Source: Halorussus litoreus (GTDB lineage: Archaea > Halobacteriota > Halobacteria > Halobacteriales > Haladaptataceae). From it: a stretch of DNA of 41,905 nt. Under the pieces are notes generated by a model. The model saw only the letters and a program-made list of their open reading frames with translations, ran no database searches and had not been told where the DNA came from. The stretch is taken from the NCBI RefSeq assembly GCF_003382685.1, contig NZ_QLVG01000052.1:1-41905 (forward strand), read 5' to 3'. Positions 1 to 41,905 of the stretch are shown piece after piece (position 1 is the first letter of the stretch; the number at the start of each line of letters is the position of its first letter). A program made the position numbers and the translations under genes.

Positions 1-20
1 GGCGCAGCGGCCGCTGCGCC
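1..20. repeat. Perfect palindrome cut by the left window edge
   Basis: The first 20 bases are a perfect palindrome centred between bases 10 and 11, and it may extend beyond the window. It lies in the coding frame of the surface protein. It may belong to the set of 46-58 bp palindromes listed elsewhere, but its full length cannot be seen. Confidence 0.6.
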
Positions 21-1749
21 GCCGACCCCGGCCGCGACCGACTCGTCGGATGCGACAGCCAAACTATCGGACGCGCAAACCGGCGCTCCTGCAGCGAACG
101 CGCAGGACGAAGCCGACGCAACGACCGTCGCCGAGTGCGCGGCGACACCGTCCTCGGACCTCGCAGATCCCGAGTCCGACGCGACGGGCTGGGAGAGCGG
201 CTACTGGTACAACGAGACGCTCGACGTGAACCAGAGCGACGGGCTCACCGACGAGGAGCGCGAGTCGGTCGTCGCTCGGACGATGGCTCGCGTCGAGGCC
301 GTCCGGTGCATCGAGTTCGACGAGTCGGTGCCCGTGAGCGTGATCAGCCGCGAGCAGTTCCGCGAGAGCGACGTGGCGGGCGGGAACGTCTCCGAGGCGC
401 TCCGGGCCTTCGACAACGCGAAGTTCGAGTCGATGTTCCTCGTCGGCGAGGAGACCGACTCCATCGAGGTCCAACGCCAGAACAGGGGCAGCGGCGTCCT
501 CGGGTTCTACAGCCCGCAGGCCGACCGGATCGTGGTCGTCGCCGAGAACGCCGACGAGCTGCGCCTCGACGAGATCACGCTGGCTCACGAGCTGGTCCAC
601 GCGTGGCAGGACCAGCGGTTCGGCCTCGAAAGCGACCCGCTGGAGGTGAACCTCCGCGACGAGGTCAACGCCAGAAACGGCATCGTGGAGGGCGACGCCA
701 GCTACGTCGACCGGCTGTACCAGCGCCAGTGTCGACAGGGCTGGGACTGCCTCGCCGGCCGCGAGAGCGGGGCCGCGAGCCAACTCGCCAACATCGGCGT
801 GTACATGCTAAAGTACCAGCCGTACAGCGACGGGCCGGCGTTCGTCCGGATGGCCGAGCGCCTCGGCGGCTGGGACGCGGTGAACGACCTCTACACCGAC
901 CTGCCCGCGAGCAGCGAACAGGTCATCCACCCGCAGCGCTACGGGGTCGACGAGCCGACCGACGTGGCGCTGAACGACTCGGCGACCGACGCGTGGGAGC
1001 GCATCCGACCGCCGGACCGACCGGACTACGCCGAGGTCGGCGAGGCCGGCCTGATGGCGATGTTCGTCTTCCCGTACTACGACAGCGGCGGGCAGACCGA
1101 GGTCGTTGCGCCGGCACAGTGGTTCAACCAGAACGAGACCGGCAACGTCAGCGACTTCGACCCGCTCAACTACGAGTCGGCGTACTCCACCGGCTGGGAC
1201 GGCGATCGGCTCCACGCCTACGAGAACGAGTCGGGTGAGCAGGCGTACGTCTGGCGACTGGCGTGGGACTCGCCCCAGGACGCCGAGCAGTTCGTCGAGG
1301 GCTACGAGCGCGTGCTCCGGTACTGGGGCGGCCAGCAGCTCGGCCCGAACACGTGGCGCATCGACGACGGCGGGTTCGCCGACGCCTTCTACGTCGACGT
1401 GAACGCGACGACCGTGACGGTCGTCAACGCGCCGACCGTCGGCCAACTCTCGAACGTCGAGGCCGACGCCGACCCGGTCGCGCCCGGAACATCGGCGGAC
1501 GACGCGGCGAGCGAGAGCGACGGGACGACCACCGACGACGGCGACGGGACGACCACCGACGACGGCGACGGGACGACCACCGACGACGGCGACGCGAGCG
1601 CCACCGACGACGCAGACGGTACCGACGGTGACGCCGCCGCCGAGGCGACGATGGTGACCGAAACCACGACCGAGGACGACGGTGGGGCCAAGGCCGACGC
1701 GACTGAGGACGGAGAGGACGACGAGACCGAGACGACCACTGCCGAGTAG
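1..1749 (+). CDS. Hvo_1808-like surface protein with HExxH motif, 5' end missing
   Basis: The reading frame is open from the first base, so the N-terminus, including any signal peptide, lies outside the window. The visible part is an Ala/Thr/Asp-rich stretch, then a globular domain with WESGYWYNETL near nt 190 and HELVHAWQDQ, whose HExxH is at nt 586-600. That motif suggests a gluzincin-type zinc protease fold, as in the haloarchaeal Hvo_1808 surface protein family. The C-terminal ~90 residues are a disordered Asp/Thr/Glu tail containing three exact DGTTTDDG repeats; no PGF-CTERM-like anchor is visible before the TAG at 1747-1749. The acidic, repetitive tail fits an extracellular protein. The family assignment is from memory of the motif pattern; proteolytic activity is inferred only from HExxH. 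Confidence 0.75.
   Translation, partial: GAAAAAPPTPAATDSSDATAKLSDAQTGAPAANAQDEADATTVAECAATPSSDLADPESDATGWESGYWYNETLDVNQSDGLTDEERESVVARTMARVEAVRCIEFDESVPVSVISREQFRESDVAGGNVSEALRAFDNAKFESMFLVGEETDSIEVQRQNRGSGVLGFYSPQADRIVVVAENADELRLDEITLAHELVHAWQDQRFGLESDPLEVNLRDEVNARNGIVEGDASYVDRLYQRQCRQGWDCLAGRESGAASQLANIGVYMLKYQPYSDGPAFVRMAERLGGWDAVNDLYTDLPASSEQVIHPQRYGVDEPTDVALNDSATDAWERIRPPDRPDYAEVGEAGLMAMFVFPYYDSGGQTEVVAPAQWFNQNETGNVSDFDPLNYESAYSTGWDGDRLHAYENESGEQAYVWRLAWDSPQDAEQFVEGYERVLRYWGGQQLGPNTWRIDDGGFADAFYVDVNATTVTVVNAPTVGQLSNVEADADPVAPGTSADDAASESDGTTTDDGDGTTTDDGDGTTTDDGDASATDDADGTDGDAAAEATMVTETTTEDDGGAKADATEDGEDDETETTTAE
1519..1590 (+). repeat. Three tandem 24-bp repeats in the surface protein tail
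   Basis: Three consecutive identical 24-bp units encode DGTTTDDG three times. Because the copies are identical at the nucleotide level, recent slippage or unequal recombination is likely, and copy number may vary between strains. Confidence 0.95.
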
Positions 1750-1845
1750 GTCGGTCGGCAGTGGTTTCGATTTTTGACTCAGGCGAACGCGAACGCGAAC
1801 GCGTTTTGACAGATCAGCAGTTTTGCAAACTGAAACAACTACGGC

Positions 1846-1884
1846 CTGGCGGATGAAAGGGCGAGCGCGCCGAGGGCTTTCGAG
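1846..1884 (-). repeat. Intergenic repeat family 2, compact copy
   Basis: Read on the minus strand this begins CTCGAAAGCCCTCGGCG and runs directly into GCTCGCCCTTTCA and TCCGCCAG. The same two blocks occur at 4344-4470 and 31771-31832 on the plus strand, separated by different inserts. It lies in the 180-bp gap between the surface protein and the Nudix/eIF2B gene. The rest of that gap holds a short GCGAAC repeat and no gene I can support. Confidence 0.75.
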
Positions 1885-1929
1885 GCCGTCTCACCGACCG
1901 AAAAACCATCGCCTCCTAGTCGACCCTCC

Positions 1930-3339
<1,410 letters not shown>

Positions 3340-3393
3340 TTCCGGACGCTAACAGAAACAGTGTTTCGTCCTACAGAAGAAGAGCCGGCCCGT

Positions 3394-3719
3394 TCACAGA
3401 TACTCGATAGAGCGGTCGTCTTCGTCTCGGTCTTCGAGATGTGCGTCGACCGCTTTGACCACGTCACCGATCTGCCGTCCTGCCTGCTGGACGTAAATCA
3501 ATCCCGCGTGCTCCAGTCTTTCGCCCTCGACGAGAGACAGAAAATCGTCGTCGAACGTTGCGAGGATCCAGTCGTTTTCGACCGCATATTGCACTGTTCA
3601 CGGTCCAGTTTTCCTAACGTCTCTTCCTCCCTAGCGGTTCGAACGCTCCATCCACGACGGCGAAGCCCGTCAGCTACCGGGACCCAGATACTCTCGTCGC
3701 AGTACAGCGGTCTCATCAT
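3394..3719 (-). pseudogene. DUF5615 PIN-like toxin, broken by one frameshift
   Basis: The first part (from ATG at 3719) reads MMRPLYCDESIWVPVADGL and continues to GKLDREQ. The homologous continuation QYAVENDWILATFDDDFLSL is in another frame, ending at 3394. The join is near nt 3590-3600 and fits loss of a single base after the REQ codons. Both halves together give about 108 residues, the normal length of DUF5615/COG4634 PIN-like toxins, with the acidic residues in YCDE and TFDDDF expected of the nuclease site. The start codon overlaps the stop of the DUF433 gene as ATGA, so the two were translationally coupled. Inactivation of the toxin with the antitoxin intact is a common decay route. A sequencing error is the alternative. 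Confidence 0.8.
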
Positions 3720-3946
3720 GCGGATGCAGACTCGGACGGAGCCGACCGGAAGTCGTCGATGTGGTCGTAGTAGTACGCTAACGCCCTGTGAACGTCCGAA
3801 AGCGTGAGGTCCGGGTACAGTTGCGTTATCTCGTCGGGTTCGTACCCGCTGTGCTCGTACGCCACGGCAACGTCCTTTACTCGGATACCGGTACCCTCGA
3901 TTGTCGGTGCTCCGTCACTGTGTCCAGGATCTCGGGTGATTTTCAT
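3716..3946 (-). CDS. DUF433 family antitoxin
   Basis: This is a 76-residue protein: KITRDPGHSDGAPTIEGTGI, then VKDVAVAYEHSGY, then EITQLYPDLTLSDVHRALAY. It is the DUF433 (COG2442) winged-helix-like domain, the usual antitoxin partner of DUF5615 PIN-like toxins. It is expected to bind the toxin and its own promoter. The open reading frame continues upstream without a stop into a VOC remnant. I place the start at ATG 3946 because the domain begins there and a TATA-like box lies about 28 bp upstream. Its TGA overlaps the toxin ATG. Confidence 0.8.
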   Translation of the reverse strand: MKITRDPGHSDGAPTIEGTGIRVKDVAVAYEHSGYEPDEITQLYPDLTLSDVHRALAYYYDHIDDFRSAPSESASA

Positions 3947-4270
3947 ATGCGAGGAGCAGTACCCGCACTGACTTGAAATACAGGGCCATTCCGGCCCGAC
4001 GACCTCGACCTTCACGCTCTCTGGCCCATCGCAGTAGAGCGCGTAGTAGCCTCCGGCGAAGGGGTGGTCGTTCTCCTCGGCCTGCACCAGCACGACGTAG
4101 GTCGGGCCGTTGATCCACGAGCAACCGCCGTTCCAGTCGTTCTTGGGCTCATAGCCGAGTTCGCCGAGCAGCCAGTCCCAGAACGGGAGCGACGCGTCGA
4201 GGTCCGAGGCGTACAGCTCGACGTGGTGGAGCTGCCCGGCGCGCTCGGGGTCGGCGTGGTCGTGGCTCAC
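3947..4270 (-). pseudogene. VOC (glyoxalase-like) protein with internal deletion
   Basis: From GTG 4270 the frame reads MSHDHADPERAGQLHHVELY, then WDWLLGELGY and SWINGPTYVVLVQ, a vicinal-oxygen-chelate domain first half. It then jumps from AEENDHPF directly to AGGYYALYCDGP and VKVEVVGPE, which is the very end of such domains. Around 50 residues containing the second metal-ligand strand appear missing. VOC proteins of this type have one HPF at mid-domain and a second HPFAGG near the end, so deletion between these short matches is a plausible origin. There is no stop before the DUF433 gene, giving an apparent 198-residue fusion if TTG 4312 is used. I treat it as a non-functional remnant. Confidence 0.6.
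3970..3978 (-). promoter_or_regulatory. TATA-like box for the DUF433 antitoxin
   Basis: On the minus strand ATTTCAAGT lies about 28 bp before ATG 3946, the spacing expected for a leaderless haloarchaeal transcript. It lies inside the upstream open frame and supports independent transcription of the TA pair. Confidence 0.45.
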
Positions 4271-4343
4271 GAACGGGATTTTCTCAACGAGTTGTGAAGA
4301 ACGTTCGGTCAATCACCTTCGTCTCGATGAGGAGGACTGTAAC

Positions 4344-4470
4344 CTCGAAAGCCCTCGGCGCGATCGCGGTCGCTCAGCGACATATCCTCGTTCGCTTCGC
4401 TCACTCGGATAGGGGTCGCTGAGACGACCACGCGTTGCGCGACCGCGCCTCGCCCTTTCAGTCCGCCAGG
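4344..4470 (+). repeat. Intergenic repeat family 2, long copy with stem-loop insert
   Basis: This starts CTCGAAAGCCCTCGGCG and ends CGCCTCGCCCTTTCAGTCC plus GCCAGG. Between them is an imperfect stem-loop: GTCGCTCAGCGAC and ATCC (about 4370-4386) pair with GGAT and GGTCGCTGAG (about 4407-4423). It fills the gap between the VOC remnant and the convergent end of the MFS gene. Confidence 0.75.
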
Positions 4471-4523
4471 ACTTCGGTTCACCGGCTGATACTCGCGGTT
4501 GGTCACCCCGTCCGAACCATTTC

Positions 4524-5786
4524 TCAGTCGTCGGCCGCCGCCGGCGACATCTCCACCATCGAGGCGTCGCCGTACAGCGTCCGGGCCGCGAGCACGCAGG
4601 CGACCGCGATGAGCGCGACGCAGGCCAGATACTCGACAGTGAAGCCGAACGCGTTGGCGGCCGGGAGCGCGACCAGTGGGCCGAGCGTCGAACCAAGGTC
4701 GCCGAACACGTTGTACGCGCCGCCGAGCTTCCCCACGTCGTCCGCGGGGCTGATGTCGCCCAGATACGCCAGCAGCGGCGGGCTCGTGCCGCCGACGCCG
4801 ATGCCGATGAGCGCGACGCCGACGAGCGTGGATTCGAGCGTCTGGACCAGCGCGAGGACGGCGAACCCCGACGCGAACACCGCGAGTCCGGGGATGGTGA
4901 GCGCGGCCCGGTTCGTGAGCGTGTCGGAGTAGCGCCCGACCAGCAGGGTGGTCAGGCTCGACCCGAGCACGCTGACGGCCATCACGAGTCCGCTCGCGCC
5001 GACGCCCGAGAGCGAGCCGACGGCGATGCCGTACTCCTCGGCGTACAGCACCACGGTCGACAGCAGGATGCCCGCGAACAGGAATCGGACGACGAAGTTG
5101 ATCGCGCCGACGGTGAAGATGCGCGCGTCTGCGCCGACCAGCGCTGGGAGGTCTCGGAGGCTGCTGGTGGTCCCCACGTCGGCGTTCACGTCCGGGAGCA
5201 CCAGCGCGGCCACGACCGCCGCGAGCAGGCCTGCGAATCCAGCCACGAGGAACGCCTCGCTGTAGCCGAACGCGTCGGTGACGAGGCCGCCGACCACCAG
5301 CCCCGCGGGAAAGCCGAGGCTCTGCCCGCCGCGCATGTAGCCGACCCAGCGACCGCGATTCTCGGGCGTCGTGATGTGGGTGATGGTGCTGAACGCCCCG
5401 ACGAAGACGAACGCCGAGCCGATGCCCCAGCACGCCCGCGAGAGCAGGAAGACGGTCGCGCTGTCGAGCGGAATCGGGCCGGGGTCGAGACCGAGCACGT
5501 AGCCGAACGGGACCAGCCCCTGGACCACGAACCCGGCGATCATCGGCCGGCGGGTTCCGATAGTGTCCAGAATCTGGCCCGCGGGGGTGTTCATCAGCAG
5601 TCGGGTGAACCGGTTCACCGAGAGGATAGCACCGACGAACAACGGCGAGATGCCCAGCAGTGGGCCGAGCGTCGGGAGCGTCGGGAACGCCACGCCGCCG
5701 CCGACCCCGCCGAGGAACACGCCGGCGACGAGGCTCCCGACGACGTACTTGACGCTCGGGTCCTCGCCGCCGAACCACCGACTCAT
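4524..5786 (-). CDS. MFS transporter (drug-efflux type)
   Basis: This 420-residue integral membrane protein (from ATG 5786, MSRWFGGEDPSVKYVVGS) has about 12 hydrophobic segments. Typical MFS features are NRFTRLLMNTPAGQILDTIG after TM2 and the loop motif GRWVGYMRGG between TM4 and TM5. Its ATG overlaps the TGA of the upstream TetR gene (ATGA), so the two are one operon. The pairing with a TetR repressor suggests an inducible exporter of small toxic molecules; the substrate is unknown. The longer frame reaching 5912 is an N-terminal over-extension through the TetR gene. Confidence 0.88.
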   Translation of the reverse strand: MSRWFGGEDPSVKYVVGSLVAGVFLGGVGGGVAFPTLPTLGPLLGISPLFVGAILSVNRFTRLLMNTPAGQILDTIGTRRPMIAGFVVQGLVPFGYVLGLDPGPIPLDSATVFLLSRACWGIGSAFVFVGAFSTITHITTPENRGRWVGYMRGGQSLGFPAGLVVGGLVTDAFGYSEAFLVAGFAGLLAAVVAALVLPDVNADVGTTSSLRDLPALVGADARIFTVGAINFVVRFLFAGILLSTVVLYAEEYGIAVGSLSGVGASGLVMAVSVLGSSLTTLLVGRYSDTLTNRAALTIPGLAVFASGFAVLALVQTLESTLVGVALIGIGVGGTSPPLLAYLGDISPADDVGKLGGAYNVFGDLGSTLGPLVALPAANAFGFTVEYLACVALIAVACVLAARTLYGDASMVEMSPAAADD

Positions 5787-6454
5787 TCGCTCTCGGGCCT
5801 CCGGAGCCACGGAATCCAGTCCTCGACGATGGCGTCGCGAACCTCCCGGGCCACGTCGGCGTCGAGCGTGACCTGATGGAGGCGGGCCCCGTTTATCGTC
5901 GCCAGTAGCCACGCCGCGGTCCTGTCGGGGTCGACCTCCCGGAAGACGCCCGTCTCGACGCCGTCCTCGACGACGGTGGCGACGGCGGCGGCGACGTACT
6001 CGTAGTTGGTCGTGAGCTGGTCGCGGAACGCGTCGTTGTGTGGCGCTTGCGCTCGCACGTCCAGGAGGGCGGTGTGATACTCCCAGTGTTCGGCCTCGGA
6101 TCTGGCGTCGCGGTCGTCGTCGGGCATCCCGCTGCGGTCGCCGAGCACGAGCGAATCCACGAGCGCGACGAGTCGGTCCGCCGGGTCGTCGGGGTCCTCG
6201 CTCTCCTCGGCCGCATTGGTGTCGACCGCGTCGAGGAACTGGTCGAGCAGGTAGTCCAGAAAGGAGACCAGCAGGTCCTCCTTGGTGTCGTAGTGATAGT
6301 GGAGGACGGCCTTCGTCATGTCGAACTCGTCGGCGATGGCCTGCATCGTGAGGTCGGCGTAGCCGTGCTTGCAGAGCGCGGCGTACGTGGCCTCCATGAT
6401 GGCCTCGCGCGTGTCGGCTGGGACGCCGTCCCCGTCGTCGGCGTCGTCGGTCAT
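5783..6454 (-). CDS. TetR/AcrR family transcriptional regulator
   Basis: This is a 223-residue protein. The N-terminal helix-turn-helix is at about residues 15-60, with YADLTMQAIADEFDMTKAVL followed by HYHYDTKEDLL, a textbook TetR signature. The C-terminal ~150 residues form the ligand-binding/dimerisation domain. It is the first gene of a two-gene operon with the MFS exporter, and a 14-bp palindrome abuts its start codon. It is therefore likely to repress its own operon until an exported compound binds. Confidence 0.9.
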   Translation of the reverse strand: MTDDADDGDGVPADTREAIMEATYAALCKHGYADLTMQAIADEFDMTKAVLHYHYDTKEDLLVSFLDYLLDQFLDAVDTNAAEESEDPDDPADRLVALVDSLVLGDRSGMPDDDRDARSEAEHWEYHTALLDVRAQAPHNDAFRDQLTTNYEYVAAAVATVVEDGVETGVFREVDPDRTAAWLLATINGARLHQVTLDADVAREVRDAIVEDWIPWLRRPESE

Positions 6455-6468
6455 ACTAACTAGTTAGT
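6455..6468. promoter_or_regulatory. TetR operator palindrome ACTAACTAGTTAGT
   Basis: A perfect 14-bp palindrome lies immediately upstream of the TetR ATG (6454-6452), followed by GTTAAC (6467-6472). In such an otherwise GC-rich sequence, an AT-rich dyad touching a leaderless start is a strong autoregulatory operator candidate. It also lies in the intergenic region shared with the divergent GTPase gene. Confidence 0.75.
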
Positions 6469-6563
6469 TAACACGGGGTTGAAAGGGTTCGCGGTTTCGG
6501 GTGGAGTTGCGTCTGGGATGGAGGGGTCTGGAGCGACCGACTGTAAACCCAGTATGGACGCCC

Positions 6564-6570
6564 TTTTAAT
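6564..6570 (+). promoter_or_regulatory. TATA box for the NOG1-type GTPase
   Basis: TTTTAAT is centred 26 bp before ATG 6593, fitting leaderless initiation. Confidence 0.6.
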
Positions 6571-6592
6571 CCCGCGAGACGTACTGACGGTC

Positions 6593-7552
6593 ATGATTTT
6601 CGAGAACCTTCCGACGACCCCGACGTCGGAGGAGCTCGTCGACAAGGCCTTCTCGCGGGCCGCGCGGGCCGGGCGCGCCAAGAGCGGCGCGGAGGCCCAG
6701 CAGTCGATGCTCCAGACCTCGTCGAACATCCTCAGCGACAACCTCGGGAACGTCGCGACCGAGTGGCCGGACTTCCGTGACGTCGACCCCTTCTACTACG
6801 AATTGGCGGACGCGATTGTCGATGTCGACGAACTCCGCAAGTCGCTCTCCGAGATCCAGTGGGCCAGCCGGAAGACCCACGAGATCGGCCGCGAGTACCA
6901 GGGGAAGCTCACGGGCGACGCCGACACCGACCGCAAGTTCCGCAAGCAGGCGTTCGCTCGGCTCGCGGACGTGGTCGAGGAGGTCGCCGACGACCTCGAA
7001 CGCGTCGGGCAAGCTCATCAGGACCTCCGGCGGCTCCCCGAGATCGACCCGGACGAGCCGACCGTCGTGGTCGCGGGCTACCCGAACGTCGGCAAGTCGT
7101 CGTTCGTCAACGCGGTCACGAACGCCCGCAACGAGATCGCGGAGTACCCCTTCACCACGAAGGGCGTGCGCGTTGGCCACTTCGACCGCGAGCGCATCCG
7201 CTACCAGATCGTGGACACGCCCGGCCTGCTCGACCGGCCCGCCGACGAGCGCAACGACATCGAGAATCAGGCGGTGTCGGCGCTGACCCACCTCGCTGAC
7301 GCCATCGTGTTCGTGGTGGACGCCAGTGGCTACTGTGGGTACCCCCTCGACGCCCAACTCGACCTCCGGGACGCGCTCGGCGAGCAGTTCGCGGACGTAC
7401 CGGTGCTGACGGTGTGCAACAAGTCCGACCTCTCGACCGATGTGGACGCCGACGCGTACATGAGCGTTGAGAACGGCGAGAACGTCGACGCGGTGCTCGA
7501 CGCGGCCGTGGACGCCGTGGGGTACGAGCCGGAACTGCCGTTCGAGGAGTAG
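6593..7552 (+). CDS. NOG1/OBG-type GTPase
   Basis: This is a 319-residue protein. The N-terminal ~150 residues are a helical NOG1-like region (PTSEELVDKAFSRAARAGRA). The G domain follows, with P-loop GYPNVGKSS at residues 162-170, G2-like TTKG, G3 DTPGLLDRP and G4 NKSDL. NOG1 GTPases act in large ribosomal subunit maturation, and the archaeal orthologues are assigned the same role by homology. ATG 6593 (MIFENLPTTPT) is chosen over the upstream ATG 6479 because of the TATA spacing and the family start. It is divergent from the TetR-MFS operon. Confidence 0.88.
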   Translation: MIFENLPTTPTSEELVDKAFSRAARAGRAKSGAEAQQSMLQTSSNILSDNLGNVATEWPDFRDVDPFYYELADAIVDVDELRKSLSEIQWASRKTHEIGREYQGKLTGDADTDRKFRKQAFARLADVVEEVADDLERVGQAHQDLRRLPEIDPDEPTVVVAGYPNVGKSSFVNAVTNARNEIAEYPFTTKGVRVGHFDRERIRYQIVDTPGLLDRPADERNDIENQAVSALTHLADAIVFVVDASGYCGYPLDAQLDLRDALGEQFADVPVLTVCNKSDLSTDVDADAYMSVENGENVDAVLDAAVDAVGYEPELPFEE

Positions 7553-7600
7553 CGTTCGGCCCCGGACAACTTGTTCTGGGAACTTCCGGAAGCGTCACGA

Positions 7601-7730
7601 AGCTAGCTACAACCGATGCCTCTGAGAGACCGCACAGCAGCACCGCGACCGCGAGCCTCACGCCTCCCCAACCTCCTGCGGTCCTCACTTCGTTGCGGTC
7701 CTCGTCCCTCGCGCGCGTTGCTCGCGCGCC
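7601..7730 (+). repeat. Intergenic repeat family 1, copy A
   Basis: It begins AGCTAGCTAC, followed by GAGAGACCGCAC, an array of CCGC/GACCGC units, CCTCCCCAACCTCCTGCG, and ends CTCGTCCCTCGCGCGCGTTG plus CTCGCGCGC. The same ordered blocks occur at 10571-10815, 30022-30163 (minus) and 30195-30350. All copies are intergenic. Confidence 0.85.
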
Positions 7731-7861
7731 GCGGTGGACTGACCAATCAAGCGCGTCTCTCCAAAGGACAACGTAATCTCTAGAATCAGTGAACTTCGCC
7801 ACCGATTCCGGCAGCTTCACCCTGCGATCCTCGCCACGCTCGCTTGCCCGTTTCGGACGGG

Positions 7862-7867
7862 TTTTTA
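7862..7867 (+). promoter_or_regulatory. TATA box for cofE
   Basis: TTTTTA, inside the small dyad CGGGT-tttt-ACCCG, is centred about 27 bp before the cofE ATG at 7892. Confidence 0.55.
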
Positions 7868-7891
7868 CCCGCAACGCCCCAACGCCGCGGC

Positions 7892-8719
7892 ATGGAAGTG
7901 TTCGCGGTGCCGGGGCTGCCCGAAGTCCGGCCGGGCGACGACCTCGCGGAGATGATCGACGAGCGCGCCGACCTCCGGGACGACGACGTGGTGCTGGTCG
8001 CCAGCACGATAGTCTCGAAGGCCGAGGGGCGGCGGGCCGACCTCGACGAGTTCCCGGCGGGACCCAGAGCGCGGGAACTCGCCGACCGACTGGCCGACAT
8101 CTCGGGCGACGAGAAAGACCCCCGGTTCGCGCAGGCCGTGCTGGAGGAGAGCACCGAGATCATCATGGAGGCACCGTTCCTGCTCACCGCGACAAAGTTC
8201 GGTCACGTGGGCGTCAACGCCGGCATCGACCGGTCAAACGTCGGTGGCGCGCGGGACGACGAACGGACCGGTGGCGAAGACGGGGCTGGCGGCGACGACG
8301 GGTCCAGCGACGCCCCCGACCTCCTGCTCCTGCCCGAGCGCCCGAACGAGAGCGCGGCGCGCATCCGCCGGAACCTCGCGGCCGACCCCGCCGTCGTCGT
8401 CACCGACACCTCCGGGCGACCGTTCCGGCACGGCCAGCGCGGCGTCGCGCTCGGCTGGGCGGGTATCCCGGCCAGCAGGGACTGGCGCGGGGAGACCGAC
8501 CGCGACGGCCACGAACTCGAAGTCACGGTCGAGGCGGTGGTCGACGAACTCGCCGCGGCGGCCAACCTCGTGACCGGCGAGGGCGACGACGGCCTCCCGG
8601 TTGCGGTCGTGCGCGACTGGGAGTTCGGGGCTCACGAGGGCTCGGAGAACCTCTACCGCGACGTGGAGAGCGACTTCGTCCGGCAGGCGCTCCGGGGGTG
8701 GGAGTTTGCGCGGGATTGA
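7892..8719 (+). CDS. cofE: Coenzyme F420-0:L-glutamate ligase
   Basis: This 275-residue protein starts MEVFAVPGLPEVRPGDDL. Conserved CofE blocks are VVLVASTIVSKAEGR near residues 30-45, LTATKFGHVGVNAGIDRSNV, LLLPERPNESAARIRR, VVVTDTSGRPFRHGQRGVA and VADELAAAANLV-like text near the C-terminus. The enzyme adds glutamates to F420-0 using GTP to make the poly-gamma-glutamyl tail. A disordered Gly/Asp-rich insert follows GIDRSNV. It overlaps the downstream mer gene by 14 nt, so both enzymes of F420 synthesis and use are co-expressed. npdG, another F420 gene, lies at 25.9 kb. Confidence 0.92.
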   Translation: MEVFAVPGLPEVRPGDDLAEMIDERADLRDDDVVLVASTIVSKAEGRRADLDEFPAGPRARELADRLADISGDEKDPRFAQAVLEESTEIIMEAPFLLTATKFGHVGVNAGIDRSNVGGARDDERTGGEDGAGGDDGSSDAPDLLLLPERPNESAARIRRNLAADPAVVVTDTSGRPFRHGQRGVALGWAGIPASRDWRGETDRDGHELEVTVEAVVDELAAAANLVTGEGDDGLPVAVVRDWEFGAHEGSENLYRDVESDFVRQALRGWEFARD

Positions 8720-9692
8720 ACTCACGCCCGAGCATCCCGTCCCGGAACTCGTGGAGCTCGGCGAAGCGGCGGAAGAGGAGGGGTTCGACGCGCTGTTCGC
8801 GAGCTGTCACTACAACAACCGCGACCCGTTCGTGGTCCTCGACAGGGTCGCGGCCGCCACCGACGACCTGCTGGTCGGGCCGGGGGTCGCCAACCCCTAC
8901 GAGACCCATCCGGTGTCGCTCGCCTCCAGCGTCGCCACGCTCGACGAGGTCAGCGACGGCCGGGCCGTCTGCGGACTCGGCGCGGGCGACCGCTCGACGC
9001 TCCGGAATCTCGGATTCGAGCGCGACCGCCCGCTCCGGCGCGTGCTGGAGGCGATGAAGGTCAGTCAGCAGCTCTGGGCGGGCGAGCGCGTCGACCACGA
9101 CGGCACCTTCGTCGCGAGGGACGCGGGGCTCAACTATCCCGGAGCTGTCGGCGAGATCCCGGTCTACGTCGGCGCGCAGGGCCCGCACATGATCCGGATG
9201 GCCGCCAAGCACGCCGACGGCGTGCTGGTCAACGCCTCGCACCCGGACGACTTCTCGTGGGCCGACGAGCGCGTCGCTGAGGGGCTCGAAGAGCGGTCGG
9301 ACGATCTCGGCCAGTTCGACTTCGCGGCCTACGCCAGCGTCAGCGTGGCCGAAGACGAAGCGGCGGCCCGCGAAGCCGCACGGCCGCCGGTCGCGTTCAT
9401 CGCGGCGGGAGCCGCCCCGCCGGTGCTCGACCGCCACGGCGTCGACCACGACCGCGCTGGGCAAATCGGCGAGGCTATCGAGTCGGGTGAGTTCTCGGCG
9501 GCGTTCGAGGCGGTCACGCCCGCGATGATCGACGCGTTCTGCATCGCCGGCACGCCCGACTCGGCTGCAGAGAAGATAGCTGCGGTGCTGGAGTACGCCG
9601 ACAGCTTCGTCGCCGGCTCGCCGCTCGGGGCGGACCCGAAGGCGGCGGTCAGCCTCGTTGGGGCGGCCTGCGACCGAGCGACTCGGGAGTGA
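8706..9692 (+). CDS. mer: F420-dependent methylenetetrahydromethanopterin reductase-like protein
   Basis: This is a luciferase-like (LLM) TIM-barrel protein of 328 residues from TTG 8706 (MRGIELTPEHPVPELVELG). Mer hallmarks are FASCHYNNRDPF, GPGVANPYETHPVSLAS, GLGAGDRSTLRNLGF and PVYVGAQGPHMIRMAAKHAD. In methanogens Mer reduces methylene-H4MPT with F420H2. Haloarchaea use folates, so the physiological pterin is probably different and the reaction is inferred. There is no ATG upstream in frame, and the TTG fits the family N-terminus and the 14-nt overlap with cofE. The 3' end overlaps the convergent small gene at 9649 by 44 nt. Confidence 0.85.
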   Translation: MRGIELTPEHPVPELVELGEAAEEEGFDALFASCHYNNRDPFVVLDRVAAATDDLLVGPGVANPYETHPVSLASSVATLDEVSDGRAVCGLGAGDRSTLRNLGFERDRPLRRVLEAMKVSQQLWAGERVDHDGTFVARDAGLNYPGAVGEIPVYVGAQGPHMIRMAAKHADGVLVNASHPDDFSWADERVAEGLEERSDDLGQFDFAAYASVSVAEDEAAAREAARPPVAFIAAGAAPPVLDRHGVDHDRAGQIGEAIESGEFSAAFEAVTPAMIDAFCIAGTPDSAAEKIAAVLEYADSFVAGSPLGADPKAAVSLVGAACDRATRE

Positions 9693-9855
9693 GGAAGTCC
9701 ACGACCGCGCCTGCTGCGAGGAGTCCCAGCGCGAGCGACGCGCCGGTTATCAGCAGGCCTCCCATGGCTACGAGGAGTATCGAGGTCGGGAACGAGAACG
9801 CGGCGTCTCCGAAGTAGCCCGCCATGTCCACGATGTTCTGGATGATGCTCGCCAT
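9649..9855 (-). CDS. Small two-TM membrane protein
   Basis: This 68-residue protein, MASIIQNIVDMAGYFGDAAF onward, has one long hydrophobic region (residues ~18-52) that can form one or two membrane helices, and a basic C-terminal tail. No function is recognised. A TATA-like CAAGTACC lies about 27 bp upstream of ATG 9855 on the minus strand, supporting a real leaderless gene. It converges with and overlaps the end of mer by 44 nt. Confidence 0.6.
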   Translation of the reverse strand: MASIIQNIVDMAGYFGDAAFSFPTSILLVAMGGLLITGASLALGLLAAGAVVDFLTPESLGRRPPQRG

Positions 9856-9971
9856 ACGAGAGTCTGCGTGCCGGTGGTACTTGTTTGGTTCGTCTGCGGG
9901 CGATTGTTGTGACTGTTCTCACCGACTGCTACTCCGCTACCCTTACGACGGCGGCTCCCGTAGCCTTGCGC

Positions 9972-10478
9972 GTGCCAGAGGACGCGACGCTCGACGCGTT
10001 CGCCTCGCAGGACGCGGCCGAGAGCGACGAGGAAGGCGAGCCCGTGGAGGACGCCGAAACTGACGACGAAAGCGCCGAGCTTGATGGGGACGCCGAACCT
10101 AGCGAGAACGGCGAGTTCGAAGACGGCTCGGTCGAGGCCGAGGACGAGCCCGAGGCTGAGGACGAATCGGCCACGGTTGGCGACGAACCAGCCGAAATCG
10201 AGGCCGACGGCGAAGCCCTCGATACCCCCGACGAAACCGAACCCACCGACGAGACGGTCGCGGCCTCCGAATCCGCGGATTCGGAGGCCGCGACCGTCGG
10301 AGAGTCGACCGACGAGTCCACGGTCGATATCTCCGAGGTCGAACCCGCGCGCTCGACGTACGATTGGACTCCAGACGGTGGCGAGTGCGCCGATTGCGGC
10401 GCGTCGGCCGAGCGGCGCTGGCGGGCGGACGGACAGAAGGCGGGTGAACTGGTCTGTGAGGACTGCAAGGAGTGGTGA
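9972..10478 (+). CDS. Acidic linker protein with C-terminal zinc finger (DUF7573-like)
   Basis: This is 168 residues from GTG 9972 (MPEDATLDAFASQDAAES). About 110 residues are a very acidic disordered Glu/Asp/Ala/Ser linker. The conserved C-terminus is TYDWTPDGGECADCGASAER and then LVCEDCKEW, with four Cys in two CxxC pairs. This layout, a short N-terminal TLDxF motif, an acidic linker and an ADCG...CEDCKEW finger, is a haloarchaeal small zinc-finger family; I give the DUF number from memory. A 46-bp perfect palindrome forms codons 94-109 of the linker. The molecular role is unknown. Confidence 0.75.
   Translation: MPEDATLDAFASQDAAESDEEGEPVEDAETDDESAELDGDAEPSENGEFEDGSVEAEDEPEAEDESATVGDEPAEIEADGEALDTPDETEPTDETVAASESADSEAATVGESTDESTVDISEVEPARSTYDWTPDGGECADCGASAERRWRADGQKAGELVCEDCKEW
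10253..10298. repeat. 46-bp perfect palindrome in coding sequence
   Basis: Two 23-nt arms meet with no spacer, the centre reading GAATCCGCGGATTC. It encodes ETVAASESADSEAATV in the disordered linker of the zinc-finger protein. Every one of the 23 base pairs matches. Confidence 0.97.
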
Positions 10479-11081
10479 GTTCGAGCGGTGTCTTCGGGTT
10501 CGTTCTCTAAACTCGTGCGTGGGTAGTGGCTGTTCGGTGAAACGATAGCGTGGATTTTGGGTGAAGAGAGAAGCTAGCTACTGCTTGCGCCTCGGCGTGA
10601 CCGCACCGCAACCGCACAGCACAGCACGTGCCTCGAACCTCCCCAACCTCCTGCGCTTCTCGGCCTTCGGCCTGCGATGCTCGTCCCTCGCGCGCGTTGC
10701 TCGCGGTTGCACCGGAAGAGCGAAGCTCTTCCGAGCCGTGGCTCGCGTCGCTCGCCGAGACACCGCTCGCTCGTCGCGGCGCGAAGCGCCGCGCACTGCT
10801 CGCGCACGCCTGTGGTTGTCAATTCAGATTAGCGTGAGCCAGAGAATACCGAGAGACGGTCCGGCGTTACCTCCACGACCTGCCGTCTCCACCACCCTCC
10901 ACTCACCCTCGCGCAGCGGTCGTCGTTCTCCCGAGGAAGCGGGCAGTGGCCGTCCAGCGGGCGCGTTCCGGCGGGACAAAAGTTTCAAAGGTGGGGCCGA
11001 AAGGTACGGGTAGTAATCGCACGCTTCGGTGGGGCTCCGACCGCCGGCCTTCTCGCCCTCCGCGTGCGGACCGAGCTACCC
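10479..11081. other. Intergenic region with repeat family 1 copy B
   Basis: This 603-bp region between the zinc-finger gene and moxR is dominated by repeat copy B (10571-10815). A TATA-like TTTCAAAGG near 10987 could be the moxR promoter, which would leave a leader of about 60-70 nt. I support no coding gene here: the open frames are Arg/Ser/Ala-rich repeat translations. Confidence 0.65.
10571..10815 (+). repeat. Intergenic repeat family 1, copy B (longest)
   Basis: It starts AAGCTAGCTACTGCTTGCGC, continues CTCGGCGTGACCGCA, then CCTCCCCAACCTCCTGCG and CTCGTCCCTCGCGCGCGTTG plus CTCGCGG. The extra 3' part contains small hairpins such as CGGAAGAGC-gaa-GCTCTTCCG and GCGCGAAGCGC. It shares 26 identical nt with copy D after the CTAGYTA start. 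Confidence 0.85.
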
Positions 11082-12059
11082 ATGACGGAAGCCAACTCTA
11101 CCCCGCGCCGAACCGACGCGTCGCCCGACCCGCTTCCGGTCGAGGAGGCGGCGAACGTCGCCGAGCGCATCGTCGAGAACGTCGAAGAGGTCATCGTGGG
11201 CCACCACGACGTGACCGAGCAGATCGTGACCGCCATCCTCGCTCGGGGCCACCTCCTGCTCGACGACGTGCCCGGCGTCGGCAAGACGATGCTCGCCCGG
11301 TCGCTCGCCCGCTCCATCGACTGTGAGTTCACCCGCGTCCAGTTCACCCCCGACCTCCTGCCGACCGACGTGACCGGCGTGAACGTGTTCGACGAGAAGA
11401 GCCGGGAGTTCGAGTTCCGTCCCGGCCCGGTGTTCGGCAACGTCGTGCTCGCCGACGAGATCAACCGCGCGCCGCCGAAGACCCAGTCGGCCCTGCTCGA
11501 AGCCATGGAGGAGACGCAGGTCACGGTCGACGGCGAGACGTACGAACTCGACCAGCCGTTCACCGTCATCGCCACGCAGAACGACGTGGAGGCCGACCGG
11601 ACCTTCGAACTCCCCGTCGCCGAGGTCGACCGGTTCACCAAGCGACTCGCGCTCGGCTACCCCTCGCCCGAGGACGAGGCGGAGGTCCTTCGGCGGATGT
11701 CCGGCCGTCACCCCATCGAGGAGCTGGAGCCGGTGACGACCGGCGACGAGGTGGTCCGTGCCCGCGAGACGGCCGCGCGGGTGACCGCCGAGGAGCCAAT
11801 CCGGGCGTACGTCACCCGGCTCGCGAACTACACCCGCGACCACGCCGACCTCGGGGTCAGCCCGCGGGGCTCCATCGCGCTGCTCCGGACCGCGCAAGCG
11901 AGAGCTGTCCTCGACGCCCGGGAGTACGTCGTCCCGGACGACGTGCAGGCGGAAGCCGAGTCCGTGCTCGCCCACCGGGTTCGGTCGGGGACCGAGACCG
12001 GCGGCAGGTCCGGCGAGGCCCTGATCGCCGAAGCGCTCGACGCGGTCCCGGTGGAGTGA
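11082..12059 (+). CDS. moxR: MoxR-family AAA+ ATPase
   Basis: This is 325 residues from ATG 11082 (MTEANSTPRRTDASPDPLPV). Walker A is DDVPGVGKTM (about 61-70), Walker B VLADEINRAPPKTQSALLEA, then MEETQVTVDG, sensor 1 FTVIATQND and the downstream lid helices, all typical of MoxR ATPases. MoxR proteins act as chaperone-like ATPases that mature or insert partner complexes. It is the first gene of a MoxR-DUF58-TgpA operon, a conserved set in bacteria and haloarchaea linked to envelope or stress functions. The next gene starts 1 nt after its stop. GTG/ATG alternatives up to 11064 exist. Confidence 0.92.
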   Translation: MTEANSTPRRTDASPDPLPVEEAANVAERIVENVEEVIVGHHDVTEQIVTAILARGHLLLDDVPGVGKTMLARSLARSIDCEFTRVQFTPDLLPTDVTGVNVFDEKSREFEFRPGPVFGNVVLADEINRAPPKTQSALLEAMEETQVTVDGETYELDQPFTVIATQNDVEADRTFELPVAEVDRFTKRLALGYPSPEDEAEVLRRMSGRHPIEELEPVTTGDEVVRARETAARVTAEEPIRAYVTRLANYTRDHADLGVSPRGSIALLRTAQARAVLDAREYVVPDDVQAEAESVLAHRVRSGTETGGRSGEALIAEALDAVPVE

Positions 12060-12060
12060 G

Positions 12061-13233
12061 ATGCTGACGCGACGCGGCTGGGCGGTCGCGGCGGTCGCGG
12101 TCGGCGGCTTCGTGATGGCCGCGTGGTTCAGCGCCCGCTCGCTGAACGCGGTGGTCGGCCCGGCGCTGCTCGCGCTCGCGGCAGGGTGGATACAGCTCAA
12201 GCGCACTCCTCCGCCCGAACTCCACACCGAGACGCCCGGCTACGGCTTCGCCGGCGAGTCGGTGACGGCCTCGCTCGACTTCGACGCCTCGCGGCCGCTC
12301 GTCGCCACGGTCCGGCTGTCGGCGGCCGACGGGCTCGCGGTCGACGCGGACGCGGTCGAGACCACGGTGGCCGACGAGCCGGTGACGTTCGAGGTCGACC
12401 TGCGCGACCGCGGCGTCCGGTCCGTCGGCCCGGTCGAACTCGCCGCCGAGGACGTGCTCGGCGTCTGGAAGCGGACCTACTCGTACCCGGTCAACCTCGA
12501 AGTCGTAGTGTTTCCCACGGTCCACCGGCTCAGCGACGCGGGCGAACTCGCCTCGCTCCACCGCGAGTTCGGCGTCGGCGGCCGGGACCGCTTCGACCAG
12601 TTGCGCGAGTACGAGCGCGGCGACCCGCTCCGGGACGTTCACTGGAAGTCCAGCGCGAAGCGCCCCGACGAACTCGTCGTGATGGAGTTCGCGGCCAGCG
12701 AGAACCGCGAGCGCGTCGAACTCCTCGCGGAGGCCGACGGCGGTCGGATGGACGAGGTGGCCGAGGCCACGGCGAGCATCGCCGCCTACCTGCTCGACGC
12801 CGGCTTCGCGGTCGGACTGACCGTCCCCGGCGACCGGGTCGCGCCCGATGTCGGCCCCGAGCATCGGACGGAACTGCTGACCCTGTTGGCTCGGACCCAC
12901 CCCGGCACGGTTGGCGAGGCCCGGCGCGACCGCGCCGACGTGTTCGTTCAGGGCCCGACCGACGCCGACGCGGTCCACGTCACGGTCGAGGGCCGGACGG
13001 TCACCTTCGACCAACTCACCGGCTCCGGAGGTGGACTGGACAGTCCCGGCGAAACTGGGGGGACCGATTCGACGGCACTCGCGGACGGCGGATGGAATTC
13101 GGTCGCGCACGACGAGCAGTACGGACCCACGAACGGGCTGCGCGGGCCGGTCGCCGGCGGCGACCGCCCCGCGCCGCCGGACGCTGAGGGTAGCCGACCC
13201 CCCGCGCAGGACGCCGGGTGTGACGAAGAATGA
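12061..13233 (+). CDS. DUF58 domain membrane protein
   Basis: This 390-residue protein has two N-terminal membrane helices (about residues 7-26 and 29-45). A beta-rich extracellular-like region follows, then the DUF58 signature RDRFDQLREYERGDPLRDVH and WKSSAKRPDELVVMEF. DUF58 proteins are putative MoxR partners with a vWA-like fold. The C-terminal 60 residues are a disordered Gly/Asp/Pro tail. Its TGA overlaps the ATG of the transglutaminase gene (ATGA), indicating translational coupling. Confidence 0.9.
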   Translation: MLTRRGWAVAAVAVGGFVMAAWFSARSLNAVVGPALLALAAGWIQLKRTPPPELHTETPGYGFAGESVTASLDFDASRPLVATVRLSAADGLAVDADAVETTVADEPVTFEVDLRDRGVRSVGPVELAAEDVLGVWKRTYSYPVNLEVVVFPTVHRLSDAGELASLHREFGVGGRDRFDQLREYERGDPLRDVHWKSSAKRPDELVVMEFAASENRERVELLAEADGGRMDEVAEATASIAAYLLDAGFAVGLTVPGDRVAPDVGPEHRTELLTLLARTHPGTVGEARRDRADVFVQGPTDADAVHVTVEGRTVTFDQLTGSGGGLDSPGETGGTDSTALADGGWNSVAHDEQYGPTNGLRGPVAGGDRPAPPDAEGSRPPAQDAGCDEE

Positions 13234-15587
13234 GCGGGGACGCATCTACCGGCGAACCGTCCGCAAGCGAATCGGCGAGTCCGCGGTCGCCGGCGACCGC
13301 GGACTCGCCGATTCGCGAGGGACTCCGCGACGGGCTCCGGATCGGCGACGGCGCCGCGTCGTACCACCGGCTCGCGGTCGGCTCGGTCGCGGTGCTGATG
13401 GCGACCTCCGTGAGCGTGCTCTACCACGTCACCGACATCGTAGGCGGCACGGGGACCCTGACCGCGCTCGTCGCGGGGACGCTGGTCGTCGGGACGCTGC
13501 TCGCGCGCCGGCTCTCGCCGCGCCACGCTGCGCTCGTCGCTGGCGGACTGCTCGCCGTCGGACTGGCGGGCTACTACATGTCGGTGCCGAGCGCCTACCT
13601 CGTCGCGGTGTCGTTCGGGAAGGTGCTCGCGGACAACGTGGCGCTGCTGACCGGCCTGTCGGTGCTCCGGATGACCGAGGTCGGCGCGTGGGCGCTCGGA
13701 GTCGCCCCGGCGCTGGTGTTCGCGCCGTGGTATCTCGTCCTCCGGCGGCGGTACGCGCTGGCGGTCGCCGCGGGCGGGGCCGCGCTTGTCTTCTTCGTGC
13801 TGAGCGGCGACGCCGGCAGCTTCGTCACGCTGGTCGGCACGCTCGCGGCCACCGCGGCGCTCGGGTTCGGCACGCTGGCTCGGCGGGGCGGCACCCCCGA
13901 GCAGGTCGACGCCATCGCGGTCGTGCTGGTGACGATGGTGGTGCTCTCGTCGACGGTCAGCGTCGTCCCCGGCGGGGCGACCAGCCCCATCCTGCCGGGT
14001 GGGGGCTCGGGCACGCCCACGGTCGAGGACGCGTTCGTGACGAACCAAGACCGACTGTCGGTCGTCGGGTCGATCCGGCTCTCGCCGAAGGTTCGGTTCA
14101 CCGTCGAGGCCGACCAGTCGGCGTACTGGCGCGTCGGCGCGTACGACCGCTACGACGGCGACGGCTGGATACGGACGGGCGACCCGCGCGACTACGGAGT
14201 CCAGCAACCGCCGCCGGGACCGAGTTTGGAGATCGAACAGACCGTCTCCGTGGAGGCCGAGCGGATGGACGCGATGCCCGCCGCGTGGCGACCGCTCAGG
14301 CTCACCGACGGCGACCGGGACAACGTCAGGGTCGGGGCCGGCGGCTCGTTCGATCCCGTGGGGTCGCTCCGCGAGGGCGAGACCTACTCGGTCGTGAGCA
14401 GAGCTCCGGCTCCGGAGAGACGCCAGCTACAGACCGCGGGCACCGACTACCCCGCGCGCGTCGAGGACCGGTACCTCCAGCTGCCGGGCAGTTCGGCCGA
14501 CCGCATCGCGGACCGCACCGACGAGATTACCGCCGACGCGTCCACCCCATACGAGGAGGCAGTGGCCATCGAGCGCTGGCTGGAGAGCAACAAGCGCTAC
14601 TCGCTCGACGTCGACCGCCCGGACGGCAACATCGCCGAGAGCTTCATTTTCGACATGGAGCAGGGCTACTGCACCTACTACGCCACGTCGATGGTCACGA
14701 TGCTGCGCTCGCAGGGCGTCCCCGCCCGGTTCGTGGTCGGGTACACGCCGGGCCAGCAGGTCGCCGAGGACGAGTGGGTCGTCCGCGGGCTCGACTCCCA
14801 CGCCTGGGTCGAGGCGTACTTCCCCGGCGTCGGCTGGGTGCAGTTCGACCCCACGCCCGGTGGGCCGCGCGAGTCGGCCGAGAACGAACAGGTCGAGCAA
14901 GCCCGCGAGGGCAACGTCTCGAACGTCGACACCGACGAGAGCGAGGACGGAACGTGGACGCCCTCGACCACCGAGATGCCGGACATCGGAGAAGCCAACG
15001 ACCTGACGACCCAGTCCGGCGAGAACGGGACGACCGATTCGAGCGTGAACGCCACGCTCGCCGGCGGTCGAGGCCAACTCGAGCCCGTAGGAGCCGGCCT
15101 CGACGACGGCAACGTGGAGCCGGTCACCTCCGCCCGGACCGACGCGACGACTGCGTCGAAGGCCGACAGCGACGACGGCGGGCTTCCCCTTGGACTGCCG
15201 TCGCGCGAGCAGACGGTGCTGGGCGCGATCGCGCTCGTCGGCCTGCTCGCGGCCGCCCGGCGGACGGGAGCGCTCGGTCGCGCTCAGCGGGCGGTCTGGC
15301 TCCGGTGGCAGCCCCGCCGCGACCCCGAGGCCGACGTGGAGCGGGCGTTCGCCCGGCTGGAGGGGCTGCTTGCCGACGAACACCGCGAACGGGACCCCGG
15401 CGAGACGCCCCGCCAGTACCTCTCGGCGATGGCGATCCGTGGCGACCTCGACGACCGGGCCGAGCGCGTCGGACGGATCTACGAGCGGGTCCGCTACGCC
15501 GGGGAGGTCGAGGACGAGCTCGCCGAGGAAGCGGTGTCGCTGGTGGACGAACTCGTCGCCGAACGCCGAGGCCTCGGCGGCCGATAA
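13230..15587 (+). CDS. TgpA-like transglutaminase-domain membrane protein
   Basis: This is 785 residues. A disordered head (residues 1-45) contains the 50-bp palindrome. About six membrane helices (residues ~45-250) follow, then an external region, then the transglutaminase core with QGYCTYYATSMVTMLRSQGV (Cys481), LDSHAWVEAYFPGVGW (His524) and VQFDPTPGG (Asp540), a complete Cys-His-Asp triad. A linker, a membrane helix (QTVLGAIALVGLLAAAR) and a C-terminal DUF4129-like domain end the protein. It is the third gene of the MoxR-DUF58-TgpA operon. The likely role is extracytoplasmic protein cross-linking or proteolysis; the substrate is unknown. Confidence 0.9.
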   Translation: MSGDASTGEPSASESASPRSPATADSPIREGLRDGLRIGDGAASYHRLAVGSVAVLMATSVSVLYHVTDIVGGTGTLTALVAGTLVVGTLLARRLSPRHAALVAGGLLAVGLAGYYMSVPSAYLVAVSFGKVLADNVALLTGLSVLRMTEVGAWALGVAPALVFAPWYLVLRRRYALAVAAGGAALVFFVLSGDAGSFVTLVGTLAATAALGFGTLARRGGTPEQVDAIAVVLVTMVVLSSTVSVVPGGATSPILPGGGSGTPTVEDAFVTNQDRLSVVGSIRLSPKVRFTVEADQSAYWRVGAYDRYDGDGWIRTGDPRDYGVQQPPPGPSLEIEQTVSVEAERMDAMPAAWRPLRLTDGDRDNVRVGAGGSFDPVGSLREGETYSVVSRAPAPERRQLQTAGTDYPARVEDRYLQLPGSSADRIADRTDEITADASTPYEEAVAIERWLESNKRYSLDVDRPDGNIAESFIFDMEQGYCTYYATSMVTMLRSQGVPARFVVGYTPGQQVAEDEWVVRGLDSHAWVEAYFPGVGWVQFDPTPGGPRESAENEQVEQAREGNVSNVDTDESEDGTWTPSTTEMPDIGEANDLTTQSGENGTTDSSVNATLAGGRGQLEPVGAGLDDGNVEPVTSARTDATTASKADSDDGGLPLGLPSREQTVLGAIALVGLLAAARRTGALGRAQRAVWLRWQPRRDPEADVERAFARLEGLLADEHRERDPGETPRQYLSAMAIRGDLDDRAERVGRIYERVRYAGEVEDELAEEAVSLVDELVAERRGLGGR
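13267..13316. repeat. 50-bp perfect palindrome in the transglutaminase gene
   Basis: Two 25-nt arms meet with no spacer, centred on GGTCGCC/GGCGACC at 13291.5. It encodes residues ~13-29 (SASPRSPATADSPIR) of the disordered N-terminus. Being 37 nt downstream of the ATGA junction, it could also affect translation of the third operon gene. Confidence 0.97.
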
Positions 15588-15609
15588 ACTAACGGCGTTC
15601 CCGACAATG

Positions 15610-15616
15610 TTTAATA
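15610..15616 (+). promoter_or_regulatory. TATA box for aSUI1
   Basis: TTTAATA is centred 29 bp before ATG 15642, right after the end of the TgpA gene, giving aSUI1 its own leaderless transcript. Confidence 0.65.
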
Positions 15617-15617
15617 G

Positions 15618-15935
<318 letters not shown>

Positions 15936-15987
15936 GTCCGCACCGGTTCTGTACTGTCGTAACAGGGTCACCGAGTGACGACGCTAT

Positions 15988-16377
15988 CTAAAACGGCGCT
16001 TCGGGGCCATCGGAGTCGGTATCCTCCTCGCTGCTTTCTCCGGAACTCTCCGCCTCACCGCCGCTTTCGACCCCGTACTCCCACGCCTCCAGCCCGCCGG
16101 CCATGCTCTCGATTCGGGCGTCGTCCGGGAGTCCCTCGTAGGAGGCCACGAGCCGAGCGGCCTGCACGCTGGCCTGCCCGTGCGGGCAGACGGTGACGAC
16201 CCGGTCCGCGCCGTCGAGGCGGTCGATCTCGTCGGCGAGCGCGTGGAACGGGATGTTCTCGCTGTCGGGGATGTGGCCCCGCTCGAACTCCGCTTCCGGT
16301 CGGATGTCTACGACGCGCACGTCCGCGCCGGCGTCGAGGAGTTTGCTGACTTCTTCCGGGGAGATTTCGGCGTCCAT
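15988..16377 (-). CDS. Rhodanese-like domain protein
   Basis: This is 129 residues with a single rhodanese domain: MDAEISPEEVSKLLDAGADV, then VVDIRPEAEFERGHIPDSEN, the active-site loop VVTVCPHGQAS with the catalytic Cys, and SMAGGLEAWEYG. The C-terminal 25 residues are a disordered Ser/Glu tail. It probably handles persulfide sulfur transfer. On the minus strand a TTATTC box at about 16402-16407 lies 28 bp before the ATG, and the 50-bp palindrome sits about 45 bp upstream of the start. Confidence 0.9.
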   Translation of the reverse strand: MDAEISPEEVSKLLDAGADVRVVDIRPEAEFERGHIPDSENIPFHALADEIDRLDGADRVVTVCPHGQASVQAARLVASYEGLPDDARIESMAGGLEAWEYGVESGGEAESSGESSEEDTDSDGPEAPF

Positions 16378-16422
16378 CGATTCCGGGTTGGTCGTCCGGC
16401 CGAATAAGCCCCGCGGTGGGCT

Positions 16423-16472
16423 GTGACGCGCCCCGGCGGCCGAGACGCGTCTCGGCCGCCGGGGCGCGTCAC
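16423..16472. repeat. 50-bp perfect palindrome between rhodanese and winged-helix genes
   Basis: Two 25-nt arms meet with no spacer, centred on GAGACGCGTCTC (16447.5). It is intergenic, upstream of the rhodanese TATA region and downstream of the winged-helix gene, so a terminator or operator role is possible. It matches the in-gene palindromes in size. Confidence 0.97.
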
Positions 16473-16608
16473 GACGGTCGGGTGGTGGCGAGTTCCCACC
16501 ACGACGGCCGGGCGGGGATCAGTTACCGTCACGACACTGCTTGGCGGGCGAGCGACGGGCTACTAACTGGGGCGAAGTCGACTGGAGGGCGGGAGATAGA
16601 ATCCCGGA

Positions 16609-16890
16609 TCAGTCCGCGCAGTTCTGCGCCTCGCATCCGTCGGCGGTCACGTCGGCGGCCTCGTTTATCTCGTAGAGGTTCTGACGCGCGTCGGCGAAGT
16701 ACACGTCCTCCTCGACCACGCCGAGTTCTTCGAGGCGTTCGAGGGCGTAGCGGACGGTCCGGGCCGACAGCATCGACTCCTCGACGATCTGTTTCTGAGT
16801 GAGCGCTCCCTTGTACTCCAGCACCTTGAAAACTAGTTTCGCACTCGGCGGGAGGTCGTCGATGTCCTCTAACTCGGACTGCGTTGCCAT
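16609..16890 (-). CDS. Winged helix-turn-helix transcriptional regulator
   Basis: This is 93 residues from ATG 16890: LPPSAKLVFKVLEYKGALTQ, then KQIVEESMLSARTVRYALER and LEELGVVEEDVYF. It is a MarR/TrmB-type winged helix spanning almost the whole protein, with a Cys pair at the C-terminus (CEAQNC) that may bind metal or sense redox. Its target is unknown. A TATA-like TTTTATG (minus strand, 16917-16923) lies 30 bp upstream. It is divergent from the EMC6-like/ABCE1 operon. Longer in-frame extensions run into non-conserved sequence. Confidence 0.85.
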   Translation of the reverse strand: MATQSELEDIDDLPPSAKLVFKVLEYKGALTQKQIVEESMLSARTVRYALERLEELGVVEEDVYFADARQNLYEINEAADVTADGCEAQNCAD

Positions 16891-16916
16891 CGTTACGAAT
16901 CGAAACAGGCCATCGT

Positions 16917-16923
16917 CATAAAA
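16917..16923 (-). promoter_or_regulatory. TATA box for the winged-helix regulator
   Basis: TTTTATG on the minus strand is centred 30 bp before ATG 16890. Confidence 0.55.
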
Positions 16924-17095
16924 GTATTGAGAACGTCTGCCACTGTTCCGGGGTGTACTGTTCCGCAGTGCGGTCGGGCCGCTCGCGCGAGTCCGCATCG
17001 CGGTCGCGCCCGAACCCGTAATCGGTCGCGTGCGCGAAGTCGGGGTTCCTGCAAAGAACAAAAAGGCCTTCAACTCGCGTCCCTGAACTGGAACC

Positions 17096-17404
17096 ATGTC
17101 GACCGAACAGGTAGCCGAACGACGGTCCTCGCACGTACGGGGCATCACGGTGACGGCCGTCGCCACGCTGGCAGGCGTCGCCGCCGCCGTGGTGTCGTCC
17201 GCGTACCTCGGGACCGCCGCCAAAGACCAGCTCGGGCTGGTCATCGTCGGCGCGTTCGTGTTCGCCCAGTTGCCGATCCTGCACGTGCTCGGGATCGACC
17301 TGAACGACTTCTCCATGAAGGACCACCTCTACGTGCTGTTCATGACGTTCTCGCTCTGGTTCGTGACGTGGACCATCCTGCTGACCAACAGCGTCACCTT
17401 CTGA
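17096..17404 (+). CDS. EMC6-like membrane protein
   Basis: This 102-residue protein has three hydrophobic segments: ITVTAVATLAGVAAAVVSSA, LGLVIVGAFVFAQLPILHVL and LYVLFMTFSLWFVTWTILLT. Its size, topology and the GIDLNDFSMKD loop resemble the haloarchaeal EMC6-like family, related to a subunit of the eukaryotic ER membrane protein insertase. It lies 2 nt before the ABCE1 gene, so they are co-transcribed. That suggests a link to membrane protein biogenesis or translation, but no activity can be read from the sequence. Confidence 0.65.
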   Translation: MSTEQVAERRSSHVRGITVTAVATLAGVAAAVVSSAYLGTAAKDQLGLVIVGAFVFAQLPILHVLGIDLNDFSMKDHLYVLFMTFSLWFVTWTILLTNSVTF

Positions 17405-17406
17405 TC

Positions 17407-19227
17407 ATGGCCGACGACAGCATCGCGGTCGTTGACCTCGAACGGTGTCAACCAGACCGCTGCAACTACGAGTGCAAGAACTACTGCCCGCCGAACCGGA
17501 CGGGCAAGGAGTGCATCACGCTCCGGGGCGATGACGCCGAGGAAGGCGACCCCGACCAGATCCACATCAGCGAGGAGATCTGTCTGGGCGAGACCTGCGG
17601 CATCTGCGTCGAGAAGTGTCCGTTCGACGCCATCGAGATCATCAACCTGCCCCAAGAGTTGCAGGACGATCCGGTCCATCGCTACGGCGAGAACGCCTTC
17701 TCGCTGTACGGCCTGCCGGTCCCGCTGGAGGGGCAGGTCACCGGCATCCTCGGGCCAAACGGCATCGGGAAGACCACCGCGGTCAAGATTCTCGCGGGCG
17801 AACTCGCACCCAACCTCGGCGAGCACGGCGAGCCGCCGGGCTGGGACGCGGTGCTCGACGCCTACCGCGGCACCGAACTCCAGGACTACCTCGAAGCCGT
17901 GAAGGCCGGCGAGGTCAGCGTCGCGCGCAAGCCCCAGTACGTGGACAAGATCCCCGACCGATTCGACGGGCCGACCTCCGAACTGCTGGAGAACACCGAC
18001 GAGCGCGGCGTGCTCGACGACCTGCTCGAACGGCTGGAGATCGAACACGTGGTCGACCAGGACATCGACAGCCTCTCGGGCGGCGAACTCCAGCGGGTCG
18101 CGCTCGTGGCCTGTTTGGCCCGCGACGCCGACTTCTACTTCGTCGACGAGATCACGCCGTACCTCGACATCAGCCAGCGGGTCGCCGCAGCGCGGCTCAT
18201 CCAGGAGATGGCCGAGGAACACGATAAGTCGATGCTCGTCGTCGAGCACGACCTCGCGATCCTCGACCTCGTCGCGGACAACCTCCACGTCGCGTACGGT
18301 GAGCCGGGCGCGTACGGAGTCATCACCGACCCCAAGTCGGTCCGGAACGGCATCAACGAGTACCTCGCGGGCTACCTCGACAACGAGAACATGCGCATCC
18401 GGCCGAACGCCATCGAGTTCGAGGAGCACGCGCCACGGACCGCGAGCCACGCCGACCCGCTCGTGGACTACCCCGACCTCTCGAAGTCCTACGGCGAGGG
18501 CGAGTTCGGCCTCGACGTGGAGGCTGGCACCGTCTACGAGAACGAGGTGTTGGGCATCGTCGGTCCGAACGGCATCGGGAAGTCCACCTTCGCGAAGCTG
18601 CTGGCCGGCGAACTGACTCCCGACGAATCGGGCGACGCGCTCGATCTCGACCTCGACATCGCGTACAAGCCCCAGTACATCGAGATCGACCAGTCGATGC
18701 GAGTCGACGTGTTCCTGCGGTCGATCACGGATCAGGTCGGCACCTCCTACTGGAACACCGAGATCGCCCAGCCGCTCCAGCTCGAACGCATCATGGAGCA
18801 GAACCTGCTCGACCTGTCGGGCGGCGAGCGCCAGCGGGTCGCCATCGCGGCCACGCTCTCGGAGACCGCGGACCTCTACCTGCTCGACGAGCCGAGCGCC
18901 TACCTCGACGTCGAGCAGCGGGTTCGCGCGACGCAGGCCATCCGGCGCTACGCCGAGCAGCAGGACGCCACCGTGATGGTCGTCGACCACGACATCTACA
19001 TGATCGACCTGCTGGCGGACCGCCTGATGGTGTTCGACGGCGAACCAGCGGTCAGCGGCCACGCCGGCGCGCCCACGGGGATGCGCGACGGGATGAACGA
19101 CTTCCTCGCGAACCTCGACATCACCTTCCGCCGCGACGAGAACGTCGGGCGACCCCGCATCAACAAGCCGGGGAGCCAGCTCGACAAGGAACAGAAGAAG
19201 ACGGGCGAGTACTACTACGCGCCTTGA
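17407..19227 (+). CDS. rli: ABCE1/RLI ribosome-recycling ATPase
   Basis: This is 606 residues. The N-terminal Fe-S domain has Cys in CQPDRCNYECKNYC and CLGETCGICVEKCPFDAIEI. NBD1 has GPNGIGKTT (about 116-124), LSGGELQRVA and YFVDEITPYLDISQR. The hinge is followed by NBD2 with GPNGIGKSTF, LSGGERQRVAIA and LLDEPSAYLDVEQR. All catalytic motifs are intact and the length is normal. ABCE1 splits post-termination ribosomes and is essential in archaea. It is the second gene after the EMC6-like protein. Confidence 0.97.
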   Translation: MADDSIAVVDLERCQPDRCNYECKNYCPPNRTGKECITLRGDDAEEGDPDQIHISEEICLGETCGICVEKCPFDAIEIINLPQELQDDPVHRYGENAFSLYGLPVPLEGQVTGILGPNGIGKTTAVKILAGELAPNLGEHGEPPGWDAVLDAYRGTELQDYLEAVKAGEVSVARKPQYVDKIPDRFDGPTSELLENTDERGVLDDLLERLEIEHVVDQDIDSLSGGELQRVALVACLARDADFYFVDEITPYLDISQRVAAARLIQEMAEEHDKSMLVVEHDLAILDLVADNLHVAYGEPGAYGVITDPKSVRNGINEYLAGYLDNENMRIRPNAIEFEEHAPRTASHADPLVDYPDLSKSYGEGEFGLDVEAGTVYENEVLGIVGPNGIGKSTFAKLLAGELTPDESGDALDLDLDIAYKPQYIEIDQSMRVDVFLRSITDQVGTSYWNTEIAQPLQLERIMEQNLLDLSGGERQRVAIAATLSETADLYLLDEPSAYLDVEQRVRATQAIRRYAEQQDATVMVVDHDIYMIDLLADRLMVFDGEPAVSGHAGAPTGMRDGMNDFLANLDITFRRDENVGRPRINKPGSQLDKEQKKTGEYYYAP

Positions 19228-19319
19228 AGCCGCACTTTTAGAGGCTTTCGACACCGAATTTACTCGCGAGATATGCCCTACAGAGTAGAAATTGGCTCTC
19301 AGATATCGGAAAGAATACA

Positions 19320-19337
19320 ATAGTCTATCGAGACTAT
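19320..19337. promoter_or_regulatory. Inverted repeat ATAGTCT-atcg-AGACTAT before an accessory gene
   Basis: Seven-bp arms with a 4-bp spacer end 8 bp before ATG 19346, with AT-rich GAATACAATA just upstream as a possible TATA element. The position suggests an operator at the transcription start. Confidence 0.5.
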
Positions 19338-19345
19338 ACTAACTG

Positions 19346-20383
19346 ATGGACAACGGCGATGAAGAACAGGATAGACAAGAGACAAAGGAGGAAGCTCTAG
19401 AACTAGTCCGTGTCGTCGACCGTACCGACTTCGTGTCCCCAACGGATTACAACCGCGAGAAGGAATTCGTCGTTCGGAACAACACTAACGAACCCAAGAA
19501 CTACATCTTTCTGCCGTTAGGGCAGTTTCGACTCAATCTCGAAGTGTTCGACGAAGACGATACGAAGCTCAATTACTTTCCGAACGATGAGGTCGAAGCT
19601 CTCCTCAACGATGTCAAAGAAACGGACGAAGATGAGTATTCGCAGATCGAGGAACGATTTGGCGACCTCAAATATACGCTCTTCGTTCAACTACCACCAG
19701 AGCGGCCGATAGGGCCTGATGAGCTTCGGAGTATCAGGATCACCTTCGGACAGTCCGAACAGCCGCAGTATCATCGCCCATGGGAACAGCCACAAATCAC
19801 AGGGTGGATAACACACTGGAAGCAGAAGTTCTTCAGAATCCCATCGTTCATCGCCAGAGCTACACGACGGCCTGACAGACAACATTCCGAACTATTCGTC
19901 GTCGAAGGACCGTCCGAGTACGTAACCGTGGTAGACAAGTCGTGCGAACACGCAGACCGTAATCAGTTCTACGAGAACGGGTATGGCGACGATACACGGG
20001 TGCTATCGACACATCTCCCGCCAGCGGAAAGTGACGAGTACACGTGGGAACTGAACTACAATCTCGTTCCGAACAACACCGGACTCCTCCGATTGCTAGC
20101 CGGATACTGGGGCATCGCGATGGGGATTGCTGTACTCATCTTCGTGGTTCAAACTGCTCTCCATTTCGGTTGTATAGACCCGGAAGCACTGACAGTAGCG
20201 GGATTTGTACCCGAGACAGCAAGTCGCTCTATCTCTACGGGCGTTACATCGATCACGGTCGGTGTGATGTACGCGCTTCGCACGGAATGGGCCGAACGGT
20301 ATCGGATTCTTTGTGTGGCACCAATCGTGCTACACGGCATATCGTGGTTTCTCTGGGCAATTATCGGTACAAATGGGGGATGA
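19346..20383 (+). CDS. Unrecognised protein with C-terminal membrane region
   Basis: This is 345 residues. The first ~245 are soluble, with beta-like sequence (FVVRNNTNEPKNYIFLPLGQ, YTLFVQLPPERPIGPDELRS). The C-terminus has three hydrophobic helices: GIAMGIAVLIFVVQTAL, SITVGVMYAL and APIVLHGISWFLWAIIG. I recognise no family. Codon use (many AAA, AAT, TAT, GAT) and GC are clearly lower than in ABCE1 upstream or the sulfotransferase downstream, a sign of recent transfer. Its stop overlaps the start of a small downstream ORF as ATGA. A soluble sensor domain on a short membrane bundle recalls membrane-acting defence effectors, but this is only an analogy. Confidence 0.7.
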   Translation: MDNGDEEQDRQETKEEALELVRVVDRTDFVSPTDYNREKEFVVRNNTNEPKNYIFLPLGQFRLNLEVFDEDDTKLNYFPNDEVEALLNDVKETDEDEYSQIEERFGDLKYTLFVQLPPERPIGPDELRSIRITFGQSEQPQYHRPWEQPQITGWITHWKQKFFRIPSFIARATRRPDRQHSELFVVEGPSEYVTVVDKSCEHADRNQFYENGYGDDTRVLSTHLPPAESDEYTWELNYNLVPNNTGLLRLLAGYWGIAMGIAVLIFVVQTALHFGCIDPEALTVAGFVPETASRSISTGVTSITVGVMYALRTEWAERYRILCVAPIVLHGISWFLWAIIGTNGG

Positions 20384-20562
20384 TACGAGTGGAAGAATCT
20401 AAATACGAGGCCAGTCAACCAGTAAGTATGGCCGAAAACGACGACTCAAAGCGGGGATTAAAAGACGAGGCCCGCCAACAGATCGTCAGCGTCGCGATTT
20501 CCGGGAGTAGTATCGAGACGAAGCCCGGACGTAATCCCGACGAACTGGCGGATTCGGAATAA
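20380..20562 (+). CDS. Small unrecognised protein, two possible starts
   Basis: ATG 20380 overlaps the preceding TGA (ATGA) and gives 60 residues. ATG 20428 gives 44 residues (MAENDDSKRGLKDEARQQIV) and has a TAAATA box about 27 bp upstream. Both signals may be used. The protein is polar, without membrane segments, and shares the lower-GC composition of the preceding gene, so the two probably arrived together. Function unknown. Confidence 0.5.
   Translation: MIRVEESKYEASQPVSMAENDDSKRGLKDEARQQIVSVAISGSSIETKPGRNPDELADSE
20398..20406 (+). promoter_or_regulatory. TATA-like box inside the small accessory ORF
   Basis: TCTAAATAC is centred about 26 bp before ATG 20428, offering a leaderless second transcript for the 44-residue form. 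Confidence 0.4.
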
Positions 20563-20730
20563 GACGGCGTTATCGACTAATATCCCTATCGTTCTCGACA
20601 CTGACTGGAATCTTTAGCTAAATCGTAGCGTAGCTGTCCGCCGAAGTCCGATTCGGACGGCTCAGGTGGCAAGTGCTTTCTCCATCACAGAACCGAACGA
20701 TTTTCGTCGGTGAACGCTTAGGCCTACCCA

Positions 20731-22068
20731 GTGACACGATTCGAGTGGCTCGGCACGGGCCACGAGCGGCGGGCGAAGCTGTTCGCGTGCCTCGCGGTCG
20801 TCTGCCTCGCGGTCGCCACGGCCGGCGTGCTGGCAGCTCCCGACCGCCCCCGCCTGACGGTCGACGACGAGCCCCCCGAGAACAACACCTACGTCGCCCT
20901 CCAAGGCTATCAGGACGAAGGACGGGCGATAGAGGTCTCGCCCGAGGGCGAGACTGTCTGGGAGTACGACGACACCGACGACGTGTTCGACGTGGAGGCG
21001 CTCGGCCCTGACAGGGTCCAGCTCTCGACCGCCGACGAGATCCCCGACGCGGACTGTCCCGACAAGTACCGCGACGACGGGTTCAGCAACTGCGTCCGGA
21101 ATAGCCTCCGCATCGTCGACAAGTCGAGCAACAACGTGGTCTGGGAGTACGCGTGGTACGACGCCGAACTCCACGAGCACGAACTCCACGACGCCGACCA
21201 CTACACCGTCGATGGAGCGGACCGCTGGGTCCTGGTCGACATGGGCAACGACCGCGTGTTCGCGGTCGACCGCGACGGGGAGATGGTCTGGCAGTGGAAC
21301 GCCACCGAGACGTACGACCGCCCCGACGGGATGGGGCCGGAGGGCGACTGGACGCACATGAACGACGTCGACCGACTCGAACCCGGCGTCTTTCAGGTCA
21401 GCCTCCGGAACTTCGACACCGTGGTCGAACTCCACGTCGAGAACGCCTCGGGCGACGACCCCGATCCCGAAAATCGCGAGGTGACGGTCGAGCCGGTCGT
21501 CGGCCCGAACAGCTTCTCGGGCAGCGGCGGGCCGCTGTACGAACAGCACAACCCCGACCGGCTGGCCGACGACCACCTGCTCGTGGCCGACAGCGAGCAC
21601 GACCGCGTGGTCGAACTGAACGCCGACGACGAGGTCGTCTGGGAGTTCGGCGGGAGCGCAACCCTGAACTGGCCCAGAGACGCCGACCGGCAGTCGAACG
21701 GCCACACGCTCGTCACCGACTCGTACAACGACCGGGTCGTAGAGGTCGACGAGAACGGCGAGATCGTCTGGGCGGTCGAGACAGGTGGGCTTCCCTACGA
21801 GGCCGACCGCGTTCCCGGTGAGGGGAGCGCCGACCGACCGACGGCCACCGAGGCAGGACTGGCCGGCGGCGGAGAGGAAGGATTCGTCGAGCGCTACCTC
21901 GGCTACGGCATCGCCCTCTCGCGGTACGTGCTGCCGGCCGCGCTGGCCCAGCAGGTGTTCGTGCTGGCGCTCGGCGCGCTCGCGCTCCTCGGCGCGACGA
22001 TAGAGGGAATCCGGTGGCGGGGACTCGGCGTTCGCGGGTGGCTCGCGGACAGAACTGGCGAGCGCTAA
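20731..22068 (+). CDS. Arylsulfotransferase-like beta-propeller membrane protein
   Basis: This is 445 residues from GTG 20731. An N-terminal membrane anchor (LFACLAVVCLAVATAGVLAA) is followed by repeated propeller blades of the pattern EV..G..VWEY/VWQW (GETVWEYDD, NNVVWEYAW, GEMVWQWNA, DEVVWEFGG, GEIVWAVET). The conserved DWTHMNDVDRLEPGVFQVSL matches the haloarchaeal arylsulfotransferase (ASST-like) group. A C-terminal membrane helix (VLALGALALLGATI) ends it. Transfer of sulfate between phenols is the activity of bacterial ASST; here it is only inferred from the family, and a structural role is possible. Confidence 0.8.
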   Translation: MTRFEWLGTGHERRAKLFACLAVVCLAVATAGVLAAPDRPRLTVDDEPPENNTYVALQGYQDEGRAIEVSPEGETVWEYDDTDDVFDVEALGPDRVQLSTADEIPDADCPDKYRDDGFSNCVRNSLRIVDKSSNNVVWEYAWYDAELHEHELHDADHYTVDGADRWVLVDMGNDRVFAVDRDGEMVWQWNATETYDRPDGMGPEGDWTHMNDVDRLEPGVFQVSLRNFDTVVELHVENASGDDPDPENREVTVEPVVGPNSFSGSGGPLYEQHNPDRLADDHLLVADSEHDRVVELNADDEVVWEFGGSATLNWPRDADRQSNGHTLVTDSYNDRVVEVDENGEIVWAVETGGLPYEADRVPGEGSADRPTATEAGLAGGGEEGFVERYLGYGIALSRYVLPAALAQQVFVLALGALALLGATIEGIRWRGLGVRGWLADRTGER

Positions 22069-22104
22069 ATCGACAGGAACGGGGCGAGAACAGCCGACTG
22101 CAGG

Positions 22105-22626
22105 CTACAACACGTTGCGCTGGCACGACCCGCAGAGGTTCTCCTCCTTGACGTCGACCTCGCGGACGGTCGGCGAGAAGTTCATCACGCACCGCTTGTT
22201 GTCGCAGTGTTCGAGACCGAGGGTGTGGCCGATCTCGTGGACGACCTCCTTGCGAACCCGGTCGGAGAATATCTCGCCCGCGCTCCGGTTCGAGAAGCCG
22301 CCGTCGCTCGAGGTCTGAAGCCGGTACGTCGAGATGACGCTGCCGTTGCCGTCGAGGTAGGCGAGTCCGAAGACGTAGTTCCGGCGGCGGTAGAACAGGT
22401 CCTTCGGCGTGATCGCGATGTTCTTCTGGCCCGACCCAACCCGTCCCGCGAGTTCGATGAACTCCTCGGCCCGGTACTGGTCGCGCTTCTCGTCGTGTGC
22501 GCCGTCGGGGATCGACTGGGCGTCGTGGATCGTGACGTCGCAGTCGTAGACCGAACGGAGCGCGGCGGAGGCCTGTCGTTTGACCCTGGCGGAGAGGTCC
22601 CCGACGGGGACCACGTCGACGAGCAT
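22105..22626 (-). CDS. amzA: Archaemetzincin zinc metalloprotease
   Basis: This is 173 residues from ATG 22626 (MLVDVVPVGDLSARVKRQAS). The catalytic motif VVHEIGHTLGLEHCDNKRCV has the metzincin HExxHxxGxxH core plus the Cys that begins the second zinc site, completed by LCGSCQRNVL at the C-terminus. Size and motif order are those of archaemetzincin. It is a probable intracellular protease; the substrate is unknown. The longer upstream frame crosses the divergent UPF0146 gene and is not real. A TTTATG box on the minus strand lies about 27 bp upstream. Confidence 0.93.
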   Translation of the reverse strand: MLVDVVPVGDLSARVKRQASAALRSVYDCDVTIHDAQSIPDGAHDEKRDQYRAEEFIELAGRVGSGQKNIAITPKDLFYRRRNYVFGLAYLDGNGSVISTYRLQTSSDGGFSNRSAGEIFSDRVRKEVVHEIGHTLGLEHCDNKRCVMNFSPTVREVDVKEENLCGSCQRNVL

Positions 22627-22648
22627 GGGAAACACTATGCGGGAGCGG

Positions 22649-22656
22649 CCCATAAA
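22649..22656 (-). promoter_or_regulatory. TATA box for archaemetzincin
   Basis: AGTTTATG on the minus strand is centred about 27 bp before ATG 22626. It is only 10 bp from the divergent GTG 22666, so the two promoters must overlap. Confidence 0.5.
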
Positions 22657-22665
22657 CTTCCCGCC

Positions 22666-23055
22666 GTGAAACCCCGGACCCGTCGTGCCATCGTCGGCCG
22701 CCTGTCCGACTTCGAACGCCTCATGGAGGTGGGGGTCGGCCGTCGGACCGACGTGGCCGGCGCGCTCGCCCGCGCCGGCCACGCGGTCACCGCGACGGAC
22801 GTTCACCCCCGCGAGGTCCCACCGGGGGTCGAGTACGTCTGCGACGACGTGACCGACCCCGACCTCGCGGCGTACCGCGACGCCGACGCGATCTACGCGC
22901 TGAACCTCCCGCCGGAGTTGCACCGGCCCGCGCTGGCGGTGGCCCGCGAGGCCGACGCCGCGTTCCTGTTCACGACCCTCGGGGCCGACCAGCCCGCGAT
23001 TCCGGTCGCCCGCGAAACCGTGCCGGGTGACACCGTCTTCGTTGCGCGCGAGTAG
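22666..23055 (+). CDS. UPF0146 family protein
   Basis: This is 129 residues from GTG 22666 (MKPRTRRAIVGRLSDFERLM). A Rossmann-like pattern, LMEVGVGRRTDVAGALARAG then VTATDVHPR and YVCDDVTDPDLAAYRDADAI with YALNLPPELHRP, matches UPF0146, a small methyltransferase-like family of unknown activity conserved in archaea. It is divergent from amzA. GTG is assumed because the conserved N-terminus begins there. Confidence 0.85.
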   Translation: MKPRTRRAIVGRLSDFERLMEVGVGRRTDVAGALARAGHAVTATDVHPREVPPGVEYVCDDVTDPDLAAYRDADAIYALNLPPELHRPALAVAREADAAFLFTTLGADQPAIPVARETVPGDTVFVARE

Positions 23056-23166
23056 ATTCACGGCGCGAGATTTGGGCCGGTGACGAACCTCTAACTCCCG
23101 ATAAGCGAGGCTTGAACTCGTCATCCCGCCGAGACGCTTAACCACGTCGCTGTTGGTCGTGGTTCT

Positions 23167-23955
23167 GTGTCAGTCGCACCGGACCCAGACGAGATCTTCG
23201 AGCGGGCGGTCGCGGAGGGCGAGCGCCGACTCGACCAGTCGCTGCTCGAACTCGTCTCGACCAGTTTCATCGCCGGCTTCACGGTCGTCTTCGGGATGGC
23301 GGCGCTCGGCATCGTCGAGGCGGCGGTCGAACCGGCCGTCCCGACACTCGCGCCCGTCGCTGGGGCGCTCGCGTTCGGGCCGGGGCTGGTGTTCCTCGTC
23401 GTCGGCCGCGCCGAACTGTTCAACGAGAACTTCTTCGATCCGGTGGCGAAGGCGGCCGACACCGAAGGGTCTTGGCTGGTCGGCTCGCTCGTCCGGCTCT
23501 GGGTCGTCACCTTCGCACTCAATCTCGTCGGCGGCGGCCTGCTCGTAGCCGTCCTGTCGGCCGAGGGCGCGCTCCCGTCCGGAGCCCCGCACGTCCTGAG
23601 CAGGACTGCCGAGGAGATCGTCCACCGCACCGCGGCCGCCGAGTTCGTGAAGGCCATCACGGGCGGCGCGCTCGTGGCGCTGCTGTCGTTCATGCTGGCG
23701 GCCGTCGACAGCGTGGGCAGTCGCATCGCGCTGGCGTACGTCGTGGGCGTCCTGCTGACGCTCGGCCCGTTCGACCACGTTATCGTCACGATACTCCACG
23801 TCCTCTTCGGCGCGTTCCTCGGTGCGAACGTCGGCCTCGGGGCGCTGGTCGAGACGACAGCCATCGTCACCGCCGGGAACCTCGTCGGGGGGCTCGGCCT
23901 GGTCACTCTCAGCCACATCGCGCAGGTGATGGGGGCCGAGGAGTCCGAGGAATGA
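23167..23955 (+). CDS. Formate/nitrite transporter (FNT) family channel
   Basis: This is 262 residues from GTG 23167, with six hydrophobic segments: SFIAGFTVVFGMAALGIVEA, ALAFGPGLVFLVVGRAELFN, LVRLWVVTFALNLVGGGLLV, and the later ITGGALVALLSFMLA, ALAYVVGVLLTLG and VIVTILHVLFGAFLGA. GRAELFNENFFDP is the FNT omega-loop region. FNT proteins form pentameric channels for small anions such as formate, nitrite or hydrosulfide; selectivity cannot be read here. A CTTAACC box lies about 27 bp upstream. Confidence 0.88.
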   Translation: MSVAPDPDEIFERAVAEGERRLDQSLLELVSTSFIAGFTVVFGMAALGIVEAAVEPAVPTLAPVAGALAFGPGLVFLVVGRAELFNENFFDPVAKAADTEGSWLVGSLVRLWVVTFALNLVGGGLLVAVLSAEGALPSGAPHVLSRTAEEIVHRTAAAEFVKAITGGALVALLSFMLAAVDSVGSRIALAYVVGVLLTLGPFDHVIVTILHVLFGAFLGANVGLGALVETTAIVTAGNLVGGLGLVTLSHIAQVMGAEESEE

Positions 23956-24017
23956 AGCCCAGTTCCCGACTCCCGCTCGTCGCAAGACCCTTGAACCGGC
24001 ACTGACTACCCCCGCGC

Positions 24018-24953
24018 ATGCAAGTCGACGCGGTCGTGCTGGACATCGACGGGGTGCTCGTGGACGTGGCCGACTCCTACCGGCGAGCCATCGTGGAGTC
24101 GGTCGAGCGCGTCCACGGCGGCGCAAGCGAAGCGGCCGACGCCTCGTTCGCGGAAGCCGGCGTCCCGTTCGAGAAGGCGGACGTCCAGTCGTTCAAGGAC
24201 GCCGGCGGGTTCAACAACGACTGGGACCTGACGTTCGCCGCCGCGCTGTACGTGCTCGCCCGGCGCGAGGGGATGGCGCTGGACGTGGACGCGTTCACCG
24301 ACCGAATCGCCGAGCGCAGGGCCGCCAGCGTCGACCCCGCCTCGGCGGACGGCCTCGCCGCCGCCGAGGCGGTCGTCGACGACGCGCTGTCGGCGTCGGC
24401 CCGCGAGCGCGTCCGGGCCGACTGGGACACCGAGCGCCTCCGCGAGGTGTTTCAGCAGCTCTATCTCGGCGCGGACCTGTACGCGGAACTCGAAGGCAAG
24501 GACCCCGACATAGACGCGCCTGGGTTCATCCACGACGAGCCGATCCTCCTCGACCCCGAGACCCTCGACGCGCTGGCTGACTCCCACCTCGGCGTGGTGA
24601 CGGGTCGCCCGGCCGACGAGGCCGACATCGCGCTCGACCGGGCGGGCCTCGACGTGCCCGACGACCGACGGTTCACGATGGACGACTGGGAGGAGGGCAA
24701 GCCCCACCCGCACGCCCTCGTCGCGCTCGCGGAGCGGTTCGGTGCGGAGTCGGTCGTCTACGCCGGCGACACCCTCGACGACGTGCGGACCGCGCGGAAC
24801 GCCGACGAGGCCGATTCTGCGCGGGATTACTTCGGCGTCGGCGTGCTGACGGGTGGACTGACGGGCGAGGCGGGCCGCCGGACGTTCGAGGACGCGGGCG
24901 CGGACGCCGTGGTCGAGTCGGTGAACGACCTGCCGGAACTGGTCGAACGATGA
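24018..24953 (+). CDS. HAD-superfamily phosphatase (TIGR01548-like)
   Basis: This is 311 residues. HAD motif I is [20 protein letters not shown] at the N-terminus, motif [13 protein letters not shown], a Lys in [10 protein letters not shown], and motif [18 protein letters not shown]. The large cap includes [20 protein letters not shown]. This matches the archaeal TIGR01548-type hydrolases, sometimes associated with histidine metabolism; the substrate is uncertain. Its stop starts a chain of overlaps with a 9-codon mini-ORF and a small membrane protein. Confidence 0.88.
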
Positions 24954-24979
24954 ACGCGTCGGCGGCGGTGGACCGATGA
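24950..24979 (+). CDS. Nine-codon relay mini-ORF (MNASAAVDR)
   Basis: ATG 24950 overlaps the HAD stop (ATGA) and its TGA overlaps the next gene's ATG 24976 (ATGA). It exactly bridges the two genes, suggesting termination-reinitiation. No peptide function is implied. Confidence 0.35.
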
Positions 24980-25134
24980 ACTGGTCCCGACTCGGCGGGG
25001 CCGCGGCGGTCGCCCTCCTGATCGCGTTCGTGTTCGGTGCGATACTCTCCCCGCCGGACCCGGTCACCCAGTTGCTGTACGTCGGCCCGTTGTTCGTCGT
25101 CCTCACGCCGCTCGCGTACCGGTACTGGCTGTGA
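24976..25134 (+). CDS. Small two-helix membrane protein
   Basis: This 52-residue protein starts [20 protein letters not shown]. Helices lie at about residues 6-24 and 33-49, separated by SPPDPVTQ and ending AYRYWL. It is not recognised as a named family but has a clean start and stop, a normal membrane-protein composition, and is coupled to the HAD gene through a relay mini-ORF. It probably helps or anchors an unknown partner. Confidence 0.6.
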   Translation: MNWSRLGGAAAVALLIAFVFGAILSPPDPVTQLLYVGPLFVVLTPLAYRYWL

Positions 25135-25188
25135 ACTCGATTCCGGCTTGCAGCAACCTCGCGCCGGTAGCGACCGAACTCCACCACG

Positions 25189-25246
25189 AATCCGCCCGCG
25201 CCCGCCGACCGACTGCCAGCAGTCGGTCGGTCGCCGCGGGCGGATT
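25189..25246. repeat. 58-bp quasi-palindrome in an intergenic region
   Basis: Two 27-nt arms separated by CCAG match at 23 of 27 positions, the four mismatches being consecutive. It lies in the 206-bp gap between the small membrane protein and the SRPBCC gene, so it may act as a terminator. It resembles the perfect palindromes but has begun to diverge. Confidence 0.9.
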
Positions 25247-25340
25247 TCATCGGGGAGCTCCCCCGGACGGATTTTACCGAGAACCTCGCCCGGGTATCGA
25301 ACCACTAACCATTTCTTTCCGTTCGTCGTGACGATACTCC

Positions 25341-25787
25341 GTGCGAACCATCGAGGCAGGACGGGTCGTCGACGCGCCGCCCGAGGCGGTGTGGCGCGTC
25401 TTGGTCGACTTCCCGGCGTACCCCGAGTGGAACCCGTTCGTCAGACGGGTCGAGGGGCCGCTGCGCGAGGGCGAACGGCTCCGAGTCCGGATCGAACCAC
25501 CGGGCTCGCGCGGGACGACGTTCCGCCCCGAGGTGCGTGTGGTCCGTCCCGAGCGCCAGTTGGTCTGGGTCGGTCGGCTGGTCGTGCCGCACCTGTTCGA
25601 CGGCCGCCACGAGTTCCGGCTCGAACCCATCGCCGGCGGGGAGCGCACCCGGTTCGTCCAGCGCGAGACGTTCACGGGGCTGCTCGTGCCGGTCCTGCTC
25701 GACGCCGACGCCGTCCACCGCGGCTTCGAGGCGATGAACGACCGGCTGGCCGACCGCGCCGAGCGGTTCGAGCGTGCGGACGCCTGA
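25341..25787 (+). CDS. SRPBCC (START/Bet v1-like) domain protein
   Basis: This is 148 residues from GTG 25341 (MRTIEAGRVVDAPPEAVWRV). The single SRPBCC domain shows VDFPAYPEWNPFVRRVEGPL, GERLRVRIEPPG, QLVWVGRLVVPHLFDGRHEF and the C-terminal helix AVHRGFEAMNDRLADRAERF. These proteins bind hydrophobic ligands in a deep pocket; the ligand is unknown. It appears monocistronic, followed 99 bp later by npdG. Confidence 0.85.
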   Translation: MRTIEAGRVVDAPPEAVWRVLVDFPAYPEWNPFVRRVEGPLREGERLRVRIEPPGSRGTTFRPEVRVVRPERQLVWVGRLVVPHLFDGRHEFRLEPIAGGERTRFVQRETFTGLLVPVLLDADAVHRGFEAMNDRLADRAERFERADA

Positions 25788-25886
25788 GTCTGAGTTCCCG
25801 GGCTCGCTTCCGACTTTCACGAGCGAAAGAAACGCCGGCCGGCCGAGTGGGGAACGCTTACTTTGCCGCCGACACGACGTGACAGT

Positions 25887-26555
25887 ATGCGAATCGCACT
25901 TCTGGGCGGAACCGGTGACATCGGACAGGCGCTGGCGCTTCGGTGGGCGCGGGACACCAACCACGAGATCCTGATCGGCTCGCGCGACCCAGAGCGGGCG
26001 CGCACGAAGGCCGACGAGTACGAGACCGAACTCGACAGCGTCGGCGTCGAGCGCGAGGTCAAGGGGTTCGCCAACGAGATGGCGGCCGACCGCGCCGACG
26101 TGGTGGTGCTGGCGGTGCCGGCCTACCACGCCCGCGACACTGTCGAGTCGGTGGCCGACCGCGTGGGTGAGGCCGACGTGCTGGTCTCCCCGGCGGTCGG
26201 GATGGACCGGGACGACGCGGGCTTCCACTACAAGCCCCCGAAGGCCGGGAGCGTCACGCGGCTGGTCGCCGACGCCGCGCCCGAGGGCGTCCCCGTGGTC
26301 GGGGCGTTCCACAACCTCTCGGCCGACCGGCTGGCGAACCTCTCGGTGGACATCGACCTCGACACGCTCGTCGTCGGCGACGACGGCGACGCGGTCGACA
26401 CGGTGGTCCAGCTCGCGGAGGGCATCGAGGGCCTGCGCGCGCTCCGAGCGGGCCCCATCGCCAACGCGCCGGAGGTCGAGAGCCTGACGCCCCTGCTCAT
26501 CAACCTCGCGATGGAGAACGAGGGCCTGCACGACGTGGGCGTCACCTTCGAGTAG
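25887..26555 (+). CDS. npdG: F420H2:NADP oxidoreductase
   Basis: This is 222 residues starting MRIALLGGTGDIGQALALRW, the nucleotide-binding GxGxxG-like motif of NADPH-dependent F420 reductase. IGSRDPERARTKADEYE (NADP phosphate contact), ADVVVLAVPAYHA, PAVGMDRDDAGFHYKPPKAG, VVGAFHNLSADRLAN and GPIANAPEVESLTPLLINLA follow. It transfers hydride between F420H2 and NADP, linking the F420 pool made by CofE and used by Mer to NADPH. A GCTTACTTT box lies about 27 bp before the ATG. Confidence 0.93.
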   Translation: MRIALLGGTGDIGQALALRWARDTNHEILIGSRDPERARTKADEYETELDSVGVEREVKGFANEMAADRADVVVLAVPAYHARDTVESVADRVGEADVLVSPAVGMDRDDAGFHYKPPKAGSVTRLVADAAPEGVPVVGAFHNLSADRLANLSVDIDLDTLVVGDDGDAVDTVVQLAEGIEGLRALRAGPIANAPEVESLTPLLINLAMENEGLHDVGVTFE

Positions 26556-26669
26556 GCTCTTCTTCCAGTTAGGACCGGCTTACGCCACGCGACACGTTCG
26601 CACACGCGAGAAATCCCGCGTTTCGACTTGTCGGTAGTCCGTCTGTTCCACCAGTACAGTTATAGGGAT

Positions 26670-26687
26670 GGTGTGCGTTAGCACACC
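26670..26687. promoter_or_regulatory. Inverted repeat GGTGTGC-gtta-GCACACC before a zinc-finger gene
   Basis: Seven-bp arms with a 4-bp spacer lie between a TTATAGG box (26658-26664) and ATG 26692. With a leaderless transcript it would overlap the transcription start, so an operator is more likely than an RNA hairpin. Confidence 0.55.
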
Positions 26688-26691
26688 GTGT

Positions 26692-26865
26692 ATGGCGACC
26701 GCACCGACCGGCGACGACATCTTCGACGAGTTCCTGACCGAGCGTGGTCACGAGACCGAGAGCGTCGGCTGGCAGGACGACTACAACAAGAAGCAGTGTC
26801 CCGAGTGTGGCGGACTCCACGAGACGTCGGCGACGGAGTGTTCGGTATGCGGTTGGCGACCGTAA
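26692..26865 (+). CDS. HVO_0416-type small zinc-finger protein
   Basis: This is 57 residues: MATAPTGDDIFDEFLTERGH, then ESVGWQDDYNKKQCPECGGL and HETSATECSVCGWRP. Two CPxCG-like pairs form one zinc finger; this matches the haloarchaeal HVO_0416 family, a group of small zinc-finger proteins mostly of unknown role. ATG 26692 is chosen for its TATA spacing and family start. Confidence 0.82.
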   Translation: MATAPTGDDIFDEFLTERGHETESVGWQDDYNKKQCPECGGLHETSATECSVCGWRP

Positions 26866-26947
26866 TCGAGTGGCGTGACTGCGATACGGTTCTCGACTGA
26901 CCGACCGACTCGTTTTCGAGTACTCGTTCCATCTTTCGACCGCTGAA

Positions 26948-26982
26948 CGACTCCTGACTCCCGACTCCTGACTCCCGACTTC
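26948..26982 (+). repeat. Tandem heptamer repeat (about 5 x YGACTCC)
   Basis: Five successive 7-bp units CGACTCC/TGACTCC/CGACTCC/TGACTCC/CGACTTC lie in the 293-bp gap after the HVO_0416-type gene. The following 100 bp is markedly AT-rich (ATATAA, TTATTTATT, AATATATT) and probably holds the promoter of the next gene. No gene is seen. Confidence 0.85.
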
Positions 26983-27158
26983 CGGCTACCGACCGGTGAG
27001 CGCTCCGCACGGAACGACTCCCGAAATATAATCATCGTTCATTATTTATTCGCTATCTGTCTATTTTCGGCCGACTCGGACCATTTTCCCGCGGTTTCGT
27101 CCCTCGTCTCAGTGTCGATAGAAATATATTGTAAGATTTCCGTAGTGCAAGAGGAGAA

Positions 27159-27320
27159 ATGCCAGAGTGTCAGAACTGCGGTTCGTTCGTGACGGACGCG
27201 TACGCCCGGGTGTTCACGCCGCGAGGCGTCGACGACCCGCGAGTGTGTCCCGAATGCGAGGACAAGATCCGGGACGGCAGCGAAGTGCGCGAGGCGCGGT
27301 CCCCGCGGAACACGTCCTGA
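27159..27320 (+). CDS. DUF7563-like small zinc-ribbon protein
   Basis: This 53-residue protein reads MPECQNCGSFVTDAYARVFT, PRGVDDPRVCPECEDKIRDG, then SEVREARSPRNTS. Two CxxC pairs make a zinc ribbon. It belongs to a haloarchaeal small zinc-protein family that I recall as DUF7563. A Shine-Dalgarno GAGGAG at 27151-27156 precedes the ATG by 2 nt of A plus spacing, so this message has a leader, unlike most genes here. Role unknown. Confidence 0.78.
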   Translation: MPECQNCGSFVTDAYARVFTPRGVDDPRVCPECEDKIRDGSEVREARSPRNTS

Positions 27321-27480
27321 CGTGCGCCAGAGCGGTCTCCTCGACGCGCGACGCACCGAACACTCCCAACCACCGACAGGATGGCACCGGCCGACGCGTC
27401 GCTTCGTCTTCTCCCGGTAAGCGACGCCTTCCGGCCCTGCAGCCGCCGTTTCTCGCGGCGACTCCGATTCACCCCGTTTT

Positions 27481-27497
27481 ATGAGTGCGGGACTCAT
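27481..27497. promoter_or_regulatory. Dyad ATGAGT-gcggg-ACTCAT in the helicase promoter
   Basis: Six-bp arms with a 5-bp spacer overlap the 3' edge of a TTTTAT box (27477-27482) and end 12 bp before ATG 27510. Possible operator of the UvrD-like helicase gene. Confidence 0.45.
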
Positions 27498-27509
27498 GTG
27501 GTAGGTGTA

Positions 27510-29345
27510 ATGAGTCAGGACACGGCGGAACGAGTGACCCGCCTCTTCGGTGGCCCGGGGAGCGGGAAGACGACCGAACTGCTCGACCGCGTCGAGGAAC
27601 TCCTCGACGAGGACGGCGTCGGCGTCAACGACATCCTGCTGGTCTCGTACACCCGTGCGGCCGCCAACGAGGTCCGCGAGCGCCTCGCCGAGCGCCGGGA
27701 CATCAACCCCCGGTCGCTGCAGGGAACGGTCTGTACGATGCACGCGAAGGCGTACGAACTGCTCGACCTCTCGCGTAACGACGTGGTTGGCGAGTCCGCC
27801 AAGGAGGAGTTCTGCGAGGAGTACGGCATCGAGTTCGAGGACGAGTACAGCGGTGCCGGCCGCCGAACCGCCCGCTCGACCACGCTCGGCAACAAGATCA
27901 TCGCCACTAGCCAGTGGCTCCAGCGCACCCGCCGCGACGTGGCCGACTGGTACGACGTCCCCTTCCAGTGGAACGACGAGGAGGTTCGACTGCCGCCGGA
28001 TATCGACCCGAATTCTAAAGAAGGTAACAAGTACACCCCGACGTGGCCCAGCGACGACGACCGCCTCGACGTGCCGGAGGCTATCCGGGCGTGGCGGACC
28101 TACAAGGGCGAGAACGATCTGATCGGCTTCGCGGACATGCTCGAACGCGTCCGCCAGCGCTCGCTCCTCCCGAACGTCGACTACCTCGTCATCGACGAGT
28201 TCCAGGACATCACCAGCCTCCAGTACGACGTGTACGAGGAGTGGAAGCCCCACATGGAGCAGGTGCTCATCGCGGGCGACGACGACCAGGTCGTCTACGC
28301 GTGGCAGGGCGCGGACCCCAAGCTCCTGCTCGAAGAGGGCGGCGACGACGTCATCCTCGACACGTCTCACCGCCTCCCCTCCGAGATCCTGCGCGTGGTC
28401 CAGCAGGAGGTCCGCCACATCGACGAGCGCCAGGAGAAGAACCTCTCGCCGCGCAAGCAGGGCGGGTCGGTCGAGCAGGTCGACAGCCCGTCGATGCTCG
28501 AACTCGTCCGGAACGTCCGGTACACGGTCGACGAACACGACGGCACCATGATGCTGCTGTTCCGGGCGCGCTACCAGATGTTCCGGTTCATCGACGAGTT
28601 CATCGACGAGGGCATGCCGTTCAAGTGTCTGACCGACCAGCGGATGTGGACCGACCGGCTCCAGCAGTACGTCAGCGCGGTCGAGAACGTCGACGCCGAC
28701 GAGCCCATCACGGGACTGGAGGCCCGACGGCTCGCGGACATGCTTCAGGACTCGGCGTTCGGCACGAACGAGCGCGACGAACTGTTCGACGCCATCGACG
28801 AGCGCAAGGAGGAGGCCGACACCGACGACCTCGCCGAGATCGAGCTCGACCCCGACTTCGTGACCGACTTCGCGCCGTTCATGCCCGGTCCGGCGTCGGC
28901 GGCCGACATGGTCCGGAAGGTCACCAGCTTCCAGAAGAACTCGATGAAGGCGTACTTCGGGGGCGACTACGAGGGGATGGCTCCCGACCGCGTGCGCGTC
29001 GGCACCATCCACTCCGCGAAGGGTCGCGAGGCCGACCACGTGTTCGTCGCCACGGACCTCACCGAGAAGGTCGTCGAGCAGATGGCCGCCACGGTCGACG
29101 AGGCCGACGTTCCCGACGATATCGAGGAGTTCACCTCCACGACCGACCCCGTGCCCACCCTGACCGACAACGAGCGCCGGGTGTTCTACGTGGGGATGTC
29201 CCGTGCGCGCGAGCGCCTCGTCGTCATCGAGAACCTCGTGGGCGGCGCGCCGACCCTCCCGGTCGACGTGCTGCTGTACAACGAGCGCAACGACAAGGGC
29301 GTCCCGGACGTGCTGGCCGAGGCCGAGGAGCCGCCCGCACAGTGA
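27510..29345 (+). CDS. UvrD/Rep-type superfamily 1 DNA helicase
   Basis: This is 611 residues from ATG 27510. Motif I is RLFGGPGSGKTTELLDRVEE, motif Ia ILLVSYTRAAANEVRERLAE, motif II VDYLVIDEFQDITSLQYDVY, motif III LIAGDDDQVVYAWQGADPKL, motif IV LDTSHRLPSEILRVVQ, motif V VGTIHSAKGREADHVFVATD and motif VI RRVFYVGMSRARERLVV. All SF1A helicase motifs are present, so it should unwind DNA 3' to 5' in repair or replication restart. The N-terminal extension in the longer frame lacks conservation. It is the largest gene in the 26-31 kb region and is probably monocistronic. Confidence 0.92.
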   Translation: MSQDTAERVTRLFGGPGSGKTTELLDRVEELLDEDGVGVNDILLVSYTRAAANEVRERLAERRDINPRSLQGTVCTMHAKAYELLDLSRNDVVGESAKEEFCEEYGIEFEDEYSGAGRRTARSTTLGNKIIATSQWLQRTRRDVADWYDVPFQWNDEEVRLPPDIDPNSKEGNKYTPTWPSDDDRLDVPEAIRAWRTYKGENDLIGFADMLERVRQRSLLPNVDYLVIDEFQDITSLQYDVYEEWKPHMEQVLIAGDDDQVVYAWQGADPKLLLEEGGDDVILDTSHRLPSEILRVVQQEVRHIDERQEKNLSPRKQGGSVEQVDSPSMLELVRNVRYTVDEHDGTMMLLFRARYQMFRFIDEFIDEGMPFKCLTDQRMWTDRLQQYVSAVENVDADEPITGLEARRLADMLQDSAFGTNERDELFDAIDERKEEADTDDLAEIELDPDFVTDFAPFMPGPASAADMVRKVTSFQKNSMKAYFGGDYEGMAPDRVRVGTIHSAKGREADHVFVATDLTEKVVEQMAATVDEADVPDDIEEFTSTTDPVPTLTDNERRVFYVGMSRARERLVVIENLVGGAPTLPVDVLLYNERNDKGVPDVLAEAEEPPAQ

Positions 29346-29370
29346 GTTCCGGGAGGTTTCGACCCCGTCG

Positions 29371-29511
29371 CTATCCAGCGAGATACTCGCGCAGACAGTC
29401 CTCACAGCAGAAGTTGTGCTGGCGGATCGGGTCGTCCTCGGCCTGATAGTGGAGGAGTTCGAAGTGTTCTCCCCGCTTGTCGATCCTGTCGCTACAGTGG
29501 AAACAGTCCAT
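29371..29511 (-). CDS. Small zinc-finger protein (TRASH-like), 46 aa
   Basis: The minus strand encodes MDCFHCSDRIDKRGEHFELL, HYQAEDDPIRQHNFCCEDCL, REYLAG. CxxC near the start and CCxxC near the end form one zinc site, and FCCEDCLREYL resembles TRASH/FCS-type fingers. A TTATCC box lies about 22-25 bp upstream of ATG 29511. It is convergent with the helicase, 25 bp beyond its stop. Too short for usual gene finders but well formed. Confidence 0.7.
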   Translation of the reverse strand: MDCFHCSDRIDKRGEHFELLHYQAEDDPIRQHNFCCEDCLREYLAG

Positions 29512-29595
29512 GTCATAAGGTTGCACGCGGACAGGGATAAGCGTGCGACCGAATGCCTCGGTTCTGACTTCTCGGTGCCGAACGTCCGCTTCCTC

Positions 29596-29841
29596 TCACT
29601 CCTCGTCGTCGGGCGTCTTGGCGACCTTGCCGACCGCCCGCTCGGCGATGGAGGTCGGCACGTCGGTCGGCGTTGTGAGATACTCCTCTAGTGCGACCAT
29701 CAGCACTGCCACGACCACGAACCCCACGCCCGCGAGTATTCGGCCGTCGAGCAGGAACTGGAGTCCGAGCAGCCCGACCGGAAGCGCGAACACGAGCGTC
29801 GCCGCCAGCTGAATGGTTCCCAGTATACCCGTGCCGGTCAT
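29596..29841 (-). CDS. Small membrane protein, DUF7533-like
   Basis: This is 81 residues, MTGTGILGTIQLAATLVFAL, PVGLLGLQFLLDGRILAGVG, FVVVAVLMVALEEYLTTPTD. Two membrane helices (about 8-28 and 34-52) are followed by a soluble tail with SIAERAVGKVAKTPDDEE. I associate it with the haloarchaeal DUF7533 family from memory; function unknown. Confidence 0.7.
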   Translation of the reverse strand: MTGTGILGTIQLAATLVFALPVGLLGLQFLLDGRILAGVGFVVVAVLMVALEEYLTTPTDVPTSIAERAVGKVAKTPDDEE

Positions 29842-30021
29842 CGTATCTGAGTATCCGTCGCGCCCTCAAAAACCCCGCGGGCGTGAGTCGGTGGGATGGT
29901 CGGCTTTCGAGGTGATTCTGTTCCTTCCCTCGAGCGTCTCACCGTCTCTGCTTTTCGGCCCCACGTGAGCTGGACTGTCTACCTGTGGGCGTGCGCTGTT
30001 CCGTGCTTCTGACTCGGCGCG

Positions 30022-30163
30022 CATTTGGGCGCGGCGCACGCGCCGCGCCCTAGCGTGCGAGGGAGGCGGTCGCGTTTATGCGACCGCCGAGGCTGGGGAG
30101 GTCTGAGAGGCTCGCTGTCGCGGTCGCGGTGCGGTCTCTCATATGCCTCGGCAGTAGCTAGCT
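30022..30163 (-). repeat. Intergenic repeat family 1, copy C
   Basis: On the minus strand it starts AGCTAGCTACTGCCGAGGCA, then GAGAGACCGCACCGCGACCG, then CTCCCCAGCCTCGGCGGTCG, ending in GGGCGCGGCGC-GT-GCGCCGCGCCC, a near-perfect hairpin at 30028-30051. A second hairpin, GGCGGTCGC-gtttat-GCGACCGCC, is at about 30066-30089. Confidence 0.8.
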
Positions 30164-30194
30164 TCACCGTAGATTCGTCTTCTATCGAGGCTGT

Positions 30195-30350
30195 GGAGCT
30201 AGTTACTGCTTGCGCCTCGGCGTGACCGCAACCGCACCGCGACCGCACAGCAACGGACCCTCATACCTCCCCAGCCTCCTGCGGTCCTCAGTCGTCACTG
30301 CGCTCCTCCTTGCGGTCCTCGTCCCTCGCGCGCATTGCTCGCGCGCGCCG
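30195..30350 (+). repeat. Intergenic repeat family 1, copy D
   Basis: It starts GAGCTAGTTACTGCTTGCGC and CTCGGCGTGACCGCA, as in copy B, then CCTCCCCAGCCTCCTGCG, ending CTCGTCCCTCGCGCGCATTG plus CTCGCGCGCG. Confidence 0.85.
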
Positions 30351-30468
30351 GGCTGAACGTTGAGTCGGCACGGACGAGATTTCGCTTTTGGCCCTCTAGA
30401 GCCGAACCACCTCACCCGAACGCTCTTTTCCACAATCCTTTTCATCCGACCGCACCCACAGATTCGAT

Positions 30469-31104
30469 ATGTTTACCGGAATCGTTGAAGAGTCGGGCGG
30501 GATAGCCGCGGTGACCGAGGACGAGGACGGACGCAGGCTCCGGATCGAGGCCGAGGAGGTCGCTACCGACCTCGACCGCGGGCAGAGCGTCAGCGTCAGC
30601 GGGGTCTGCCTGACTGTCGAGGAGCACGGCTCGGGTTGGTTCGAGGTGTTCCTCGCGAGCGAAACGGTCGAGAAGACGTATCTGGGCAAGGTCGCCCCGG
30701 GCGACGCGGTGAACCTCGAACGCGCGATGGCCGCCGATGGCCGCTTCGACGGCCACGTCGTGCAGGGTCACGTCGACGCCACCGCGGAGGTCCTGGACGT
30801 GCGAGAAATCGGCGAGGACTGGGAGTACGAGTTCACCATCCCCAACGGATTCGGCAAGTACGTCGTCGACAAGGGATCGGTAACAGTGGACGGCATCAGC
30901 CTCACCGTCGCCGAGCGCGGCGACGACAGCTTCTCGGTCGCCATCATCCCCGAGACGCGCAGTGTGACGAACCTCTCGGAGAAGGAGCCGGGCGATCCGG
31001 TCCATCTGGAGGTGGACGTGATCGCGAAGTACGCCGAGCGACTGCTCGACGACGCCGGGTTCGAGGTCGGCGACGCCGAGGTTGCGCAGACCCTCGAACA
31101 CTGA
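30469..31104 (+). CDS. ribE: Riboflavin synthase (two-barrel, bacterial type)
   Basis: This is 211 residues. It begins MFTGIVEESGGI, the universal riboflavin synthase N-terminus. Two lumazine-binding barrels follow: the first with VSVSGVCLTVEEHG and NLERAMAADGRFDGHVVQGH VD, the second beginning near residue 97 with VTVDGISLTVAERGDDSFSV and IPETRSVTNLSEKEPGD. It converts two dimethylribityllumazine molecules into riboflavin. This is the bacterial/eukaryal fold rather than the separate archaeal RibC type, as is known for haloarchaea. No FMN riboswitch is visible upstream. Confidence 0.95.
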   Translation: MFTGIVEESGGIAAVTEDEDGRRLRIEAEEVATDLDRGQSVSVSGVCLTVEEHGSGWFEVFLASETVEKTYLGKVAPGDAVNLERAMAADGRFDGHVVQGHVDATAEVLDVREIGEDWEYEFTIPNGFGKYVVDKGSVTVDGISLTVAERGDDSFSVAIIPETRSVTNLSEKEPGDPVHLEVDVIAKYAERLLDDAGFEVGDAEVAQTLEH

Positions 31105-31167
31105 CGCTGGGTTTCTCTTTCTGATTTCCGGTTCGATTCCGACCGTCCAAGCGTTTAAATCCGAGGG

Positions 31168-31187
31168 CGGGACGAAACCGGCCCATG
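31168..31187 (+). promoter_or_regulatory. Shared 20-nt leader ending in a start codon, copy 1
   Basis: CGGGACGAAACCGGCCCATG is identical to 37277-37296 and includes the ATG in both. TTTAAAT (31154-31160) is centred 28 bp upstream of this ATG, so the shared string covers the TATA-to-start interval. Confidence 0.8.
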
Positions 31188-31709
31188 CCCACGCTACTCG
31201 GCTACTACGGCTACTTCGACAGCTTTCGATTCGGTTGCCCGGACTCCCTCGACTGCTCGACCCCCCTCCACCGATTCGGGGCCGACGAGCGCGGAATCGA
31301 GGGGCTTCCCATCCGACTCGTCATCGCGCTCGTGGTCGGCGTCGCCAGCCTCGGCGTGATGATGAACATGCTCTCGGGGCTCAGCGGTCTCACCGTCACG
31401 GAACTCGACGCGCGACCCTCGCCGGACGTGGTCGGGCCGGACCAGCAGGACGTGACCGTCGAGGTGGTCGACCCCGACGGGAATCCCGTCTCGGACGCCA
31501 CCGTCGTCGTGAAGAGCGCCACCGCGACCATCGACGGCGTGGCGACCGCGACCACCGGTGCGGACGGTACAGCGACCGTCTCCGTCGACCCGGAACTCGG
31601 CCCGAACCAGCAGGATGGCACGCTGTCGGTCTCCATCAAGCCGCCCGCCGGGACCGAGTACGCCGACGACCGCGAGAACACCGCGATACTGGTGCTGGAG
31701 GGGAAATAG
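31185..31709 (+). CDS. Membrane-anchored protein with Ig-like/carboxypeptidase-regulatory-like domain
   Basis: This is 174 residues from ATG 31185. After a Cys-containing head (FGCPDSLDCSTPLHRFG) come ERGIEGLPIRLVIALVVGVA and SLGVMMNMLSGL, a conserved charged-then-hydrophobic anchor resembling an archaeal pilin-like or signal-anchor segment. The outer domain VTVEVVDPDGNPVSDATVVV, ATATTGADGTATVSV is a beta-sandwich of the invasin/carboxypeptidase-regulatory type. Probably a surface protein, possibly an adhesin or pilin-like subunit. The family is not named with certainty. Confidence 0.65.
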   Translation: MPTLLGYYGYFDSFRFGCPDSLDCSTPLHRFGADERGIEGLPIRLVIALVVGVASLGVMMNMLSGLSGLTVTELDARPSPDVVGPDQQDVTVEVVDPDGNPVSDATVVVKSATATIDGVATATTGADGTATVSVDPELGPNQQDGTLSVSIKPPAGTEYADDRENTAILVLEGK

Positions 31710-31770
31710 AACGAGAAGGGATGCGGAAGGATGAGACTGGTGCAGTGAACCACTGCGACGGGAACTGCGG

Positions 31771-31832
31771 TCTCGAAAGCCCTCGGCGACCAAGACAGGC
31801 GCGAGCGCGCCTCGCCCTTTCAGTCCGCCAGG
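31771..31832 (+). repeat. Intergenic repeat family 2, copy 3
   Basis: CTCGAAAGCCCTCGGCG, then a short palindromic spacer AGGCGCGAGCGCGCCT, then CGCCCTTTCAGTCCGCCAGG. It lies in the 215-bp gap between 31709 and 31925, in which I see no gene. Confidence 0.8.
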
Positions 31833-31924
31833 GCATAGAATGGCTCACCGAGCGAAACCGGGGTCGGTCAAGCATTTCGGAACACCGCTGAAAGAATCCG
31901 CTGCGCCCAACCAAAACTATCAGC

Positions 31925-32329
31925 TCACGACCCGCGAATCCGGTTCCAGACCGCGACCACGCCCACCAGTAGGCCGAACAGCGCGAGCAGCGTCCCGATG
32001 ACGAGAATCGAGAGGTTCGGATACGAGATGCGCACGAGGCCGATCAGGAACACCACCGCGAGCAGTCCCGCGAGGGCGTAGGTGCCCCAGCGGCTCCCTT
32101 CGTCGTCGGCCGGCGGCTCGCCGAACCCCTCGGGCACGCTCGGCGAGGCGGTCGCGTCCGCGTTCTCGTACGCGGACGCGACCGCCTCGCCGCCGGACTG
32201 GAGCCTGGACGTCTCAGTGTCCTCGGACGCGGACGACGCGGCGTCTTCGGACGCGGCTGCGTCCTCGGTGGCGGACGCGTCTGTCCCCTCTGACGTGGGT
32301 GTGTCCGATTCCCGGTCGTTCGACGACAC
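31925..32329 (-). CDS. Acidic-headed two-TM membrane protein
   Basis: This is 134 residues. The first ~75 are a disordered Ser/Glu/Asp/Ala region that includes the palindrome-encoded stretch. The C-terminal part has two helices, WGTYALAGLLAVVFLIGLVR and LVIGTLLALFGLLVGVVAVW. No family is recognised. The membrane part looks conserved in type; the head is low complexity. Confidence 0.65.
   Translation of the reverse strand: MSSNDRESDTPTSEGTDASATEDAAASEDAASSASEDTETSRLQSGGEAVASAYENADATASPSVPEGFGEPPADDEGSRWGTYALAGLLAVVFLIGLVRISYPNLSILVIGTLLALFGLLVGVVAVWNRIRGS
32141..32192. repeat. 52-bp inverted repeat (23-nt arms, 6-nt loop) in coding sequence
   Basis: Arms 32141-32163 and 32170-32192 are perfectly complementary with loop TCTCGT. 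It encodes roughly residues 46-63 (GGEAVASAYENADATASPS) of the two-TM protein's disordered head. Confidence 0.97.
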
Positions 32330-32406
32330 GGCTCGGTGTACCGGTCCAGCGGGTAAAAAACGTCCCTATCCCGCAACAGTCGAGGCGGACGCGGCGCGAC
32401 TCTCGA

Positions 32407-33222
32407 CTACCTGTCCCAGTCGACCGACTCCCCGTCCCCATCCCAGTCGATCCACTCGTGCTCCCAGCCGGTTCGGCGCTCGTGGGCGCGCTCGGCGCGC
32501 TCGCGGTCCTCGCGTCGGGTTCGGTTGCGCTCGATGGAGTCGGCCTGCTCGCCTTCCACGAGCAGCGGCGCGAACGCCACGGTGCCGAGCGGGCGGCCAA
32601 TCGAATCGTTGTTCTGGGCTCCCGGATGGTCTGCTCGATCGTCGGTGGGGTCCGACTGGCCGCCCTCGACCACCGTCAGCGACTGCTCGCCGACGCCCAC
32701 GGGGATGACCAGCCGGCCCTCCGGCGCGAGCTGGTCGACCAGTTTTCGCGGGGGCTCCGCGGCGGCGGCCTCCACGAGGATGCGGTCGAACGGCGCGTAC
32801 TCCGGGAGGCCGCCCGCGCCGTCGCGGCAGTCGACGAACACGCCCTCGTAGCCCGCGTCGGCGAGGTTGCCGCGGGCCTCCCACACGACGGTCCGTGTGA
32901 TGTCGACCGCGTGGACGTTGCGCTCGCCGACGATCTCCGCGAGCACCGCCGCGGTGTAGCCCACACCCGCACCGACGACGAGCACCGAATCGCGCTCCTC
33001 GGCGTCGAGCGCCTCCAGCAGTCGCGCCGCGGTGCTCGGCCCGAGCACGCGGGTCCCCCGGTACTCGAACGACCGGTCGGCGTAGGCCAGCCGGTCGTCG
33101 TCGACGAACTCGTGGCGGGGGACCGCCCGCATCGCGGCGCTGACGCTGTCGCTGGAGACGACCCCCTTGGCGGGGTGTTCGAGGCTGTCGACCATGTCGT
33201 CGCGCAGCACCGCGAGGTCCAT
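32407..33222 (-). CDS. Protein-L-isoaspartate O-methyltransferase-like protein, paralogue 1
   Basis: This is 271 residues from ATG 33222 (MDLAVLRDDMVDSLEHPAKG). PIMT features are AAMRAVPRHEFVDDDR, SVLVVGAGVGYTAAVLAEIV (SAM motif I), VHAVDI and FDRILVEAAAAEPPRKLVDQ. PIMT repairs isoaspartyl damage in proteins. The C-terminal ~60 residues are a charged extension (RREDRERAERAHERRTGWEH). A TTG at 33252 overlaps the upstream methyltransferase stop (TTGA) and would add ten residues. A second PIMT-like gene lies two genes upstream in the same operon. Confidence 0.85.
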   Translation of the reverse strand: MDLAVLRDDMVDSLEHPAKGVVSSDSVSAAMRAVPRHEFVDDDRLAYADRSFEYRGTRVLGPSTAARLLEALDAEERDSVLVVGAGVGYTAAVLAEIVGERNVHAVDITRTVVWEARGNLADAGYEGVFVDCRDGAGGLPEYAPFDRILVEAAAAEPPRKLVDQLAPEGRLVIPVGVGEQSLTVVEGGQSDPTDDRADHPGAQNNDSIGRPLGTVAFAPLLVEGEQADSIERNRTRREDRERAERAHERRTGWEHEWIDWDGDGESVDWDR

Positions 33223-33248
33223 GTCGCCACCGTGGAGTCGGAGGGACT

Positions 33249-34190
33249 TCAATTGACCGGCCGCCGTCCGGCGATTACCTGATCGGGGACGCCCGGCACG
33301 TCCCGGACTTCGACGTCCTCGAACCCCGCGTCGGTCAGCCAGTCGGTGAACTGCGCCTCGGTGTACGTCTCGCCCTCGCCGTTCATCGCGAACACGTGCG
33401 CGCCGAACAGGGCCGCCTCGTCGGCGCGACCCCGGACGAAGTCGGTCAGGACGAGTGCGCCGCCGGGGTTGAGCGCGTCGTACGCGTTGGCGACGAATTC
33501 GCGGGTCCCCGCCCGACCGAGCGCGTGGGCGACCCGCGAGCAGAACACGATATCGAACCTGTCTCCGTCAGAGTTGCCTGCGGTCGGCAACCCCTCCGTC
33601 ACGTCGCCCGCGACCAGTTCGATAGGTTCGTGTTCGAGGAACCGGCGGTCGATCTCGATCACGTCCGGGCGGTCGAGCAGCGTCACGTCGAACCCCCGGC
33701 GGGCGAACTCCTTGGCGACCGTGCCCGGTCCGCCCCCCGCGTCGAGGACGCGCTCGGCGTCGGGATTCCGGTGGACCGCGGCCGTCACGCTCGCCCGAAC
33801 GCCCGCCGCGTCCCTGTCGGCCATCCCGCCCATGTAGTGTTCGGTCCAGTCGTCGTGGAGCTCCGGCGGTTCGCCCGTCCGCATCGTCTCGGGAAGCTGG
33901 AGCCAGAACTCGACGCTATCGATGGTGAGCGGCGCGCTCCCGATGGACCGAACGTCGGCGGTCGCGAGGAAGCCAAGCGCCTCGTTGGTCGGCTCGTAGC
34001 GGTCCTGCTCGTCGCCGACGACCGCCAGATAGCCCAGTTCGGCCAGCGCGTCGAGGACGATTCGGGCTGCGCGCTCGGTGACGTCGGTCGACTCGGCGAC
34101 TTCCGCGGGGGTTCCCGCGTCGGTCGTCACCGCGTCGAGCAGTCCCGTCTCGCGCGCCGCCCGGAGGAGCAGTGCTTCGCGGTAGTCCAT
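33249..34190 (-). CDS. SAM-dependent O-methyltransferase with winged-helix N-terminus
   Basis: This is 313 residues. The N-terminal ~90 residues form a dimerisation winged helix (EVAESTDVTERAARIVLDAL, AELGYLAVVGDEQDRYEPTN). The catalytic domain has motif I VLDAGGGPGTVAKEFARRGF, then DVTLLDRPDVIEID, FDIVFCSRVAHALG and GGALVLTDFVRGR. The layout is like hydroxyneurospene/acetylserotonin-type small-molecule methyltransferases; the acceptor is unknown. It sits between two PIMT paralogues. Confidence 0.82.
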   Translation of the reverse strand: MDYREALLLRAARETGLLDAVTTDAGTPAEVAESTDVTERAARIVLDALAELGYLAVVGDEQDRYEPTNEALGFLATADVRSIGSAPLTIDSVEFWLQLPETMRTGEPPELHDDWTEHYMGGMADRDAAGVRASVTAAVHRNPDAERVLDAGGGPGTVAKEFARRGFDVTLLDRPDVIEIDRRFLEHEPIELVAGDVTEGLPTAGNSDGDRFDIVFCSRVAHALGRAGTREFVANAYDALNPGGALVLTDFVRGRADEAALFGAHVFAMNGEGETYTEAQFTDWLTDAGFEDVEVRDVPGVPDQVIAGRRPVN

Positions 34191-34247
34191 ACCGGGGCGA
34201 CGACCGCCCCCGGTTTAATCCTCCTGCATCGAAATCGGTCGTCCGTC

Positions 34248-34937
34248 TCACTCCTCCTGCATCGGCACGAACCGAACGCGACCGTGAGTCTCCCGCTCCA
34301 GCGACCCGTCCGCGCGCTTGCGAGCCCAGACGAGATGCTGGCCCGCGCCTGGGCCGCCCGATTCGAGCGGCCCGAGCAGTTGCCCTTCGGGTCGGACCTG
34401 CTCGACCACCGCGGTCGGGAAGTCGCTCGGTGCGGCGGTCAGGTACGCGGCGTCGTACGGCGCGTGCTCGGGCCAGCCGCGGTTGCCGTCGCCGACCCTG
34501 ACCGAGATCTCGTCGTAGCCGAGGCGGTCGAACCGCTCGCGGGCCTGCCGGGCCAGCGACTCGTGGTACTCCACGCTGTAGACGTGCTCCGCCCCGACGA
34601 CCTCGGCCGTGACCGCGGCGTGGTAGCCACAGCCGGTGCCGATTTCCAGCACGCGCTCGCCGGGCGCGAGGTCGAGCAGGTCGACCATCGCCGCCACCAT
34701 GTGGGGCGCGCTGATGGTCTGGTCGCGCCCGATGGGGAGCGGGCGGTCCTCGTAGGCCCGGTCGCGCCGGTCGGGGGGCACGAACTCGTGGCGCGGGACC
34801 GCCCGCATCGCCGCGAGCGTCGCGTCGTCGAACGCCTCCCGGCGCGCGACCTGCTCGACCATCCGGTCGCGCGCTCGCTCGTAGTCGGTCGCTCCGTCTT
34901 TCTCTGTCCCGCTCCCGTCGTCCCCTCCCCCGAACAT
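34248..34937 (-). CDS. pcm: Protein-L-isoaspartate O-methyltransferase, paralogue 2
   Basis: This is 229 residues from ATG 34937 (MFGGGDDGSGTEKDGATDYE), preceded by GGGTGAG as a ribosome binding site. The classic PIMT sequence is AAMRAVPRHEFVPPD, PLPIGRDQTISAPHMVAAMV, RVLEIGTGCGYHAAVTAEVV, VRVGDGNRGWPEHAPYDAAY and EGQLLGPLESGGPGAGQHLV. It is the more canonical of the two paralogues, with the QTIS loop intact. GTG 34946 is an alternative start. It follows the HVO_0476-type zinc-finger gene by 19 bp. Confidence 0.9.
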   Translation of the reverse strand: MFGGGDDGSGTEKDGATDYERARDRMVEQVARREAFDDATLAAMRAVPRHEFVPPDRRDRAYEDRPLPIGRDQTISAPHMVAAMVDLLDLAPGERVLEIGTGCGYHAAVTAEVVGAEHVYSVEYHESLARQARERFDRLGYDEISVRVGDGNRGWPEHAPYDAAYLTAAPSDFPTAVVEQVRPEGQLLGPLESGGPGAGQHLVWARKRADGSLERETHGRVRFVPMQEE

Positions 34938-34956
34938 GCGTCTCACCCGGCGGGGA

Positions 34957-35610
34957 TCACCACGCCGACCACGCCGTCGAGGTCTCGTCGTCGGCGTACA
35001 CTCGCTTCACGTCCTTCGCGAACGCGACGTCGCCCTCCTCGCCGAGCGGGTTGAAGTCGTAGCCACTCGCGTCGTCCCGGACCGCGACGGACTTGACCTC
35101 GAACTCCTCGTCGCCGAACTCTTCGGTCTCGCCGACCGTGAACTCGTAGTCACCGGGCACGCTGATCTGGACGCTCCGCGAGTCGTCGTTGCGGCCGTCC
35201 ACGGGATTTACCGTGACGTTCACGCGGACGTTGTCGACCGCGCGGGTCCAGAACGTCTCCACGTCCTCGACCTCCGCCTCGTCGCGCCGGACCTCGTCGC
35301 CGAGCTGGAGGTCGGTGATGCGCACGACCATGATGGCCTCGGGCGTGTCGAGCACGAACTCCTCGCCGACCGCGACGGTCTCCTCGGGCGGGGCCTCCAC
35401 GGTGGCGGTGAACGACTCGCCGTCCTGGGACACCACCACGTCGCGTTCGACCTCCTCCTCTCGCTCGATAGTCGTCTTGTGGACGTGACTGCACTCCGTG
35501 CAGCGCACGGTGACCTGTCCGCTCCCCTCCGAGAGCACCTCGTGGACCGTCTCCACGTCGGGCGAACACGAGGGGCAGGTCGCCGCGACGCGCTCCGCTG
35601 TTTCGCTCAT
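34957..35610 (-). CDS. HVO_0476-type zinc-finger protein
   Basis: This is 217 residues. The N-terminal zinc finger is RVAATCPSCSPDVETVHEVL and VRCTECSHVH (Cys12, 15, 37, 40), followed by a beta-rich domain with LDTPEAIMVVRITDLQLGDE and a C-terminal segment VKRVYADDETSTAWSAW. It matches the haloarchaeal HVO_0476 family; function unknown. It is first in a cluster reading into pcm paralogue 2, the methyltransferase and paralogue 1, so a link to protein repair or methylation is possible. Confidence 0.82.
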   Translation of the reverse strand: MSETAERVAATCPSCSPDVETVHEVLSEGSGQVTVRCTECSHVHKTTIEREEEVERDVVVSQDGESFTATVEAPPEETVAVGEEFVLDTPEAIMVVRITDLQLGDEVRRDEAEVEDVETFWTRAVDNVRVNVTVNPVDGRNDDSRSVQISVPGDYEFTVGETEEFGDEEFEVKSVAVRDDASGYDFNPLGEEGDVAFAKDVKRVYADDETSTAWSAW

Positions 35611-35635
35611 ATCGGTCGAGTACGTACTGCGAGCG

Positions 35636-35641
35636 TAAAAA
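35636..35641 (-). promoter_or_regulatory. TATA box for the HVO_0476-PIMT cluster
   Basis: TTTTTA on the minus strand is centred 28 bp before ATG 35610, giving a leaderless transcript for the zinc-finger/methyltransferase cluster. Confidence 0.6.
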
Positions 35642-35719
35642 CGCGTGGAGTTCTCGGTCCTTGGAATCGAACCCTCGGTCGCTCGTCCTCGGAGAACCGT
35701 TCGGTCCTCGGAGAGAAAC

Positions 35720-35935
35720 TCAGTCGTCGGCGGGGACCGTGCCGGTCCAGTTCGCGTCGGTCGTGGGGGTGTTCTCGTCGAGCGCAGCCCGTTCGCCGCT
35801 CGTTTCGTTCGAAACGCTCGCGGATTCTTCGGGCGCGTTCGCGGTCGTTTCGTCAGTTCGGTCGTCTCGGCCGTTCTCGTCCCCGCTCGGCGGGGCTGTG
35901 TACATGATGCCTCGGCTTGCACTTCGGTAGGTCAT
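35720..35935 (-). CDS. Small hydrophilic protein, uncertain
   Basis: From ATG 35935 it gives 71 residues: MTYRSASRGIMYTAPPSGDE, then Asp/Thr/Glu/Ser-rich text to TDANWTGTVPADD. It is acidic and disordered like a haloarchaeal protein, but no domain, clear TATA box or ribosome binding site is visible. It could be a real short gene or chance coding. TTG 35944 is an alternative start. Confidence 0.4.
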   Translation of the reverse strand: MTYRSASRGIMYTAPPSGDENGRDDRTDETTANAPEESASVSNETSGERAALDENTPTTDANWTGTVPADD

Positions 35936-36068
35936 CGTTGTCAAAGCGTGTGGTCTGTTCTCACTGAAAAGGATTCCCCTGCCAGTCTTAATGGTATATT
36001 ATCACGATTAAGGTGTCAAAGGCCGAGTGAAAGCCAGATAATTGGTACTGGGCCCCAAACGCCGGGGC

Positions 36069-37202
36069 ATGGACGGAGAGCGCGACCCGGTCGCGGAGGG
36101 CACGACCGACTCCGCGGACCTCTACGACGTGGCGACGTGGGAACGACGAAGCTGGCTCGATGGCCTCTCTTCCGGCGTCTACTGGCTGTTGAGCACGGCC
36201 GCACCGTACGTGGTTGCGCTGTTCGCGCTGGTGATCGTGCTCGGTGAACTGGTGCTGTTCGGAGTCGCCGCGATCTCGTACCAGAACCCCGTCATCGCGG
36301 CGCTGGTCCTGCTGTCGGTCGTCCCGGCGTTCGGACTGGCGGCGTACATCTGGTACGCCGACGTGACCACCTCCGAGCCGGTGTCGCTGCTCGCACTGAC
36401 GTTCCTGCTCGGCGTGGTGCTGGCGAGCTTCGCGGCGGTAGTCAACACCCTGTTTCAGCCCCTGTTCACGCTCGTCCCGGTCGTCGGGACGGTCCTCTTC
36501 TTCGTCGTCGTGGTCGCGCCGATAGAGGAGACGGTGAAGTGGCTCGCGGTCAGACTGTACGCGTTCCGGAGCGACCGCTTCGACGCGGTCATCGACGGTG
36601 CGGTGTACGGTGCGATGGCGGGGCTGGGCTTCGCAACCATCGAGAACGCCATCTACATCACGCAGGGGCTGGGCGAGGCGTCGACCATCGGTTCGGACGC
36701 CATCACCGCCGCGGGACAGACTGCCGCGGCTCGCCTGCTGGCTGGCCCGGGTCACGTCATCTACTCGGCGTTCGCGGGCTACTACCTCGGGCTGGCGAAG
36801 TTCAACCGCGAGAACGCGGGCCCCATCGTCATCAAGGGGCTACTCATCGCGGCGTTCATCCACGCGCTGTACAACAGCATCGTGACCTACCTGCCGGACA
36901 TCGTCGAGTTAACCGGGCTCGCCATCCCGACCGGCGTGGCCTTCCTCGGTTTCGTCCTCGTGTACGACGGAGCGTTCGGCTACCTGCTCTACCGGAAGAT
37001 CGCGCGCTACCGCAACGCCTACCGGCAGGCCGACATGAACCGGAGCGTCCGGTTCGATGACGGCGGAGCGCCCGCCGACGAACTGGGCAACCGGCCGGAC
37101 GCCGACGCGCAGGCGGTCGATTCCGAGGAACAGCCGACCGAGAGCCCACACCGCGACGGCGAGTCGGCCCGCGCGGAGCGCTCCGACCGCGATACGGAGT
37201 AA
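36069..37202 (+). CDS. PrsW-family intramembrane metalloprotease
   Basis: This is 377 residues from ATG 36069, with about eight to nine membrane helices. Protease signatures are VVVVAPIEETVKWLAVRLYA (Glu153-Glu154), GLGFATIENAIYI, GPGHVIYSAFAGYYLGLAKF and GLLIAAFIHALYNSI, together forming the Glu/His metal site of the PrsW/CAAX-protease superfamily. PrsW cleaves anti-sigma factors in Bacillus; the archaeal substrate is unknown. The C-terminal 50 residues are an acidic disordered tail. Upstream is an AT-rich dyad CTTAAT...ATTAAG (35987-36012). Confidence 0.9.
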   Translation: MDGERDPVAEGTTDSADLYDVATWERRSWLDGLSSGVYWLLSTAAPYVVALFALVIVLGELVLFGVAAISYQNPVIAALVLLSVVPAFGLAAYIWYADVTTSEPVSLLALTFLLGVVLASFAAVVNTLFQPLFTLVPVVGTVLFFVVVVAPIEETVKWLAVRLYAFRSDRFDAVIDGAVYGAMAGLGFATIENAIYITQGLGEASTIGSDAITAAGQTAAARLLAGPGHVIYSAFAGYYLGLAKFNRENAGPIVIKGLLIAAFIHALYNSIVTYLPDIVELTGLAIPTGVAFLGFVLVYDGAFGYLLYRKIARYRNAYRQADMNRSVRFDDGGAPADELGNRPDADAQAVDSEEQPTESPHRDGESARAERSDRDTE

Positions 37203-37276
37203 TCTCGCGCTGGAATCGCGACTCGTCTCCCTCACCCACCTTCGAAACCCGCCGTGCCAAGCTTCAAGTACCAGAA

Positions 37277-37296
37277 CGGGACGAAACCGGCCCATG
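37277..37296 (+). promoter_or_regulatory. Shared 20-nt leader ending in a start codon, copy 2
   Basis: This is identical to 31168-31187. TTCAAGTA (37263-37270) is centred about 28 bp before ATG 37294. Two unrelated genes therefore share the whole TATA-to-start segment. Confidence 0.8.
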
Positions 37297-38424
37297 ACTC
37301 ACGTCCTCGGTCGCCGCGACTCCGATGGCTCTACTGCTGATGATTCGAACCCCGACGACTCCCCGCCCGCACCCGCCGCACGCTTCGGCCACTACCGGGC
37401 CCGCGACGGGAGTTCCGGAGCCGAGGTCCGGATCGACTTCGACCGGCCCCACGTCGGTCTGATCGTGGGCAAGCGCGGCTACGGCAAGTCGTACACACTC
37501 GGCGTGCTCGCCGAGGAACTCGCCCGTGCGCCAGGAGTCGCGCCGGTGGTCGCGGACCCGATGGGTATCTTCGGGTCGCTGGGCGACCTCGGCGCAACCG
37601 TGGTCGAGCGCCCGTGCGTGACCGCCGCCGCGCTCGCGCCGCAGGCGTGGTGCGACCTGCTCGGACTGGCGGCCGACTCCCCGGCGGGCGCGCTGGTGTG
37701 GCAGGCCGCGGCCGCCCGCTCGACGCTCGCCGGAATGCGGGCGTTCGTCGCGGACGCCGACACGAAGGCCGACCGGACTACCCGCCGAGCGGCCGACAAC
37801 CACCTCGCGCTCGCCGAGTCGTGGGACGCCTTCGCGCCGGAGGGCCTCACTGCCGAGGACCTGCTCGACTCGCCGTCCGCCGTCGGGACCAGCGCGGGCA
37901 CGGTGCTGGACCTCTCGGGATTCGACCCCGCGCCCGCGAACGCCCTCGTCCGCGCGGTCGCGGGGAGCCTCTACGACCACTGCGTGCGCGAGCGCCCCGA
38001 CTGGCTGCCTTGGCTGCTGGTCGACGAGGCCCACGCCTTCTTCGCGGGCGACGCTGCGCGACCGCGAGCCGGCTCGCGGTCGCGCAGCGTCGCCGCTCCC
38101 GCGCTCCGGACCGCGGTGACGCGGGGCCGCCAGCCGGGGCTGAGCCTCGTCGCGGCGACCCAGCGCCCGAGCGCGCTCCCGCCGGTCGCAATCTCGCAGG
38201 CCGACCTGTTGGCGGCCCACCGGCTGACCTCGCGGGCCGACCTCGACGCGCTCGCCGCGGCCCGGCCCACCTACCTCGGCGCGTCGTTCGAGGAGCGCCT
38301 ACCCGACGCGCGGGGCGAGGTCCTGCTGGTCGACGACGCCACCGAGAGCGTCCACGCGGTCCGGGTCCGCGAGCGCGAGACGCCCCACGGCGGCGCGAGT
38401 CCGCGCGCTTCGGCGCGCGAGTGA
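37294..38424 (+). CDS. HerA-like (DUF87-type) ATPase
   Basis: This is 376 residues from ATG 37294. After a disordered head, ARFGHYRARDG and VGLIVGKRGYGKSYTLGVLA give Walker A (residues 59-66). VVADPMGIFGSLGDLG follows, with Walker B WLLVDEAHAF (Asp244-Glu245), then TRGRQPGLSLVAATQRPSAL and ISQADLLAAHRLTS. These are HerA/FtsK-superfamily features. HerA normally pairs with NurA, which is not in this window. An exact 16-codon palindrome (GDAARPRAGSRSRSVA, residues 252-267) sits just after Walker B, where I expect relatives to run straight into APALRT. Confidence 0.82.
   Translation: MTHVLGRRDSDGSTADDSNPDDSPPAPAARFGHYRARDGSSGAEVRIDFDRPHVGLIVGKRGYGKSYTLGVLAEELARAPGVAPVVADPMGIFGSLGDLGATVVERPCVTAAALAPQAWCDLLGLAADSPAGALVWQAAAARSTLAGMRAFVADADTKADRTTRRAADNHLALAESWDAFAPEGLTAEDLLDSPSAVGTSAGTVLDLSGFDPAPANALVRAVAGSLYDHCVRERPDWLPWLLVDEAHAFFAGDAARPRAGSRSRSVAAPALRTAVTRGRQPGLSLVAATQRPSALPPVAISQADLLAAHRLTSRADLDALAAARPTYLGASFEERLPDARGEVLLVDDATESVHAVRVRERETPHGGASPRASARE
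38047..38094. repeat. 48-bp perfect palindrome next to Walker B of the HerA-like gene
   Basis: Two 24-nt arms have no spacer, centred on GAGCCGGCTC at 38070.5. It starts and ends on codon boundaries and encodes 16 residues, half of them Arg/Ser/Ala, in the loop after the Walker B helix start. Confidence 0.97.
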
Positions 38425-38502
38425 CCCGGCTCCTACTGGCGAGGGTTCGCCGGAGTCGAAACCGGTATCTCGGTCGCCTGACTCGTCCGAGACGAGACTC
38501 GA

Positions 38503-38892
38503 ATGGCCGACCTCGACCGCCTCGACCCGCTCGCGCTGGTCGCCCTCGGCGGGTTCGCCGGGGCTATCACTCGGTACGGCGTCACGGTAGCGCTCCCCAC
38601 TGGCTTTCCGTGGGGCACGCTCGCGGTGAACGTCGCGGGGAGCTTCGCGCTTGGCGTCCTGCTGTTCGAGGAGCGGCTGGTCGGCCGCCTCGGCGAGCGC
38701 GCCCGACTGGTCGCGGCCACCGGCTTCCTCTCGTCGTTCACGACCTACAGCACGTTCGCGACCGAGACGGCCGCGCTCGCGCCGACGCTCGCGGTTGCGA
38801 ACGTCGGCGCGAACTACGTGCTCGGATTCGCGGCGGTGCTCGCGGGCCGCGCCGCGGTTCGCTCGCTCGCAGCGTCGGAGGTGCGGGCGTGA
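38503..38892 (+). CDS. crcB: Fluoride channel CrcB/Fluc, subunit 1
   Basis: This is 129 residues with four helices. CrcB signatures are GGFAGAITRYGVTVALP, GTLAVNVAGSFALGVLLFEE and TGFLSSFTTYSTFATETAAL. The Asn in VNVAGS and the Phe/Thr/Ser of SFTTYSTF line the fluoride pore. It is followed by a second crcB through a 13-codon mini-ORF, so the pair probably forms a heterodimeric antiparallel channel. No fluoride riboswitch is recognisable in the 78-bp gap upstream. Confidence 0.93.
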   Translation: MADLDRLDPLALVALGGFAGAITRYGVTVALPTGFPWGTLAVNVAGSFALGVLLFEERLVGRLGERARLVAATGFLSSFTTYSTFATETAALAPTLAVANVGANYVLGFAAVLAGRAAVRSLAASEVRA

Positions 38893-38933
38893 TGGCGGGG
38901 AGTGTCAAAGCGGTGTGGGAGGTGATACGATGA
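38892..38933 (+). CDS. Thirteen-codon relay mini-ORF (MAGSVKAVWEVIR)
   Basis: Its ATG shares a base with the stop of crcB 1 (TGATG) and its TGA overlaps the start of crcB 2 (ATGA). It thus joins the two genes with no untranslated gap and contains the crcB 2 ribosome binding site. Confidence 0.35.
   Translation: MAGSVKAVWEVIR
38918..38926 (+). promoter_or_regulatory. Strong ribosome binding site GGAGGTGAT for crcB 2
   Basis: Nine bases complementary to the 16S rRNA 3' end lie 7 nt (from the GGAGG core) before ATG 38930. It fixes the start of crcB 2 and is the best ribosome binding site in the window. Confidence 0.85.
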
Positions 38934-39283
38934 ACACTGCCGTCGTCGTCGGCGCAGGCGGGGCGCTCGGCGCGCTCGCGCGGTTCGGCGTCGGCTCGCT
39001 GCTTCCCGGCGAGACGACCGACACCCTCGCGGTGAACGTCCTCGGGAGCTTCGCGCTGGGCGCACTGCTGGCCGGATTCGGCGAGGAAGCCGGCCTGCTG
39101 GCGCTGCTCGGAACGGGCTTCTGCGGGGCGTTCACGACGTTCTCCAGCTTCGCGGTCGAGACCGTGGACCTGTACGAGCGCGGCGAGCGGCGGACGGCGG
39201 TTTTCAACGCGGCGGTGAATTTAGCGGGTGCGCTCCTCGCGGTCGGCGTCGGCGGCTGGATCGGGACTGCGTTCGTCGGGTGA
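38930..39283 (+). CDS. crcB: Fluoride channel CrcB/Fluc, subunit 2
   Basis: This is 117 residues from ATG 38930. It has GGALGALARFGVGSLLP, DTLAVNVLGSFALGALLAGF, LLGTGFCGAFTTFSSFAVET and a last helix NAAVNLAGALLAVGVGGWI. The same pore residues as subunit 1 are present (VNVLGS, FTTFSSF). Tandem, diverged crcB genes usually encode the two halves of a heterodimeric fluoride exporter. Confidence 0.93.
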   Translation: MNTAVVVGAGGALGALARFGVGSLLPGETTDTLAVNVLGSFALGALLAGFGEEAGLLALLGTGFCGAFTTFSSFAVETVDLYERGERRTAVFNAAVNLAGALLAVGVGGWIGTAFVG

Positions 39284-39375
39284 CTTCGGCCGGGCCCCGT
39301 GGATACCGGTCGGCCTGTCGCTCGCAGTGGCTCGATGGCCCGCGGAGTGGTGTCTTCCCGCAGATACGTCGCAAA

Positions 39376-39383
39376 CTTTAGTA
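39376..39383 (+). promoter_or_regulatory. TATA box for the right-edge unknown operon
   Basis: CTTTAGTA is centred 28 bp before ATG 39408, fixing that start and giving a leaderless operon transcript. Confidence 0.6.
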
Positions 39384-39407
39384 TGGAGGAACGAGGTTAG
39401 GAAATCG

Positions 39408-40532
39408 ATGCCACTGCGTCCCACCGATACCGACGTTCTCGCGGATATCTGCACGTCGGTCGCGCTACAGAACCACGGGTTTCTGTACGTCGACCGGGTC
39501 GGCGACGAGATCCGGTCGCAGTACGAGAGCTCGGACACCGGCGCGCTGAAGGCCAGTTCGCTGTCCCGGACGGACATCAAGAAGGCGATGGACGACATCG
39601 TCTCCGACGAGTACTCCGAACTCCAGCGGCTCCGGACCGGGGTGTACTACTACGACCCGTTCGGAACCGGCGACAACCGGGAGATAACCGCGGAGCTGAC
39701 CGCGCTGTTCCGCCAGCAGCTGGTTGTCACCAGCGAGAAGCTCCGGTCGCGCTTCGAGGTCGCCATCGACGACATCGACTTCTTCACCGAGGAACTCGAA
39801 GACCGGCGACTTCTCAAGCGCGTCGCGGCGGGCGAGCGCGACTACTTCACCATCGGCTCGCAGCTCAAAGAGCAGGCCGGGGAAGCGGGCGTGGAGGCGC
39901 GACTACAGGAGAAAGCGACCTACGGGAAGCTTTCCCACGACCAGCTGGAGAAGGTCATCAACGTCTCGGCGACTGCCGACGTCATCCGATATCTGGAGGC
40001 CGAAGGGTTCGTCATCGACCTCGACGGCGAGTACCTCGTCCAGAGCGACGAGGCCATCGCGGAGTTCGGCGCGTACCTCGCCCGCCAGATCGGCGACGAC
40101 GTCGCGACCGAGTTCGAGTCCTCGGCGTATCTCCTGCCGGCCGAGGAGTTCTCCCAGCTCGTCGAGAACGAGGTCTCCGAGCGCTCGGACGTACTCGCGC
40201 AGGCCCGCGAGGTCCGGGGCGACGTGCTCGACGCGACCGAGGACGCGCTGGCCGACGATCTCGGGCTGGAGGAGGACGCGCCGGTCGTCCGGCAGGGCGA
40301 CGAGTTCGAGGCGTACGTCGACCGCCGGGCCGAGGAGATCCAGCGCGAGGTCACCAGCAGCGACGAGCGCCTCGCGACCGAGTCGGACTTCCACGACGTG
40401 GGCCACCCGATGATCGAGGAGATCCACGTCGGCACCGCACAGCAGGCCAACGAGTACGCCCGGGACGCCATCCGCGACCGGTTCGACGAGATGGTCGCCG
40501 ACCAGTTCCGGGTCGGGACCTCCGAATCGTGA
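39408..40532 (+). CDS. Unrecognised protein with tandem winged-helix-like region (operon gene 1)
   Basis: This is 374 residues, no membrane segment. It alternates helices with short beta pairs in a way typical of serial winged helices: ADICTSVALQNHGFLYVDRV, AMDDIVSDEYSELQRLRTGV, TEELEDRRLLKRVAAGERDY, VIRYLEAEGFVIDLDGEYLV. A hydrophobic strand-helix SAYLLPAEEFSQLVENEV and a helical C-terminus with FHDVGHPMIEEIHVGTAQQ follow. I do not recognise the family. The serial winged helices followed by a strand-helix recall scaffolds such as UFL1 or kleisin/MukF-type proteins, but this is a loose resemblance. It leads a dense operon with two more unknown genes. Confidence 0.7.
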   Translation: MPLRPTDTDVLADICTSVALQNHGFLYVDRVGDEIRSQYESSDTGALKASSLSRTDIKKAMDDIVSDEYSELQRLRTGVYYYDPFGTGDNREITAELTALFRQQLVVTSEKLRSRFEVAIDDIDFFTEELEDRRLLKRVAAGERDYFTIGSQLKEQAGEAGVEARLQEKATYGKLSHDQLEKVINVSATADVIRYLEAEGFVIDLDGEYLVQSDEAIAEFGAYLARQIGDDVATEFESSAYLLPAEEFSQLVENEVSERSDVLAQAREVRGDVLDATEDALADDLGLEEDAPVVRQGDEFEAYVDRRAEEIQREVTSSDERLATESDFHDVGHPMIEEIHVGTAQQANEYARDAIRDRFDEMVADQFRVGTSES

Positions 40533-40561
40533 ATCGAGCGACCGATAGCCGATCTACGTAA
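40529..40561 (+). other. Possible ten-codon relay ORF between operon genes 1 and 2
   Basis: GTG 40529 overlaps the stop of gene 1 (GTGA) and reads VNRATDSRST to TAA 40559-40561, ending 2 nt before ATG 40564. It is like the relay ORFs at 24950 and 38892 but with weaker ends, so it could be chance. Confidence 0.2.
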
Positions 40562-40563
40562 CG

Positions 40564-41598
40564 ATGCCACGCAAATACCGAAACTTCGAATCGACCGAGA
40601 TGCAGGACGGAGAGTACGTCGTCGCGGAGCCAGTCAACCAGACCGACGAGGCGGTCCGCCTCGAAGCCGGCTGGTTCGACACCGAGGACGACATCGAGGG
40701 CGAGTGGGAAGAGCCCATCGGCGCGATCATCCGGAGCGACCTCACCGACGGGATGTCGCTGTCGGAGGGCACCGGCACCATCGCCAGACAGCAAGCAGTC
40801 GAGAACCTCGACGAAGCCACCAAGGGCGGCGAGCAGATCGTCGCCAACGAGGCCGAAGCCGAGGCCCTGCTCGACTACTTCGCCGAGAACGAGGTGGTCG
40901 AACTCGAGGGCAACGACGTGGTCCTTCTGAAGGACCCCAACGAGGTGTCGGGCGAGATGGTGCTCAACTGGGCCGCGGCGATGAGTGCCTGCGTCGACAA
41001 GATCGACGAGACGATGGACCGGTTCGAGCGCGCCAAGGACAAGCTCCAGAAGCACATGGACAGCGTCGACGCCGACCCCCAGCGCACCGAGGAGCTGATG
41101 AAGGAGAAGGCCCAGGAGCTGATGGCGCTGGGCGGCGGCTCAGGATTCCCGGACCGGAGCGACCTCTCCGAGCAGGAACGACAGAAGTACGACGTGCTCA
41201 AGGAGGACTTCGTCTACTACAAGAAGCTCAACGAGGCCGAACAGGAGAACGTCTCGACCGCCCAGAAGGGCATCGACGAGATAAAGCGCATGATCGACAA
41301 GCTCGAGGGAGCCCGTAGCACGCTCGACCAGAAGCAGGGCGAGATCAGACAGCGGGCGCTCAAGGAGCGGGTGTTCCCCGAGAACGACGTCGACATCGCG
41401 ATGAACATGGGCGAACTCGTCACCAGTCTCACCGGCGTCGGCAGCATCGAGGACGAGGCCGAGGACATGTCCGAGGACGACCTCGAGAACGCCGTCACGG
41501 ACATCATGAGCGACACCCAGAGCCTCGATTCGGCCGTCGACGACATCGTCGGCGAGGAGATGGAGGAGGAGGGACAGACTACCGACTTCGCGGTGTAG
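40564..41598 (+). CDS. Unrecognised coiled-coil protein (operon gene 2)
   Basis: This is 344 residues. The N-terminal ~130 are mixed (RKYRNFESTEMQDGEYVVAE, AEALLDYFAENEVVELEGND, the latter winged-helix-like). Long charged helices follow: KIDETMDRFERAKDKLQKHM, EELMKEKAQELMALGGG, and YYKKLNEAEQENVSTAQKGI with DEIKRMIDKLEGARSTLDQK, two probable coiled-coil segments in hairpin arrangement. The C-terminus is very acidic and ends TDFAV. Function unknown. It starts 31 nt after gene 1 and ends 1 nt before gene 3. Confidence 0.7.
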   Translation: MPRKYRNFESTEMQDGEYVVAEPVNQTDEAVRLEAGWFDTEDDIEGEWEEPIGAIIRSDLTDGMSLSEGTGTIARQQAVENLDEATKGGEQIVANEAEAEALLDYFAENEVVELEGNDVVLLKDPNEVSGEMVLNWAAAMSACVDKIDETMDRFERAKDKLQKHMDSVDADPQRTEELMKEKAQELMALGGGSGFPDRSDLSEQERQKYDVLKEDFVYYKKLNEAEQENVSTAQKGIDEIKRMIDKLEGARSTLDQKQGEIRQRALKERVFPENDVDIAMNMGELVTSLTGVGSIEDEAEDMSEDDLENAVTDIMSDTQSLDSAVDDIVGEEMEEEGQTTDFAV

Positions 41599-41599
41599 C

Positions 41600-41905
41600 A
41601 TGCAGGCCCAGTCGCTCCTCGGCAGCGCACGGGTGATCGACCGGCGGCTGGAGGACCTCCTGTCGGCCAACCGGTTCGCCGAGGCCCCGGAGCCGTGGAC
41701 CCACGCCGCGGCCATCCGCGACACGCTCGGCGACGTGGCCGAACAGCTCCGCGCGAGCGTCCCGCTCCCGGCCGCGAGCGACGACCCGGACGACCGCGAC
41801 GAGCAATTCGTCGGCCTGCTCGACGCCCTCGCCGCCGATTTCGACCCGAGGGTCGAGCAGGTCGCGGCGGTCGCGCCCGCGTCGTCGCCGCGCGGCGACG
41901 ACGCG
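41600..41905 (+). CDS. Unrecognised protein (operon gene 3), 3' end missing
   Basis: 102 codons are open from ATG 41600 to the window end: MQAQSLLGSARVIDRRLEDL, EAPEPWTHAAAIRDTLGDVA, EQLRASVPLP, then FVGLLDALAADFDPRVEQVA. It looks helical in the visible part, with a Pro/Ala/Ser linker at the end. The ATG is one base after the stop of gene 2 (TAGCATG). No family can be named from this fragment. Confidence 0.65.
   Translation, partial: MQAQSLLGSARVIDRRLEDLLSANRFAEAPEPWTHAAAIRDTLGDVAEQLRASVPLPAASDDPDDRDEQFVGLLDALAADFDPRVEQVAAVAPASSPRGDDA
41878..41905. repeat. Perfect palindrome cut by the right window edge
   Basis: At least 28 bp are perfectly palindromic, centred at 41891.5 and reaching the last base, inside operon gene 3 (PASSPRGDDA). 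Its full length lies outside the window. Confidence 0.7.

Follow-up and report, generated by a model that had tools for sequence, protein, structure and literature searches.

Rickettsia palindromic elements form a sequence family whose members are inserted as units. Their repeat identity is lost over time (PMC6649704). In Nematomorpha, mitochondrial genes contain many perfect coding inverted repeats, for which template switching has been proposed (PMC6649704). Template-switch mutations at quasi-palindromes have also been reported in E. coli (PMC7202029) and yeast (PMC8604942), where they homogenise the arms.

Here we compare these systems with a set of perfect palindromes in the chromosome of Halorussus litoreus and some of its congeners. 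The nematomorph mitochondrial genes are the closest described case: there too perfect repeats lie in coding genes, imperfect ones are not in excess, and repeats are gained and lost between species (PMC6649704). However, the nematomorph repeats are mitochondrial, reach 284 bp and occupy conserved protein segments, whereas those of Halorussus are carried by an archaeal chromosome, measure about 30-57 bp, lie in many cases in linkers, loops or intergenic DNA, and reach high numbers only in certain species of a single genus. With the quasi-palindromes of E. coli and yeast they share clustered substitutions and perfect inverted repeats in coding DNA arising from arm homogenisation. The E. coli (PMC7202029) and yeast (PMC8604942) cases are described as mutational hotspots or, for yeast, as a set of 39 genes; in Halorussus the extrapolated number is hundreds per genome and the length is characteristic. 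As in Rickettsia palindromic elements, palindromic DNA is translated in frame within proteins, but the Halorussus palindromes have no common sequence, are not inserted as units and still have perfect arms. Looking in the open-licence literature for palindromes in Halorussus or other haloarchaea, and for template switching in archaea, we found no account of this phenomenon, and the main text of a survey that covered inverted repeats across 118,019 genomes contains no word beginning with "halo".

The palindrome in the HerA-like ATPase gene

The window, that is, the whole stretch of 41,905 nucleotides that was analysed, is one entire contig of the 75-contig, 3.84-Mb genome of H. litoreus (G000). 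Its features are collected in Table 1. The HerA-like gene encodes an ATPase of the HerA type: the motifs GKRGYGKS (Walker A) and LLVDEAH (Walker B) are conserved, and the top Foldseek match of the protein is the HerA of S. solfataricus (4d2i, E 6.5e-15). The two arms of its palindrome, GGCGACGCTGCGCGACCGCGAGCC and GGCTCGCGGTCGCGCAGCGTCGCC, are 24 bp each, 100% complementary and not separated by any spacer. In a fifth-order Markov version of the window, used as a control for chance, the longest arm is 13. The assembly confirms the initial annotation in that the palindrome fills whole codons and lies eight residues past the Walker B Glu. This codon-exact placement looks like a coincidence, since the lengths modulo 3 of the eight in-gene palindromes in H. 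litoreus include 0, 1 and 2.

Table 1. Positions of the HerA-like gene and of perfect palindromes in the window
Feature	Position	Strand	Context	Evidence
HerA-like ATPase gene	37294..38424	+	start codon ATG at 37294; orthologues in all congeners searched	Pfam DUF87 E 1.2e-5; HerA fold (PDB search)
48-bp perfect palindrome	38047..38094		codons 252-267, disordered loop after Walker B	sequence, Markov control, pLDDT
Left arm of HerA palindrome	38047..38070		probably native; GDAA like H. halobius loop	alignments, weaker than in the MutS case
Right arm of HerA palindrome	38071..38094		probably rewritten	alignments
Palindrome, arm 23, no spacer	10253..10298		acidic linker near C-terminus of coding frame	
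Palindrome, arm 25, no spacer	13267..13316		near N-terminus of poorly conserved coding frame	
Palindrome, arm 25, no spacer	16423..16472		upstream of minus-strand gene starting near 16375; similarity to G016 ends here	
Palindrome, arm 23, spacer 6	32141..32192	-	in Ser/Asp/Glu-rich linker	
Palindrome cut by contig start, arm 10	1..20			
Palindrome cut by contig end, arm 14	41878..41905			

Homologues had been expected to run from the HAFF segment straight into an AAPALRT-like segment. This holds for 35 of the 40 aligned HerA-like homologues, in which a short HAFF-xG-x-A junction leads on to x-ALRT, and the window protein therefore has extra residues after HAFF. It does not hold for the following sequences, which have a longer loop: the window protein itself, its nearest relative H. 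halobius (G001), G016, G013, and G031, which belongs to another family. The loop measures 59 nt in the window. In H. halobius it is shorter (GDAAERGSRNV, 36 nt), with a longest perfect arm of 4. In G016, G013 and G031 it measures 62, 65 and 80 nt, and the longest perfect arm is 8, 4 and 4, respectively. Loops equally long or longer thus exist there without a palindrome, and their length is independent of it. A clean insertion of a 16-codon unit, as first proposed, does not agree with a loop that varies in length, has a shorter form in H. halobius and has long non-palindromic forms elsewhere. Equally long non-palindromic sequence in distant homologues, which the initial annotation had itself named as the observation that would count against insertion, is found in the congeners G016 and G013 and in G031, the decisive case being the one distant genome, G031.

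In the congeners that have the loop it ends in R-N-V-A, encoded by CGG AAC GTC GCG, whereas the window has R-S-V-A, encoded by CGC AGC GTC GCC. Every one of these changes pairs with the left arm. This suggests that the right arm of the HerA palindrome was rewritten, in a loop too variable for the alignment to decide which arm is native. As to surface exposure of the loop, a point raised at the outset, AlphaFold2 gives a pLDDT below 50 at residues 252-259 of the window protein, which predicts disorder and is consistent with an exposed and flexible loop.

Palindromes in the genome and in the genus

The HerA palindrome is no one-off insertion but one member of a genome-wide class of unrelated perfect palindromes. 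The window alone holds five palindromes with arms of 23-25 bp, the HerA one included, and their sequences are unrelated. The 441 kb of H. litoreus that were sampled contain 27 perfect palindromes whose arms are at least 15 long, among them 16 with arms of at least 22; extrapolation from this sample gives about 235 palindromes (arms at least 15) per genome. All palindrome censuses given here rest on genome samples of 40-441 kb. An imperfect palindrome at 25189-25246 of the window, with 28-bp arms and 89% complementarity, may belong to the class in a decayed or incomplete form. At 2782-2856 of the window, what appears to be a coding frame contains a G run followed by a C run; in the alignment with G016 this part falls on a linker. 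This tract looks like a dark-cycle artefact of two-colour sequencing. Similar poly-G and poly-C tracts, as well as N gaps, are present elsewhere in the H. litoreus assembly and in that of H. amylolyticus (G010).

At an arm length of 22, H. litoreus has 18 perfect palindromes versus 4 with one mismatch and 5 with two, the combination of perfect identity and no imperfect excess that characterises the nematomorph repeats. This shortage of imperfect copies was measured in H. litoreus, other species having been tested less sharply. Pairing drops to background outside the palindrome edges, which are thus abrupt. Arm lengths peak at 22-26 in this genome and at 15-19, or more broadly 15-21, in G005; the maximum total length in this genome, 53 bp, may be a sequencing limit. 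The GC content of the arms is 0.80-0.835, compared with 0.66-0.68 for whole genomes. Palindromes are depleted inside genes. Those in coding DNA keep the reading frame in 8 of 8 cases in H. litoreus and 7 of 7 in H. amylolyticus, against about one third expected if length were free. The picture is less clear in G005, where 8 palindromes keep the frame and 6 do not, and in G012, where the numbers are 8 and 2; at least one out-of-frame case in these two genomes sits just beyond the end of a gene, HerA.

No element sequence common to the arms was found; at most short 11-mers are common, with the exception of one small intergenic family (L040 14133-14166, L045 7976-8013 and L059 3805-3838). This family, with the conserved ends GCGGGATAT...GCGCAG..CTGCGC..., is common to H. 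litoreus, H. halobius and G005 and represents a separate, sequence-conserved type of palindrome.

The density of palindromes with arms of at least 15 varies widely among Halorussus species, each represented by a single genome: 28 per 100 kb in G005, 17 in H. amylolyticus, 14 in G012 and 6 in H. litoreus. G002 has 7 per 100 kb, with arms of 15-16 and only 60 kb sampled. About 2 per 100 kb are found in H. halobius, G009 and H. ruber (G015), and none in nine other Halorussus species sampled for 60-101 kb each, H. marinus (101 kb) being one of them. The outgroups have one such palindrome in about 380 kb. With arms of at least 18, H. halobius has 0 in 320 kb versus 21 in 441 kb of H. litoreus. On a two-protein tree, several nodes of which are weakly or moderately supported, the palindrome-rich species are scattered: G012 pairs with G017, which has no palindromes, G005 and H. 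amylolyticus group with G008, a sister that also has none, and H. litoreus pairs with H. halobius. A single origin of palindrome richness was rejected on account of this scatter, though several of the nodes are weak. Apparently, the rates of palindrome formation differ sharply between sister species.

Origin of the palindromes

Genes that can be aligned across species indicate how the palindromes arise. In MutS (contig C9 of H. litoreus, 5279-5325; L041), a palindrome with an arm of 22 lies in a segment in which 15 congeners align gap-free. In the congeners 8-13 of the 22 positions pair, while all 22 pair in H. litoreus; judged from these living relatives, the ancestral inverted repeat was imperfect. 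Compared with H. halobius, the left arm, which bears the conserved DREAA, differs at 3 of 22 positions and the right arm at 8 of 22. In the PCMT palindrome of G012, the arm conserved in G003, G014 and H. ruber is the right one; the left one is rewritten, with no indel. A separate palindrome lies nearby in PCMT of G005, again with no indel across most relatives. The different PCMT palindromes of two species lie about 10 residues apart (L146 13999-14037, L156 4254-4292), and this position may be a hotspot. The HerA-like gene of H. amylolyticus carries a palindrome of its own in a different loop: the left arm, GACCTGCTCG, is native, and the 12-18 nt by which the gene exceeds most congeners form the reverse complement of it. 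At a gene edge in G005, the right arm is common to G006 and H. ruber and the left arm is missing from both. One arm is therefore native and the other a derived reverse complement in MutS, in PCMT of G012, in HerA of H. amylolyticus and at the G005 gene edge. Among the sites aligned, none was found to be palindromic in two species.

A native arm, a rewritten arm, a quasi-palindromic start and little or no change in length fit template switching and not an inserted element. We consider the HerA palindrome of the window to be, rather probably, the product of a template switch at a short quasi-palindrome, judging from the sequence comparisons above. Starting from a short, partly complementary stretch, the nascent strand would take either its own strand or the sister one as template, write the reverse complement of some 24 nt from the adjacent arm and then switch back, leaving a perfect palindrome. 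For HerA, we infer both this polymerase event and its direction; the event would have hit a disordered loop, where new residues and slight in-frame length changes are tolerated. A species-specific change in replication or repair may raise the rate of such events in a few Halorussus species. The following observations count against template switching: arm lengths peak at 22-26, where plain random switching predicts a steady fall; the GC content of the arms exceeds what copying an average arm gives; Mre11 and Rad50 occur in all species, and DinB and RNase HII do not set rich species apart from poor ones; the frame is kept less clearly in G005 and G012; and the HerA loop varies too much to show which of its arms is native.

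The initial annotation likened the HerA palindrome to the Rickettsia palindromic elements, and a mobile or programmed element of that kind, or one resembling a MITE, would account for a window loop exceeding most homologues in length and for the missing arm at some sites in relatives. The comparison breaks down on both sequence and length. The arms have no consensus in common and, being unrelated, do not show the conserved terminal inverted repeats of MITEs. The best-aligned genes show replacement at unchanged length (MutS and PCMT are free of indels), the HerA loop is partly present in relatives, and the frame is kept although lengths modulo 3 are mixed. An inserted element is thus very improbable, the length-preserving cases having already largely refuted it. 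Chance pairing, which a GC content of 0.66-0.68 does increase, has already been refuted: no arm of at least 15 appears in the Markov controls, and there are none in congeners of similar GC.

Template switching could also supply merely the raw material, with hairpins or cruciforms of a species-specific length then kept by selection for structure (serving, for example, a nucleoid protein or the stability or termination of transcripts). The near absence of imperfect copies, the peaked arm length, the high GC of the arms and the depletion inside genes agree with such selection. It is nevertheless an unlikely explanation given that no aligned site is palindromic in two species, that the sister species H. 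halobius has none with arms of at least 18 in 320 kb, and that several palindromes, unrelated in sequence, occupy loops of coding regions and conserved segments. An artefact of the assembly or the library is also conceivable: in a draft built from short reads, difficult GC-rich sites might give fold-back reads that imitate palindromes. The assembly has 75 contigs, poly-G and poly-C tracts and N gaps, one of which adjoins a palindrome; moreover, of 22 contig ends examined, 6 are part of a palindrome that extends to the end, compared with 0.2% of positions chosen at random, so that the assembly tends to break at palindromes. Real hairpins would cause the same breaks, however, and the same class is present in G005 and G012, assemblies of 4 and 5 contigs without poly-G tracts. 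Exact preservation of length in MutS, and of the reading frame in all 8 coding cases of H. litoreus, also makes an artefact quite improbable.

Beyond single events, it is conceivable, and we suggest it tentatively, that in some Halorussus species an active, species-specific process keeps writing and repairing perfect palindromes of fixed length throughout the chromosome, because a factor of replication or repair has been gained or lost. The palindromes would then be self-perpetuating without any element sequence. If the template-switch explanation holds, the genus would offer a natural comparative system, with an extrapolated thousand perfect palindromes in one species and roughly none in a sister species, in which to find the factor that controls template switching and to see how cells tolerate hairpins. 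Template switching would also represent a mutational route that can rewrite many adjacent codons at once and supply new sequence for protein loops.

Several repair genes were compared between palindrome-rich and palindrome-poor species. Loss of Mre11 was rejected as the cause, Mre11 being above the cut-off in 18 of 18 genomes, and so was loss of Rad50, a full-length Rad50-like gene being present near Mre11 in the palindrome-rich genomes; the Rad50 model was the Sulfolobus one, and no genome scored above its cut-off. The ExoVII large subunit occurs sporadically and does not track palindrome count. DinB, missing among the congeners searched only in the incomplete G011, and RNase HII do not split rich from poor species. 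Only in G014, where 77 kb contained no palindrome, does the Rad50-like gene appear to be split into two frames (G014:C3:28438-31070). A small contig of G005, the most palindrome-rich species, holds an additional Rad50-like gene and an additional Mre11-like match (G005:C3:967-5321).
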